Below, piece by piece: positions 1-64,000 of a DNA stretch of 64,000 nt. Location of the stretch: NCBI GenBank assembly GCA_913057515.1, contig CAJXOJ010000006.1:1-64000 (forward strand). The letters are read 5' to 3'. The DNA is from an uncultured Cycloclasticus sp. GTDB taxonomy: Bacteria; Pseudomonadota; Gammaproteobacteria; Methylococcales; Cycloclasticaceae. Both the position numbers and the translations under genes were made by a program. The first letter of the stretch is position 1; each line of letters begins with the position of its first letter. The notes under the pieces are model-generated. The model had not been told where the DNA came from. It saw only the letters and a list, made by a program, of their open reading frames with translations, and did not search any database.

Positions 1-2
1 TA

Positions 3-440
3 CATTTTTTACGTACTCGAAAAATGGGGGATACAGCTCTTGTAGATGTGCATATATTAGTAGACCCTAAAATAAGTGTTTCTGAGGGACACTTAATTAG
101 TGAAAGGGTACGTTTGTCATTAATAAAAGGAGTTGAAAATATTGGTGAGGTGACGGTTCATATTGACCCGGAGGATGATGAAGTTTACTCGCCGAGTGTT
201 GGTTTACCATTAAGGCACCGACTTGTTAGCCAATTTAATGAGGTGTGGGAAGGACTTGCTGAAAAAAATAGTGTGTCAAATGTAACCCTTCATTATCTTG
301 ATGGAAAAGTGGGTGTTGAAATAGAGCTGCCTTTGGAGGTTCTTGACAGTATCAACCAAGCGCGAGAGGTGTCGGAAAAATTTAAAACGCGAACGTTAAC
401 AGTTCCAGAGGTAATGGATGTAAAAGTGTTATTCTTTTAG
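3..440 (+). CDS. Cation diffusion facilitator (CDF) family transporter, C-terminal part only
   Basis: This is the cytoplasmic C-terminal dimerisation domain of a CDF metal/proton antiporter (FieF/MamB type, exporting divalent metals such as zinc or iron). The reading frame is open to the left edge: the codons before the ATG at 24 read H-F-L-R-T-R-K, which continues directly into MGDTALVDVHI, matching the family pattern of an LRTR stretch followed by the first beta strand of the domain. The ATG at 24 is therefore internal and the transmembrane part lies outside the window. The VTVHIDPEDDE segment fits the conserved VTIHxDP strand. Family assignment is from pattern recognition; the transported metal cannot be read. 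Confidence 0.85.
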   Translation, partial: HFLRTRKMGDTALVDVHILVDPKISVSEGHLISERVRLSLIKGVENIGEVTVHIDPEDDEVYSPSVGLPLRHRLVSQFNEVWEGLAEKNSVSNVTLHYLDGKVGVEIELPLEVLDSINQAREVSEKFKTRTLTVPEVMDVKVLFF

Positions 441-442
441 GG

Positions 443-459
443 TGCACAAAAAAGGTGCG
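443..459. promoter_or_regulatory. NtrC binding site upstream of glnA
   Basis: The sequence TGCAC-N7-GTGCG matches the NtrC consensus TGCAC-N7-GTGCA in 9 of 10 fixed positions. It lies about 110 bp upstream of the predicted glnA transcription start, a usual enhancer distance. A second, weaker half-site (TGCACCA at 474-480) follows, so NtrC dimers could bind as a pair. Confidence 0.75.
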
Positions 460-540
460 AAAAGTGTTAATGATGCACCAGTTTTGGGATTTTAAACCGT
501 GAGAAAGTTAAATATCCGTAGAATACAAGAAGTTATATTT

Positions 541-556
541 TGGCACAATATGTGCA
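541..556 (+). promoter_or_regulatory. Sigma-54 promoter of glnA
   Basis: TGGCAC-N6-TGCA is present with the diagnostic GG-N10-GC spacing (GG at 542-543, GC at 554-555). Predicted transcription start is near 567, leaving a leader of about 46 nt before glnA. Together with the upstream NtrC boxes this is the classic nitrogen-starvation promoter. Confidence 0.85.
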
Positions 557-612
557 AAAATTACGCAAGCTAAACTTATTTTGAAACAAAAATCTTAAAC
601 TTAGGAGTAATT

Positions 613-2022
613 ATGTCAGCACAAGATGTATTGGATCTAATCAAAGAAAAAGAAGTCGCTTTTGTTGATTTCCGTTTCGTTGATACGATTGGTAAAGAAC
701 AGCACGTAACAGTTCCATCGCATACGATGGATGAGAGCGTATTTGAAGACGGTAAAATGTTCGATGGCTCATCTATCGCCGGTTGGAAAGGTATTAACGA
801 ATCAGATATGATCTTAATGCCAGATCCATCAACAGCCGTATTAGACCCATTTTTTGATGATGTAACACTGATTATTCGTTGTGATGTTGTTGAGCCAAGC
901 GATATGTCTGGCTATGAACGCGATCCACGTTCAATTGCTAAAAGAGCAGAAGAGTATCTTCAGTCAACAGGTATTGGTGATACGGCTTATTTTGGTCCAG
1001 AAAACGAGTTTTTTGTATTTGATGACATTCGTTGGAAAACTGATATGTCAGGCTCTTTCTATAAAATTGATTCTGAAGAAGCCGGTTGGAACTCTGAAAA
1101 AGATTATGACAGTGGCAACATGGGTCACCGTCCTGGTACAAAAGGTGGTTACTTCCCTGTTCCTCCGGTTGATTCTCTTCATGATATGCGAGCAGCAATG
1201 TGCTTAACATTGGAAGAAATGGGTCAAGAAACAGAAGTTCATCACCATGAAGTGGCGACTGCTGGCCAATGTGAAATTGGCACTGTATTTAATACACTTG
1301 TGAAAAAAGCTGATGAAGTTTTAGAGCTTAAATATGTGGTTCAAAACGTGGCGCATGCTTATGGCAAAACAGCGACCTTTATGCCGAAGCCAATCGTTGG
1401 TGACAATGGTAATGGTATGCACGTTCACCAATCTATCTTTAAAGATGGTAAGGCACTATTTGCTGGTGATTTATACGGTGGTTTATCTGAAACAGCGTTG
1501 TTTTACATTGGTGGTATTATCAAACACGCTAAAGCAATCAATGCATTTGCTAACGCATCTACCAACAGCTACAAGCGTTTAGTACCTGGTTTTGAAGCCC
1601 CTGTTATGTTGGCTTACTCTGCACGTAACCGTTCAGCATCTATCCGAATTCCTTTTGTTTCTAACCCTAAAGGTCGTCGTATTGAAGTGCGTTTTGGTGA
1701 TTCAACAGCGAATCCATACCTATGCTTCTCAGCGATGTTAATGGCTGGTCTTGATGGAATTAAAAATAAAATCCACCCTGGCGATGCGATGGATAAAGAT
1801 CTTTATGACTTACCAGCAGAAGAAGAGGCAGCTATTCCTCAAGTGGCGACTTCTTTTGATGAAGCATTGAAAGCTTTAAACGAAGATCGTGCTTTCTTAA
1901 CAGAAGGTGGTGTGTTTACTGACGACATGATTGATGGTTACCTTGCACTTAAAATGGAAGAAGTAACTCGTTTACGTATGAGCACACATCCTGTTGAGTT
2001 TGATATGTATTACAGCTTATAA
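613..2022 (+). CDS. glnA: Glutamine synthetase, type I
   Basis: It makes glutamine from glutamate, ammonia and ATP, the first step of ammonium assimilation, as a cytoplasmic dodecamer. The 469-residue length equals the usual GSI length. The N-terminal beta-grasp domain contains the [10 protein letters not shown] stretch, and the catalytic domain has the [10 protein letters not shown] and NRSASIRIP motifs. Tyr398 in DLYDLP corresponds to the tyrosine adenylylated by GlnE in GSI-beta enzymes, so post-translational control is expected. An AGGAG ribosome site sits just before the ATG. The gene is monocistronic, with a sigma-54/NtrC promoter upstream and a strong terminator immediately after. Confidence 0.98.
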
Positions 2023-2040
2023 CGTTATTCTAAAGTTGTG

Positions 2041-2069
2041 AAAAACCCCGCATTTGCGGGGTTTTTTTT
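2041..2069 (+). terminator. Rho-independent terminator of glnA
   Basis: CCCCGC-ATTT-GCGGGG stem (2046-2061) preceded by five A and followed by eight T. Confidence 0.95.
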
Positions 2070-2127
2070 GCACAAAATTAAAGAATTGTGGTCTTATGTT
2101 GATAGAGTTATTAAAAAGGGGTAGCGT

Positions 2128-2628
2128 ATGAAATACAGTATTTTTTTGATAAGCGTTATTTTTGTTAGTTTTGTGCAAGCCGATGTTTATAAATATACGA
2201 ACAAACAAGGTAAAACAGCGTATTCGGATACACCTGTAGTAGGAGCTGAAAAAGTGGTTGTACCGCCGGTTATGACCTACGAAGCGCCCTCTATTCCTAC
2301 AAAAGAAACAGTTGTTATAGGGGGAAAGGAAGAGTCGCAAGAAGGGGCAACTCTTTACAGTTACATAAATGTTACTTCACCGGCTGAACAGGGTACGGTT
2401 CGGAGTAACCAGGGCATAGTGAATGTCACTTATGAAATACAGCCGGCTTTAAAAGAAGGGGATCGCGTAGAGCTATTTTTAGACGGGGTTATTCTGGAAA
2501 GCTTTAACATTCAAGGCTTAGTACGGGGCGAGCACGTTGTGATGGTACAGGTGGTGAATAAAGCGGGCGAGCAGCAGATAAAAAGCCCAGAAGTGACTTT
2601 TTACTTACAGCATAATTCAAAGCAATAA
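2128..2628 (+). CDS. DUF4124 domain-containing secreted protein
   Basis: This is a 166-residue exported protein of unknown function. Residues 1-18 form a signal peptide ending in VQA. The mature start DVYKYTNKQGKTAYSDTP is the DUF4124 signature (K/R-x-x-x-x-G-x-x-x-Y-S-D-x-P). The C-terminal half (about 80-160) is beta-rich and resembles an Ig-like fold of the kind linked to such proteins. It lies between glnA and ntrB, a position where DUF4124 genes are often seen in gammaproteobacteria, but no role in nitrogen control has been shown. The ATG follows an AAGGGG ribosome site. The family call is firm; the function is unknown. Confidence 0.85.
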   Translation: MKYSIFLISVIFVSFVQADVYKYTNKQGKTAYSDTPVVGAEKVVVPPVMTYEAPSIPTKETVVIGGKEESQEGATLYSYINVTSPAEQGTVRSNQGIVNVTYEIQPALKEGDRVELFLDGVILESFNIQGLVRGEHVVMVQVVNKAGEQQIKSPEVTFYLQHNSKQ

Positions 2629-2668
2629 GAGCTGGTTATCTTTCATATTTAAGATAAAACGATGGATT

Positions 2669-2685
2669 TGCACCATTGTGGTGCA
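2669..2685. promoter_or_regulatory. Perfect palindromic NtrC box upstream of ntrB
   Basis: TGCACCATTGTGGTGCA is a full match to the NtrC consensus (TGCAC-N7-GTGCA, with the CCA/TGG extension also symmetric). A TACAAT hexamer at 2686-2691, or TTGCAC (2668-2673) with TGGATA 17 bp later, could be the sigma-70 promoter of ntrBC. In either case the box overlaps the promoter, which suggests repression by NtrC as at E. coli glnLp. Confidence 0.85.
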
Positions 2686-2777
2686 TACAATGGATAGTAA
2701 TAGCGGGTATAGGGTTCGCATAGCTTAATGTAAACGGCTTAGATACGTTTGGCGTAGTAATTGCTAATCAATTAGAA

Positions 2778-3845
2778 ATGAAAAAACAAACCTACATGTC
2801 TAACTCGGTGATGGAGCAACTTTCCATTGGTGTTTTGGTGCTTAATCAAGACAATGAGTTAATTTATATAAACAATGCAGCCGAAGAACTATTAGATATT
2901 AGTGAGCGCAAAGCCATTGGGATTAAGATTGAACGGCTGTTTGAGTTAGCGAGTTTTAACATAGCAGGGGCACTTAAGCGCTGTAGAAGAGAGGGAGCTA
3001 AAATCACAGAACATTTAGTGTCGATAAACTGCCCTAGTGGTGTTAAAAGAAACATCAGTTTATCAATGACGCTGATTTCAACAGACAATGTTAATGATGA
3101 AGCGATGTTGGTTGAAATGGTGGATTTTAATCATTATTTGCAAATAGATCATGAAGAAAAGCTATTGGCACAAAATGAATTAGCAACAGATATGTTAAGG
3201 GGCCTTGCACATGAAATTAAAAACCCTTTAGGGGGTATACGTGGAGCAGCACAGTTACTTTCAAAAGAGCTTGAAGGAAAGTTTACTGATTATATTCATG
3301 TGATCATTGAGGAAGCAGACCGCTTAAGAACACTGGTTGATAGAATGTTAGGCTCATCAGAAGTCCCTAATCATCAATACATTAATATTCATATTATTCT
3401 CGAGCGTGTTCGTCAATTAGTAGAGGCAGAAGTTAGCAGTAAAATTGTCATCAAATCAGATTACGACCCCAGCATACCTGAGATAAAAGCAGATAAAGAC
3501 CAGCTTATTCAAGCATTATTAAATGTAGTTAGAAATGCAACACAAGCGGTACATAATGGCGGGAACATTGTTCTTAAAACAAGAATACACAGAAACTTTA
3601 CCATTGGCGAAGAAACGCGAAAACTAGCGGTAAAAATTGACATTATTGATGATGGGCCAGGCATTGAAAAAGAGATGCAAACGAAAATTTTCTACCCAAT
3701 GGTGACAGGAAAAACTGAAGGGACAGGCTTAGGTTTGTCTATTGCACAAACGAATGTACAACGCCATAACGGAATAATAGAGGTGACTAGTGAGCCGGGT
3801 AGAACGGTATTTTCAACAATATTGCCATTAGACAAACACGGATGA
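2778..3845 (+). CDS. ntrB: Nitrogen regulation sensor histidine kinase/phosphatase NtrB (GlnL)
   Basis: Soluble kinase/phosphatase that sets the phosphorylation of NtrC in response to PII and hence to the nitrogen state. The 355 residues hold an N-terminal PAS domain (about 10-120, GVLVLNQDNELIYINNAAEELL), a HisKA segment with the phosphorylated His145 in LAHEIKNPLGG, and an HATPase domain with N-box (LLNVVRNATQAV), G1 (DDGPGIE) and G2 (GTGLGLSI) motifs. There is no transmembrane segment, as usual for NtrB. It precedes ntrC by 64 bp and has a perfect NtrC box 93 bp upstream, so the pair is probably autoregulated. Confidence 0.96.
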   Translation: MKKQTYMSNSVMEQLSIGVLVLNQDNELIYINNAAEELLDISERKAIGIKIERLFELASFNIAGALKRCRREGAKITEHLVSINCPSGVKRNISLSMTLISTDNVNDEAMLVEMVDFNHYLQIDHEEKLLAQNELATDMLRGLAHEIKNPLGGIRGAAQLLSKELEGKFTDYIHVIIEEADRLRTLVDRMLGSSEVPNHQYINIHIILERVRQLVEAEVSSKIVIKSDYDPSIPEIKADKDQLIQALLNVVRNATQAVHNGGNIVLKTRIHRNFTIGEETRKLAVKIDIIDDGPGIEKEMQTKIFYPMVTGKTEGTGLGLSIAQTNVQRHNGIIEVTSEPGRTVFSTILPLDKHG

Positions 3846-3909
3846 AGCTAGTGATGATGGTAAAACGCAATAATAGTAATAAGCGATGGAGTAATGGAAC
3901 TTAATAGTT

Positions 3910-5319
3910 ATGGGTGAGAAGATAAAAGTATGGGTGGTAGATGATGATCGCTCAATCAGGTGGGTACTGGAAACAGCCCTAAAGCGGGAAGGTTATCAAG
4001 TGACCAGTTTTGAGAGTGCAGAGGGTATCTTAAGTCTTATGCATAAAGATATGCCTGATGTTTTATTGACTGATATTCGGATGCCTGGAAAAAATGGAAT
4101 TGAATTATTAGCTGAATTGCAACAAAGGTTTCCCAGTTTGCCTGTTATTGTTATGACGGCGCATTCTGATATGGATAGTGCGGTGTCTGCGTATGACGGA
4201 GGAGCTTTTGAGTACTTACCTAAGCCGTTTGATGTTGATGAAGTTGTTCATCAAGTAGAACGTGCTTATGAACACCACAAAAAGAGAGTGAGTGTTGATA
4301 ATATACGTGCTCAAGAAGAAGCCACCGAATCGGGTATTATTGGAAGTGCTCCAGCTATGCAGGCTGTATTTAGAGCCATTGGGCGACTATCTCGATCAAA
4401 TATTACGGTGATGGTGAATGGAGAATCTGGTACAGGTAAAGAGCTGGTAGCTAAAGCACTTCATCAACATAGTCTAAGAAAGGAAAAACCTTTTATTGCG
4501 TTGAATATGGCCGCGATTCCCAAAGACTTATTGGAGTCTGAATTGTTTGGGCATGAAAAAGGAGCTTTTACGGGGGCAACAAGCCGTCGTAAAGGCCGTT
4601 TTGAACAGGCTGATGGAGGAACGCTATTCTTAGATGAAATTGGTGATATGCCTGCAGATATGCAAACGAGGTTACTGCGAGTACTATCTGATGGTGAGTT
4701 TTTCTCTGTGGGTGGTCACCAACCTATCAATGTCGATGTGCGCATTATTGCTGCGACACATCAAGGGCTTGAGAAGTTAGTTGAAGAAAAGCTTTTTAGA
4801 GAAGATTTATTTCACCGTTTAAATGTTGTAAGAATCAGAATTCCACCGATTAGGGAGCGGCGCGAAGATATTCCTTTGTTGCTCAATCATTTTTTGAGTA
4901 AAGCGGCAAAGGAATTGAGTGATGATGTCAAAGTATTAGATGCGGAATCGATGAAGTACTTATCTAGCCTACCTTGGTCGGGTAATGTTAGGCAAATTGA
5001 AAATACCTGTCATTTATTAACGGCTATGTGTCCGAGTCACATTATTCAATTAGATGATCTACCTGATGAGCTGAAAAGCCTTAAAGCTGCTGAAGAAACC
5101 TTGGTTGAAGGGGATTGGCTAGAAGGGGCTAAAGCAGATATTGCAAAAAGGTTATTAGCTGCTGAGCCCGATATTGCGAAAAGAGTTGTAGCGTCGATAG
5201 AGAAATTGTTAATTATGCAGGCGCTTGAAGTGACGAATGGCCGTCGACAAGAAGCAGCTAAACTATTAGGCCTTGGGCGTAATACGCTAACACGAAAAAT
5301 TAAAGACTTTAGTGCTTAA
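3910..5319 (+). CDS. ntrC: Nitrogen regulation response regulator NtrC
   Basis: Sigma-54 enhancer-binding activator of nitrogen genes, 469 residues as in E. coli GlnG. It has a receiver domain with acidic pocket DDD (11-13) and phosphoacceptor Asp55, and a central AAA+ domain with Walker A GESGTGKE, the sigma-54 contact loop GAFTGA and Walker B GTLFLDEIGD. A C-terminal Fis-type helix-turn-helix follows (EVTNGRRQEAAKLLGLGRNTLTRK). NtrB phosphorylates it; its likely targets here include the glnA promoter and its own operon. The last four bases overlap the end of the convergent pyrD gene. Confidence 0.97.
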   Translation: MGEKIKVWVVDDDRSIRWVLETALKREGYQVTSFESAEGILSLMHKDMPDVLLTDIRMPGKNGIELLAELQQRFPSLPVIVMTAHSDMDSAVSAYDGGAFEYLPKPFDVDEVVHQVERAYEHHKKRVSVDNIRAQEEATESGIIGSAPAMQAVFRAIGRLSRSNITVMVNGESGTGKELVAKALHQHSLRKEKPFIALNMAAIPKDLLESELFGHEKGAFTGATSRRKGRFEQADGGTLFLDEIGDMPADMQTRLLRVLSDGEFFSVGGHQPINVDVRIIAATHQGLEKLVEEKLFREDLFHRLNVVRIRIPPIRERREDIPLLLNHFLSKAAKELSDDVKVLDAESMKYLSSLPWSGNVRQIENTCHLLTAMCPSHIIQLDDLPDELKSLKAAEETLVEGDWLEGAKADIAKRLLAAEPDIAKRVVASIEKLLIMQALEVTNGRRQEAAKLLGLGRNTLTRKIKDFSA

Positions 5320-6245
5320 AAATCGAGGCTACCCACCAATTCGGATAAGTGGTTGAGTTGGTGTTTGTCTAAATAATTAGCAATACCGTCATTAATTTTC
5401 TTACTTAATAGTGGGTCATAAAATAACCCAGTGCCTAGACCAATAGCACTGGCTCCTGCAATAATAAATTCAAGTGCATCATTAACCGTAGTAATACCTC
5501 CTTGGCCAATGATAGGAATGTTATGCAATTTGCAGACTTGATACACTTGATGTACTTTTAACAAGGCAATCGGTTTGATCGCTGGCCCTGATAGACCGCC
5601 TTGCACATTGCCGATAATAGGCGTTCTTGTTTTCGTGTCTATGGCCATCCCCATCAGTGTATTAATAACCGAGAAGGCGTCGCTACCGGCCTCAATACAG
5701 CGTTTTGCATTATCAGCAATGTTAGTTTGATTAGGCGACAATTTCGTGATGATGGGTTTTTTTGTTACGGAGCGACATGCTTCAACGACGCGGGCTGACA
5801 TGTCAGGGTCGTTGCCAAATGTAACGCCACCTTCTTTTACATTGGGACAAGAGATATTTATTTCTATCGCATCGACGGGTGATTGATCAAATAAACGGGT
5901 AACCTCCGCGTATTCCTCAATTGTAGAGCCAGAAACATTGGCGATAAAACGAGTTTCATTAAAATCTAAAGACGGCAGAATATCGCTGACAACCTTGTTA
6001 GCCCCTGGGTTTTGTAGGCCAATGGCGTTTAACATGCCAGATGGTGTTTCATACACTCGGTGGGTAGGGTTGCCGGGGCGTGCGTCAAGCGTGGTCCCTT
6101 TCAGGCAAACAGCGCCGATATCTTGATAAGAAAAACCGTCGACACGAGTATATTCCTGGCCGAACCCAACGCAACCCGATAATAATACAACCGGTGTTTG
6201 AAACCGCATTCCACAAAAATAAGAGGCTAATTTAGGATGTAACAT
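5316..6245 (-). CDS. pyrD: Dihydroorotate dehydrogenase, class 1 (1B-like)
   Basis: Oxidises dihydroorotate to orotate in pyrimidine synthesis using FMN. The 309-residue soluble barrel has no N-terminal membrane helix, which excludes the class 2 quinone-linked enzyme usual in gammaproteobacteria. Cys133 in NISCPNVKEGG is the class 1 catalytic base (class 2 uses Ser), and the C-terminal GQGGI and GA-x-A-x-x-x-GT motifs bind the FMN phosphate. Class 1B enzymes normally pair with the iron-sulfur flavoprotein PyrK to use NAD; no pyrK is in this window. The subclass rests on sequence flavour alone. Confidence 0.88.
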   Translation of the reverse strand: MLHPKLASYFCGMRFQTPVVLLSGCVGFGQEYTRVDGFSYQDIGAVCLKGTTLDARPGNPTHRVYETPSGMLNAIGLQNPGANKVVSDILPSLDFNETRFIANVSGSTIEEYAEVTRLFDQSPVDAIEINISCPNVKEGGVTFGNDPDMSARVVEACRSVTKKPIITKLSPNQTNIADNAKRCIEAGSDAFSVINTLMGMAIDTKTRTPIIGNVQGGLSGPAIKPIALLKVHQVYQVCKLHNIPIIGQGGITTVNDALEFIIAGASAIGLGTGLFYDPLLSKKINDGIANYLDKHQLNHLSELVGSLDF

Positions 6246-6304
6246 TTACTGGAAGATAGTGAGATAATAAGCACAATTATACCAGTTAACTAAAAGCTAG
6301 CATC

Positions 6305-6763
6305 ATGATACACGTTGTTTTATTTGAGCCAGAAATTCCTCCTAATACAGGGAACGTGATGCGCCTTTGTGCAAATACGGGAGCCCGATTGAGTTTAATT
6401 CATCCGTTAGGCTTTGAAATTAATGATAAACAACTCAGGCGGGCAGGGATGGATTATCGTGATGTAGCGGATGTTAAAGAGTATCAAAATTTTGATGAGT
6501 TTTTAGCGATTGAGAAACCTAATCGAGTTTTTGGTTTTTCTCGGTTTGCTAACAATAATTATGCTCAAATCAGCTATGAAGATGGTGATGCGTTAGTCTT
6601 TGGTCCAGAAACAAGGGGCTTACCTGCCGACCTCATGCAGTTATTACCCGAACAGCAGCGTATTTTAATTCCAATGAAAGAAGGTAATAGAAGTCTTAAT
6701 CTATCAAATTCGGTCGCGGTAGCTGTTTATGAAGCATGGCGGCAACACGACTTTAAATGGTAA
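6305..6763 (+). CDS. trmL: tRNA (cytidine/uridine(34)-2'-O)-methyltransferase TrmL
   Basis: SPOUT-class enzyme that methylates the ribose of the wobble nucleotide in certain leucine tRNAs. The 152-residue length is typical. The N-terminus HVVLFEPEIPPNTGNVMRLCANTGARLSLIHPLGF is characteristic, as are the SPOUT knot motifs FGPETRGLP (about 100-108) and the C-terminal SLNLSNSVAVAVYEA. It starts 59 bp from the divergent pyrD start. No strong ribosome site precedes the ATG, but the start fits the family exactly. Confidence 0.95.
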   Translation: MIHVVLFEPEIPPNTGNVMRLCANTGARLSLIHPLGFEINDKQLRRAGMDYRDVADVKEYQNFDEFLAIEKPNRVFGFSRFANNNYAQISYEDGDALVFGPETRGLPADLMQLLPEQQRILIPMKEGNRSLNLSNSVAVAVYEAWRQHDFKW

Positions 6764-6767
6764 AAAC

Positions 6768-7778
6768 TTAACCTAGCTGAGGTACAGCCTGTTGGGCCCG
6801 GGTAAGAAGATACCTAACGGCAACCTCAGGTGCAAGCCCCTCATATAGAATACGGTACGTTTGTATACAAATAGGCATATCAAGTGACCATTTTTTGCAG
6901 ATGGCATGTACTTCACGGGCCGCATGTATACCTTCTACTTCTTGCCCAATGGTTTGTTTAGCGTCTTCAGGTGTTTTGCCTTGGCCGAGTTGTAAGCCTA
7001 GACGGCGATTACGAGATTTGTCGTCTGTACAGGTTAATACAAGGTCCCCAACGCCTGCGAGACCAAGAAACGAACTTTCTGAGCACTGATAGACATGACC
7101 AAGCTGCACCATTTCAGTCAAGCCTAGTGTAATTAAGGCTGCGCGAGCATTTGCTCCAAACCCTAATCCGTCGGAAATACCGGCAGCAATGGCGAGTATA
7201 TTTTTCATTGCGCCGCCAATTTCGGCGCTGGCAATATTGTCGCTCGGAAAGGCTAAAAAGTTTGAGGTTCTAATGATGTCAGCAACAGAGGTGGCGACTT
7301 TAATGTCAGGAGAGGCAACCACCACAGCGGTTGGTAAATTTTGCGCTACTTCAAGTGCAAAACTGGGCCCAGATATTAATGCGATATTGGTATCTTTCCC
7401 CAAGGTATCAAAAACGACTTCATGAGCGAGAAGGCCGGTATCGGTTTCAAACCCTTTGGTTATCCAAGTAACAAAGCAGTCCTCTTGGAGGACAGGTTGG
7501 CACTTTAGTAAGGTTTCTCTGAAGGCGTGGCTGGGTACAGCGAGCATTAAAAAAGCATGCTCAGCAACCGTTTTTTCTAAATTATCTGAAACGTTTAAGG
7601 TGTTAGGAAAGTCAGTACCTGGAAGGAATCGTTCATTACAGTTAGTTAAACGGAGTTGCTTAATATGAGTAGGGTTATGCCCCCATAACGTAACATGGTG
7701 ACCTGACCTGGCCATCATAATGGCCATGGCCGTACCCCATGAGCCAGCACCAAGAACTGCTATTTTCTTTGGGGTCAT
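6768..7778 (-). CDS. gpsA: Glycerol-3-phosphate dehydrogenase [NAD(P)+]
   Basis: Reduces dihydroxyacetone phosphate to sn-glycerol-3-phosphate for phospholipid synthesis, in the cytoplasm. The 336 residues include the Rossmann motif [12 protein letters not shown] at the N-terminus, the WITKGFE and SGPSFA stretches, the catalytic lysine region [34 protein letters not shown]-like segment (here ITLG), and the C-terminal EVEGIHAA. It is the last gene of the minus-strand group regulator-rhodanese-secB-gpsA, 14 bp after secB, and ends 4 bp from the convergent trmL. Confidence 0.97.
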   Translation of the reverse strand: [336 protein letters not shown]

Positions 7779-7792
7779 GTTGGGCTGTTTAT

Positions 7793-8254
7793 TTAGTTTG
7801 CTTTGCTACTGTCATTTTCTTGTATGTGTTGAGCATATAAGGCGTCAAAATTTACCGGGTTTAGCAGCATTGGTGGAAAGCCGCCTTTAGTGACAAGCTC
7901 GGAAACCACTTCACGTAAATAAGGGAATAAAACACTGGGGCAGAAACTTCCTAACAGCGGGCCTATTTCTGAATCAGAGAAGCCTTTAACACCGAAAATT
8001 CCTACTTGAGTGGCTTCCACAAGGTAGGCTACTTTATCGTTATTTTTAACGGTTACCGTCACGGTAATGGATACTTCAAAAAGATCCTGAGGTGCTTTTT
8101 TTGCGTTGCTGTTTAAATTGATATCGACAGCAGGGTCCCATTTTTCGGTAAAAACCAGAGGGGTATTAGGCGATTCAAAAGACAGGTCTTTTACAAAAAG
8201 CTTTTGAATTGCAAATTGCTTTTCAGGTGCTGCAGAGGGTTCGGTAGAGGCCAT
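7793..8254 (-). CDS. secB: Protein-export chaperone SecB
   Basis: Tetrameric cytoplasmic chaperone that keeps preproteins unfolded and delivers them to SecA. The 153-residue protein has the typical core FAIQKLFVKDLSFESPNTPLVF and the conserved SecA/substrate-binding stretch LFPYLREVVSELVTKGGFPPMLLNPVNFDALY near the C-terminus. It lies between the rhodanese gene and gpsA. In enterics grxC sits beside secB in this cluster; here it is absent and the two genes are only 32 bp apart. Confidence 0.97.
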   Translation of the reverse strand: MASTEPSAAPEKQFAIQKLFVKDLSFESPNTPLVFTEKWDPAVDINLNSNAKKAPQDLFEVSITVTVTVKNNDKVAYLVEATQVGIFGVKGFSDSEIGPLLGSFCPSVLFPYLREVVSELVTKGGFPPMLLNPVNFDALYAQHIQENDSSKAN

Positions 8255-8286
8255 ATGGGTTCCAGATAACAGATTAAGATAAAGGT

Positions 8287-8712
8287 TTAGTTTTTAACGA
8301 GTGGCATACTAGCGTCTTCCCACGCTTGGATGCCACCACTTAAAGCATATACGTTGCTTAGGCCGAGCTTACTTAAAGTTTTGCAGGCTTCATCAGATCG
8401 TGTGCCAGACTTACAATAAAATAGAAGTGGGCGGCCTTCGTATTTACCTAGCTTTTCAGCATGGTCCTTTACCTCAGGAAGAGGAATGAGTATGGCATCT
8501 GAAATATGGCCGCTTTTAAAATCGCCTTTGTTACGTGTATCAATAACAACGGCATCTTCACGGTTAATCAGTCGGACAGCTTCGGAAGGGGAGATTAGTT
8601 TATATTTGCGAGTAAAATCACTAAAAATGCTTTGTAGCAGTAGGACAATAACAAACAATAGTGCAACAAAAAGGAGGCTATGATTGCTTATAAATTCAAA
8701 ATAAATATCCAT
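8287..8712 (-). CDS. Membrane-anchored rhodanese-like sulfurtransferase (YibN type)
   Basis: Single-domain rhodanese of 141 residues. An N-terminal transmembrane helix (about residues 11-30) places the domain on the cytoplasmic face by analogy with YibN. The rhodanese domain (about 38-138) has the active-site loop YCKSGTRSDEAC with the persulfide-forming cysteine, and the CH2A-like DTRNKGDFKSGHI motif. It probably carries sulfane sulfur; its substrate is unknown. It follows the ArsR-type regulator gene by 28 bp and precedes secB, so it likely shares their transcript. The regulator-rhodanese pairing supports a role in persulfide handling, which is inference. Confidence 0.9.
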   Translation of the reverse strand: MDIYFEFISNHSLLFVALLFVIVLLLQSIFSDFTRKYKLISPSEAVRLINREDAVVIDTRNKGDFKSGHISDAILIPLPEVKDHAEKLGKYEGRPLLFYCKSGTRSDEACKTLSKLGLSNVYALSGGIQAWEDASMPLVKN

Positions 8713-8740
8713 TTAGGGGGAGCCTTGGTGTTCGATTAGG

Positions 8741-9049
8741 TTAACAATAATTTTTTTTTAATAACTGAACTAAATGTATAGCGACTTCCTCAGATACACT
8801 GTAGAGCACTTGGGTCGCATTTTTGCGGTGATGTAGAACACCGCTATTACGCATAATTGCAAGGTGTTGAGAGACATTACTTTGCGTAGACCCAACGAGG
8901 TCAATTAGTTGTTGAACCGTTTTTTCATCATGCCCTAATTCGCAAATAATTTTTAACCGAATAGGGTGAGAAAGGACTTTTAGGAGTTCTGCGGCCTTGT
9001 TTATCTCGCTATCGCAGCTGATCAGTTTGTTAACGGCAAGATTGCTCAT
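8741..9049 (-). CDS. ArsR/SmtB-family winged-helix repressor, persulfide-sensor-like (BigR/SqrR type)
   Basis: The 102-residue ArsR-family DNA-binding protein has the recognition helix region GSTQSNVSQHLAIMRNSGVL. It lacks the metal-site ELCVCD motif of ArsR. Instead it has Cys36 in RLKIICEL and a final Cys102, positions that correspond to the cysteine pair which forms a sulfide bridge in the persulfide sensors BigR and SqrR. Cys12 is extra. The gene is divergent from gpmI and directly upstream of a rhodanese gene. A repressor that lets go of DNA when persulfides accumulate is therefore the best guess. Family confidence is high; the ligand is inferred. Confidence 0.85.
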   Translation of the reverse strand: MSNLAVNKLISCDSEINKAAELLKVLSHPIRLKIICELGHDEKTVQQLIDLVGSTQSNVSQHLAIMRNSGVLHHRKNATQVLYSVSEEVAIHLVQLLKKNYC

Positions 9050-9081
9050 GATGGGGTGCCTTTGGGTTAGCTATTAAAGAG

Positions 9082-9113
9082 TTATATATCGTAAAATGAT
9101 TCGAATTATATAT
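9082..9113. promoter_or_regulatory. Candidate operator between the ArsR-type gene and gpmI
   Basis: The 99-bp divergent spacer holds an 8-bp perfect palindrome ATTCGAAT (9099-9106) and two copies of TTATATAT (9082-9089 and 9106-9113) spaced 24 bp apart. Such symmetric AT-rich sites are typical for ArsR-family repressors. Binding is inferred only. Confidence 0.4.
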
Positions 9114-9148
9114 GTTCATTATAACAAGCAAATCGTGGAGATAGCATT

Positions 9149-10702
9149 TTGAAACAACATTTAGTGAGACGGCCTATCGTTTTAATGATTTTAGATGGCT
9201 TCGGTTACTCTAAGTCGACAGAGGCTAATGCCATCAATACAGCGAGTACACCAACTTGGGATAAGTTATGGGCAACTCGACCTAAAGCCTTGTTAGATTG
9301 CTCTGGTTCAGCGGTAGGTTTACCTGACCGGCAGATGGGGAATTCAGAAGTGGGACACTTGCATTTAGGTGCTGGTCGATTATTACCGCAAACCCTTACC
9401 CAATTAAATAATGAGGTTGAGTCGGGTGAGTTTAAAAAGAACATCGTTCTTTGTGATCTCGTCAATGAGGTGATTTCTAACGATAAAGCGCTGCATGTTG
9501 TGGGTTTGTTATCAGCTGGTGGTGTGCATAGTCATGAGGATCATATCCAAGCGATGCTTGAAATGGCGGCAGAAAAAGGCGTTAAAAAGCTTTATTTGCA
9601 TGCCATTCTCGATGGTCGAGATACGCCACCGAAAAGCGCTCAGGCTTCTTTGGAAAAAATGGATACGGTATTTGAGCGCCTTGGTGTGGGTAAAACGGTA
9701 TCAATAATTGGTCGCTTTTATGCGATGGATAGAGATAATCGCTGGGACAGGGTTCAGCTTGCTTATGATTTGCTAACGCAAGGCAAAGCGGATCATTCAG
9801 CTAGAACGGCAGTTAATGGGCTATTGTCATCATATGAGCGCGACCAGACAGATGAATTTGTACTGCCTACGAGTATTCACCCTGAAAGCGAAGCAGCGGT
9901 AAGCATTGAGAATGGTGATAGCGTCGTCTTTATGAACTTCCGGTCAGATAGAACACGTGAATTAACCAGGGCATTAACTGAAGCAGAATTTAATGAGTTT
10001 GAACGAGAGGTGGAACCCTCACTGAGTCAATTCGTTTGTTTAACAAAATACCATGAAGACTTTACCTTGCCGGTCGCCTACCCACCTATTGATGTTAAGA
10101 ATGGATTTGGTGAAGTATTGGCGCAACAGGGCTTAAAGCAGCTTCGAATTGCGGAAACAGAAAAGTATGCGCACGTTACCTTTTTCTTCAATGGCGGTGT
10201 GGATGTGCCGAATGAAGGAGAAGATCGCATTCTCATCCCGTCACCGAACGTTAAAACGTATGACCTGCAGCCGGAAATGAGTGCGCCAGAGCTGACCGAT
10301 AAACTCGTTGAAGCGGTCTTATCGGGTAAATATGATGCCATCGTTACTAATTATGCAAACTGCGATATGGTGGGTCACACGGGTGACTTTGAAGCGGCGG
10401 TTAAAGCGGTTGAAACGATTGATGTATGTATTGCTAGGTTACTAGAGGCGCTTGATCAAGTGGGTGGTGAAGTGTTTATCACAGCAGACCATGGCAATGC
10501 AGAACAAATGACTGACCCTACATCGAGCCAAACGCATACTGCACATACAACTAACCCAGTTCCATTTATTTATGTGGGGCGCTCAGCAACACTCGAGCAG
10601 GGAGGTGACTTGGCTGATGTGGCGCCTACATTACTTGCGGCTATGGGCATTCAGCCACCAAGCGAGATGAGCGGTCACAGCTTGTTACATTTAGCCGACT
10701 AA
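9149..10702 (+). CDS. gpmI: 2,3-bisphosphoglycerate-independent phosphoglycerate mutase
   Basis: Interconverts 3- and 2-phosphoglycerate in glycolysis and gluconeogenesis with two Mn ions. The 517-residue length is normal. Motifs include the first metal ligand Asp16 in MILDGFG, the phosphoserine nucleophile Ser66 in MGNSEVGH, DGRDTPP, and the second metal site TADHGNAEQM followed by HT near the C-terminus. The start is TTG with a GGAG ribosome site eight bases before; no ATG is available upstream in frame near the family start. It heads gpmI-envC-ctpA-deacetylase, the same order as E. coli gpmM-envC-yibQ but with ctpA inserted. Confidence 0.97.
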   Translation: MKQHLVRRPIVLMILDGFGYSKSTEANAINTASTPTWDKLWATRPKALLDCSGSAVGLPDRQMGNSEVGHLHLGAGRLLPQTLTQLNNEVESGEFKKNIVLCDLVNEVISNDKALHVVGLLSAGGVHSHEDHIQAMLEMAAEKGVKKLYLHAILDGRDTPPKSAQASLEKMDTVFERLGVGKTVSIIGRFYAMDRDNRWDRVQLAYDLLTQGKADHSARTAVNGLLSSYERDQTDEFVLPTSIHPESEAAVSIENGDSVVFMNFRSDRTRELTRALTEAEFNEFEREVEPSLSQFVCLTKYHEDFTLPVAYPPIDVKNGFGEVLAQQGLKQLRIAETEKYAHVTFFFNGGVDVPNEGEDRILIPSPNVKTYDLQPEMSAPELTDKLVEAVLSGKYDAIVTNYANCDMVGHTGDFEAAVKAVETIDVCIARLLEALDQVGGEVFITADHGNAEQMTDPTSSQTHTAHTTNPVPFIYVGRSATLEQGGDLADVAPTLLAAMGIQPPSEMSGHSLLHLAD

Positions 10703-10712
10703 GAGTATTGAA

Positions 10713-11882
10713 TTGCTTAACTTGTTTTTAAAACCGCTATTGATTAGCAGCTTATTTATACTGACGTTTTCAAGCGCTTTGCATGCGTCGCCTGAGGATG
10801 AAAAAAAGAAACAATTAGTATTGCTACGTGAGCGGGTGAAGTCGGTTGAAAAGAGCATTTCATTAACACAGCAGTCGAAAACAAAAGAAGAACGAGAGCT
10901 TAGGCAGATTGAAAGACAGTTGAGCGCTTCCTCTCAAAAAATTCAATCGCTCAATGACAAATTAGCGCAGGCAAATAAAAAAATTAAAGCGTTGAAAAAT
11001 GAACAAACCTTACTGACGGATGGGATAACAGCGCAAAAATTATTGTTAGCAGAGCAATTAAAGTCCGCTTATTTAATGGGTAAGCAACAACGCGTGAAGA
11101 TGCTGTTAAATCAACAGCAGCCAGATCGAATGAGTAGAGTGCTAAAGTACTATGATTATTTTAATCAAGCGAGGATTGATAATGTCGAGGCGTTAGAAGC
11201 AGACATTCAGCAGTTGCTTATCGTTGAAGATAATTTAGAAGCAGAAAAACGCCAATTAGCCTCATTAATTGCAGCCAAGCAGGTAGAAAATAAAACCTTG
11301 GCGAGCTCTAAAAAACGTCGTAAAAGTATTTTGGCAACATTAAGCAAACAGATAAAGTCATCTACCCAAGAATTGGCTGAGCTAAAAGAGAATGAGAAAC
11401 GCTTAACGGAGCTTATAGCGAGTATTCGCCAAGCTATAAACGATATACCGTTGTTAACACAACAAAATAAGCCCTTTAAAAATTTAAAAGGAAAACTATC
11501 GTGGCCAATAAAAGGCTCGATACGCAAGAAATTTGGAAGCGCTAGAAAGTCAGGTCGGTATGATGGTGTGGTGATTGCTGCAAGTGAAGGCACAGTTATT
11601 CGATCTATTTCACATGGCAGGGTTGTCTATGCCGACTGGTTGCGTGGTTATGGACTGTTGATTATTGTTGATCATGGTGCAAACTACATGAGTTTGTACG
11701 CGTTTAATGAAGGCTTGTACAAAGAAGTAGGTGATTGGGTTGAAGTAGGTGAGGCGATAGGAACGGTCGGTGTGAGTGGCGGTCAACAAAAAGCCGGTCT
11801 ATACTTCAGTATTAGAAAAAATGGAAAACCGGTGAATCCTATTCATTGGTGTCGAGCGGTTAAAAAAGGTCGTGTCGGGTAA
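10713..11882 (+). CDS. envC: Murein hydrolase activator EnvC
   Basis: Periplasmic factor that switches on the amidases AmiA/AmiB at the division septum. The 389 residues begin with a signal peptide ending near ALHA, continue with a long coiled coil (about 30-245, rich in K, E and Q), and end in an M23/LytM domain (about 280-385). The M23 metal ligands are missing: the usual HxxxD is replaced (RYDGVVIA) and HxH by LYFSI. A catalytically dead LytM domain is the mark of EnvC rather than an active endopeptidase. The start is TTG, ten bases after gpmI. Confidence 0.93.
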   Translation: MLNLFLKPLLISSLFILTFSSALHASPEDEKKKQLVLLRERVKSVEKSISLTQQSKTKEERELRQIERQLSASSQKIQSLNDKLAQANKKIKALKNEQTLLTDGITAQKLLLAEQLKSAYLMGKQQRVKMLLNQQQPDRMSRVLKYYDYFNQARIDNVEALEADIQQLLIVEDNLEAEKRQLASLIAAKQVENKTLASSKKRRKSILATLSKQIKSSTQELAELKENEKRLTELIASIRQAINDIPLLTQQNKPFKNLKGKLSWPIKGSIRKKFGSARKSGRYDGVVIAASEGTVIRSISHGRVVYADWLRGYGLLIIVDHGANYMSLYAFNEGLYKEVGDWVEVGEAIGTVGVSGGQQKAGLYFSIRKNGKPVNPIHWCRAVKKGRVG

Positions 11883-11905
11883 ATAAGCGAGTTAATGGAG
11901 TTGAT

Positions 11906-13198
11906 ATGAATTTTGTAGGTAAAACGTTACCAGTATTATTGGTGGGTGCTGTATTAGGCATTTTGTTAAGTGTGGGTGGTACGGTACTGGCTGAAAAAGA
12001 ATCATCCAAAAGCTCCCTACCTTTAGAGGACTTAAAAGCATTCTCAGAAGTTTTTGGGCAAATTAAAGCATCTTATGTTGAAGATGTGAGTGACCATGAC
12101 TTATTGGAGAGCGCCATTAAAGGCATGTTGACGGGCCTTGATCCACATTCGACATATCTAGATAAAAAAGCTTTTAAAGACTTACGTGAAGGTACGCGCG
12201 GTGAGTTTGGTGGCTTAGGCATTGAAGTGGGTATGGAAGATGGTTTTGTAAAAGTAATTACGCCGATAGATGACACACCTGCATTTAAAGCAGGCGTTGA
12301 GGCGGGTGACTTGGTTATTCGTTTAGATGAAAAACCAGTGAAAGGCATGACCTTATCAGATGCGGTAAAAATAATGCGCGGCAAACCAGGGACTGATATT
12401 TTATTAACCATCATCAGAGAGGGCGAACCTAAGCCGCTTAAGCTGACCATTACACGTGCAGTGATTAAAGTGGTGAGTGTAAAAAATCGTATTTTGGAAC
12501 CAGGTTATGGCTATGTGCGAATTGCGAGTTTTCAGACCCGCACGGGTGCTAATTTACATGAGGCGATTTCTGAGCTAAAAAAACAAAGTGAAAATAGTGA
12601 ACTAAAAGGTTTGGTCTTAGATTTACGTAATAACCCTGGTGGCTTATTAAATGCAGCTGTTTCGGTGAGTGACTCTTTCTTGGACTCCGGTTTGATTGTA
12701 TATACAGAAGGCCGAATTGAGCATTCTAAAATGAATTTTAAAGCGGGTCCGGATGATATGTTAAAAGGCGCTCCCATTGTTGTGTTGATTAATGGTGGCT
12801 CTGCTTCCGCTTCAGAAATTGTCGCAGGTGCGCTACAAGATCATAAACGTGCGGTGATTATGGGGCAGCAAAGTTTTGGTAAAGGCTCGGTACAAACCAT
12901 TCTAGAAAATAATAAAGGTGGCGCGATTAAATTGACCACAGCCCGTTATTTCACTCCATCAGGTCGGTCTATTCAAGCAGAAGGTATTACTCCTGATATT
13001 ACCCTGTCGGCAGTCAAACTACAGCAATTAGACGATGAATTTGTTGCCATTAAAGAAAAAGACTTATCTAAGCATCTAGTTAATACCGACGACAGTGAAG
13101 AAGAGAAGGTAGGAAAAGTAGAAAAGCCGGTGGGTAATGACTACCCATTGCACGAAGCACTTAACTTGCTTAAAGGTATTAATATCTTAAGGAAATAA
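11906..13198 (+). CDS. ctpA: Carboxy-terminal processing protease, S41 family (CtpA/CtpB type)
   Basis: Periplasmic serine protease that trims proteins from the C-terminus; in Pseudomonas CtpA degrades peptidoglycan cross-link hydrolases. The 430 residues have an N-terminal membrane/signal segment (about 8-28), a PDZ domain (about 100-175, GGLGIEVGMEDGFVKVITPIDDTPAFKAGV), and the S41 catalytic core. The serine motif INGGSASASEI (about 295-305) and the lysine Lys326 in SFGKGSVQ form the Ser-Lys dyad. It sits 23 bp after envC, consistent with a joint role in cell-wall remodelling. Confidence 0.95.
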   Translation: MNFVGKTLPVLLVGAVLGILLSVGGTVLAEKESSKSSLPLEDLKAFSEVFGQIKASYVEDVSDHDLLESAIKGMLTGLDPHSTYLDKKAFKDLREGTRGEFGGLGIEVGMEDGFVKVITPIDDTPAFKAGVEAGDLVIRLDEKPVKGMTLSDAVKIMRGKPGTDILLTIIREGEPKPLKLTITRAVIKVVSVKNRILEPGYGYVRIASFQTRTGANLHEAISELKKQSENSELKGLVLDLRNNPGGLLNAAVSVSDSFLDSGLIVYTEGRIEHSKMNFKAGPDDMLKGAPIVVLINGGSASASEIVAGALQDHKRAVIMGQQSFGKGSVQTILENNKGGAIKLTTARYFTPSGRSIQAEGITPDITLSAVKLQQLDDEFVAIKEKDLSKHLVNTDDSEEEKVGKVEKPVGNDYPLHEALNLLKGINILRK

Positions 13199-13213
13199 GA
13201 GATTAAACTGGAA

Positions 13214-13999
13214 TTGAAGGTGAAAAAGCGGATAGCTATTTATACAGCTGTATTGATTGTATGCGCTTTTTTAGCTGCACCTATCCATGCAAATGAGTTA
13301 AAGCCAGATGCTGTTATCAGTATTATTATTGATGATATCGGTTATCGTTTAGAAGAAGGCCGTGAGATGATTAATCTATCGGCCAATTTAACGTATGCGG
13401 TTTTACCTAATGCACCAAAAGCTAGGCTGTTAGCGACCCTTGCACACCAACGCGGCAAAGAGGTGATGTTACATATGCCTATGCAGTCAACGCTAGGAGA
13501 GGCTGCTGAAGAGGGTGTTTTAGCCATTGATATGGAAGAGCAAGCCGTCAAGAAGGCCTTGCTGCAAGCGTTTAAAAAAGTCCCTTTTGCTATTGGAATG
13601 AATAATCACCAAGGCAGTTTGCTAACACGACACCCAGGGCACATGACCTGGGTGATGAAAGCAATGCGAGAAGAGCGTTATTTTTTTGTTGATAGCCGAA
13701 CGGCTAAGCAATCGGTTGCCGCAAAAATAGCCATAGAACAAGGTGTTGCTGTGGTTAGTAGAGATGTTTTTTTGGATCACGTTATTGAAGTAGAGAGCAT
13801 TAAACAACAGTTTAATACGCTGATTGAACAAGCTCGCAAGAAAGGTTATGCGGTTGGTATTGGCCATCCGCACCCAGAAACCTTACGGGTACTGCAAGAA
13901 ATGCTACCGACGTTAGCTTCACGTGGGGTGAGGCTTGAACCTATTTCATATCAATTACAAAAAAGAGCCTCAAAAGCGGTCGCTCATTGGACTCCTTGA
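13214..13999 (+). CDS. Divergent polysaccharide deacetylase family protein (YibQ-like)
   Basis: Exported protein of 261 residues with a signal peptide (about 1-26, ending in IHA). The core belongs to the divergent polysaccharide deacetylase family (DUF610, E. coli YibQ), with ISIIIDDIGY near the start and the conserved segments EVMLHMPMQS and GMNNHQGS carrying the expected metal-binding or catalytic residues. Its substrate is unknown; linkage to envC and ctpA suggests a peptidoglycan or envelope glycan. Start is uncertain: TTG at 13214 or GTG at 13220, two codons later; both leave the signal peptide intact. Confidence 0.9.
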   Translation: MKVKKRIAIYTAVLIVCAFLAAPIHANELKPDAVISIIIDDIGYRLEEGREMINLSANLTYAVLPNAPKARLLATLAHQRGKEVMLHMPMQSTLGEAAEEGVLAIDMEEQAVKKALLQAFKKVPFAIGMNNHQGSLLTRHPGHMTWVMKAMREERYFFVDSRTAKQSVAAKIAIEQGVAVVSRDVFLDHVIEVESIKQQFNTLIEQARKKGYAVGIGHPHPETLRVLQEMLPTLASRGVRLEPISYQLQKRASKAVAHWTP

Positions 14000-14148
14000 A
14001 ACGCGGGCCAACTTTTAACCGGGTGTAATGTTAATGGCTAGAATCGTTACATATCTACTTAGCATATTTTTAAAGTAGGTTTTCATAGCGATATTAGTGC
14101 TCCTCTATCACTCGTATGTATAACTCAAGAAATAGAGGATGCAGATGA

Positions 14149-14601
14149 TTAATTGGCGGCAGCTTGATAAAAAACGCTAAACTCGTTTAATTTTTCTAAA
14201 GCCAGCAAGCCGGCTTCTTTAGTTGAGAGCTCAAGTGCGTCAAAGCCAACACGTGTTAAATAAAGTGCCTGATCTGGCAATACTTCACCGACAGCCCTTA
14301 TTTCTTGTGTGTAATGATGCTTTTCACGCAAGGTTTTCGCAAGTGAATAGCCGCGGCCATCGACAAAGCTTGGAAAATTTATAGCGATGAGCTCAAAGTG
14401 TTGAATGTTATCGATAAACTGATCGGGACTTGTATCACCTTGAACCAATAGGCCAAGAGGCGCCTTGCTAGCGATGAGAGCGTCTTTATTAGCGTTCCAA
14501 TAGTCTAGATCAATGATGTTGTGGTCGGCTTGTAGGGCTTGATTTTCATCAAGCACGGCCCAATGGTCTTGAACGATTTCGCTATTTTTAATGAGCGTCA
14601 T
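14149..14601 (-). CDS. DUF934 domain-containing protein linked to sulfite reductase
   Basis: A 150-residue soluble protein of the DUF934 family, found next to cysI-type sulfite reductases in many proteobacteria. The family pattern is visible in the mid-part (GVLVQGDTSP-like LLVQGDTSPDQF, FPSFVDGRGYSLAKTLREK and RAVGEVLPDQALYLTRVGFDALEL). I place the start at the ATG at 14601, which overlaps the end of cysI by 14 bp; a longer in-frame extension to 14703 would lie wholly inside cysI and lacks family similarity. A role in sulfite reduction or electron delivery is suggested by context alone. Confidence 0.85.
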   Translation of the reverse strand: MTLIKNSEIVQDHWAVLDENQALQADHNIIDLDYWNANKDALIASKAPLGLLVQGDTSPDQFIDNIQHFELIAINFPSFVDGRGYSLAKTLREKHHYTQEIRAVGEVLPDQALYLTRVGFDALELSTKEAGLLALEKLNEFSVFYQAAAN

Positions 14602-16231
14602 ATACTTTATCCTTAAACGGTTGTAGCCCAATACGTTGCAGAGTGCTGGCAAAGTCTTCGTTGTCAGTTCGGTTAGCTTTATAGACATGAACAATGTCAT
14701 CAATGGCGTCTACAACATCATCTTTGGCTATGGCCTTTCCTAATCGCTCACCGAGCTTGCTTTGATGACTATCGGAGCCACCAAGCGTTAATTGATACCA
14801 TTGCTCGCCTTTTTTATCGACACCTAATATGCCAATTTCACCAATGCTATGATGGCCGCAACCATTCATGCAGCCAGACATCTTGAGGCTGATATTGCCG
14901 GTGTCGATTGCACTGTCAGTAAATCGGTCGGTGATACCTTGTGCGATATCAATGGAGCTGGCATTTGCTAAGCTACAAAAATCCAAGCCGGGGCAGCAAA
15001 TCATGTCAGTGATGGTACCAATATTTGCTGTGGCAAGCTTTTGGGCAGTTAATTGTTGCCAAAGTGCATATAAATCACTGGATTTAACATCGGTTAAAGC
15101 TAGGTTTTGGTCATGCGTGGTTCTAATTTGGCCAAAACTAAATTGATCGGCTAGATCAGCAACGCGTTCCATTTGTACGTTGGTGATATCCCCCGGTGGA
15201 CACGTGGGTGATTTAAGGGAAATAAACGCAACATGATAGCCTGCTTGTTTATGTGCTTTAGTATTTTGCTGAAACCACTGACGAAATGCGCCACTATTAG
15301 CCAAGTGTTGCTCTAAAGCTTCGTCGTTGGCTGTTTCATAATTAAGTGGAGTAAAGTAATTCTTTACACGCTGGATATTATCGTTAGTCAGTTTGAGTTG
15401 ACCATCCTTGATAGACGCCCACTCCTGTTCAACTTGTTCTTTAAAGGTATCTAACCCTGTTTCACGTACGAGTATTTTTATACGTGCTTTATATTTATTA
15501 TCACGCCGACCAAACCGGTTATAAGTACGCAGAATCGCTTCTAGGTAGGATAAAAGGTCTTCTTCGGCAATAAAGGGGGCGATAGTTTGACCGATAACAG
15601 GTGTTCGACCCAAACCACCGCCGACGAGCACCTCAAAGCCAACTTGCCCTGCCTCGTCTTTCTTAACGTGTAGGCCAATGTCGTGAACTTGGGTGGCCGC
15701 GCGATCTTTTGGTGAGCCACTAACGGCAATTTTAAATTTGCGTGGCAAATAGGAAAACTCAGGATGTAAGGTGGACCATTGGCGAATAATTTCGCAATAC
15801 GGTCTAGGGTCTTCAATCTCATCAGCACAAACACCGGCTAAAGGATCAGAGGTGGTGTTACGGATACAGTTACCACTGCTTTGTATCGAGTGCATTTGTA
15901 CGCTGGCTAAATCGGCAAGAATGTCCGGAACGCGTTCAAGCTCAGGCCAGTTAAACTGCATGTTTTGACGAGTGGTAAAGTGCCCATAATCTTTGTCGTA
16001 CTTATGAGAAATGTGGGCCAGCATACGGAGCTGTTTACTTGATAATAAGCCGTACGGTATATTGACGCGCAACATGGGTGCGTGTGTTTGGATGTAGAGG
16101 CCATTCATCAGGCGTAACGGCCGAAATTGTTCTTCGGTTAATTCGCCATTGAGGTATCGTGTTGTTTGATCGCGATACTGTTCAACGCGTTCGTTGACGA
16201 GAGTTTGATCAAATTCGTTATACAGGTACAT
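14588..16231 (-). CDS. cysI: Assimilatory nitrite/sulfite reductase hemoprotein (CysI type)
   Basis: Siroheme and [4Fe-4S] enzyme that reduces sulfite to sulfide. The 547 residues contain the duplicated ferredoxin-like and siroheme domains: the first half has HFTTRQNMQFNW and the substrate-binding SGNCIRNTTSDP stretch. The C-terminal half has the cluster ligands in CCPGLDFCSLANA and SGCMNGCGHH. The gene runs divergently from metX, which uses the sulfide product in methionine synthesis. No cysJ flavoprotein is nearby, so the electron donor is unclear. Sulfite is favoured over nitrite because of the DUF934 neighbour and methionine-gene context. Confidence 0.93.
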   Translation of the reverse strand: MYLYNEFDQTLVNERVEQYRDQTTRYLNGELTEEQFRPLRLMNGLYIQTHAPMLRVNIPYGLLSSKQLRMLAHISHKYDKDYGHFTTRQNMQFNWPELERVPDILADLASVQMHSIQSSGNCIRNTTSDPLAGVCADEIEDPRPYCEIIRQWSTLHPEFSYLPRKFKIAVSGSPKDRAATQVHDIGLHVKKDEAGQVGFEVLVGGGLGRTPVIGQTIAPFIAEEDLLSYLEAILRTYNRFGRRDNKYKARIKILVRETGLDTFKEQVEQEWASIKDGQLKLTNDNIQRVKNYFTPLNYETANDEALEQHLANSGAFRQWFQQNTKAHKQAGYHVAFISLKSPTCPPGDITNVQMERVADLADQFSFGQIRTTHDQNLALTDVKSSDLYALWQQLTAQKLATANIGTITDMICCPGLDFCSLANASSIDIAQGITDRFTDSAIDTGNISLKMSGCMNGCGHHSIGEIGILGVDKKGEQWYQLTLGGSDSHQSKLGERLGKAIAKDDVVDAIDDIVHVYKANRTDNEDFASTLQRIGLQPFKDKVYDAH

Positions 16232-16370
16232 GGTATTATCGTCGATTAAGGTGCATTAGAGTTAAATTAAACAGCGGCTTTAAATGCCTAAGTTCAATGA
16301 AACTTATGAGCATTGAGTATAAAGTCATACTAAGCACGCGAATATAAAGAGTTTTATATATAATTAAAAA

Positions 16371-16390
16371 TGATATTAATTGATATTAAT
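16371..16390. repeat. Tandem 10-bp repeat upstream of metX
   Basis: TGATATTAAT occurs twice back to back, ending 18 bp before the metX start, in the AT-rich 177-bp region between cysI and metX. Each copy contains the palindrome ATTAAT. It could be a regulator site or part of the promoter. Confidence 0.6.
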
Positions 16391-16408
16391 ATAACTTGAA
16401 AGAATAAA

Positions 16409-17548
16409 TTGATAAATATTACAACACAATCAGTCGGCCTTGTTGAACCAAAAACAATGCATTTTGATGAGGCGTTATCGCTCGTTTGCGGAAAAGTATT
16501 AGAGCAATACGATATTGTTTATGAAACGTATGGCACCTTGAATGCAAAAGCTGATAATGCAGTATTGGTTTGTCATGCCTTATCGGCTGATCATCATGCA
16601 GCAGGTTATCATAGCAAAGAGGATGCAAAACCGGGTTGGTGGGATATTTGTATAGGGCCTGGAAAACCGATTGATACGGATAAGTTTTTTGTCGTGTCGC
16701 CTTGTAATTTAGGCCATTGCAGTGGCTCAACAGGGCCTCGAAGTCTCAATCCCGACACATCCATAGCTTATGGAAAAGACTTTCCAATGATGACGGTTGT
16801 TGACTGGGTGAATTATCAACAAAGACTGGCCGATAAATTGGGAATTAAGCAATGGGCGGCTGTTGCAGGTGGCAGTTTAGGGGGAATGCAGGCCTTGCAA
16901 TGGGCTATTCAGTTTCCTGATAAGTTGCATCATGCAATTGTTATCGCGTCTGCACCAAAGTTATCGGCGCAAAATATTGCCTTCAACGCAGTGGCTCGTC
17001 AAGCCATTATGAATGACCCTGATTTTCACGATGGTCGATATTATGATTTTGATACGGTACCATCGAATGGCTTAAAAGTGGCTAGGATGCTGGGCCATAT
17101 TACCTATTTATCTGATGACGCGATGGGCGATAAATTTGGGCGTGAACTGAAGAATGAGCAGCTAAATTATGATTATGGCGTTGAATTCCAAGTAGAAAGT
17201 TATTTGCGCTATCAAGGTGAGTCTTTTGCGAGTCGTTTTGATGCGAATACCTACTTATTGATGACGAAGGCGTTGGATTATTTTGACCCAGCTGAAGAAG
17301 AAGGTGGGGATTTATCGGCGGTGTTTAAGAAAGTTAAGGCAAAGTTCTTTTTAGCTTCATTTACCACCGATTGGCGATTTTCGCCCGAGCGCTCGAAAGA
17401 AATTGTGAGTGCTTTAACCGATGCAAATCGTGATGTGAGTTATTTAGAGTTCGAGTCGAATCATGGGCATGATGCCTTTTTAGTAGAAAATGATGACTAT
17501 ATTGATGCGTTTAAGGCCTATATGCAGAATATAGAGGTGTCCACGTGA
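16409..17548 (+). CDS. metX: Homoserine O-acyltransferase MetX
   Basis: Alpha/beta-hydrolase-fold enzyme that acylates homoserine in methionine synthesis. The 379 residues show the nucleophile Ser156 in [15 protein letters not shown], the CNxLGxCxGSTGP segment (about 99-110) and a C-terminal SNHGHDAFL with the catalytic His. Many MetX proteins paired with MetW use succinyl-CoA, others acetyl-CoA; I cannot tell which from sequence here. The start is TTG; an in-frame stop lies four codons upstream, so no earlier start exists. It overlaps metW by four bases (GTGA). Confidence 0.95.
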
Positions 17549-18159
17549 GTGAACTTAGACCAGAGCTGCAAAAAATCTGCGAGTGGATAGAGCCGGGCTC
17601 AAGAGTATTAGACCTTGGGTGTGGTGATGGTGAATTACTTGAATGGTTACAAAAAAACCGACAAGTAACTGGCTATGGCGTTGAAATTAATCAGCAGAAT
17701 GTTCTGAGTTGCCTTAAAAAGAACATCAATATTATTCAAACCGATTTAGATGCAGGTTTAACCGACTTCGCCGATGCGTCCTTTGACTACGTTATTATGA
17801 CGCAGGCATTGCAAGCATTACATCGCCCTGATAAAACCTTAGACGAGATGCTAAGAGTTGGCCACAAAAGTATCGTGACTTTTCCAAATTTCGGTTTGTG
17901 GAAATGTCGCTTATATTTGTCATTAAAAGGGCGCATGCCGGTATCTAAGGCGCTTCCAGCGCAGTGGTATGATACAAAAAACATTCATTTGTGTACGGTG
18001 AATGATTTTGAGAATTTTTGTGCACAGCGCTCGATGACGATCTCTAAAAGAGGGATCGTTGATTACAATCACCGGCCCAGCGCGTTAATGAAGTTATGGC
18101 CAAATTTATTTGGTGAAGTGGCCCTCTATCAACTAGATGAGAAAAAAAATGCAATTTAA
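17545..18159 (+). CDS. metW: Methionine biosynthesis protein MetW
   Basis: Class I SAM-methyltransferase-like protein of 204 residues that acts with MetX and in proteobacteria is needed for MetX activity. Motif I is [15 protein letters not shown] near residue 20-35, followed by [11 protein letters not shown] and the family-specific [23 protein letters not shown] stretch. The GTG start overlaps the metX stop, implying translational coupling. The last codons overlap the start of the DUF4426 gene. Confidence 0.95.
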
Positions 18160-18589
18160 AACATATGGTTTGTTGTTCTTATTGTTAATACCCACGTTCA
18201 GTTTGGCAGATAATGCCTATGATTTTGGTGAATACATTGTTTATTACAATGCATTTACAGCCGACACCTTGCCGTCAGAAATGGCAACAGCATATGGTAT
18301 TGTGAGAAGTAAATATAAAGGCGTGTTAAACCTTTCGGTTCAGAAAAAGAGCAACCCGGGGCAGTTGCCACAGCCAGTCAATGCTGAGGTGAAAATCAAT
18401 GCAGTTAATTTTGCGGGTCAGCTTAAAGAGTTGACTCCCCGGCGGGTGATTGAAGGTACAGCAATTTATTACCTTAGTGAGTTCAGAGTGTCGAACAAAG
18501 AAAGGGTCACGTTCAATATTACAGTGAAACCTGAAGCTGAAAATAAACCGTTGAAATTAAGTTTTAAGCGCCAGTTTTATATCGATTAA
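18137..18589 (+). CDS. DUF4426 domain-containing secreted protein
   Basis: A 150-residue protein (146 if the ATG at 18149 is used) with a signal peptide ending in SLA and the DUF4426 pattern DFGEYIVYYNAFTADTLPSEMATAYGI. It follows metX-metW with overlapping ends, the order seen in Pseudomonas, where the next gene is rdgB; rdgB is missing here. Predicted to be periplasmic. Function is unknown, and a link to methionine synthesis is only positional. Confidence 0.88.
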   Translation: MRKKMQFKTYGLLFLLLIPTFSLADNAYDFGEYIVYYNAFTADTLPSEMATAYGIVRSKYKGVLNLSVQKKSNPGQLPQPVNAEVKINAVNFAGQLKELTPRRVIEGTAIYYLSEFRVSNKERVTFNITVKPEAENKPLKLSFKRQFYID

Positions 18590-18616
18590 GAGTGCTGGCC
18601 GAGTAGAGTTTTTAGC

Positions 18617-20164
18617 TCAGTTTTTAAGCTTTAAGTGCTTGCTCGACCAAGCGATTAATAATAGAACAGGTAAGCCCATTAGAGCGGTCAGAAAGAAAAA
18701 CTGTTCATAGCCTAAAGATTCCACCATCGAGCCTGAATAGCCACCAAGAACTTTAGGAAGTAATGTCATCAATGAGCTAAAAATAGCATATTGAACGGCG
18801 GTAAAAGAAACATTGGTTAGGCTTGACAAAAAAGCAATAAAAGCAGCGCTAGCAAGCCCAGCCGACAAGTTATCCGCCGATATAACAAGGTACAGCATAG
18901 GCATATTGTGTCCCGTCTGTGCAAGTAGCATAAAGAGAAGGTTGGTGATGGCTGATAATAAAGCACCAATAAACAATATACGCATAACGCCAAAACGCAA
19001 TACCAGTATTCCACCTAAAAACCCACCTACCAGCGTCATGATAAGGCCGTATGTTTTGACGACACTCGCAATTTCGGGTTTAGTAAAGCCTAAATCTTGG
19101 TAGAAAATATTAGAAATAACACCGAGAACGATATCTGAAATACGGTAGAGCCCAATCAGCGCTAGTAACAACCAAGCGAGAAACCAACCGTAGCGGAGAA
19201 AAAAATCCTTTATGGGCTCGATGTAACTTTTCGACACTAATGTATAAGAAATAAGCTGGGTAAAAATTAGTAGGCGTGCAACCAACCATGCGCTCAGCAA
19301 GCCCAGTGTTAGCCGGAGGCACTCAATGATAACCGAGGCAAGAGGTGGGTTAGCTAAGGTGATTGCTAGGCTGGCTTTTATCTGAATCGCAGGGTTTGAG
19401 CTAATATAATAAATGCTGATAAAGCTAATGACCGCTAAACTGAAGAGTATTAATAGTTGTATATGCTCACGTCTATGATGAAAAACATCGTCATGAACCT
19501 GACGACTAGGCTCGTTGATAATCAGTGTTGTCACAAGCCCCACCGCCATAAAGCCTGCCATTGAAAAGTAGGTGGATTGCCAGGCGATATAACTATAGTG
19601 ATCAATACTGGAGCCGAAGTAACTGGCTAGTAACAAAGCGCCAGCGCCTGAGGTAAGCATACCAATGCGGTAACCAGCAATATAGCTCGATGATATCAGT
19701 GCTTGAAGTTCGCTTTCGGCAGATTCGATACGATAAGCATCAATAACAATATCTTGAGTAGCGGAAGAAAATCCGAGCAAGATGGCGGCAAAAGCCATTA
19801 CGCTGAGGCTATCGACAGCAGGGTCTAAAGAAGCGATTAGAATAATGGCGAGCATAACCATTAACTGAGAAAGTAGAATCCAGCTTCGTCGGTGTCCTAG
19901 CATTTTAGATAGGATAGGGAGTGGCAGCTTATCAACCAAGGGTGCCCAAACAAACTTGAATGAATAACCTAGCGCGGCCCAACTAAAGTAGGTAACGGTG
20001 GCACGCTCGATACCTGCTTCTCGAAGCCATAAACCAAGAGAAGAAAATATGAGTAGCAGCGGAATGCCGGCAGAAATGCCTAAAAAAAACATAGTGATAA
20101 CAGGCGCTCTAGTAAAAGAGCGCAGAGAACCCAGCCAGCTGATCTGTGCCGTAGCGTTTGGCAT
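18617..20164 (-). CDS. ampG: AmpG-family muropeptide permease (MFS transporter)
   Basis: Inner-membrane transporter of the major facilitator superfamily that imports anhydro-muropeptides for cell-wall recycling. The 515 residues form about 12-14 hydrophobic helices. The N-terminus has the family pattern FFLGISAGIPLLLIFSSLGLWLREAGI and YSFKFVWAPLVDKLPLP, followed by QDIVIDAYRIE, all typical for AmpG. A roughly 60-residue insertion mid-protein adds extra helices. It lies two bases after xthA on the same strand. Function as AmpG is likely, though AmpG-like paralogs with unknown substrates exist. Confidence 0.9.
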   Translation of the reverse strand: MPNATAQISWLGSLRSFTRAPVITMFFLGISAGIPLLLIFSSLGLWLREAGIERATVTYFSWAALGYSFKFVWAPLVDKLPLPILSKMLGHRRSWILLSQLMVMLAIILIASLDPAVDSLSVMAFAAILLGFSSATQDIVIDAYRIESAESELQALISSSYIAGYRIGMLTSGAGALLLASYFGSSIDHYSYIAWQSTYFSMAGFMAVGLVTTLIINEPSRQVHDDVFHHRREHIQLLILFSLAVISFISIYYISSNPAIQIKASLAITLANPPLASVIIECLRLTLGLLSAWLVARLLIFTQLISYTLVSKSYIEPIKDFFLRYGWFLAWLLLALIGLYRISDIVLGVISNIFYQDLGFTKPEIASVVKTYGLIMTLVGGFLGGILVLRFGVMRILFIGALLSAITNLLFMLLAQTGHNMPMLYLVISADNLSAGLASAAFIAFLSSLTNVSFTAVQYAIFSSLMTLLPKVLGGYSGSMVESLGYEQFFFLTALMGLPVLLLIAWSSKHLKLKN

Positions 20165-20166
20165 TG

Positions 20167-20943
20167 TTAGGGCTGGGGGATCTCGTAATCAATAATTAAC
20201 GGTGCGTGGTCAGAGAACCGTTCGTCTTTATAAATGGAAGCGTCAATGACGGTGCTTTTAAGATTCGCTGAAATCACCTGATAATCAATTCGCCAACCGG
20301 TGTTATTCGCCCAGGCCTGCCCTCTATTTGACCACCAAGTGTACTGATCAGCCTCTTGGTTAACGAGGCGGAAGGCATCCCCCCAGTTTTCAGTGTCAAA
20401 TAATGTATCTAGCCAAGCACGCTCAGCGGGTAAGAAACCAGAGTTTTTTTGATTGCCCCGCCAATTTTTGATATCAATTTTTTTATGTGCAATATTCCAG
20501 TCGCCGCAGATAATATGCTGCTTACCATCTTCTTGCTTTTCTCTTAACACAGGCATGAGCCTGTCCATTAAGTCATATTTAAAGGCTTGACGCTCTTCTT
20601 TTGATGAACCAGAGGGCATGTAAATGGATGAAACACATAAGTCACCAAACCTTGCTTCAATAAAGCGTCCTTCTGAATCAAAGTCTTCCCATCCAATCCC
20701 TTTAGTAACAATGTCTGGTTTTTGTTTAGAAAAAATAGCAACACCGCTGTAGCCCTTTTTTTCTGCTGGGTGATAGTAACAATGGTAATTACTAGGCCAG
20801 AAAGTGTCCGCAATGAGTTGGTCTTCCTGTGCTTTTATTTCTTGTAAACAAAGGATGTCAGCATCAAGCTGTTGCATCCAGTCAAAAAAGCCTTTTCTTT
20901 CGCCAGCACGAATGCCATTAATATTGATGGAAACAATTTTCAT
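20167..20943 (-). CDS. xthA: Exodeoxyribonuclease III
   Basis: AP endonuclease and 3'-5' exonuclease of base-excision repair. The 258 residues match the ExoIII/endonuclease-exonuclease-phosphatase fold: N-terminal SININGIRA, the metal ligand in CLQEIKAQ, the GYSGVAIFSK segment, GDWNIAH with active Asp/Asn, and the C-terminal RIDYQVIS and SDHAPLIIDY motifs with the catalytic His. It is transcribed away from rpmE and is followed closely by ampG. Confidence 0.96.
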   Translation of the reverse strand: MKIVSININGIRAGERKGFFDWMQQLDADILCLQEIKAQEDQLIADTFWPSNYHCYYHPAEKKGYSGVAIFSKQKPDIVTKGIGWEDFDSEGRFIEARFGDLCVSSIYMPSGSSKEERQAFKYDLMDRLMPVLREKQEDGKQHIICGDWNIAHKKIDIKNWRGNQKNSGFLPAERAWLDTLFDTENWGDAFRLVNQEADQYTWWSNRGQAWANNTGWRIDYQVISANLKSTVIDASIYKDERFSDHAPLIIDYEIPQP

Positions 20944-21010
20944 ATGGAATTATTTTGTATAGGATTAATAAATCAGACATCATACCGAACACGGGTAACA
21001 ATGAAAGGGC

Positions 21011-21039
21011 TTGCTAAATGGTGAGAATTTTCGTATGAT
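21011..21039 (+). promoter_or_regulatory. Sigma-70 promoter of rpmE
   Basis: TTGCTA (21011-21016) and TATGAT (21034-21039) with a 17-bp spacer, 53 bp before the rpmE start. Predicted transcription start is near 21046. Confidence 0.75.
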
Positions 21040-21091
21040 GCGCGACCGAGCAAGGGGCGGTACTGTCCCGACACAGATTTTAGAGAAGACT

Positions 21092-21298
21092 ATGAAATTA
21101 GATACACACCCAGAATATAACGAAGTAGCTGTAACATGCAGTTGCGGTAATACTTTTAAAACTAGCTCAACGCTAAGCAAAACTGAATTACATATTGAGT
21201 CATGCTCTGAGTGCCATCCGTTTTATACTGGCAAGCAACGTATTGTTGATACAGCTGGCCGTGTTGATAAGTTTAATAAACGTTATCAGCGTGGGTAA
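21092..21298 (+). CDS. rpmE: 50S ribosomal protein L31, zinc-binding (C+) form
   Basis: Small large-subunit ribosomal protein of 68 residues. It keeps the four zinc-ligand cysteines (Cys16, Cys18, Cys38, Cys41), so it is the zinc-containing form rather than the zinc-starvation paralog. The start MKLDTHPEY at 21092 has an AGAGAAG ribosome site and fits the family; the frame is open further upstream, but that part overlaps the promoter. It has its own sigma-70 promoter and a terminator 26 bp downstream. Confidence 0.96.
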
Positions 21299-21323
21299 AT
21301 GGCTCTTTTAAAGAGTTAGATTA

Positions 21324-21357
21324 AAAAAAATGCTACCTTATAGGTGGCATTTTTTTT
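21324..21357 (+). terminator. Rho-independent terminator of rpmE
   Basis: ATGCTACC-TTAT/A-GGTGGCAT stem (21330-21350, one G-T pair) flanked by eight A and eight T. The A-rich left arm means it may also work on the other strand. Confidence 0.9.
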
Positions 21358-21382
21358 ACCTCATTTTTATCAGGGAGGGTCA

Positions 21383-22834
21383 ATGGTTCGTTACCTTTTT
21401 ATCATCATAGTCATACAGTTAAGTGTGGGCTGCTCAGTTAACCCTGTGACTGGTGAGCGCGATTTTGTCTTGATGTCTGAACAAGAAGAGTTGGCATTAG
21501 GGCGGCAACATAGTCAGCAAGTGCTGAAGGCTTATCGTGTTTACGATGATGCCGCTCTTCAACAATATGTGCAATCGGTGGGGGAGCGGGTTGCCCGGGT
21601 TAGTCATCGTCAGAATTTAATTTACCGCTTTACTTTATTAGATAGTACGGAAGTCAATGCGTTTGCACTACCTGGTGGTTATATCTATATTACGCGGGGT
21701 TTATTGGTCTATCTTAACAGTGAGGCGGAATTGGCTGCTGTGCTGGCTCATGAGCTCGGTCACGTGACGGCTAGACACTCTGTTCGTCAGCATAGTTTTT
21801 CAACGGCGACGACCGTGTTAGGAAGTTTGATAGTGGCAGCGACTGGTGTAAGAGGGGTTGATCAGCTCACTAATGTTTTAGGTACTGGCATTATTAGAGG
21901 CTATGGGCGTGAACATGAGCTTGAAGCGGATGGTTTGGGGGCCGTGTATTTAGCTAAGGCAGGCTATCGCGCCTCAGCGATGCGCGATGTGATTGCGACG
22001 CTTAAGAATCAGGAGCTATTTGATAAGAAGCTTGCGCTTGAACAAGGCCGTGAACCACGGGCGTATCATGGGGTTTTCTCAACACATCCTGATAATGATA
22101 CCCGTTTGCAGCAAGTGTTAGGGCAAGCGGGCGCTGTGCCTAATGTTCCTGAGAAAGGTGCTCAGGATATAAAGTTTCTAAGAAAAATTGAGGGACTAAC
22201 ATTTGGTGATAGTAAAAAGGACGGGATTATTCGAAATAATCATTTTTACCACCCTGAGCTGAATTTTAAGGTGACGTTTCCAGTCGCTTGGTTGATTAGC
22301 AATAGACCTCAATCTATTAGCGCATCAGCACCTCGTAATGAGGCGTTTATGGAATTAACGCTACAAGATTTAAATAAAAAAATAACGCCTAAACAGTTTT
22401 TAAAGACAAGGCTGGGATTAGCTAAAACGATTAGCGAAGAGGCATTTTCGGTCGGTAAACTATTAGGTTACCGAGCAATTGTTAATGGCAAAACGCCATA
22501 TGGCCAAGGAAAAATTCGCGTGGCGGTATTATTTGATGGGCCTAGGGCGTTTATTATTTTTTCAGCAGCAAAGCAGCCCAATAGGTTTGCAGAAATGGAT
22601 GCACAAGTCCTCAAGAGTATAAGCAGCATTTCGGCACTTAATCAAAAAGATAGAAAGGCAGCACGTGAATTGAAAGTTGCTCTAATTAAGGTTAATCAGT
22701 CTAATAAGAATATGAGGGTGTTGAGTAAAAACTCGCCAATTACCCACCATAAGGAGGACCAATTAAGGTTGTTGAACGATTTTTTCCCTAATGGGGAGCC
22801 CAAATTAGGTGACCTGATCAAGATAGTCCGTTAG
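21383..22834 (+). CDS. M48-family zinc metalloprotease with C-terminal extension, probable envelope protein
   Basis: A 483-residue protein with an N-terminal signal segment and a possible lipobox cysteine (Cys17 in SVGC; the -3 residue is Ser, so lipidation is uncertain). The M48 zinc site is HELGH at 123-127 with a downstream EADGLG ligand region. The N-terminal NPVTGERDFVLMSEQEELALG is typical for BepA/YfgC-like and LoiP-like envelope proteases. After about residue 270 comes a 210-residue extension ending in RLLNDFFPNGEPKLGDLIKIV, a tail found in many of these enzymes. An AGGGAGG ribosome site fixes the ATG at 21383 rather than an earlier frame start at 21344. Confidence 0.88.
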   Translation: MVRYLFIIIVIQLSVGCSVNPVTGERDFVLMSEQEELALGRQHSQQVLKAYRVYDDAALQQYVQSVGERVARVSHRQNLIYRFTLLDSTEVNAFALPGGYIYITRGLLVYLNSEAELAAVLAHELGHVTARHSVRQHSFSTATTVLGSLIVAATGVRGVDQLTNVLGTGIIRGYGREHELEADGLGAVYLAKAGYRASAMRDVIATLKNQELFDKKLALEQGREPRAYHGVFSTHPDNDTRLQQVLGQAGAVPNVPEKGAQDIKFLRKIEGLTFGDSKKDGIIRNNHFYHPELNFKVTFPVAWLISNRPQSISASAPRNEAFMELTLQDLNKKITPKQFLKTRLGLAKTISEEAFSVGKLLGYRAIVNGKTPYGQGKIRVAVLFDGPRAFIIFSAAKQPNRFAEMDAQVLKSISSISALNQKDRKAARELKVALIKVNQSNKNMRVLSKNSPITHHKEDQLRLLNDFFPNGEPKLGDLIKIVR

Positions 22835-22910
22835 AATCAAATGACAATTTTGCAATTATTTTAATGAATGCGCGTTTTTATTATGCGTAGGTACAGATAG
22901 GGAGTTATAG

Positions 22911-24203
22911 ATGTCGTCAAAAAATTTAACATTAACAGATAGTTCAACCGGAAAAAGTGTAGAGTTGCCATTACTTGAAGGAACGCTTGGTAACCCAACG
23001 ATAGACGTAAGGGGTATTCCTGGCGAGTTAGGTTATTTTACGCATGACCCAAGTTTTGGAACAACAGCGAGTTGTGAGAGTGCCATTACCTTTATTGACG
23101 GTGAAAAAGGTATTTTATTGCACCGTGGTTACCCAATCGACCAGCTGGCTGAAAAGAGTAACTACATAGAAACAGCCTATTTACTTATTCATGGTGAACT
23201 ACCAAGTGCTGAGCAGTTTGAAACGTTTAGCACTATTATTAGTCGTCATACCATGATTAATGAGTCGCTAAAAAAATTCTTTGACGGTTTCCGTCATGAT
23301 GCTCATCCAATGTCAATGATGATGGGTGTGGTGGGGTCTTTAGCTGCTTTTTATCATGATGGCTTGAACATGAATGATGAAGAACACTTGATGATTTCAG
23401 CGCACAGGCTAATTTCTAAGTTACCTACGATTGCTGCGGCTTGTTATAAGCACTCTATTGGCGAGCCAATTGTGTATCCACGTAATGACCTGGATTATTG
23501 TGAAAACTTGTTATATATGATGTTTTCAGTGCCGTGTGAAGACTATGTGGTAAGCCCTGTTGCTGCTAAGGCGTTAAACTTATTATTCATACTGCATGCC
23601 GATCATGAGCAAAATGCAAGTACCTCAACGGTTAGACTGGTAGGTAGTACAGGTGCTAACCCATTTGCTTGTATTTCGGCAGGCATCGCAGCTTTATGGG
23701 GCCCAGCACATGGGGGTGCTAATGAAGGCGTGCTTAAAATGTTAGATGAAATTGGCAGCGTTGAAAATATTCCTGAGTACTTAGAAAAGGCAAAAGATAA
23801 AAATGACCCGTTCAAGCTGATGGGCTTTGGACATCGTGTATATAAAAACTTTGATCCTAGGGCAACCATCATTAGGAAAGTATGCCATGAAGTATTAGAG
23901 GAAACGGGTACACAAGACCCAATGTTTGAATTAGCGATGAAGCTAGAAGAAATTGCGTTAAAAGATGACTATTTTGTTGAACGTAAGTTATACCCGAATG
24001 TAGACTTTTACTCAGGGGTTATTTATAAGGCACTGGGTATTCCGGTAAGTATGTTTACGGTGATGTTTGCGTTAGCCAGAACATCTGGTTGGGTGTCACA
24101 TTGGTTGGAAATGATGGCGGATCCGAACGGTAGAATTGGCCGTCCACGCCAGCTATATAAAGGTGAAGCAAAACGTGATTATGTGTCTCTTGAGGAGCGC
24201 TAA
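22911..24203 (+). CDS. gltA: Citrate synthase, type II
   Basis: Condenses acetyl-CoA and oxaloacetate to citrate, the entry step of the TCA cycle. The 430 residues match the hexameric, NADH-sensitive type II enzymes of Gram-negative bacteria. Catalytic regions are visible: [42 protein letters not shown] and the active Asp in NVDFYSG. A GGGAG ribosome site precedes the ATG. It is monocistronic, ending at a strong terminator. Confidence 0.98.
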
Positions 24204-24224
24204 GCTCTGTTAGTGGGTTAATAT

Positions 24225-24254
24225 AAAAAAACGCACCTTTTGGTGCGTTTTTTT
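24225..24254. terminator. Bidirectional Rho-independent terminator between gltA and mrcA
   Basis: ACGCACC-TTTT-GGTGCGT stem flanked by A6 and T7 runs, between two convergent genes, so it can serve both. Confidence 0.95.
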
Positions 24255-24268
24255 ATGGGCGTTAGTTT

Positions 24269-26758
24269 TTAAAATAACTCCTCAATAGAGGGTTGTTCTA
24301 GCAATGAATTATTGAGTTTATTCGTTTGGGTATGGGAAGCAGGGGTGTTTTCTTCTCGAAAATATTCAAAAATAGCTTGCTGGTTTGAGGGGTTTGTTTT
24401 TAAGCCTGTTTCAGGGTCAATTAACAAGCCAATAATGCCATCCGGCTGTGACAATGGAATATTAGGGGTGTTTTTAAGTGCCTCTCTCATAAAATCAATC
24501 CAAATGGGTAAAGCGGCTCGGCCACCTGTTTCTTTATTACCCAGAGGTTTACCGTTATCTAGCCCAACCCAAGCGACAGCAACCAATGAAGGGTTATAAC
24601 CATTAAACCATGCGTCTCGTTGATCATTGGTGGTGCCCGTTTTACCAGCGAGGTCAGTGCGCCCAAGCGAGAGAGCTCGTCGCCCAGTTCCGCGTTTAAC
24701 TACATCCCTTAATAAGGAGTTAATAATAAAATGAAGTTGTGGCGAGATAACGCGCTTAGCTTCTTTTATGGGTTGTTCAATGTTAAAGGAAGCGGAGCTG
24801 CTCTCAGTTGATAACTCAGTCATTTCTATTGGTGTTGTAAGGGCGGAATGCATCGGTATGGAGGTATCTAAACCCGCTACTAATTTAGTTGTTTTGCTAA
24901 CAACCGTGTCGGGGTTTGCCTTGAATAAAATTTCACCTGACGCAGATGTAATGGTGTCAATAAAGTAAGGGCTAACACTGAAGCCACCGTTGGCAAAAAC
25001 AGAATAGGCTGTGGCCATCTGATAAGGATTTGCGCTGCCGCTACCAAGAGATAATGAAAGGTTGTTCGGCAGAGCTGCGGAGTCAAAGCCAAATCGACCG
25101 GCAAACTTCCGTACATAGCTGACTCCAACATCTCTGAGGATGCGGATGGATACAAGATTTCTAGAATGTGTTAGTGCTTCTCGTAAACGGGTTGGGCCAT
25201 AGAATTTGCCACTATAATTTTCTGGCCGCCACTGTTGCTCAAGTCCTGTGTCGTTGAAAACGACAGGTGCATCATTAATCAGGGTTGCAGCTGTGTAACC
25301 TTTAGAAAGGGCGGCTGAGTATAAAATGGGTTTGAAGCCTGAGCCTGGCTGTCGCTGAGCTTGAAAGGCACGATTAAACTTGCCTGAGTAATAGTCGTAC
25401 CCACCTACGAGAGACCTTAGCGCGCCATCATTGGGGTCCATAGAAACAAAAGCACCAGAAACGTTAGGCACTTGGGCGAGCTCAAAAACAGTACTGTTTG
25501 CTTGTTGACGCACCCGAATAATATCACCAACAGCTAAGATCTCAGCAGCGGTTTTGGGTTGTTTGCCTTGTTTGTTTTCATTAATGTATGGCCAAGCCCA
25601 CTTTAAATTTTCCCAAGTAATGTCGGCGGTTAGGTTGTTTGATGTAATAATCGTTACACTCTTATCGGACAGAGAAGTCACTAGGGCGGGTTCTGTTTCA
25701 CCTATCTTTTTATAGTTAGCTAAGGAGCTTAAGTCTATTTCTATTGAGTCTGTTGTTCTGAGTTCAATATGTCCTAGCACGCCACGATAACCATGACGTC
25801 GGTCATATTGGTGTAAGGCATTTTTGACGGCATGATTGGCGGCACTTTGTTGAACGCTGTCAATGGTTGTGACTATGTGCATACCGGAGGTATAAATGTC
25901 ATCGCCGTACATTTTATGTGCTTCGCGTCGAACCATTTCAGCTACATAGGGAGCTTCAACCTCAACTAAGGGGGAGTGTAGTTGTGAAGTGATAGGCTCG
26001 GCAAGAGCAGTGTCATATTCAAGTTGACTAATATAGTGAAGGTCAAGAAGGCGGCTCAGGACATAGTTACGGCGAGACAAAGCTCTTTCTGGATTACTAA
26101 TAGGATTGAAAGCTGAAGGTGCTTTTGGTAACCCAGCAATCATTGCTTGTTGCGCTAAAGAAAGTTCGGCAAGGGAGGCGTTGTAATAGACTTGGGCTGC
26201 AGCTGCTATACCGTATGAGCGATGACCTAGATAAATTTTATTTAGATAAAGGGTTAAAATTTCTTCTTTAGTCAGTTGGTCTTCAATGATGAAGGACAGC
26301 AATATTTCACGCAACTTTCTAGCGTAAGTTTTCTTTCTCGATAGGAAAAAGTTTCTAGCAACTTGCATGGTAATGGTGCTGCCGCCTTGGGTTTTCTTAC
26401 CGGTCAATACCAGTTGCACTGCGGCACGACTTAGGCCGATAAAATCTACGCCAGAGTGCTGGAAGAAGTCTTTATCTTCAGCAGCAAGGAATGCATTTAT
26501 TTGATGGGTAGGGATATCGTTATAAAGCGTAGGAATGCGCTTTTTCTCTCCAAATTTCGCGATGAGTAGGCCATCTCGACTATAAACACTCAGGGGGGTC
26601 TGCAACTGGATGTTTTTTAGCGAGTTAACATCCGGTAACGTAGGTAGTACCAAAAACTCAATATACAAGACGATTGAAACGGCGAGCAATATGCTAATAA
26701 TAGCCGTATATTTTAATGTTGCTTTAATCAAGCGCTTTAATGAGATATGTGGGGTCAT
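24269..26758 (-). CDS. mrcA: Penicillin-binding protein 1A (bifunctional transglycosylase/transpeptidase)
   Basis: Class A PBP that polymerises and cross-links peptidoglycan at the inner membrane. The 829 residues have one N-terminal transmembrane helix (about 14-36). The GT51 domain has catalytic AAEDKDFFQHSGVD and the GGSTITMQVARN motif. An OB-like insert (about 310-430) is characteristic of PBP1A, and the transpeptidase domain has SxxK in PGSGFKPILY, SRN and AGKTGTTND. Its position divergent from pilM-Q matches ponA in Pseudomonas. A CRP-like site lies 60 bp upstream of its start. Confidence 0.96.
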   Translation of the reverse strand: MTPHISLKRLIKATLKYTAIISILLAVSIVLYIEFLVLPTLPDVNSLKNIQLQTPLSVYSRDGLLIAKFGEKKRIPTLYNDIPTHQINAFLAAEDKDFFQHSGVDFIGLSRAAVQLVLTGKKTQGGSTITMQVARNFFLSRKKTYARKLREILLSFIIEDQLTKEEILTLYLNKIYLGHRSYGIAAAAQVYYNASLAELSLAQQAMIAGLPKAPSAFNPISNPERALSRRNYVLSRLLDLHYISQLEYDTALAEPITSQLHSPLVEVEAPYVAEMVRREAHKMYGDDIYTSGMHIVTTIDSVQQSAANHAVKNALHQYDRRHGYRGVLGHIELRTTDSIEIDLSSLANYKKIGETEPALVTSLSDKSVTIITSNNLTADITWENLKWAWPYINENKQGKQPKTAAEILAVGDIIRVRQQANSTVFELAQVPNVSGAFVSMDPNDGALRSLVGGYDYYSGKFNRAFQAQRQPGSGFKPILYSAALSKGYTAATLINDAPVVFNDTGLEQQWRPENYSGKFYGPTRLREALTHSRNLVSIRILRDVGVSYVRKFAGRFGFDSAALPNNLSLSLGSGSANPYQMATAYSVFANGGFSVSPYFIDTITSASGEILFKANPDTVVSKTTKLVAGLDTSIPMHSALTTPIEMTELSTESSSASFNIEQPIKEAKRVISPQLHFIINSLLRDVVKRGTGRRALSLGRTDLAGKTGTTNDQRDAWFNGYNPSLVAVAWVGLDNGKPLGNKETGGRAALPIWIDFMREALKNTPNIPLSQPDGIIGLLIDPETGLKTNPSNQQAIFEYFREENTPASHTQTNKLNNSLLEQPSIEELF

Positions 26759-26817
26759 GCCAATACTAAATGAAAATAGAAAAGGAGTTAAGTAATACGA
26801 AGCTATTGTATTAGCAT

Positions 26818-26833
26818 TGTGAAGGAAATCACA
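26818..26833. promoter_or_regulatory. CRP/Vfr-type binding site between mrcA and pilM
   Basis: TGTGA-AGGAAA-TCACA is a perfect match to the CRP core TGTGA-N6-TCACA, and the flanks (AT before, TT after) extend the symmetric consensus. A TATACT -10-like hexamer for pilM lies at 26893-26898, putting the site roughly 80 bp upstream of a possible start. It could act on either gene. Confidence 0.7.
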
Positions 26834-26852
26834 TTAACCGTGGCTTAATAAA

Positions 26853-26890
26853 CTTAATTTTAAAAAAACCGTAAAAGTTTAAAAATTAAG
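26853..26890. repeat. AT-rich inverted repeat upstream of pilM
   Basis: CTTAATTTT (26853-26861) and AAAATTAAG (26882-26890) form a 9-bp inverted repeat with a 20-bp spacer, directly before the TATACT hexamer. It may be an operator or a chance AT-rich symmetry. Confidence 0.4.
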
Positions 26891-27014
26891 GCTATACTCT
26901 AAGTAAACGTTGTTAGTTATTGATTTTATGCTTGATTTCGTTATCTAGTTGTATTTTAATTATTAAAAGCTCCTCGTGTGGTCGCGAGCGGGATTAAAGA
27001 GAAGGAAAAAAAGG

Positions 27015-28076
27015 ATGTCTTTTTTCAAACGTAATAACCCTAATGTATTGGGTATCGATGTCAGCTCATCGGCCGTCAAGCTTATTGAGCTCAGCCGCCA
27101 TGGTTCAGGTTATCGAGTGGAAAGCTATGCAGTAGCAGCGTTGCCCGAGGGCGCAGTCATTGACAATAACTTTGCCGATATTGACGCGATAGGTCAGGCT
27201 GTCACGACAGTTCTAGAACGCTCCGGCACAAAGTTAAAGCAAGCGGCACTCTCTGTTTCAGGCTCTGCAGTTATTACTAAAATTGTCGCAATTCCTGTTC
27301 CAGAAAACGATGCGGAACTTGACGCTCAAGTTGAAATGATTGCTGATCAATATATTCCCTATTCACTTGACGAAGTTAATTTAGATTATAGCGTCATTGG
27401 CCCGAATGAAAAAAACGCAGGGATGATTGATGTGCAGTTGGCGGCGTCAAGGCGTGAAAATATAGACGATAGAGTGGCGGTGTTAGACCTGGCTGGGCTT
27501 AAAGCTAAAGTTGTTGATGTAGAGGCGTATGCTTTAGAGAATGCTTATGACCTCTTACACGGCACCTTGCCTGATTATGGTCCAGATGCAACGATTGCCC
27601 TAGCAGATACGGGCTCTACAGTTACAACACTTAATATAATTCATAATAACAAGGTGATTTACTCTCGAGAGCAGGGCTTTGGTGGTAAGCAATTAACAGA
27701 AGAAATTCAGCGCCGATATGGCCTTTCGTATGAAGAAGCGGGAATGGCCAAAAAGCACGGTGGGCTACCCGATAGTTATATTACCGAAGTGTTGGACCCA
27801 TTTAAAGATGTGATGTGCCAGCAAATTGGCCGTTCATTACAGTTTTTCTTTTCATCTAGTTCGCAGCATAGTGTTGATCACATCGTCCTTTCAGGGGGTA
27901 CATCATCATTAGTTGGTATTGATGCATTGCTAGAAGAAAAACTAGGAACACCAACAACGGTAGCGAACCCTTTTTCTCAAATGACATTGGCGCCAAAAGT
28001 GAAGGCTCAGGCGCTAAATAATGATGCACCGGCAATGATGATTGCAACGGGTCTAGCATTAAGGAGTTTTGATTAA
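27015..28076 (+). CDS. pilM: Type IV pilus assembly protein PilM (actin-like)
   Basis: Cytoplasmic actin-fold ATPase of the pilus alignment subcomplex; it binds the N-terminal tail of PilN. The 353 residues start MSFFKRNNPNVLGIDVSSSAVKLIEL, the usual PilM start with the first phosphate-binding motif, and later show the ADTGSTVTTLNI and LSGGTSSLVGID motifs. The ATG at 27015 has an AAGGA site; a GTG 39 bases upstream gives extra residues with no family match. It heads pilMNOPQ, each gene overlapping the next by 1-4 bases. Confidence 0.96.
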   Translation: MSFFKRNNPNVLGIDVSSSAVKLIELSRHGSGYRVESYAVAALPEGAVIDNNFADIDAIGQAVTTVLERSGTKLKQAALSVSGSAVITKIVAIPVPENDAELDAQVEMIADQYIPYSLDEVNLDYSVIGPNEKNAGMIDVQLAASRRENIDDRVAVLDLAGLKAKVVDVEAYALENAYDLLHGTLPDYGPDATIALADTGSTVTTLNIIHNNKVIYSREQGFGGKQLTEEIQRRYGLSYEEAGMAKKHGGLPDSYITEVLDPFKDVMCQQIGRSLQFFFSSSSQHSVDHIVLSGGTSSLVGIDALLEEKLGTPTTVANPFSQMTLAPKVKAQALNNDAPAMMIATGLALRSFD

Positions 28077-28633
28077 TGGCTAAAATTAACCTTCTTCCGT
28101 GGCGTGAAGAGCTTCGTAGGCAGAGACAAACTGATTTTTTGATATTTTTAGGCATGGGTGTGCTGGCGTCAGTTTTAATAATGGTGATGGTGCACTTTGT
28201 GATTGAGGGGCTTATTGAGACACAAAATAATCGTAACCATTTTATACAGAATGAGATTTCGGTTTTAGATAAAAAAATTAAAGAAATTAAAGCGCTTGAT
28301 AAAACCAAAAGTAAATTATTGGCTAGAATGGAAGTCATTCAGCGGCTACAAAGTAGCCGCCCAGAAATTGTTCATATGTTTGATCAACTGGCAAAAACAG
28401 TACCAGAAGGCGTTCATCTTACTAAGTTTAATCAGAGTGGTAATAAACTTATCATTGAGGGAAATGCGCAGTCTAACACGAGAGTATCAGCTTATATGCG
28501 TAATTTAGAGCAATCCCCTTGGTTAAAAGGAACAGATTTGAACGCAATTCGTTCAAAGGGCGTTGATGCTAATAGCTTCACCTTAAAAGTTGCTCAGACT
28601 AAAATCGGGGAGCCTACGGAGGGGAATAGATGA
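28076..28633 (+). CDS. pilN: Type IV pilus assembly protein PilN
   Basis: Bitopic inner-membrane protein of 185 residues. The N-terminal cytoplasmic peptide AKINLLPWREELRRQRQ is the conserved PilM-binding motif (INLLPWR). A transmembrane helix follows (about 22-44), then a coiled coil and a small periplasmic ferredoxin-like domain. It pairs with PilO and links PilM to the PilP-PilQ complex. The ATG overlaps the pilM stop by one base. Confidence 0.96.
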   Translation: MAKINLLPWREELRRQRQTDFLIFLGMGVLASVLIMVMVHFVIEGLIETQNNRNHFIQNEISVLDKKIKEIKALDKTKSKLLARMEVIQRLQSSRPEIVHMFDQLAKTVPEGVHLTKFNQSGNKLIIEGNAQSNTRVSAYMRNLEQSPWLKGTDLNAIRSKGVDANSFTLKVAQTKIGEPTEGNR

Positions 28634-29214
28634 ATTTTGATGAGATTAATTGGGATTTTAATGAGGCAGGTAATTGGCCGAACAGTATAAAAGTAGCAGC
28701 TATTGCGGTTGTAAGTGTTACTTTGTTGGTTGCTTGGATTTACTTTGACACGGTAGATCAGTGGGATGGACTAAAGAAGGTCGAGAAAAAAGAAATAGCC
28801 TTAAAGAAGACCTTTGAGCGAAAGCAGGCGAAAGCGGTAAACCTTGAGGCATACAAGCAGCAGCTAGTCGACATGCAGCAACAATTCGGCGCTATGTTGC
28901 AACAACTGCCGAATAAAACACAAATTGCAGATTTATTAGTAGATGTTTCTCAGGCCGGTTTAGCCAGTGGTTTGGAGTTTAGTTTGTTTCAACCATCAGG
29001 TGAAAAACGAAAAGACTTTTATGCTGAAAAACCTATTAAGTTAACAGTTGTGGGCAGTTATCATGAATTTGGTGAATTTGTGAGTAATTTAGCCGCCCTA
29101 CCACGCATCGTAACGCTACATAATGTGTCGCTGGCGCCTGCAGGGAAAGGTGGGGGTATGACAATGAACGCAACAGCTAAAACATATCGTTATCTAGATG
29201 AGGATAATAAATGA
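28630..29214 (+). CDS. pilO: Type IV pilus assembly protein PilO
   Basis: Inner-membrane partner of PilN, 194 residues. It has an N-terminal helix (about 22-42), a coiled coil (about 50-85) and a periplasmic ferredoxin-like domain with the family segment LPNKTQIADLLVDVSQAGLASGLEF and a VVGSYHEFGEFVSNLAALPRIVTL stretch. It overlaps pilN by four bases (ATGA) and pilP by four. Confidence 0.96.
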   Translation: MNFDEINWDFNEAGNWPNSIKVAAIAVVSVTLLVAWIYFDTVDQWDGLKKVEKKEIALKKTFERKQAKAVNLEAYKQQLVDMQQQFGAMLQQLPNKTQIADLLVDVSQAGLASGLEFSLFQPSGEKRKDFYAEKPIKLTVVGSYHEFGEFVSNLAALPRIVTLHNVSLAPAGKGGGMTMNATAKTYRYLDEDNK

Positions 29215-29753
29215 TGAGCGGCCTCGATTTGAATAAATGTATAAAGCTTTTAGTATCAATGGTGTTAATGGTTGCCCTTACAGCTTGTGTGAGTGAAGAA
29301 TTTGATGATTTGAAATCTTATGTCTCACAGGTGAAGTCTAAACCAGCAGCTCCTATAGAGCCAATGCCGATTATAAAATCTTATGAAGCATTTAATTATA
29401 ATGCAGCAGGCTTACGTAACCCATTTGAAAAACTAGATGAGCCTCAGGTATTAACGGAAATGGTAAGTGCAGAAGGGCCTGGGCCAGATTTAGAGCGTGG
29501 AAAAGAAGAGTTAGAAGCATACCCATTAGATACGTTACGCATGGTAGGAACCCTCTCGAGAGACGGAAAACTTTGGGGTCTTGTAAAGGCAAATGATGGC
29601 GTTATACATCGGGTTCAAGCGGGTAATTACCTAGGTCAAAATTTTGGCAAGATTGTTGGGGTGCAAGATCAGCAAATAGATCTGGCAGAATGGGTTGCTA
29701 CAACTACGGGCAAGTGGCAGGAAAGAGAAGCTTCTTTAGCTCTAGTTGAATAA
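29211..29753 (+). CDS. pilP: Type IV pilus lipoprotein PilP
   Basis: Lipoprotein of 180 residues that bridges the PilN/PilO inner-membrane complex to the PilQ secretin. The signal peptide ends in a good lipobox LTAC (Cys26). A disordered linker carries the NPFE motif (LRNPFEKL), and the C-terminal HR/beta domain contains YPLDTLRMVGTLSRDGKLWGLVKANDGVIHRVQAGNYLGQNFGKIV. The start is the first or second of two adjacent ATG codons. Confidence 0.96.
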   Translation: MMSGLDLNKCIKLLVSMVLMVALTACVSEEFDDLKSYVSQVKSKPAAPIEPMPIIKSYEAFNYNAAGLRNPFEKLDEPQVLTEMVSAEGPGPDLERGKEELEAYPLDTLRMVGTLSRDGKLWGLVKANDGVIHRVQAGNYLGQNFGKIVGVQDQQIDLAEWVATTTGKWQEREASLALVE

Positions 29754-31927
29754 TGAAGAGAGAATTGACAATGAAACATGTAAATAAGGAAAAATTCATG
29801 CGCAAGTTTAATACAAGTGGATGGGGCGTACTAAAGCAAAAGGCGCAGATCGTAAAAGGAGTTCTTGTGGTGGCCTGTTGGGCGTCAATGTCAGTTGTTT
29901 CTGCTCAGGCAGCCACTTTAGAGAACATTCAATTTTCTGGTTTACCCGGAAACAAGGTGCAACTTGAATTAAAGTTAGACTCGGCCCCGGGAGAGTTAAA
30001 GACGTTTAGTACAGACAATCCAGCGCGAATCGCTATAGACCTTTTAGGCGTGAATAATGAAGCTGGTAAAACGACTATCCCGATTAATATTGGTAAGGCG
30101 GTTAGTGTAAGGGCGCTAGAGGCGGGTGGTAGAACGCGCGTGGTCTTAAGTCTTAATGATGCCGCCCCTTATGCTACAAAAATCGAAGGTAATAGTGTAT
30201 TTGTTACATTAGGTAATGTAACAAGTGCTCCAATTATAGGCCGGTCAGCTGGCGTAACTGCGACCGCTAAAGCTAAAGCAGTAAGTGGTGTGGACTTTAG
30301 GCGAGGGGAAGAAGGTGAGGGACGAGTACTTGTTAGCCTGACGGACACCTCATCAGTGGTGGATGTTAAGCAAGAAGGCAACAGAGTTATTGTTGATATT
30401 CAAGATACTGCTTTACCAAGTGAATTAGCCAATAGCTTAGATGTATTAGATTTTGCAACACCGGTTAAAACGATTGATGTCATGCCATCTGGTAGTAATG
30501 CTCGCTTGTCGATAGCTGCAATTGGTCATTATGAGTTTTTATCTTATCAAATGGATGAGCTGTTAACGGTTGAATTTAAGCCACTTACAAAGCAGCAGCA
30601 AGAAGAGTTAGTAGCTGATAAGTTCCCTTATACGGGCGAGAAGCTTTCTTTGAACTTTCAAAGTATAGAAGTTCGTTCAGTCTTGCAGTTATTGGCAGAC
30701 TTTACTGATATGAATCTTGTTGCCAGCGACTCAGTTGGCGGTAGTGTCACCTTACGTTTGAATAATGTGCCTTGGGACCAAGCATTAGATATTATATTAA
30801 AAAGCAAAGGTTTGGCGAAGCGCATTACAGGGAACGTAATGATGGTTGGGCCCCAGGCAGAAGTCGCGGCGCAAGAAAAGTTAGAGTTAGAAGCTAAAAA
30901 ACAAGTCGTTGAGCTATCTCCGTTGCTAACAGAGTTTTTCGAAGTAAGTTATGCAAAAGCATCAGACCTAGTGGCTATATTAAAGTCAACAGGCAGTAGA
31001 GGCGGTGATAAAAATGATAGGCTTATTTCTAGTAGAGGTAATGTAACGGTAGATCAAAGAACGAATACCTTATTAGTACAAGAAACTGGTGAAAAGCTAG
31101 TAGAGATTCGTAGAATTATAGAACGTTTAGATCGCCCTGTGCGTCAAGTGATGATTGAATCGCGGATAGTGATTGCAAATGATGATTTTACACGTGATTT
31201 AGGGGTTAGGTTTGGCCTGACGGGAATAACAGGAGGAGGTGTTGCTACGGGAGATGCGACTACAGTAGTGGGTGGAGCCTTGGCAAACGGGGTTACTGTT
31301 GGTGCTGGGAGTATCTTTGATGTGGATGGAAGTGAAGGTTTAATGGTTGATTTGCCTGCAGCGAGTCCTGCAGGGGCTATACAGTTTATTGTTGGTAAAA
31401 TTGGTAGTTCATTATTGCAGTTAGAGCTGTCAGCCTTGCAAACAGAGGCAAAGGGTGAGGTTATTTCTAGCCCGCGTGTGATAACGTCAGACCAAATTGA
31501 AGCTGAAATTAGTCAAGGTGTTGAAATACCTTTCCAAGAAGCCTCATCATCGGGTGCAACGTCAACTAGCTTTGAAGAAGCTGAGTTAAAATTAACGGTG
31601 ACCCCAAGAATAACACCGGATGATCGAATTAATTTAGAGCTGAATATAACCAAAGATTCACCTGACTTTTCAAATGTTCAACCTGGTGGTGTGCCGATTA
31701 ATACTCAAGAAGTTGATACGACAGTATTAGTGGATAATGGTGATACAGTTATTCTCGGTGGTATTTATGAGCGATCAAAAGACAATAGTGTACGTAAGGT
31801 ACCGTTTTTTGGAGATTTACCAGGGGTTGGTGTTTTGTTTAAAAAGAGCTTTAAACAAGATAATAATAGGGAGTTGTTATTCTTTATTACACCTAAAATT
31901 CTAAAAGATAATTTAACGGTGAATTAA
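29753..31927 (+). CDS. pilQ: Type IV pilus secretin PilQ
   Basis: Outer-membrane secretin ring through which the pilus passes. The 724 residues comprise a signal peptide, two AMIN domains (about 50-260) that bind peptidoglycan, an N0/STN domain (about 295-360, ISLNFQSIEVRSVLQLLADFTDMN-like), an N1 domain (about 380-450) and the C-terminal secretin domain with the signature VDTTVLVDNGDTVILGGIYE and PFFGDLPGVGVLFK. Start is uncertain among ATG at 29753, 29771 and 29801; the last has the best AAGGA site and leaves a complete signal peptide ending AQA. Confidence 0.96.
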   Translation: MKRELTMKHVNKEKFMRKFNTSGWGVLKQKAQIVKGVLVVACWASMSVVSAQAATLENIQFSGLPGNKVQLELKLDSAPGELKTFSTDNPARIAIDLLGVNNEAGKTTIPINIGKAVSVRALEAGGRTRVVLSLNDAAPYATKIEGNSVFVTLGNVTSAPIIGRSAGVTATAKAKAVSGVDFRRGEEGEGRVLVSLTDTSSVVDVKQEGNRVIVDIQDTALPSELANSLDVLDFATPVKTIDVMPSGSNARLSIAAIGHYEFLSYQMDELLTVEFKPLTKQQQEELVADKFPYTGEKLSLNFQSIEVRSVLQLLADFTDMNLVASDSVGGSVTLRLNNVPWDQALDIILKSKGLAKRITGNVMMVGPQAEVAAQEKLELEAKKQVVELSPLLTEFFEVSYAKASDLVAILKSTGSRGGDKNDRLISSRGNVTVDQRTNTLLVQETGEKLVEIRRIIERLDRPVRQVMIESRIVIANDDFTRDLGVRFGLTGITGGGVATGDATTVVGGALANGVTVGAGSIFDVDGSEGLMVDLPAASPAGAIQFIVGKIGSSLLQLELSALQTEAKGEVISSPRVITSDQIEAEISQGVEIPFQEASSSGATSTSFEEAELKLTVTPRITPDDRINLELNITKDSPDFSNVQPGGVPINTQEVDTTVLVDNGDTVILGGIYERSKDNSVRKVPFFGDLPGVGVLFKKSFKQDNNRELLFFITPKILKDNLTVN

Positions 31928-31934
31928 ATTTAGT

Positions 31935-31977
31935 TAGGCATAAAAAAACGGGGCAAAGCCCCGTTTTTTTATGCCTA
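31935..31977. terminator. Terminator of pilMNOPQ: 20-bp perfect palindrome
   Basis: Two perfectly complementary 20-nt arms (31935-31954 and 31958-31977) surround an AAA loop. The inner stem CGGGGC/GCCCCG is flanked by A7 and T7, so the element is symmetric and could stop transcription from both sides. aroK begins 67 bp further on. Confidence 0.93.
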
Positions 31978-32043
31978 GAGTTTATGGGCGCCGGCCCACT
32001 CGTGGTATAGTTTTGCCCATACGAAAAACCTAAATATTAAGAA

Positions 32044-32562
32044 ATGCCTAAAAAAAATAACATTTATCTTGTCGGCCCCATGGCAGCAGGCAAATCAACG
32101 ATTGGGAGATTATTAGCTAAACGATTAAAGAAAGAGTTTTATGATACAGACGCTGAAATAATAAAGTGTACAGGCGTAGAAATTTCATTGATATTTGAGC
32201 TTGAAGGTGAAGAGGGATTTAGAAAAAGAGAGACAGAAAAGCTGAGGTTGCTATCTGACGAAAAAGGAGCGGTTATTGCAACAGGTGGTGGTATTATTTT
32301 AAACGAAGAAAACCGCCAACGTATGCAAGAGACAGGGTGGGTTATTTACTTAAAGTGTTCTGTCGATCAACAATTAAGCCGAACACGGTTTGATACAAAA
32401 AGGCCTTTGTTGCAAATTGAAAACCCGCGAAAAAAGCTGGAGGAATTAATGCAGCATCGAGCACCATTGTACGAATCAATAGCCGATATGATGATTAGCA
32501 CGAATAAAACGAATAGTAAAAAAGTCATTTCAAATATTCTCGAACGATTAAATAACAGATGA
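32044..32562 (+). CDS. aroK: Shikimate kinase I
   Basis: Phosphorylates shikimate in aromatic amino acid synthesis. The 172-residue protein has Walker [10 protein letters not shown] (usually GPMGAGKST, so one Ala for Gly), the substrate-binding DTDAEI and GEEGFRKRE stretches, ATGGGII, and the lid [11 protein letters not shown]. It lies between pilQ and aroB as in many gammaproteobacteria and overlaps aroB by four bases. Confidence 0.96.
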
Positions 32563-33662
32563 AAAGCGAATTGGAAGTATTAAATGTAGAGCTTGGCGAG
32601 CGAAGTTACCCCATTTATATTGGTCAGGGAGTGCTAAATGAGCAACAAATATTAGAGGAGTATATTGATGCTCAGCAGGTATTAATTGTAACGAATGAAA
32701 CTATTGCACCTATTTACTTAAGCCATTTTGTCGACCAGTTTTCCGAAAACATAGTCGTTAAAACATCGATCCTACCTGATGGGGAAGTGTTTAAAAACTT
32801 AGAAAACTTAAATAAAATTTTTGATGCGCTTTTAGAAAATAAGTGTAACCGTCAAGTAACATTGATCGCATTGGGTGGCGGAGTTATTGGAGATATGACG
32901 GGTTTTGCTGCCGCCTGTTATCAAAGAGGAGTGAATTTTATTCAGGTGCCTACCACCTTGCTTTCACAAGTAGATTCATCAGTAGGTGGTAAAACAGGCG
33001 TTAATCATCAACTTGGAAAAAACATGATCGGAGCATTTTATCAGCCAAAATGTGTTCTGATTGATACCACCGTACTGTCAACATTACCTGACCGAGAGTT
33101 GAGTGCGGGGATTGCAGAAGTCATTAAATATGGCGCGATATGCGATTTACAGTTTTTTGAATGGCTTGAGCAAAACATAGACAACTTGTTGCTACGAGAT
33201 AATGCAGCGTTAACGTATGCCATCAAGACCTCATGCAAAAAGAAAGCAGAGGTTGTAGCGAAGGATGAGAAAGAGTCGGGTATTCGGGCAACACTGAATT
33301 TTGGTCATACATTCGGGCATGCTATAGAAACTCAAATGGGATACGGCGAATGGCTTCATGGAGAAGCGGTTGCAGTAGGTATGTGTTTGGCGGCAGATTT
33401 ATCAGAAAAGTTAGGTTGGCTATCAGCTGAGGATAATACTCGAATAAGGTCATTATGCGCGAAAGCGAACTTACCTATTGTACAGCCGCAAACAATGGCC
33501 GCACTAGACTTTATTAAGCATATGAAGGTCGATAAAAAAAATGTGTCAGCATCTATTAGGTTGGTTTTATTAAAAAAATTAGGTGAGGCAACCATATATG
33601 ATTGCACTGATGAAACCTTAATTAACGAGGTAGTCAATCGGCACAGTCGGGTGGCTAGTTAA
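32559..33662 (+). CDS. aroB: 3-dehydroquinate synthase
   Basis: Second enzyme of the shikimate pathway (DAHP to 3-dehydroquinate, NAD and Zn dependent). The 367 residues show [12 protein letters not shown], the NAD-binding [40 protein letters not shown], and the zinc-site [12 protein letters not shown] followed by [10 protein letters not shown]. The ATG overlaps aroK; the next gene begins directly after its stop. Confidence 0.97.
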
Positions 33663-35102
33663 GTGGATACAAGCCACTCAAAGAAGCAAACAGATCATTT
33701 GGAAAATTTCTTCCCAGCAGAAAGGCAGCGCAGGCTCGATTTAATACTTCACCTAATTCCTAATACAAGGCAAACCATTCTGCTGAGAGGTCCAGAGCAG
33801 TCAGGCAAATCCTTTTTTATTAGCGAGCTTCACAAGCAGGTCGATAAAAACTGGCAATGTTGTTCTATTCAAGCAGATCAGTTAATGCAAACTGATGAAC
33901 CGTTGCGAGTGTTAGCGGAGGCCATTAATGGGCTAGATGAAAAAAATCATCAAATACTGGTTAGATTAGAGTCATGGTCTAAACTCGGCCAAAAAGTGAT
34001 TGTTTGTGTTGAGAATGTGCATCTCTTAGCTGTAGAGCAGCTTAATTTTTTATTTAAGTTGGTAGATAATTACGAGTGTATCCACATCGTATTAACATCA
34101 TCGGAGAATTTAGGCAGCTCCATGGAGTCTCGCTGTCAGTTGGTAGACCTTGAACCCTTGTCGCAAAAACAAAGCAAACAGTATGCGAAGTTATGGCTGC
34201 AAAGCAAAGGGTTGGAGTTTGCCAACTTAGCAGGACTTGATGATGTAGTTTTATTTATCGAAACAGGAGGCTTGCCTGGACGAATAAATGATGTGCTAGT
34301 GCAAATGTCTAATAAGCCGATTATAGGGGAGTCAAAAAAAACCGTAGGTAGGTTGCCAATGATCTGGCTGGTAAGTTTAACGGTCCTGGTAGCTAGTGTG
34401 TTAATGATTATATTTTTATACTCTGAGGAAGAAAATAGAACAATAGAATCGGTAACGCAGATCGATAAACCAGCGCAAGAAGTAACAAGTCGGCCGTTAG
34501 CATCATCGGTGTTAGATAACGCAATCAAGGAGCCGGTTATTAACAAAGAAGTAGAGCGAGTTAACAAGGTGATGCCTGTTCTTAAAGCAGACCCCGTACC
34601 AATCGCTTTATCATCACCTCTAATTCAGCAAGAAAAAAACCTGCCTCCAGAGATTATAAAAAAACCTCCAGCTGCTAAAGATAATGTTTCATTACAAGCG
34701 CCAGAGACTAAAAACCTACAAGCAAAGCCAGCGGTTGCTGAAGAGGCATCAATATTACCTAAAGAAGAAAAAGCTATTGCTGAAAGCCCCAAAGAATTAG
34801 ATGAGCTGCAGGAACATACGCTTTGGGTGAAAAGTCGTGACAAAAACCACTACACTTTGCAACTAATAGGCGTCTCGACCGAAGAGTCAGCGAATAACTA
34901 TATCCTTAGGCATAAAGAGCTTCAACCATTGCATTTTTTTCAAAATAAAAAGAACAAAGGTCAATGGTACAGTGTTATTTATGGTGACTTTGCTAATAAA
35001 GAGAAGGCGCTAGAAGCATCTAGGCGCCTGCCATCGTCATTGGGTAAGTTGAAACCGTGGGCGCGAAGTTTTGATGGGATACAGGCCGATCTTTTGGAGT
35101 AG
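33663..35102 (+). CDS. DamX-like SPOR-domain protein with N-terminal AAA ATPase domain
   Basis: A 479-residue membrane protein. The cytoplasmic N-terminal part is an AAA/ExeA-like ATPase domain with Walker A GPEQSGKS (43-50) and a Walker-B-like strand VIVCVENVH. A transmembrane helix follows (about 232-253), then a long Pro/Lys/Glu-rich periplasmic linker and a C-terminal SPOR domain (about 395-470, HYTLQLIGVSTEESANNYI), which binds denuded peptidoglycan at the septum. The aroK-aroB-this-gltB order is the Pseudomonas order. GTG start immediately after the aroB stop. A cell-division role is inferred from SPOR. Confidence 0.88.
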   Translation: MDTSHSKKQTDHLENFFPAERQRRLDLILHLIPNTRQTILLRGPEQSGKSFFISELHKQVDKNWQCCSIQADQLMQTDEPLRVLAEAINGLDEKNHQILVRLESWSKLGQKVIVCVENVHLLAVEQLNFLFKLVDNYECIHIVLTSSENLGSSMESRCQLVDLEPLSQKQSKQYAKLWLQSKGLEFANLAGLDDVVLFIETGGLPGRINDVLVQMSNKPIIGESKKTVGRLPMIWLVSLTVLVASVLMIIFLYSEEENRTIESVTQIDKPAQEVTSRPLASSVLDNAIKEPVINKEVERVNKVMPVLKADPVPIALSSPLIQQEKNLPPEIIKKPPAAKDNVSLQAPETKNLQAKPAVAEEASILPKEEKAIAESPKELDELQEHTLWVKSRDKNHYTLQLIGVSTEESANNYILRHKELQPLHFFQNKKNKGQWYSVIYGDFANKEKALEASRRLPSSLGKLKPWARSFDGIQADLLE

Positions 35103-35190
35103 CCTATCGGCAAAGTAAGTTTGTTTAACGTGGAAGGTGGGTTGTTAGAGCACATATTTGTATTGAACTGGCGGTAGCGTATCCGTAAAA

Positions 35191-35219
35191 TTGAAAAGTT
35201 CTTGTCTGATTGCTATAAT
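35191..35219 (+). promoter_or_regulatory. Sigma-70 promoter of gltBD
   Basis: TTGAAA (35191-35196) and a consensus TATAAT (35214-35219) with a 17-bp spacer, 63 bp before the gltB start, inside the 180-bp gap after the damX-like gene. Confidence 0.8.
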
Positions 35220-35282
35220 GTCCGGCCGACTTGCGTGTTAGTAAGTTGTATTTTTAATAACTAAGTACATAAGGTTAGCCGA

Positions 35283-41200
<5,918 letters not shown>

Positions 41201-41220
41201 CAGGCTTCAACAGACGTTCT

Positions 41221-41240
41221 CTATATAAATATATAGCTTT
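41221..41240. repeat. AT-rich hairpin between gltD and hemE
   Basis: CTATATA-AA-TATATAG (41221-41236) is a near-perfect inverted repeat followed by CTTTTT. It could be a weak terminator for gltBD or lie in the hemE promoter. Confidence 0.4.
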
Positions 41241-41261
41241 TTAATTTTAGAGTATTAAATA

Positions 41262-42320
41262 ATGACGATATTAAAAAATGATTTAATACTAAGAACCTTG
41301 CGTGGCGAAAAAACCGAACGCACGCCGGTATGGATGATGCGTCAAGCAGGCAGATATTTGCCAGAGTATCGTACAACACGCGCACAAGCCGGTAGCTTTT
41401 TAGATCTCTGTAAAAATGCTGAACTCGCCTGTGAGGTTACGCTGCAACCTTTGGAGCGTTACCCAATGGATGCGGCTATCTTATTTTCAGATATCCTAAC
41501 CATTCCAGATGCGATGGGCTTAGGTTTGTATTTTGAAGAAGGCGAAGGACCAAAGTTCGAACGCACGGTTCGAACGGCTGCTGATATTGATAAATTGTTT
41601 GTTCCAGATCCAAACCAAGAGCTTCAGTATGTCATGAATGCGGTATCGACCATAAAAAAAGGCTTGAATGGCGAAGTGCCACTGATAGGTTTTTCGGGTA
41701 GTCCGTGGACACTGGCTTGTTATATGGTTGAAGGCAGCGGCAGCAAAAACTTTGCCGCGGTTAAGCGCATGATGTATGACACGCCACAACTGATGCATCG
41801 CTTACTTGATATTATTAGTCAGTCTGTTATTAGCTACTTACAAGCCCAAATAGAAGCAGGTGCTGAAGTTGTAATGGTGTTTGATACTTGGGGTGGTAAC
41901 TTAAGTACAAAAGACTATGAGACTTTTTCCCTTGCTTATAGCCGTAAAATTTCACAGGCTTTAGAGCTAACAAACCCAGAAGTTCCCAGAATGCTGTTTA
42001 CCAAAGGCGCAGGTGTTTGGCTAGAAACAATGGCAGATGCTGGCTATAACGGTTTAGGGGTTGATTGGACAACAGATTTAAAGCTAGCACGTCAGCTCAC
42101 GCAAGATAAAGTAGCACTGCAGGGTAACCTGGACCCAACCAGCTTATATGCCAACCCAGATATTATTCGTCAAAAGGTTCGTGATGTTTTGGCAGATTAT
42201 GGTCATGGGCATCAACACATCTTTAACTTAGGCCACGGCATATTGCCTGATATTAACCCTGAGCACGTAAAAGCAATGATTGATGAAGTCCATCAGAGCA
42301 GCCCAGCTTACCACCTGTAA
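41262..42320 (+). CDS. hemE: Uroporphyrinogen decarboxylase
   Basis: Converts uroporphyrinogen III to coproporphyrinogen III in heme synthesis, in the cytoplasm. The 352 residues contain the active-site signature [15 protein letters not shown] near position 22-36, the catalytic Asp in [28 protein letters not shown], and the C-terminal [16 protein letters not shown]. The gltBD-hemE order is conserved in Pseudomonas. Confidence 0.97.
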
Positions 42321-42343
42321 CGGAGCTTACGGGCCAACTAAGC

Positions 42344-42655
42344 ATGATAGATGGCCAAGACAAGCCTCGCGTAGAGATTCAATATTGTACGCAATGCCGT
42401 TGGTTATTGCGTGCTGCTTGGCTGGCTCAAGAGTTATTAACGACCTTTGAAGAAGACTTAGGTGGCGTCACCTTAGTACCAGCGAGTGGTGGTACTTTTG
42501 AAATAAATGTGCATTCAGATAAGGTGACAAAGCTTATCTGGTCGCGTAAACATGAAGGGCGTTTTCCTGAAGCTAAAGAAGTTAAGCAACGTATTCGTGA
42601 TTGTTTATTTCCCGATAAATCATTGGGGCATTCAGATGTTAAAAACCCTAGCTAG
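42344..42655 (+). CDS. SelT/SelW/SelH (Rdx) family thioredoxin-fold protein
   Basis: A 103-residue thioredoxin-like redox protein with the redox motif CTQC (Cys15 and Cys18). In selenoprotein members one position is selenocysteine; here both are cysteine codons. The family pattern VEIQYCTQCRWLLRAAWLAQELLTTF and GGTFEINV is clear. Its partner and role are unknown. It starts 24 bp after hemE and is probably co-transcribed. The stop codon lies inside a terminator-like hairpin. Confidence 0.9.
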   Translation: MIDGQDKPRVEIQYCTQCRWLLRAAWLAQELLTTFEEDLGGVTLVPASGGTFEINVHSDKVTKLIWSRKHEGRFPEAKEVKQRIRDCLFPDKSLGHSDVKNPS

Positions 42656-42664
42656 GGCTTTTAG
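42641..42664 (+). terminator. Terminator-like hairpin overlapping the end of the SelW-like gene
   Basis: CCCTAGCTAGGG (42646-42657) is a perfect palindrome preceded by five A and followed by CTTTT. The TAG stop of the gene (42653-42655) is inside the stem. Confidence 0.5.
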
Positions 42665-42799
42665 GTTGCTTTCTTTGGTGTAAGCATCTACATACTTTTA
42701 TAATCGCACTTGGCTACCTATATGTCCGTAGTTAACTATCTATTAAAAAGTCATTAAGAAAGCAAGAAGCTTCATGACGCTAGGCTCACAACTTCTTGT

Positions 42800-43243
42800 T
42801 TATCGCCAGCAGTTTGTCAATGTAGCTGTTTTATTACCAGTTTGGCTATAAGTCATCGTCCCACACCTGTCCGATGCTTGAGCATTTTGCGGTACAGCTT
42901 GTAGCACAAAAGCGGTTGCTGTCGGTGCTACTAAAGCTGGAAATGAATAATTATAATCATCATGAGTAATGCTTGGGTCTAAGGTTGGAGTGCACCCTGC
43001 AGCGGTTGCGCAGGCAGCGGCTGATATAGGGTCATTAGTACCATTGGGTATTAAATAAGAATTATTTTCAGTGAAGCGACGCTCAAGGAAATTAGATAAT
43101 TTCAGTAAGTCTGACTGGGCAGTTGTACGCTTAGTAGTACGAGTGTTTTCCACATACGAAGGGTATGCTACAGCTGCTAATATAGCGATAATGGCAACCA
43201 CAATCATTAATTCAATAAGGGTAAAACCGTTTCTATTTTTCAT
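42800..43243 (-). CDS. pilE: Type IV pilin / minor pilin PilE
   Basis: A 147-residue prepilin with a short leader cut after Gly6 (MKNRNG-FTLIELMIVVAIIAILAAVAYPSY), including Glu5 of the mature protein. The globular part has two cysteine pairs, including CATAAGC and the C-terminal CGTMTYSQTGNKTATLTNCWR disulfide region. In Pseudomonas the gene at this place after pilY1 is the minor pilin pilE, which this matches by position and sequence. It is the last gene of the minus-strand pilus cluster, 21 bp after pilY1. It might also act as a major subunit, as no other pilA-like gene is in view. Confidence 0.92.
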   Translation of the reverse strand: MKNRNGFTLIELMIVVAIIAILAAVAYPSYVENTRTTKRTTAQSDLLKLSNFLERRFTENNSYLIPNGTNDPISAAACATAAGCTPTLDPSITHDDYNYSFPALVAPTATAFVLQAVPQNAQASDRCGTMTYSQTGNKTATLTNCWR

Positions 43244-43264
43244 TTTATATACTCGATAATAAGG

Positions 43265-46200
43265 TTATCGTAATTGACGCCATGATTGTCTGCCAGTAGG
43301 GCTGCCTGAAGATTCTAGGACCATATCTAGGTTACCACTAGAACCACTCGTATATTTACATTCGGCCCCATCAGCACAAGTGACGACTCCAGGCGTTTTT
43401 ATGATGCCTAAGTCGGGCTTACGAATACCGCTAACTGGTAACTCTGCATCATCTACATCAATATCGCCATCGCCATCGGTATCGTATATTTGAACAAAGT
43501 CATTCACATCAAAGACACCATCGTTATTAATATCAAACGGAGTGGTGTCGAGACGACTACCATTTAATGCATCAATTTCCATTAGCCAGCTTGAACCACC
43601 CCAACCACAAGGGTCGGGATCTGGAATCAAGGTGGAAAAAATAATTCGACCGGCGCGTAATAGCGGGGCAGTAACGACTCTTTCTCCCTCTGCTCCATTG
43701 ACGGGTGATTCTAAATCCATAAACCAACCTTCCTTTGTTGGGTAAGCAACCTCTGTGTCTGATGTTACTCGAACATCAATTAATGAAGAATCTGATGGAA
43801 GAGGGATAGCTGGTGCCTTCATCACGTTACTAACGGTTATTTCAAATGTTTCTTCAGCAAGAATGTCTTGTTCTTGTAAGTCACTTCGGTTTGATACTAC
43901 AGAACCTTGATCCCTGATTCCATAGAATGTCTGTATCTGAGGGGTGAGACCAACAATCTGGTCATTGTTTTCAAAGTACTTCCCAGTACCAAAATATACC
44001 ATCAAGCCACCATCGGGGTGTTTCCCCACCTGAGGCTTAGCTGTGATCGGTTGTGGAGTGGCAGAACCATCAACTGCTTGAAACAGTGGTGCAGGGCTTG
44101 GGTTTGTACCATAAGCTATTGTCCAAGTGCTTACATTGCCTGAGACATCAAATTTCCATAGGTTGCCAAGTAAGTCACCAGCATAAATAACATCGGTAAT
44201 ATGATCGCCATCTTCATCGACGGGTATTGGTGTTGATAACCCGTTGTTTACTGTTTTTGTATCGAAACTTTTAATAATGGCACCTGTTTCAATATCAATG
44301 AGGTAAAGCACAGCACTTCCGCTGTTACTTTCATAGCCATTCGCTACCACAGCGGCCCATTTATCATTATGTAGCCTAACAACAGAAGCTTGTGGCAGGG
44401 TATAACCTAGGTTGTTCCTTAGGCCAGGGAAATTTGTTGCATCGTCTAAGTCGGAAGCAGTCGGTGCTTGTGTGTTAGAAATTTCCCATAGTACATCAGC
44501 GGCTGTAAAATTTGATGGATCGCTAACGTCTAATGCAAATAAACCCCTGCCACCAGCACCTAAGGTGCCAACTAAGACGGAGTGCCAATCACTATCAAAA
44601 TAAGCATCACCAGCACGGGGTGCGCCATCAACGAGGTACTTATGTGAAATAGAGCAGCCATCGCAACCATAATCTGGTGAGCTTAGGGTGCTTAATGAGC
44701 CGATAACTTCATTAGGTATGTAGGTGAATAATTCTGCACCAGTGGTCGCATTAATGCTGTGCAACATTCCATCGTTGGCGGAAAAGAAAAGAGCGGGAGT
44801 GCGTGATAGCTTCGTACTGCGAAATGCTGCATAACTACTAGCCTCTGTTGCATCTAACGCACTGTAGCCAAGGTTGTCTACATTACCTAAAAACCAAGGG
44901 TCTGAATTAACGATATCACCCATTAAGGAGTTTCTATTTCTAAAAGAGCCGCCATTTTGTAGTTCAGTGCTTGTGTCTCCGCGGATATGGTCAGCTCTTG
45001 TAGAGCCAAAGCTATCAACTGTGCCATAAGCATCTTGGTCTAATAGATCTTGTTGATCGCTGTTTAAATTAGCATATTCAAATATGATACCTCTGGGGAC
45101 AGATGACTCCTCAGGGTTATAGGAAAAGATATTACGAGCACTTTCTGCTGGAATGGTGTTAGATGCATCCCAGGCTAAGGAGCCAATGCTGCCATCAGAG
45201 TTAAGGTGATAAGCCAATAGTTGGCCCGTCCAGTTGTCTGAGTTAAAGCGAGCTTGGTACACCATGCTATTGGTATCAAGGCGGGTAGAGTTGGTTGCAG
45301 CAGCAGCGGCAGAGCTTGTTCTAGCCACAATTTCATCAAAGGCTTTATTAAGTTGTTCTTCAAGCTTACCTGCATTGGTGACTAGGAAGTAACCATCTGG
45401 GTCGCCATCGCTATTGCTATCCCATTCACTGGTATCTAAGATGCCGTTTGCGTCCTTATCAGTCATTGACCACTTAGCTGCATACCATAAGGGGTCGTGT
45501 TTTATAAAGCTCGCGGAGGTTGAGCTGCCAACGGTAAATGTTCTACTAGTAGTAGTACCTAAAGCCACTCCGTCATTCCATGTGCCACCAGGTAGTATGC
45601 CGGGAGGTGTGTCGAGAAAGTAATCAGGGTCATTGCCAGCTGAGGTGTCGGTATCACGAATCTCAAGGTAAGTGCCATCTTCCGTCGTTCCCGAAATCAC
45701 ATAACCCATGTGTTGGATAATACAGCCCGAAGCATAGGTTCCAGTTAAGTTAACTTCAATTTGGTTCGAAGCAGTAACAAAAAATTCATATTCAGCAATC
45801 GCATCCATATCATGGTCGGCAGCTTGCTCAACATCTTCAAAATTGATATTAAACTTACCGTATGGGCGACCACCATTGATTGTTAAGTCTTCATTTCCTG
45901 TGCCAGTGTTTGCAATAACTTCAACATAAAAGTCTACTATTTGGTTGGTGGGCTGAAAATCAGTTACATCAGGGGTTATTCCGAGACAACCACCAACAGA
46001 CTTTGCAAACGGTACCAAGGTAACTATTTTATTAGATACTGGGATTTCAATACGCGGTAATGGAGAGGCAAGTACAACAGACAAAGTATCGATATTTTGA
46101 TCACCGTTGGCAGTGCTGATATCAGTTTGTTGGCCGTATAAACCCATGCTGCCTGCATAGTATCCACCTAATTTAGTGGGTTCTTCTGGAGCGAGGCCTC

Positions 46201-47686
46201 TTATGTTTTTAAAACTCGTGGCGACTTTCGCTGATGGCGTACCATCGCTAACACTGCCTGACTCACCAATGAAAATATTACTTGCTTCTGACTCACCCGC
46301 CCAAATAATATCAGCTAGGGCAGAGGCATCTAAACCACTTAAATCTCCTGAGTAGTTACTGAACGAAGAACCTGGAATTTGATCGGTATCGTATGAGGGA
46401 TTAATATCACTGATAACGAGCTGGATAGGCTTCGCACAAGATTCAAAACCACCGCTCGTGGGTCGGTAAGGATCTAACCATGCAGGAAGTGCCAATCCAA
46501 GGTTGGAGTCATATGTACCACTATTATTGACACCTGTAGTAAAGTCGGAGGTTGGAGTTGATTTGCCGGCAAAATAACGCAGTACTTCGTACATCATTTC
46601 AGCGATGGGGTTTCCCCAATCATTAGCTTCACCATTAGAAATAGGGCTGTTAGTATTCCAAGCACCTGGCCAACCTGGCTCATAACTTCCACTATAGTTA
46701 TATGCAACTATTGCAAGCTTGTCGATGGTTTCGACGATACCGTTGGAAGAGGTGAATATGCCGGTGTTTGGGTCAACCTCATCGGTGAAGCTAGAAATAT
46801 TCTTTCTGACTACACCACCTTGAATATTATTAGTGTAAGAGCCGGTTAATAAGCCAAAAGCCATTGAGTCGTTATCACCATATTTTTGTAAAATACCTGT
46901 GGGTTTATAAGTAGTTGTTGTGCCATCACTATAGGCTTTACAGTTTGTTTCTAATAGGCCAGAAACACAAGCTTCTACAAGAACTTTGTAGTCTATAGGA
47001 GTTCCAAGGCTATTATCAGCAACAGGGCTCTCTTTGCTTAACCATTGCCATATGCGTTCAGTTTTATTGGTTAAAACCCGAAGTACGGGGTCACCAGCAG
47101 CAGATAAAGTTGTGCTAGCAAAAAGGTGCCGATTTCCCCCAGTGGGAACTGCAAGAGGTGCGTAATCTGCAATATCATAACCATCAACAGTGATACTGGT
47201 GTATTCCTTGCCCCAGCTATGCGCATCTTGTGGAATAAATGCGCGCTCTAGTATTGTTGATGATGTTGTATCTGTAGAGCGATAACCACCGTAAAGGACT
47301 TTCCTTAAAGCGTCCATTCGGCTGGTGGTGAGGTAGTTTAGGAAGTCACCGCTCCAATTACCAGCACAGGTTTTATCCGTTGTGGTTGAGTCTGGGGTAA
47401 ATTTGTTAGAGCTGTAGTCGTAGCATTTATATGAATCGAAATAGCCAAAATAATCGATACTGGGGGTATAGCGAATATCTAGTGCGCCGTCGCTATCTAA
47501 ATCGGACGCATCATTATAAGCTTCGTAATATAGCTTATGGTCGCGACCCATTGTTAGCATAAGGATGGGCGGAACACTGTTCGTTAAAAATAAAGGCACT
47601 TGTGAGACGGCTGCGGATGCTGTTCCAGCAGTGTATAAGCCAACTAAAGAGATGATGAGTAATTTTTGAAAGAGGGTTTTTAGCAT
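43265..47686 (-). CDS. pilY1: Type IV pilus tip-associated adhesin PilY1
   Basis: Very large exported protein (1473 residues) that forms the pilus tip complex with minor pilins and acts in adhesion and surface sensing. It has a signal peptide ending near ASA, a variable N-terminal region (about 30-800), and the C-terminal seven-bladed propeller domain with RTPALFFSANDGMLHSINATTGAELFTYIPN-type repeats. The family calcium site is visible as DEDGDHITD preceding the VIYAGDLLGNLWKFD blade. Two further EF-hand/dockerin-like Asp-rich loops occur, at about 770 (DKDANGILDTSEWDSNSDGD) and 1380-1412 (DINNDGVFDVND, DTDGDGDIDVDD). It lies between pilX and pilE. Confidence 0.94.
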   Translation of the reverse strand: MLKTLFQKLLIISLVGLYTAGTASAAVSQVPLFLTNSVPPILMLTMGRDHKLYYEAYNDASDLDSDGALDIRYTPSIDYFGYFDSYKCYDYSSNKFTPDSTTTDKTCAGNWSGDFLNYLTTSRMDALRKVLYGGYRSTDTTSSTILERAFIPQDAHSWGKEYTSITVDGYDIADYAPLAVPTGGNRHLFASTTLSAAGDPVLRVLTNKTERIWQWLSKESPVADNSLGTPIDYKVLVEACVSGLLETNCKAYSDGTTTTYKPTGILQKYGDNDSMAFGLLTGSYTNNIQGGVVRKNISSFTDEVDPNTGIFTSSNGIVETIDKLAIVAYNYSGSYEPGWPGAWNTNSPISNGEANDWGNPIAEMMYEVLRYFAGKSTPTSDFTTGVNNSGTYDSNLGLALPAWLDPYRPTSGGFESCAKPIQLVISDINPSYDTDQIPGSSFSNYSGDLSGLDASALADIIWAGESEASNIFIGESGSVSDGTPSAKVATSFKNIRGLAPEEPTKLGGYYAGSMGLYGQQTDISTANGDQNIDTLSVVLASPLPRIEIPVSNKIVTLVPFAKSVGGCLGITPDVTDFQPTNQIVDFYVEVIANTGTGNEDLTINGGRPYGKFNINFEDVEQAADHDMDAIAEYEFFVTASNQIEVNLTGTYASGCIIQHMGYVISGTTEDGTYLEIRDTDTSAGNDPDYFLDTPPGILPGGTWNDGVALGTTTSRTFTVGSSTSASFIKHDPLWYAAKWSMTDKDANGILDTSEWDSNSDGDPDGYFLVTNAGKLEEQLNKAFDEIVARTSSAAAAATNSTRLDTNSMVYQARFNSDNWTGQLLAYHLNSDGSIGSLAWDASNTIPAESARNIFSYNPEESSVPRGIIFEYANLNSDQQDLLDQDAYGTVDSFGSTRADHIRGDTSTELQNGGSFRNRNSLMGDIVNSDPWFLGNVDNLGYSALDATEASSYAAFRSTKLSRTPALFFSANDGMLHSINATTGAELFTYIPNEVIGSLSTLSSPDYGCDGCSISHKYLVDGAPRAGDAYFDSDWHSVLVGTLGAGGRGLFALDVSDPSNFTAADVLWEISNTQAPTASDLDDATNFPGLRNNLGYTLPQASVVRLHNDKWAAVVANGYESNSGSAVLYLIDIETGAIIKSFDTKTVNNGLSTPIPVDEDGDHITDVIYAGDLLGNLWKFDVSGNVSTWTIAYGTNPSPAPLFQAVDGSATPQPITAKPQVGKHPDGGLMVYFGTGKYFENNDQIVGLTPQIQTFYGIRDQGSVVSNRSDLQEQDILAEETFEITVSNVMKAPAIPLPSDSSLIDVRVTSDTEVAYPTKEGWFMDLESPVNGAEGERVVTAPLLRAGRIIFSTLIPDPDPCGWGGSSWLMEIDALNGSRLDTTPFDINNDGVFDVNDFVQIYDTDGDGDIDVDDAELPVSGIRKPDLGIIKTPGVVTCADGAECKYTSGSSGNLDMVLESSGSPTGRQSWRQLR

Positions 47687-47704
47687 AATATGTGCTCCTT
47701 AGTA

Positions 47705-48229
47705 TTAGCGCTTATAGGTGCTTTGTAGCATAACAACGGCGGTATCTGTACCACCTGTTGCTCGTGAGGTAACCCGGTAATAATTACTAGTGAGGATAAC
47801 TCCAGCCTCTAGACTACCGCCAGACTCAGGAACAGGTGGTAGCTCTTCAATGATATATGCGGGGGATGTTGCTATATCGGTGAGTGTTCCAGTATAGGCT
47901 ACTACACCATTAGCAGTATCCGACCAATCTGTCACACTGTCATCCCAGCGTGCTGCACCTGCTGCTGTTGGTTGGTAGTGGCCGAGTGTACCACCTGTAA
48001 AAGAGGGTAATACAGTTGTTGCTCTAAGGTACTCTTCTGCTTCGCGCAGTGCCGATTCACCTGCTTGTAATGACATGTTTCTATCTTTGAAATTACCCGC
48101 CATTTTTTCTTCTAGAATGGTTGTTTGCATGCCAGAGATGCCAAGCAGCGTCATTATTAATAACATAATAAGACTAACAAATAGCACCGCACCGGCTTGT
48201 TTTTTATGGGGCTTGAAATGATAGTTCAT
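47705..48229 (-). CDS. pilX: Minor type IV pilin PilX
   Basis: A 174-residue minor pilin. After the leader, the hydrophobic helix GAVLFVSLIMLLIMTLLGISGM follows; it lacks the Glu5 that most pilins have, a trait of PilX and of the K-type tip pseudopilins. The conserved stretch TTILEEKMAGNFKDRNMSLQAGESALREAEEYL is typical for PilX. It starts two bases after pilW and precedes pilY1 by 18 bp. Confidence 0.93.
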   Translation of the reverse strand: MNYHFKPHKKQAGAVLFVSLIMLLIMTLLGISGMQTTILEEKMAGNFKDRNMSLQAGESALREAEEYLRATTVLPSFTGGTLGHYQPTAAGAARWDDSVTDWSDTANGVVAYTGTLTDIATSPAYIIEELPPVPESGGSLEAGVILTSNYYRVTSRATGGTDTAVVMLQSTYKR

Positions 48230-48231
48230 AT

Positions 48232-49311
48232 TTATTGCACCCGGTTTCTAATACCGACGACTGTTGTAAAAACTCGACGTAATCGGTTGTCTGCTGAGGT
48301 AACTGTTGCGCCATTATAGGTGTAAGTCAGGTTGTCAGTGGTTAGGTTGTCATCTTGAGTTTCTACTAATAAGCTGATTTCAGCACTGATCACATTGATC
48401 CAGTTAGCAGCTGTATTGACCGTGTTAGCCGTTTGGTAGGCATCGACAATATCATCACCACTGGTGTCTACACCATAGGTTACTTGCATATCTTCAACGC
48501 CTTCTATTAGCTCTAAGGGGTTTTGTGCAGATGTGGCTTTGGTATTGTCGTATACCCATAAGGCATTACGGCCGCCAGCACCTTGGCGTATGTAGTAGGT
48601 AAGGGAAGTAAAGCTGAGTAACTCAGAGTCAGCCCCATACAATTTTGCGTTGCCGGTACCACAAGAACCTGTACCAATACCTGTTTGGTTAATGCAAAAG
48701 TGTGTGCCAGTGTTTGTGCTAGCAGCATGAGTGATGGTTTGTGGGGTGCCAGTGGAAACAGTGGTGGCCTTGAAAATATGTGCATCCTGGCAATCTGAAA
48801 TCATCATTGTATCGCCTGCAGCTAGGTTACAACTATTAGGGGATGAAACTTGTATATTGGCATTGGAGGAGGCTAATGATCCGGTTAAAGTTGCGCCACA
48901 ACTCGTGCCTTTTTGAATGGTAATGGTATCGGTGCCGCCGACGACGGTGCCATTAATGCTTGCAGCTAAGGCAGGTGTCCATACGGTGGCTGAGGTGGCT
49001 TCATTGCCATTAATAGTACTGTCCTGACCATAGTTAGGGACAGGTGCATTAGCAACGGTTTGTACATTCATTGCTTCTATAGCTCTACAACCGGTATAGC
49101 CCGCTTCACGAACGTCTTTGGTAATAAACCCAAGAGCAAAACGGGCATTTTCTTGTAACCGAGATTGTTCCTCAGTTATTCGATGGGTCTGTTGGGTGGA
49201 GATGAAAATTTGACTGACACCTGCCGTTAATATTAGGCCAATGACCATTGCGATCATTAATTCAACAAGGGTAATGCCCTGCTGTTTAGCTCTTGGTTTG
49301 AGAGTCATCAT
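48232..49311 (-). CDS. pilW: Minor type IV pilin PilW
   Basis: Large minor pilin (359 residues) with prepilin cleavage at QQG-ITLVELMIAMVIGLILTAGVSQIF and Glu5 kept. The RLQENARFALGFITKDVREAGYTGC segment is the PilW signature, with the C-terminal RRVFTTVVGIRNRV end. Probably part of the tip complex that primes pilus assembly and presents PilY1. The start overlaps the end of pilV by four bases; a second ATG follows one codon later. Confidence 0.94.
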   Translation of the reverse strand: MMTLKPRAKQQGITLVELMIAMVIGLILTAGVSQIFISTQQTHRITEEQSRLQENARFALGFITKDVREAGYTGCRAIEAMNVQTVANAPVPNYGQDSTINGNEATSATVWTPALAASINGTVVGGTDTITIQKGTSCGATLTGSLASSNANIQVSSPNSCNLAAGDTMMISDCQDAHIFKATTVSTGTPQTITHAASTNTGTHFCINQTGIGTGSCGTGNAKLYGADSELLSFTSLTYYIRQGAGGRNALWVYDNTKATSAQNPLELIEGVEDMQVTYGVDTSGDDIVDAYQTANTVNTAANWINVISAEISLLVETQDDNLTTDNLTYTYNGATVTSADNRLRRVFTTVVGIRNRVQ

Positions 49312-49748
49312 AGCTCGGTGCTCATTGAGAAATTTTGAGTGCTACTACCACCTGTGCCACGTGAATCATCCCACTGTATGGTAATGGTGGTCACACCGGT
49401 AGCAGTAACGATGGCGCCATCCCCTGCAGGCAGTGACGCTGCGATGGCAGCTTTCCAAGCAATTCTGTCGGTATCTACAACAGAAGCGGAAACGGGTGAT
49501 GCTGTTGCGAGAGCAATATCGTAGCCGCCTGCTTTTGCAACCAGTTTATTCACTCTCATACGATCTATAATGTCATAGACATGAATGACAGCTTCTGTGC
49601 GTAGTTGTGCACTGTGGTTGCTCTTAAGACTAGCAACCTGTAGCCCTGCAAGGCCTAATAAACCAATGGCTAACACAAATACTGCCACCATTACCTCTAC
49701 TAGAGAAAAACCTCTTTGACTGGTTTTTATTTGCTTAATTAAGGGCAT
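49308..49748 (-). CDS. pilV: Minor type IV pilin PilV
   Basis: A 146-residue minor pilin with prepilin motif QRG-FSLVEVMVAVFVLAIGLLGLAGLQ and the PilV-typical SNHSAQLRTEAVIHVYDIIDRMRVN. The C-terminus ITIQWDDSRG is also characteristic. It overlaps fimT by ten bases and pilW by four, so the four pseudopilin genes form one translation-coupled unit. Confidence 0.94.
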   Translation of the reverse strand: MPLIKQIKTSQRGFSLVEVMVAVFVLAIGLLGLAGLQVASLKSNHSAQLRTEAVIHVYDIIDRMRVNKLVAKAGGYDIALATASPVSASVVDTDRIAWKAAIAASLPAGDGAIVTATGVTTITIQWDDSRGTGGSSTQNFSMSTEL

Positions 49749-50317
49749 GATGAGGTTCCTGTTGATGTTCGAGGACGTCCAGACATACTGACAGCGACCG
49801 CTCTAGATTTAGATGTATCGGCATTGTTGGCGCATACTCTAAACGTGTCATTGGCTGTTCCACTAGAACTCCTCGATAAGCCACTGGGTAAATAAGCAAT
49901 CCAATCATCATAATTGGCCCCTGTGCGTAGCGTATAGCCGTTTGGCAGTGAATCATACGTTCTTAAAAGACAGTCTTCGCCCGTTTCGCATAAGTTAGCA
50001 TCTGCATCGTCGTCTAGAGTGCCATCTCCATTTATGTCAGTAAAAATATCCCAGCCACTGTCCCACACTTGGCTAGTACTACCTTTGCGATGAATAGTTA
50101 CCTGAATGCCTCGCTTGATCGCTTCACTTCTAGCTAAATTAAGTGCAGATACTAGGTTGTTTGTTTGGGTCACCGTATGGTTTTTTCGTATAAACTCTTG
50201 ATAACTGGGTACTGCAATTGCCAAAAGAATACCGGCAATAATAACGGTGGTTAAAAGCTCAATGAGCGTAAAGCCCTGTTGCACCTTTACGCTAATATGT
50301 TGTTGATGGGTATTCAT
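49739..50317 (-). CDS. fimT: Minor pseudopilin FimT/FimU (GspH family)
   Basis: A 192-residue pseudopilin with prepilin motif QQG-FTLIELLTTVIIAGILLAIAVPSYQEFIR and the GspH/FimT pattern LVSALNLARSEAIKRGIQVTI, followed by GWDIFTDINGDGTLDDDADANL, an Asp-rich loop. Cysteines in VCANNAD and at the SSCP end probably form a disulfide. It is the first of the minor-pilin genes and lies 82 bp after pilU on the same strand. FimT versus FimU cannot be settled by eye. Confidence 0.9.
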   Translation of the reverse strand: MNTHQQHISVKVQQGFTLIELLTTVIIAGILLAIAVPSYQEFIRKNHTVTQTNNLVSALNLARSEAIKRGIQVTIHRKGSTSQVWDSGWDIFTDINGDGTLDDDADANLCETGEDCLLRTYDSLPNGYTLRTGANYDDWIAYLPSGLSRSSSGTANDTFRVCANNADTSKSRAVAVSMSGRPRTSTGTSSCP

Positions 50318-50399
50318 AGTTTATGAGCCTAACAGGTTTTTTTATAAGGGCCAGTCATAAGAGATAAGTGGTATTCTCAATCGGATAAACGGTCGTTTT

Positions 50400-51509
50400 T
50401 TAGTCGTTATCGATTAATAAGAGGTCATCATCCAGACCAGGTGTGTTTTCATCTCCAAGCTTAATCATTAGCCGCACTTCATTTTTAGAGTCGGCATATA
50501 GCAGGGCATTTTCATAGCTAATTTCACCTTTTTTGTATAGTTCATAGAGGGCTTGATCGAAGGTTTGCATGCCTTGTTCGGACGACTTTTTCATCAAGTC
50601 TTTTAGCTTATGGACATCCCCCTTTCTAATATAATCTGATGCGAGCGGAGTGTTTATAAGTATTTCAATAACGGCTCTACGTCCCTTGCCATCGGTTGTG
50701 GGTACTAATTGTTGGGCAATTAACGCTTTGAGGTTGAGTGATAAATCCATGAATAATTGGTTATGCGCTTCTTCAGGAAAGAAGTGAATAATGCGATCAA
50801 TTGCTTGGTTGGCGTTGTTTGCGTGTAGTGTTGAGAGGCATAAATGCCCAGTTTCAGCAAACGCGATGGCATGGTTCATGGTTTCTTGGGTACGGATTTC
50901 ACCAATTAAAATAACATCAGGAGCTTGTCGTAGAGTGTTTTTTAAGGCGACCTCGTAGGACTCGGTATCAATGCCTACTTCACGTTGGCTAACGACGCAA
51001 CCTGAATGGGGGTGCAAGTACTCAATAGGGTCTTCTATGGTAATAATATGTCCGGTACTGTTGTTGTTACGGTGTCCGATCATGGCAGCTAAGGATGTGG
51101 ACTTACCGGTGCCGGTAGCGCCTACAAAAATAATGAGGCCACGTTTTGTCATGGCTAACTCATTGAGTATAGGCGGAATGCCTAACTCTTCTATTTTTGG
51201 TATTTTACTTTCAATACGGCGTAATACCATGCCTGCGCTACCCCTTTGCGTAAATGCACTAACACGGAAGCGCCCAATACCATGCTTTTGAATAGCAAAT
51301 TGACACTCATTGGTTGCCGTAAACTCTTCTTTTTGTTCCGGAGTCATAATGCTAAGGACTATCTCAAGCGTTTGAGATTCACTTAATCGACTTTTAGAGA
51401 CGGCTTGTAATTCGCCATTTATTTTTAAAGAAGGCGCCCATCCGGCGGTAATAAATAAATCAGACGCTTTTTTGTGAACGACAAGTTGTAACAGTGCATC
51501 AAAATCCAT
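50400..51509 (-). CDS. pilU: Type IV pilus retraction ATPase PilU
   Basis: Cytoplasmic hexameric ATPase that assists PilT in pilus retraction. The 369 residues have an N-terminal PAS-like domain and a RecA-like domain with Walker A GATGTGKS (atypical GATG start distinguishes PilU from PilT), the Asp box TIEDPIEYLHPHSGCVVSQREVG, Walker B PDVILIGEIR and the His box TGHLCLSTLHANN. The C-terminal tail (ENTPGLDDDLLLIDND) is acidic, as in PilU. It is 19 bp after pilT. Confidence 0.94.
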   Translation of the reverse strand: MDFDALLQLVVHKKASDLFITAGWAPSLKINGELQAVSKSRLSESQTLEIVLSIMTPEQKEEFTATNECQFAIQKHGIGRFRVSAFTQRGSAGMVLRRIESKIPKIEELGIPPILNELAMTKRGLIIFVGATGTGKSTSLAAMIGHRNNNSTGHIITIEDPIEYLHPHSGCVVSQREVGIDTESYEVALKNTLRQAPDVILIGEIRTQETMNHAIAFAETGHLCLSTLHANNANQAIDRIIHFFPEEAHNQLFMDLSLNLKALIAQQLVPTTDGKGRRAVIEILINTPLASDYIRKGDVHKLKDLMKKSSEQGMQTFDQALYELYKKGEISYENALLYADSKNEVRLMIKLGDENTPGLDDDLLLIDND

Positions 51510-51528
51510 GTGTTGTTCTCCTTATTGG

Positions 51529-52566
51529 CTAGCTGAACGCTTTTTTATCGGCAGCTTTCATGCGGGCATCTTGTCGAGTAACTAACCCTGCTTGAACAAG
51601 CTCTGTTAGGTGCTGGTCGAGAGTCTGCATGCCATCTTTACGACTGGTTTGTATGGTGGAGTACATTTGCGCAATTTTATCTTCACGAATCAGGTTTCGG
51701 ATAGCGGCTGTACCGGTCATAATTTCCCAAGCGGCAATTCGGCCCCCGCCAATTTTTTTCATTAGTGTTTGTGCGATAACGGCGCGCAGTGATTCCGATA
51801 ACATGGAGCGTACCATGCCTTTTTCACCTTCTGGGAAGACATCAATAATTCGATCTATGGTTTTAGCGGCGGAGCTGGTGTGTAGCGTACCGAACACTAA
51901 GTGGCCAGTTTCTGCGGCGGTTAGCGCTAAACGAATGGTTTCAAGATCTCGCATTTCACCTACAAGGATGATGTCGGGATCTTCACGAAGCGCGACACGT
52001 AAGGCTTCACTAAAGCCGTGTGTGTGTTTATGTACCTCACGTTGATTGATGAGGCATTTTTTGCTTTTGTGTACAAATTCGATCGGGTCTTCAATGGTTA
52101 GAATGTGTTCGTATACATTGTCATTTTTGTAATCCATTAGTGCCGCTAGCGTGGTGGATTTACCCGAGCCTGTTGGCCCAGTAACTAAAACGATACCACG
52201 AGGTACGTTGATAATGTCTTTGAATGACTGCGGGCAGCCTAAATCTTCTAGGGTAAGAATATCAACTGGAATGGTTCTAAAAACGGCGGCAGCGCCTCGG
52301 TCTTGGTTGAAAGCGTTGACACGAAAGCGGGCGGTGCCAGGTAATTCAAACGAAAAATCGACCTCGAGAAATTCTTCGAAATCACGCCGTTGTTTATCGT
52401 TCATAATGTCATAAATCATGCTGTGAACTTCTTTGTGTTCAAGTTCAGGCATATTGATTCGACGAATATCACCATCAACGCGAATCATTGGTGGTAAGCC
52501 AGCTGAAAGGTGTAAGTCAGAGGCGTTATTTTTGGTGCTAAAGGTTAATAAATCTGAAATATCCAT
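51529..52566 (-). CDS. pilT: Type IV pilus retraction ATPase PilT
   Basis: Hexameric motor that depolymerises pili, driving twitching motility. The 345 residues show Walker A GPTGSGKSTTLAAL, the Asp box TIEDPIEFVHKSKKCLINQREV, Walker B PDIILVGEMRDLET, the His box TGHLVFGTLHTSSAAKTIDRIID and the retraction motif AIRNLIRE. It is the first gene of the 10-kb minus-strand pilus cluster and divergent from yggS, as in Pseudomonas. Confidence 0.97.
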   Translation of the reverse strand: MDISDLLTFSTKNNASDLHLSAGLPPMIRVDGDIRRINMPELEHKEVHSMIYDIMNDKQRRDFEEFLEVDFSFELPGTARFRVNAFNQDRGAAAVFRTIPVDILTLEDLGCPQSFKDIINVPRGIVLVTGPTGSGKSTTLAALMDYKNDNVYEHILTIEDPIEFVHKSKKCLINQREVHKHTHGFSEALRVALREDPDIILVGEMRDLETIRLALTAAETGHLVFGTLHTSSAAKTIDRIIDVFPEGEKGMVRSMLSESLRAVIAQTLMKKIGGGRIAAWEIMTGTAAIRNLIREDKIAQMYSTIQTSRKDGMQTLDQHLTELVQAGLVTRQDARMKAADKKAFS

Positions 52567-52689
52567 GTCTTAAATCCGTTTACCCTAGTGAGCTTAGTTA
52601 TTTGTATAATGAATGAACTAGAAAATAACACTATCGTTAGTGCTTGTAAATCTAGTCTCTATTTCAAGTATAGGCAGGAATTCTAAATA

Positions 52690-53379
52690 ATGCTTCCTTT
52701 ATTACAGCGGTACTTTGCACAACAAACGCTTATTGCAAACTTAGTGGGTGAGCGACCCTTGCCGGTTAGGTTGCTTGCGGTGAGTAAAACCCGCCCAGCG
52801 AATGATGTAGTGGCGCTATATAAGGCTGGGCAGCGCGACTTTGGTGAAAATTACCTACAAGAGGCGCTTAAAAAACAGCAGTTATTGGCGAATTTTGATA
52901 TTACGTGGCATTTTATTGGGCCTATTCAGTCGAATAAAACACGAGATATTTCGCGCTATTTTAGTTGGGTGCATAGTGTTGACCGCTTGAAGGTGGCCGT
53001 GCGTTTAGATCAGCAACGGCCTATTAACTTAGCGCCGTTGAATATTTGTTTGCAGGTGAATATCGATGAGGAAGATACAAAGTCGGGCTTTTATCTGGAT
53101 GAGCTGTCGAATGTGATTGAGCCAATATTAGCACTGAAAAATGTTAACTTACGTGGGCTTATGGCTATCCCTAAAGCGCATAAATCAACTGATGAGCAAC
53201 GTGATGGGTTTAAAAGGCTGGCACAGGCTCAAGAAAAGATTAATAAGTCGTTTAATATTCAGTTAGATACTTTGTCGATGGGGATGAGCGGTGATTTGGA
53301 GGCGGCTATTGCAGAAGGCTCAACGATGGTGAGAATTGGGACCGCGATTTTTGGCGAAAGGGTTAAGAATACGGTTTAA
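52690..53379 (+). CDS. yggS: YggS/PROSC-family pyridoxal phosphate homeostasis protein
   Basis: Single-domain PLP-binding barrel protein of 229 residues involved in PLP and amino-acid homeostasis. The PLP lysine is Lys33 in LLAVSKTRP. FGENYLQEALKK, WHFIGPIQSNKTRDI, VHSVDRLKVA, LQVNIDEEDTKSGF and LSMGMSGDLEAAIAEGSTMVRIGTAIFG are all family signatures. It is directly upstream of proC, the classic pairing. Confidence 0.96.
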   Translation: MLPLLQRYFAQQTLIANLVGERPLPVRLLAVSKTRPANDVVALYKAGQRDFGENYLQEALKKQQLLANFDITWHFIGPIQSNKTRDISRYFSWVHSVDRLKVAVRLDQQRPINLAPLNICLQVNIDEEDTKSGFYLDELSNVIEPILALKNVNLRGLMAIPKAHKSTDEQRDGFKRLAQAQEKINKSFNIQLDTLSMGMSGDLEAAIAEGSTMVRIGTAIFGERVKNTV

Positions 53380-53413
53380 TGGAATGTATGTTTTTTTAAG
53401 GTGAAGTGAGAAT

Positions 53414-54241
53414 ATGAATACACAGCAGATTGGATTTATTGGTGGTGGAAATATGGCCGCTAGTTTGATTGGTGGTCTTGTGAGTAATGGTTATCCTACT
53501 GATAAGATTACAGTGACTGATTTAGATGCTGAGAAATTGGCCTATTTAAGTAAAAAATTTGGTATTAATAATACGCAAGACAGCGGCATGTTAGCAGCTA
53601 ATGTGGATATTTTAGTATTAGCGGTAAAACCGCAACATATGCGGCCAGTGGCAGAAGCGGCGGGGCTGGCGATAAAGGAAAAAAAGCCAGTCGTTGTTTC
53701 TATTGCGGCGGGTATTCGAGTCGATGCACTAGACCGATGGTTGGGTGGTGATTTTCCAATCGTTCGGTGTATGCCTAATACACCGGCGTTGGTTAAAACG
53801 GGTGCGACAGGGTTATATGCAAGTGGCCAAGTTAATATCAGCCAAAAGGATCAAGTTGAATCGTTGTTACGTGCAGTTGGTGTAACCGTTTGGGTGGAAA
53901 ATGAGGGAGAGTTGGATGCGGTTACGGCTTTGTCAGGTAGTGGGCCTGCGTACTTTTTTATGATGATGGAGGCGCTAGAGGCGGCTGGCATTGAAGCGGG
54001 CTTAAGTCAAAAAACGGCGCAGCTATTAACCCAGGAAACGGCTTTGGGTGCTGCAAAAATGGCGTTGGAATCTACTGAGACGGCGGGTGTGTTACGTGAG
54101 CGGGTGACCTCGCCAGGTGGGACAACAGAGCGTGCTCTTGGTGTGATGAAAGAGCAGGGATTGAGTGATATTTTACAAACAGCAGTGTTGGCAGCAAAAC
54201 AGCGTTCGATCGAATTATCTGATGAATTAGGAGGCGAGTAA
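53414..54241 (+). CDS. proC: Pyrroline-5-carboxylate reductase
   Basis: Last step of proline synthesis. The 275 residues start with the NADP-binding motif IGFIGGGNMAASLIGGL, followed by LAVKPQHM, MPNTPALVKTGATGLYA and the C-terminal signature LSGSGPAYFFMMMEALEAAGIEAGLS and VTSPGGTTERAL. The stop overlaps the start of yggT by one base, so the two are probably translated together. Confidence 0.97.
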   Translation: MNTQQIGFIGGGNMAASLIGGLVSNGYPTDKITVTDLDAEKLAYLSKKFGINNTQDSGMLAANVDILVLAVKPQHMRPVAEAAGLAIKEKKPVVVSIAAGIRVDALDRWLGGDFPIVRCMPNTPALVKTGATGLYASGQVNISQKDQVESLLRAVGVTVWVENEGELDAVTALSGSGPAYFFMMMEALEAAGIEAGLSQKTAQLLTQETALGAAKMALESTETAGVLRERVTSPGGTTERALGVMKEQGLSDILQTAVLAAKQRSIELSDELGGE

Positions 54242-54795
54242 TGCCAGCAGGCTATTTATCTAACCCATTGATGCTCATCATTAACTCCTTAGTTGGTGCG
54301 TATATCTTTATACTCATTCTTAGGGTGTTATTACAGTATACGGGGGCGGACTCACACAATCCTGTGTCTAGCTTTATTATTAAGGCAACGCAAGCTCCCC
54401 TAAAGTTGTTAAAGCCGGTTTTTCCAACAATTAATGGCATTAATTTATCGGCAATAGCGTTAATGTTGTTATTGCAAATGGGCTTAGGCATTTTAGCAAT
54501 GGCTGGGCAACTGAATGTTTGGGTTGTGTTTATTTGGAGCCTGACGGAGCTGATTAGCAGCATTATTAACGTCTTTATTTATAGTATTTTTGCGACGGTT
54601 ATTATCAGTTGGATTAACCCTGGTGCTTATAATCCCGTTGTGAGCCTGCTGCATAAAGTAACAGAACCTGTGATGAAACCCTTTCAGCGATTAATTCCAC
54701 CAATGGGGGGGATGGATTTAAGTCCGATTGTGGCCTTGTTAGCCTTACAAGTCGTAAAAATGTTACTACTACCGCCTCTGTTTGCATTGATGTGA
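54241..54795 (+). CDS. yggT: YggT-family integral membrane protein
   Basis: A 184-residue membrane protein made of two repeats of the YggT domain (about 1-90 and 95-184), each with two hydrophobic helices and the motif N-P-[VI] ahead of a PxxKLLKPxxP segment (PLKLLKPVFPTINGINLS and PVMKPFQRLIPPMGGMDLSPI). Related to plant CCB3 and associated with cell division or osmotic tolerance in other bacteria; its exact function is unclear. Confidence 0.93.
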   Translation: MPAGYLSNPLMLIINSLVGAYIFILILRVLLQYTGADSHNPVSSFIIKATQAPLKLLKPVFPTINGINLSAIALMLLLQMGLGILAMAGQLNVWVVFIWSLTELISSIINVFIYSIFATVIISWINPGAYNPVVSLLHKVTEPVMKPFQRLIPPMGGMDLSPIVALLALQVVKMLLLPPLFALM

Positions 54796-54810
54796 TGGTA
54801 AATAAATAAG

Positions 54811-54839
54811 CCCTTTAATGTATAAAGCGGGGTGTTTTT
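54811..54839 (+). terminator. Weak terminator-like hairpin after yggT
   Basis: CCCTTTA and TAAAG-C-GGG form an imperfect stem with one bulged C, followed by TGTTTTT. Confidence 0.35.
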
Positions 54840-54877
54840 GTAGCTTGGTACGTATTTGGAAGCAGGTGTTATGAGCT

Positions 54878-55180
54878 GTGGTATGTGATAAGAGATCGAC
54901 TGAATATTATAGCTGGAAAGGTGATTTTTTAATTTTTAACGTATTTTTACAGCCGCGAGCAAGTGGAAACAGTCTTATAGGCTTGCATGATAAGGCAGTT
55001 AAAGTTTCGTTAACGGCTCCACCTATCGATGGAGAGGCGAATAAGCAACTGATTAACTTTTTATCGACGTTATTTGGTGTAAAAAAATCCGATATTGATA
55101 TCATTAGCGGTAAACGCAGCCGGCGCAAACGCATCAGCGTGAGGAAGGCATCACAGTTCCCAGCAGAATTTTTTAAATAA
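54878..55180 (+). CDS. yggU: DUF167 (YggU-family) protein
   Basis: Small basic protein of the YggU/DUF167 family (about 100 residues) of unknown function, usually found with yggS, proC and yggT as here. The family pattern [44 protein letters not shown] and [20 protein letters not shown] is clear. The start is uncertain: the only usable in-frame candidate is GTG at 54878; a well-placed ATG at 54871 is in another frame and stops after five codons. Confidence 0.88.
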
Positions 55181-55239
55181 TCATCTATACTTTTGAAAAC
55201 GTGAATGAAATAAACGTCTTCTAAATGAGTGATTAATAA

Positions 55240-57165
55240 ATGAATCTTGATACACAACTCCGCAGTTATGATCTGTGGAAGCAATCAATGGCTGAATCGA
55301 TACACGCTTATCAGAGCTGGCTCGATGATGCGAGCCTTAGTGAGAGCGAGATTGAGCTCATGTTGATTAAGAACTTACGTTTGCTGGAAAAAGATAGTAT
55401 TACGATAGCTTTTGCTGCAGAGTTTTCGCGCGGTAAGACGGAGCTGATTAATGCCTTATTTTTCTCATCAGCGGGGATTCGTTTACTACCATCTAGCCCC
55501 GGTCGTACGACGATGTGCCCGACAGAAATATTTTATGATGCTAAAGAAGCACCTTACCTTCGCTTGTTAGATATTGAAACTCGTTCAAGTGACAAATCTA
55601 TAGAGGATTATAAAAAAGAAGCTAAGCAGTGGACGCATATCGAGCTTGATTGTGATTCACCTGAAAAAATGCAAGATAGTTTTTTGGAGCTATTAAAATC
55701 TAAAACTGTGTCAGCCGAGCATGCTAAAACGCTTGGCCTAGCAGGTAAAGACGGTGAGCCTGAGGTAACCATTCCTTCGTGGCGCCATGCCTTAATTAGT
55801 TTTCCACACCCGTTGCTAGAAAAGGGCTTGACGGTATTAGACACCCCTGGCCTAAATGCACTTGGCAGCGAACCAGAGCTTACCTTAAGTATGTTGCCTA
55901 ATGCACAGGCGATGATTTTTGTTTTAGCCGCCGATACAGGCGTTACGCAAAGTGATATGGCGATGTGGGAGCAGTATATTCAAGTGTATAGAAGTAAGCA
56001 CCCACATGGTTTAGCGGTGGTGCTTAACAAGATTGATACATTAAATGATGAATTGATGAGTGATGATGATTGGGTTCAATCACTGCATAGGCAAACATTG
56101 GAAACAGCACGTTTATTGGCATTAGATGAGCAGGCTATTTTTCCCTTATCGGCAAAGCAAGCACTGATTGCCAAGATTAAGGGTGATGAACAGGCTTTGT
56201 CGATGAGCCGCTTATCTGGTTTAGAAAGCTTTCTATCAGATCGAATTTTAAGTTCGCAAAAAGAAATTCTTCAGAATAAGGTGATTGATGAGGTTTTAGA
56301 TAGTATAGAACTGGCTCACAATAGCATGACCGGACGACTGCAAAAACTGGCAAATCATACAAATGAACTGAATGGCTTTTGTAACAAGTCTGAATCAGTG
56401 ACGGCTAAATTATTACTTGAAACGCGAAAAGAGCAGACGGCTTACAATAAAGATATAGCTTACTTGAAAACTAGTCGGAATGGCTTTTACACGCAAATAA
56501 CCGAATTATTAGAGGTTGTAAACCCAGAGCGTGTGTCGGGTATTATCGATGAGGGATGTGAGAAAATGGTTAAAAGCTGGACGATTATTGGTATTCGTCA
56601 GGGCATGAAGAATAGTTTTGAGGGCTTGAACTCATTACTAAATGAAACATTGGACACGACTGAGGCAAGCGTGAAATTATTGGATGCTATCTATAAACGC
56701 TTTAAAGATGAACACAAGCTTGATGTTGAGCAAGCTGCACGGTTTGATATTAAAGTATACCAACGACGATTGGATCAAGTGCTTCAAGATGGCTTAGAGT
56801 TTTGTGATAGTTCCGAGGCTGTGCTGACAGGGCAGAGTGCTTTAACGAAGCGATTTGTTGATACCATCGGTGAACAAGCGATAGCCATATTTAAGGAAGC
56901 ACAAGCGGATGTTAAACGCTGGAAAGCTAGAGGCTTATCTAATTTGATTAGAGAAGTGAATGAGCACAAAATATTTATGGATAGTAAGCTAGATAGCTTA
57001 CGAAGTGTTGCAGTTGGTCACGAAGAGCTAGAGAAGAAGGTGGCTAAAAATAAAGTATCAGAAGCGAGTTTGAGAACTCAATTAGAGACGCTTCAGCAGA
57101 TTTGTAATGAGATTAAAGCACCGAGCTTGGTTGTAGAGCAAGATGTACGCGGTGCAGTTATTTAA
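55240..57165 (+). CDS. Dynamin-like large GTPase, function unknown
   Basis: A 641-residue protein of the dynamin superfamily. The N-terminal GTPase domain (about 45-340) has the G1 loop AAEFSRGKTEL (59-69, with Ala60 in place of the usual first Gly), a G2 threonine in GRTTMCPTE (88-96), G3 DTPG (198-201) and G4 NKID (260-263). The C-terminal half is long, charged and helical, ending in a coiled coil (about 600-630); I see no transmembrane helix or signal peptide. Eukaryotic and bacterial dynamins remodel membranes; E. coli CrfC instead binds the replication clamp. Neither role can be assigned here. It follows yggU by 60 bp and ends overlapping convergent trmB by eight bases. Confidence 0.85.
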   Translation: MNLDTQLRSYDLWKQSMAESIHAYQSWLDDASLSESEIELMLIKNLRLLEKDSITIAFAAEFSRGKTELINALFFSSAGIRLLPSSPGRTTMCPTEIFYDAKEAPYLRLLDIETRSSDKSIEDYKKEAKQWTHIELDCDSPEKMQDSFLELLKSKTVSAEHAKTLGLAGKDGEPEVTIPSWRHALISFPHPLLEKGLTVLDTPGLNALGSEPELTLSMLPNAQAMIFVLAADTGVTQSDMAMWEQYIQVYRSKHPHGLAVVLNKIDTLNDELMSDDDWVQSLHRQTLETARLLALDEQAIFPLSAKQALIAKIKGDEQALSMSRLSGLESFLSDRILSSQKEILQNKVIDEVLDSIELAHNSMTGRLQKLANHTNELNGFCNKSESVTAKLLLETRKEQTAYNKDIAYLKTSRNGFYTQITELLEVVNPERVSGIIDEGCEKMVKSWTIIGIRQGMKNSFEGLNSLLNETLDTTEASVKLLDAIYKRFKDEHKLDVEQAARFDIKVYQRRLDQVLQDGLEFCDSSEAVLTGQSALTKRFVDTIGEQAIAIFKEAQADVKRWKARGLSNLIREVNEHKIFMDSKLDSLRSVAVGHEELEKKVAKNKVSEASLRTQLETLQQICNEIKAPSLVVEQDVRGAVI

Positions 57166-57856
57166 TAGCGTCAGCTAAAAAAATCATATCCCATACGCCA
57201 TGGCCAAGACGTAAGCCACGGTTTTCAAATTTAGTTAATGGCCGGTGCTCTGGCCGCTCGGCATAATGAGGTTCAGTTGAGTTAGTAAAGCCCGGGTGGG
57301 CGTTTAGGGTGCTCATTATATGCTCGGCATAATTTTCCCAATCAGTTGCCGCATGAAATCGCCCGCCTGTTTTAAGTGTCGAGTGAATGAGGTTTAAGAA
57401 CTCTGTTTGCACGATTCGGCGTTTATGATGTCGTTTTTTATGCCAAGGGTCGGGGAAAAAAAGTTGCACACAATCTAGGCTGTGCTCAGGAATGGCCTGC
57501 TGAAGTACTTCAATTGCATCGGTATCAAATAAACGAATATTGCTTAGCTTCTTTTCAAGAATGATGCGCAATAAATGCCCAACACCGGGGCGGTGAACTT
57601 CAATCCCGATAAAATTCCTATCAGGATTGTTTTCAGCCATGGTAGCCAAACTTTCGCCATTGCCAAAGCCAATTTCTAGCGTAATGGGGTGCTTGTTAGA
57701 AAATAATTCGTCAGGCTTAATTCGTACGCTTGAATCTGAGCCATACAAGGGCCAGCCGGTTTTAATGGCGGCTTCTTGCCCAGGGGTTAGACGGCCTTCG
57801 CGTTTTACAAAACTACGAATACGTCGTAAAAAATCGGGGTTGCTCTTCTCGCTCAT
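57158..57856 (-). CDS. trmB: tRNA (guanine-N(7)-)-methyltransferase
   Basis: Makes m7G46 in tRNA variable loops using SAM. The 232 residues contain motif I TLEIGFGNGESL, FIGIEVHRPGVG, the catalytic region LFFPDPWHKKRHHKRRIVQ and the C-terminal FENRGLRLGHGVWDMIF. It follows the thiSG gene by 13 bp, as thiS-thiG-trmB do in Pseudomonas. Confidence 0.97.
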   Translation of the reverse strand: MSEKSNPDFLRRIRSFVKREGRLTPGQEAAIKTGWPLYGSDSSVRIKPDELFSNKHPITLEIGFGNGESLATMAENNPDRNFIGIEVHRPGVGHLLRIILEKKLSNIRLFDTDAIEVLQQAIPEHSLDCVQLFFPDPWHKKRHHKRRIVQTEFLNLIHSTLKTGGRFHAATDWENYAEHIMSTLNAHPGFTNSTEPHYAERPEHRPLTKFENRGLRLGHGVWDMIFLADAIK

Positions 57857-57869
57857 GGGTGAAATCTAA

Positions 57870-58844
57870 CTAAATTAAACCATCCAACGGTGAGGAGGCG
57901 GAAGCGTATCGACGGCGAGGCATACGGCCTGCTAGAAATGCCTCACGACCAGCCTGTACAGCCTTTTTCATGGATGAGGCCATCAATACGGGGTTGTTTG
58001 CGTGGGCGATGGCAGTGTTCATCAGAATTCCATCGCAGCCCAATTCCATACCAATGGCAGCATCAGACGCGGTGCCGACGCCAGCATCGACAATAATGGG
58101 TACCTTAGCATTTTCGATGATGGTTAAAATATTGTATGGGTTACGAATACCCAGCCCTGAGCCAATGGGTGCAGCCAGTGGCATAACAGCAACGCAGCCC
58201 ATTTCTTCTAGCCGTTTGGCGATGATAGGGTCGTCATTGGTATAAACCATGACGTCGAAGCCTTCTTTTACTAAAATTTCAGCAGACTCTAAGGTGGCGG
58301 TAATGTCGGGAAAAAGGGTTTTCTCATCCCCAAGTACTTCTAACTTTACGAGCTTATGGCCACCAAGGAGCTCACGAGCAAGGCGGCATGTCCTAAGGGC
58401 ATCTTTAGCAGTAAAACAGCCGGCAGTATTTGGCAAAATGGTGTATTTATCTGGGGAGATAACGTCGAGTAAGTTAGGCTCACCAGGGTTTTGGCCGATG
58501 TTTGTTCTGCGAATAGCAACGGTAACAATTTCTGCCTCGCTCATTTCAATGGCGGCTTGTGTTTCCGCCATGTCTTTGTATTTTCCAGTACCCACTAAAA
58601 GCCTAGAAGAGAATGTTTGACCGGCTATAATCAGGTCATCTGGCTGACCGCCACCAATGGCTTGTACGACTTCCACAGTATCTCCTTCTTTCAGTTGGAT
58701 ATTATTAAATTGGTCGGCGGGCTTTATTTCTTCGTTAAGCTCAATGGCAATGCGTTTGCCAGCTAAACCCATCCGGGTGACAAGTTGCTCTAGAGTTAAG
58801 CTTTCTTCACAGCTAAAAGTGTCGCCATTAAGTTGAATGTTCAT
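57870..58844 (-). CDS. thiSG: Fused sulfur carrier ThiS and thiazole synthase ThiG
   Basis: Bifunctional thiamin thiazole protein of 324 residues. Residues 1-66 are a complete beta-grasp ThiS (MNIQLNGD start, [14 protein letters not shown] end, same length as free E. coli ThiS) and residues 67-324 a complete ThiG barrel with the Schiff-base lysine in [10 protein letters not shown] and the phosphate site [12 protein letters not shown]. Free ThiS is activated at its terminal Gly-Gly; here Gly65-Gly66 is followed at once by QPDDL, so the chain must be cut, or the GG is not used as such. There is no frameshift: one frame with a single ATG. Such fusions are annotated in some other bacteria. Confidence 0.94.
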
Positions 58845-58859
58845 GAGCGTGTTTAAAAA

Positions 58860-59939
58860 TTAATCGTTTGCTGTATCTAGCTTACTTTCGCGCCTAGAAC
58901 GCACGGCAGCCGCTAATTCTTCTAGTAATTGAACGCTATCATCCCAATTAATACACGCATCGGTAATGCTCTGGCCATACACGAGCTCTTGTCCTTCTAC
59001 TTGGTCTTGTCGGCCAGCGACTAAATGACTTTCAATCATAACGCCACTAATGCGCATATCGCCACCGGCAATTTGTTTGGCGACATCTGCACCGACTAGC
59101 ATTTGGCGCTCGTGTTGCTTGCTGCTATTAGCATGGCTCAGGTCAATCATCATGTGTAAATTAACACCAGCTTTGCCTAATTCGTTGGCAGCAGCGTCAA
59201 CGCTTTCAGCGTCGTAATTAGGGCTTTTGCCACCTCGCAAGATTAAATGACAATCTTCGTTACCAGTGGTTTTAAAAATAGCGGAGCGACCTTGTTTAGT
59301 GACTGATAAAAAGTGGTGTGGCCGTACGGCTGCACCTATCGCATCAATGGCGACTTTGACGGTGCCGTCAGTGCCATTTTTAAAGCCGACTGGGCACGAA
59401 AGGCCAGACGATAGTTCTCTGTGTGTTTGGCTTTCGGTGGTTCTGGCGCCGATGGCACCCCAAGCAATCAGGTCGGATATGTATTGCGGCGTAATTAAAT
59501 CTAGATATTCGGTCGCAGCGGAAACGCCTTGAGAGTTTAGCGTTAATAATAATTCACGAGCTATATGAACGCCCTTGTTGATATCAAAACTTTCGTTAAG
59601 GTCTGGGTCGTTAATCAGCCCCTTCCAGCCCACCGTTGTGCGTGGCTTTTCGAAATACACACGCATCACGATGATAAGGTCGTCAGATAAACTGTCGATG
59701 TAGGGCTTTAATCGCGAGGCATAATCTAAAGCGGCTTTTGTATCATGGATTGAGCAAGGGCCGATAACCACTAACAAACGATCATCTTCGCCATGCAATA
59801 CATTGTGTATGGCTTCTCTGGTATAGGCGGTAGTTTTAGCGGCGCTGTCCGTTATGGGTAAGTTTTTATGCAGCTGTTCAGGAGAAATAATTTCCTGCAT
59901 GTTTAGAATTCTTGTGTCGTCTGTTTGAATTGAGCTCAT
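58860..59939 (-). CDS. aroG: 3-deoxy-7-phosphoheptulonate (DAHP) synthase, type I
   Basis: First enzyme of the shikimate pathway (PEP and erythrose-4-phosphate to DAHP). The 359 residues match the AroF/G/H family: VVIGPCSIHD, RVYFEKPRTTVGWKGLINDP, AIGARTTESQTHRELSSGLS, PVGFKNGTDG, HLILRGGKSPNYD and MIDLSHANSSK motifs. The isozyme (Phe-, Tyr- or Trp-sensitive) cannot be read with certainty. It complements aroK and aroB elsewhere in the window. An inverted repeat lies 17 bp upstream of its start. Confidence 0.95.
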   Translation of the reverse strand: MSSIQTDDTRILNMQEIISPEQLHKNLPITDSAAKTTAYTREAIHNVLHGEDDRLLVVIGPCSIHDTKAALDYASRLKPYIDSLSDDLIIVMRVYFEKPRTTVGWKGLINDPDLNESFDINKGVHIARELLLTLNSQGVSAATEYLDLITPQYISDLIAWGAIGARTTESQTHRELSSGLSCPVGFKNGTDGTVKVAIDAIGAAVRPHHFLSVTKQGRSAIFKTTGNEDCHLILRGGKSPNYDAESVDAAANELGKAGVNLHMMIDLSHANSSKQHERQMLVGADVAKQIAGGDMRISGVMIESHLVAGRQDQVEGQELVYGQSITDACINWDDSVQLLEELAAAVRSRRESKLDTAND

Positions 59940-59955
59940 GTTAAGTCCGTTCTTT

Positions 59956-59979
59956 ATTTACGTTGGTATAGGCGTAAAT
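59956..59979. promoter_or_regulatory. Inverted repeat upstream of the DAHP synthase gene
   Basis: ATTTACG and CGTAAAT form a 7-bp inverted repeat with a 10-bp spacer, between the start of aroG and the broken HDOD gene. The half-sites recall TyrR boxes (TGTAAA-N6-TTTACA), but orientation and spacing differ, so it is only a candidate operator or leader hairpin. Confidence 0.4.
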
Positions 59980-60083
59980 TTGAAAATTAATAAAAGGCTG
60001 GAAATAATACATCTAATCGGTTGATTTTACCTATTTTTTAACCAAAAATAGACCAAATATTATCAGTTTTATAAGGAAAGGGA

Positions 60084-60920
60084 ATGATGGAAGGGAAATA
60101 CGAGGAGATTTTTCAGAAAGTTTGTAAAAACAAATCTTCATTGCCGGCGATACCGGATGCTGGGATTAAAATTTTATCGGCGCTCAATCATCCAAATGGT
60201 AATGCAAAGATGTTTGCGAAGGTAATTGAGAGTGATATGGGTTTGTCGGGATTTATTCTTAAAACCACGCGTAGTTTACGATTTATGACTCGAGTGCCGC
60301 CTAAAAGTGTTGAGCAAGCGGTCGCATGAATGGGGATGCGGGAAACGTATCAATTATCCCTTAGTTTTTTGTCGAGATCCGTTTTTCGTTCGCCGAATAA
60401 ACAAATTGAAGGATATATCAAAGAGGCTTATAAGCTCTCTACGAAGGTGGCGGTGATCTCATATTTTTTAGCAGGAAAAGTAAAAGGGGTGGCACCGGGC
60501 GATGCAATGTTGGCGGGGCTTTTTCAAGATATTGGCGTGCCATCTATTTTAGCTACATTAGAGGAGTACCCAGATATATTACAAGACCCTCAGAAGAGAA
60601 GAGCATGTATTGATACGCTGGCGCCTAAAGTTGGGGCGATGATTATGAAGCAATGGGGTTTTGATGAAATGGTTGATGTGGTTAATAGTCGAAAGAACTG
60701 GTTGTTAGATAATGAGACAGCAGGGCTGGCAGAACTGGTGTTAATTGCACGTGTCCATGCGGCCATTGGAACGGCTGAATTTAGGGAGTGCCCGCCGTTG
60801 TTTAAAATAGCTGCTTTTCAGAAGTTGAATTTAGGTGAGTTAGGGCCAGACAATACATTGCAAACACTGAATGACTCAAAGGATGAGTTGGCTGAAATGG
60901 AACGTTTGTTGACAGCGTAA
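60084..60920 (+). pseudogene. HDOD-domain protein interrupted by an in-frame TGA
   Basis: One continuous reading frame encodes a HDOD-domain signalling protein of about 278 residues, but a TGA at 60327-60329 splits it after 81 codons. The two halves are in the same frame and join seamlessly: SVEQAVA-stop-MGMRETYQL, where HDOD proteins typically read QAVxRLGxxx, so the stop replaces what was probably Arg (CGA to TGA). The left half holds LPAIPDAGIKILSALNHP, the right half the rest of the HDOD helices (AMLAGLFQDIGVPSIL). An ATG follows the stop directly, so restart of translation could give two pieces. A good AAGGAAAGGGA site precedes the first ATG. A sequencing error is also possible. Confidence 0.8.
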
Positions 60921-61004
60921 TTAATGATATTCATTCATGTTGTTTTAATAAAAGCTTGCTACTATCTCAATATGTGAAGTGTATGCTTAAGGGGAGTAAA
61001 GGTT

Positions 61005-62900
61005 ATGGGAACATTATTAAAAGTTTTTGGTGGGTTAGTTTTATTATTGCTTGTCGCTATTATTGTTGTACCACTAGTTGTCGACCCGAATGATTACCGT
61101 GAAGAAATTCAATCGGTTGTTAAAGAAAAAACAGGGCGTGATTTATCGATAAATGGTGACCTTAGCTTATCCATATTTCCTTGGGTCGGGATCGGTATTA
61201 ATGATGTCAGTCTAAGTAATGCGCCGGGCTTTAAAGCGGATCATTTTGCAGACATTAAAGAAGCAAGTGTAAAAGTTAAGTTGTTACCGTTGCTTGGTCG
61301 AAAAGTTGAGGTGAGTACGGTTGTTTTAAACGGACTGTATTTAAATCTTGCTAAGGACCGCACAGGTAAAACCAACTGGGATGATATGGCTTCATCATCG
61401 GTAGACAATGGCGAAAAACCGAGTGATATTGATGCTGATGAAACCTCGAGCGCAGCTTTAGGCGCTCTAGCGGTTGGAGGGCTGCAAATTATAGATGCAA
61501 ATATTGCGTGGGATGATGCTAGCAAAGGTGAGCAATACCATCTTGCTGATTTAGATTTAACTACAGATGCATTATCGATAGGCTCGCCAATGGGCATTGA
61601 TTTAGCATTTACCATCGATAGTAGTAAACCAAAAGCGACCGTGCGCTTGAAGCTTAATGGTGATTTGGTCATTAATTCAGCGCTAAATAAATTTGATTTC
61701 GAAGACTTGACGTTAGCGATTGATGCGGCGGGTGAGCCTATTCCTAATGGTGCGATGAAGGTTGATATAGCCAGTCACTTGATTGCTGATTTAGCTGGAT
61801 CGGGCAGCCTAACTTTAAACCCAGTGACGATTCAGTTTGATGACTCCACTTTATCGGGTAATGCATCGGTTAATAATTTTGATAAGCCAGCAGTCACCTT
61901 TGATTTGGCAGTTGATACGATAAATGTTGATCATTATCTACCTAAAACAACAGAAAATAGTAGCAAAGGAAACGGTACTAATAGCGCTTCTGTTCCACCC
62001 CCTGCGGCAGCAGCATTAATTCCTGTAGAAACCATTAGGAACTTAAACATTAATGGTTTGTTTAAGGTGCAATCGTTGATTGTTAATGGTTTAACAGCGC
62101 AGGAAGCCAGTGTAAAAGTTATTGCAAAGAATGGCGTGTTGAACTCGGAGCAGAGTGTTAAGAAATTTTATAATGGTAGCTATGAGGGTAAAACAACCGT
62201 CGATGCTCGCCAAAATACACCGATTATTAGCCTTAAAGAGCAGGTAACGGGGGTTAATATAGAACCGTTGTTGGATGACCTGATGGGGGAATCTAAGATT
62301 TCTGGTGTGGCCAATATCAAAGCAGCGTTAACCACACGCGGCAATACAGTACCCGCGTTTAAGTCTGCTTTGAATGGTACGGCAGAGTTCAGTTTTAAAG
62401 ACGGTAAGGTAAAAGGTATTGATGTAGCAGCGTTAATAAAGCAAGGAGAGGCTGTGCTTGATGGTGATGTATCTGCGATGACAACCCAAGGCAGTGGTGA
62501 AACAGCGTTTGCAAATATGTCTGGTTCGGCGCAAATAACGAATGGTTTGGTTAAAAATCAAGATTTGTTGATAGCTTCGCCCTTAATTAATATCAAGGGA
62601 GAGGGGACGGCAAATTTAGTCACTGAGGCATTAGACTATCGGTTAAATTTGCAAAGGACAAAAGCACTGAGTGAAACCGAGCAAGCAGATGAAAAAGACC
62701 TTAAAAATGTATTGATTCCGGTGAATGTGTCTGGAACATTTGCAAAACCAAGCATTAAGGTTGATGCGAAAGCGATTGTACTCGATACGCAAAAAGAAAA
62801 GATTGATGAAAAGAAAGCAGAGCTAAAAGAAAAACTTGATGAGAAAGTTGGGGATAAGCTAAAAGGCCCAGCGGGTGATTTATTAAAAAGCCTGTTTTAA
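61005..62900 (+). CDS. AsmA-family protein
   Basis: A 631-residue envelope protein with an N-terminal membrane helix (about 4-24), the AsmA start [51 protein letters not shown], and the AsmA C-terminal domain (about 400-580). AsmA-like proteins span the periplasm and are linked to phospholipid transport to the outer membrane and outer-membrane biogenesis. The C-terminal end is a Lys/Glu-rich helix (about 585-625). It precedes mutY, the order in Pseudomonas and relatives, and its last bases overlap the upstream part of the mutY frame. Confidence 0.93.
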
Positions 62901-62923
62901 CCCAGCAAACTGAAGAGCTTTCG

Positions 62924-63973
62924 GTAGGGCCTGAGTATTTTCAGGCCCTTGTTCTAGGCTGGTTTGATTTACACGGCAGGAAAAGCTTGCCTTGGCAGCT
63001 GCCTCCAGAGCCATACCGTGTCTGGTTGTCTGAGATCATGCTGCAACAGACGCAAGTCACAACCGTCATACCGTACTTTGAGCGCTTTATTCAGCATTTC
63101 CCAAACATTGATGTGTTGGCAAAAGCACCATTAGATGACGTGCTGCATTATTGGTCAGGTTTAGGTTATTACGCGCGAGCAAGAAACCTTCACAAAACAG
63201 CCGTTATTATTGCGCAAGAGCATAAGGGGCGTTTCCCTGAGACAGTGGCAGAACTTGTTGATTTGCCCGGCATTGGTCGTTCTACGGCTGGTGCTATAGC
63301 CAGTTTATCAATGGGTCAGTCAGAAGCTATTCTGGATGGTAATGTAAAGCGCGTTCTATGCCGTTTTTTTGCCATTCAAGGTTGGTCTGGAAGTACTGCG
63401 ATTTTAAAGCGTTTATGGGATATTTCAGAGCAGTTAACGCCTAAGGAGCGAGCTGGGAATTATAACCAGGCGATGATGGATTTAGGCGCCACGGTTTGTA
63501 AACGATCAAAACCTGATTGTTCGCAATGCCCTTTAAAGGCAGATTGTTTAGCGTTAAAGAAAAACTTGGTGCAAGAGCTACCAACAGCAAAAAAACGAAT
63601 GAGCTTACCGGTAAAGAAACGCTATTGGCTGGTTTCAAAAAATGGGCAAGAAGTGTTATTAAAGCAAAGGCCGCCAGCAGGTTTATGGGGTGGCTTATGG
63701 GTGTTTCCTGAGTTTGAAACGTATGATGAATTAGTTGCCTGGTGTGATGGCAATGGCACTGATTTGAGAGGGGCAGAAAAGAGAGCTGAAAAACGTCACA
63801 CATTTTCACATTATCACTTAGATTACACGCCCATCGTTTGTTCGCCACCGGTGAAACGAGCGAAAGTTGAAGAAGATAATAAATCCAGCTGGTATGAAAT
63901 AAACAGCCATGTGAAAATAGGCCTCCCAAAACCGGTGAGTGAATTAATTGCTCAGCTAACGAATGAATCATAA
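62924..63973 (+). CDS. mutY: A/G-specific adenine glycosylase MutY, start codon unclear
   Basis: Removes adenine mispaired with 8-oxoguanine or G. Motifs: [12 protein letters not shown], the helix-hairpin-helix [14 protein letters not shown] with catalytic Asp shortly after (ILDGNVKRV), the [4Fe-4S] loop C-x6-C-x2-C-x5-C, and a C-terminal NUDIX-like 8-oxoG domain. Conserved N-terminal residues ([18 protein letters not shown]) begin upstream of the first canonical in-frame start, a TTG at 62987; no ATG, GTG, TTG or CTG lies in frame between the stop at 62876 and that TTG. By alignment to E. coli MutY the start would fall at a GTA (62924) preceded by GAAGAG. I give the homology-based boundary. 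Confidence 0.88.
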
Positions 63974-63987
63974 ACAGAGTTAATACT

Positions 63988-64000
63988 ATGTACTGTCAAA
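63988..64000 (+). CDS. Possible start of the next gene (cut by the window edge)
   Basis: An ATG 15 bp after the mutY stop opens a frame (M-Y-C-Q) to the edge. In related bacteria mutY is followed by yggX, but four codons are too few to identify it. Confidence 0.25.

Follow-up and report, generated by a model that had tools for sequence, protein, structure and literature searches.

A two-cysteine ArsR regulator ahead of yibN as a candidate persulfide-released repressor at an old gammaproteobacterial locus

What does a small ArsR-family regulator encoded directly ahead of a membrane rhodanese sense, and how far does its control reach? The question is raised by a locus in the 64,000-nucleotide stretch of DNA analysed here (the window), which comes from an uncultured Cycloclasticus sp. 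On the reverse strand, arsR (8741..9049) encodes a 102-residue ArsR/SmtB-family protein (Pfam HTH_5, 44 bits), whose closest named records belong to Cycloclasticus genome bins (91, 84 and 73% identity). In the open reading frames of the window, 28 bp separate it from the next gene on that strand, yibN (8287..8712), whose 141-residue product has an N-terminal hydrophobic segment and one rhodanese domain (Pfam Rhodanese, 68 bits) with the active loop CKSGTR (C100, codon 8413-8415). The gene occupies the slot of E. coli yibN, and judged by sequence the neighbour of arsR is a YibN-type membrane rhodanese. Still on the reverse strand follow secB (7793..8254), 32 bp past yibN, and gpsA (6768..7778), 14 bp past secB; it is the spacing that suggests co-transcription of these two genes. 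The 32-bp yibN-secB gap (8255-8286) does not contain grxC, the gene found at this place in E. coli, and a short gap here was also seen in many of the arsR-bearing loci discussed below. On the forward strand gpmI (9149..10702, with a TTG start as listed) diverges from arsR and is followed by an ORF that is the counterpart of E. coli envC. An Rfam search of the window returned no match.

The initial annotation had described a BigR/SqrR-type cysteine pair next to a rhodanese, and this description holds. Both cysteines are present in the 102-residue ORF, C36 (codon 8942-8944) within RLKIICEL and C102 (codon 8744-8746) as the final residue, 66 residues apart; the rhodanese with its CKSGTR loop does begin 28 bp downstream; and the reported lack of an ArsR metal motif agrees with an alpha3 helix (residues 45-52 of the model) that has no cysteine, no CxC and no RexT-type pair. 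A third cysteine, C12, is not conserved among homologues. In phmmer searches of the PDB the best matches were BigR (1.4e-15), YgaV (4.6e-14), HlyU (2.6e-11) and SqrR (4.5e-11), each of which aligns a cysteine to C36 and to C102. The AlphaFold model (pLDDT 91) places C36 in alpha2 and C102 just past alpha5, and Foldseek ranked BigR (3pqj) first (TMq 0.83, rmsd 1.3, 38% identity), followed by HlyU (2), NolR (3), YgaV (4), mycobacterial SmtB (6) and SqrR (14). Since NolR and SmtB stand at ranks 3 and 6, the fold alone cannot single out persulfide sensors. By sequence and modelled fold together, the protein is most like BigR, with HlyU, YgaV and SqrR also close. It misses the cut-off of the BigR equivalog model NF040642 (71.4 bits versus 155), a model matched by 23 of 23 members of our set A3 at E 1e-10 or better, and a search of its own genome with ArsR gave no second match at E 0.01. 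Persulfide-sensing ArsRs (SSN cluster 4: BigR, SqrR, HlyU and YgaV) occur near rhodaneses, according to the available part of PMC10509353, and the predicted features of the window's regulator (fold, cysteine pair, an alpha3 without a metal or RexT site, an adjoining rhodanese) are those of this group.

Conservation helps to weigh other ligands. Among 118 homologues from the loci described below, C36 is kept in all and C102 in 114, three of the four exceptions being Cycloclasticus. The other conserved Cys or His columns are H28 and H62, each 118/118; C22 is partial (30/118), five homologues have any cysteine within alpha3, and one has an alpha5-type D-x-H or H-x-x-H/E motif. Extra cysteines at position 22 (30/118) and position 74 (22/118) were observed in L006, L011, L012 and many order-level loci. 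An ArsR/SmtB-type sensor of metals or metalloids would fit the broad NCBIfam ArsR/SmtB metalloregulator model, which the protein matches at 75 bits (cut-off 55), the metal sensors also returned by Foldseek (best at rank 6), and the derepression of the E. coli ygaVP operon by tributyltin, as given in the accessible text of PMC9774250. Such a sensor would have to manage with no alpha3 CxC, with H28, H62 and the partial C22 as the conserved residues besides C36 and C102, and with an alpha5 motif that is found once in 118 homologues; moreover, no metal transporter is among the identified neighbours of arsR (six query genes). We consider it very unlikely. The pair might instead act as a thiol/disulfide or peroxide switch, with C36 and C102 closing to an ordinary disulfide when oxidised and only an incidental tie to the rhodanese. 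In SoxR of Hyphomicrobium, oxidation links the equivalent cysteines by a disulfide (PMC10451225, in part). The peroxide-responsive RexT, in contrast, uses two alpha3 cysteines (PMC10509353, in part), of which the window's ArsR has none, and in the same partial text HlyU, with the same cysteine pair, did not react with H2O2. The association with the YibN loop, described below, also points to sulfur chemistry, and an oxidation switch is on this evidence an unlikely account.

The neighbourhood of the regulator proved to be shared widely. A close ArsR was found in 176 of 251 genomes of the order and in 194 of 370 genomes of the class, the latter representing 141 of 272 genera. From these 176 and 194 genome matches we selected 118 loci (the best-scoring and at least one per family code, 69 family codes in all), the class loci being drawn among the matches listed, at about 2e-43 or stronger; the Cycloclasticus genome G001, whose arsR carries a stop codon, was excluded, L160 stands in for L067 from the same genome, and Deltaproteobacteria matches (32-34% identity) were left out of the neighbourhood comparison. 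In 114 of the 118 loci (65 family codes) arsR is followed on its own strand, at no more than 472 bp, by a gene for a YibN homologue, and secB comes after yibN in 103, some loci being cut by contig ends. Divergent gpmI is present in 77, and envC is divergent in 29 of the other 41. The loci without yibN are L106, L111, L140 and L149; in L140 (G354) and L149 (G403), arsR sits beside gpmI and is followed by what look by eye like outer-membrane, adaptor and efflux-like genes. In a tree of 60 locus ArsRs with four known sensors the 60 form one clade (SH-aLRT 97), the known sensors being very long-branched. At the same place the annotation of E. coli K-12 has trmL, cysE, gpsA, secB, grxC and yibN divergent from gpmM and envC, without arsR. 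The arsR-yibN pair, mostly ahead of secB, is thus an old gammaproteobacterial arrangement, and in the old order of gpmI divergent from yibN-secB-gpsA, arsR is an old member. A recent insertion of arsR in Cycloclasticus was rejected because the arrangement is found across order and class. The suggestion that the operon had pulled secB and gpsA into its control has to be turned around, as their order with yibN and divergent gpmI is old and occurs in E. coli without arsR.

The presence of the regulator was then compared with the state of the rhodanese active site. We scored a locus as lacking ArsR when its genome had no profile match at 1e-22 and the fetched locus had no ArsR ORF at 1e-3. Of 176 non-matching class genomes, 72 were searched for SecB and 60 had it; these 60 and E. 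coli were read, four Cycloclasticus loci were added and two second SecB copies were left out. The status of the four Cycloclasticus rests on searches of their genomes and loci, that of E. coli on its annotation and locus ORFs. YibN was not found in five of the ArsR-lacking loci read (L183, L195, L219, L220 and L230). Among loci with SecB and a readable YibN loop, C-x-x-G-x-R is present in 96 of 103 with arsR versus 10 of 60 without, and 4 of those 10 are Cycloclasticus that lack arsR. The hydrophobic N-terminus of YibN was found in 105 of 111 loci with arsR and 31 of 33 without. E. coli YibN has an Asp at the position of C100, which agrees with a cysteine placed at the opposite side of the loop (PMC12282094, in part) and with the result, in the available text of PMC10215317, that with thiosulfate E. 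coli YibN gave no increase in cellular sulfane sulfur. Where arsR is missing, then, the active site of YibN usually appears decayed.

Could this covariation reflect shared ancestry only, with no functional link? Independent pairs of loci with and without arsR were compared on a tree built from SecB, GpsA and GpmI fragments, which itself leaves some room for that explanation. Of 24 pairs, 15.4 differed in the same direction, none in the opposite one and 8.6 were ties (median p 6e-5); with Cycloclasticus removed the result was 15.4 versus 0 of 20 pairs, and on a quick tree 16.3 versus 0.002 of 25. A close contrasting pair, L154 and L191 (tree distance 0.39), shows the covariation as well, which speaks against ancestry alone. 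When well-supported branches only were used, 9 pairs remained (4.8 versus 0.1, p 0.0625), or 7 pairs on the quick tree (p 0.125), as ancestry alone would allow. The catalytic Cys by itself gave 6.1 versus 1 (p 0.125), so most of the loop signal comes from Arg105. By counts the association between arsR and the YibN loop is therefore strong, and in the independent pairs it runs one way, but the strictest test falls short of formal significance; shared ancestry as its sole cause seems to us improbable. Counting pairs does not show whether arsR was lost or gained; because the gene order is shared, we infer repeated loss.

Cycloclasticus itself is a poor exemplar genus for the arsR-yibN system. The regulator is present in 12 of its 18 genomes. 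In four that are 98-100% complete (G003-G006) arsR is absent and yibN is kept beside gpmI; the single-contig genome G001 (L004) has an in-frame TAA at arsR codon 18, with the remainder readable and both cysteines included; and G009, G016 and G017 have another residue in place of C102. Two of these genomes, G009 and G017, have a cysteine at position 74. Loss of C102 need not abolish function, since SoxR with its second cysteine replaced retained a weak polysulfide response (PMC10451225, in part). These gaps, together with Cycloclasticus spacers that hold no ArsR-specific motif, could mean that the regulator of this genus is a relic in decay that hardly controls yibN any more, and the system does seem to be fading in some of its species. 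The lineage of the window shows a different picture, with an intact ORF, both cysteines and a dN/dS of 0.07 for arsR between G000 and G002, which indicates purifying selection on arsR there. We hold the relic reading for the genus to be rather unlikely.

The spacer between arsR and gpmI was read by eye and from an alignment of 16 Cycloclasticus spacers. A TATAAT on the reverse strand (9118..9123), with an upstream TG of the extended -10 type, is the likely arsR-yibN promoter, and a TAAAAT on the forward strand (9093..9098) the likely gpmI -10; the two presumed boxes are about 20 bp apart. The block around the TATAAT and the GTAAAAT block of the gpmI -10 are kept in Cycloclasticus genomes with and without arsR. 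An ArsR-specific block in these spacers was accordingly rejected, and the conserved blocks, being common to genomes without arsR, are read as promoter parts. The palindrome ATTCGAAT that the initial annotation had noticed in the divergent spacer is present (9099..9106, no strand), and its candidacy as an operator was rejected. It occurs once in the 64-kb window, where 1.45 copies are expected and 75 of 100 shuffles held at least one; it is in 2 of the 16 aligned Cycloclasticus gpmI spacers (G000 and G002 only) and missing from the other 14; and it is in 2 of 118 arsR upstream regions. The SqrR-type site ATTC-N8-GAAT was likewise set aside in the window, where its single match lies far off at 57720 (1.55 expected), and it was found in none of the 118 arsR upstream regions.

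Outside Cycloclasticus a different picture was obtained. A motif search of 107 non-Cycloclasticus upstream regions gave a 34-bp promoter block, TATTATTGTATAATGTTTT..TTATAAA, with a likelihood of 728 versus 142-147 in three shuffles, which kept base composition only and had fewer starts (15 versus 60 for the real set). This TATTATTGTATAATG block is found in promoters from families outside Cycloclasticus. Dyads inside it, ATTAT-N3-ATAAT and TATAA-N8-TTATA, occur in 22 and 12 of the 118 upstream regions (shuffle maximum 4). Here, too, and for the 1% threshold that follows, shuffling preserved nothing but the base composition. Above the 1% shuffle threshold the block is found in 53 of 107 non-Cycloclasticus loci with arsR versus 2 of 55 without, where only the contrast matters, the 107 regions being also the training set. 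That it overlaps a TATAAT is what one would expect of an autorepressor acting locally. In 23 genomes chosen for carrying it, the block occurs about once per genome: of 30 near-matches, 22 are at arsR, and the 8 found elsewhere compare with 7 in a reversed control, so that no sign of a regulon outside the locus was seen at this stringency. The block was absent from the Cycloclasticus regions (0/11) and the other loci of the order (0/34), and the common dyads reach at most 4 of those 34. The 34-bp block marks loci with arsR outside Cycloclasticus and is a candidate promoter block. Separately, a TAGAC-N3-GTCTA palindrome nearer gpmI was seen in 9 of 107 regions with arsR and in none of 60 loci without; it lies some 170-270 bp upstream of arsR in L087, L090, L093, L098, L107, L112, L113, L120 and L128.

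Taken together, a local repressor of arsR-yibN that is released by persulfide is the best reading of these data, to which we would give a probability of about two in three. What is observed is the cysteine pair and fold, a pair and an arsR-yibN linkage that are deeply conserved, the association of arsR with the canonical YibN loop, and, in many families other than Cycloclasticus, a promoter block that goes with arsR. The ligand, the repression, the sulfur bridge and the acceptor are put forward by us as follows. ArsR would be a winged-helix repressor, active as a homodimer, with C36 and C102 as its sensor for sulfane sulfur (organic persulfides and polysulfide). In its reduced form it would bind the promoter ahead of arsR and hold down arsR-yibN; persulfide would then bridge C36 and C102 with extra sulfur atoms, and ArsR would let go. 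The inner-membrane-anchored rhodanese YibN would thereby be made and could pass excess sulfane sulfur to a thiol acceptor. The pair would work like ygaV-ygaP of E. coli, at another chromosomal place and with another ArsR clade. Read-through into secB and gpsA is plausible because the gene spacing is tight, and their control by ArsR in this way can be put forward tentatively, at somewhat less than even odds. That gpmI is controlled too seems unlikely, a shared spacer being the basis for it. Finally, one may speculate that an ancient sulfane-sulfur switch has its seat at the gammaproteobacterial locus for protein export and phospholipid precursors: a distinct persulfide-sensing ArsR clade would govern SecB and GpsA along with YibN and so couple envelope biogenesis to the sulfur state of the cell, and loss of the sensor, as in E. 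coli, would have left YibN without its sulfurtransferase loop and as a membrane-insertion partner of YidC; we regard this larger picture as doubtful.

That persulfide-sensing ArsRs lie near rhodaneses is already known (PMC10509353, in part). Literature searches aimed at the arsR-yibN arrangement found no paper describing it, subscription papers and preprints being mostly outside their coverage; the distinct clade at the secB-gpsA/gpmI locus, the association with the YibN active site and the promoter block are new to these targeted searches. YibN has been named a YidC partner encoded in an operon with grxC, secB and gpsA (PMC12282094, in part), and its activity is stated to be unreported in the available text of PMC10215317. 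The present result names a regulator beside yibN that is missing from the E. coli locus, and predicts which lineages have a functional YibN sulfurtransferase and which do not. It also extends the persulfide-sensing ArsRs by a branch that is widespread and sits at a housekeeping locus; its candidate promoter block is open to direct testing.

Among known systems, E. coli YgaV-YgaP is like the present pair in that a two-cysteine ArsR stands upstream of a membrane rhodanese. YgaV is an autorepressor of ygaVP that is released by sulfide and forms a C31-C98 tetrasulfide, and its cysteines are spaced by 67 residues (PMC9774250, in part), compared with 66 in the window's ArsR. The ygaVP locus differs from the arsR-yibN locus, the anchor of YgaP is C-terminal (PMC10215317, in part) whereas that of YibN is N-terminal, and YgaV falls outside the clade of the 60 locus ArsRs (SH-aLRT 97, long branches). 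Parts of ygaV-ygaP do occur at the arsR-yibN locus in split form, because a YgaP-like membrane gene separates arsR from yibN in 10 of 118 loci with arsR versus 0 of 60 without, as counted with a model built from five of these genes, which themselves match Pfam YgaP-like_TM (PF11127) at 50-53 bits. In L114 (G408) two YgaP-like TM genes follow arsR, each then followed by a rhodanese match. As another tie to sulfur, the genome of the window encodes a BpPRF-like dioxygenase-rhodanese fusion (L236 1120-2163, G000 contig C1), a 347-residue protein with metallo-beta-lactamase and rhodanese parts and near full-length likeness (phmmer 9.2e-57). The protein was found through the Blh model NF040641, which was discarded as unspecific (below cut-off here, and matching 13 of 14 control genomes), and was judged by phmmer instead.

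BigR of Xylella fastidiosa is the closest solved protein in sequence and fold, with its cysteine pair aligned; the likeness stops at 38% identity, and the window's ArsR fails the BigR equivalog cut-off. The BigR operon differs from arsR-yibN. SqrR, SoxR and sHdrR resemble the window's ArsR in their cysteine pair. SoxR of H. denitrificans has a C50/C116 pair, also 66 residues apart, through which it senses sulfane sulfur by a polysulfur bridge; unlike the regulator proposed here, it controls sulfur-oxidation genes (PMC10451225, in part). SqrR differs in its site, ATTC-N8-GAAT (cited in PMC9774250, in part), which was not found in the 118 upstream regions. The E. coli locus itself, yibN-grxC-secB-gpsA divergent from gpmM-envC, matches that of the window in gene order and strands, and differs from it in having grxC and cysE, in having no arsR, and in a YibN that carries Asp at the place of C100.
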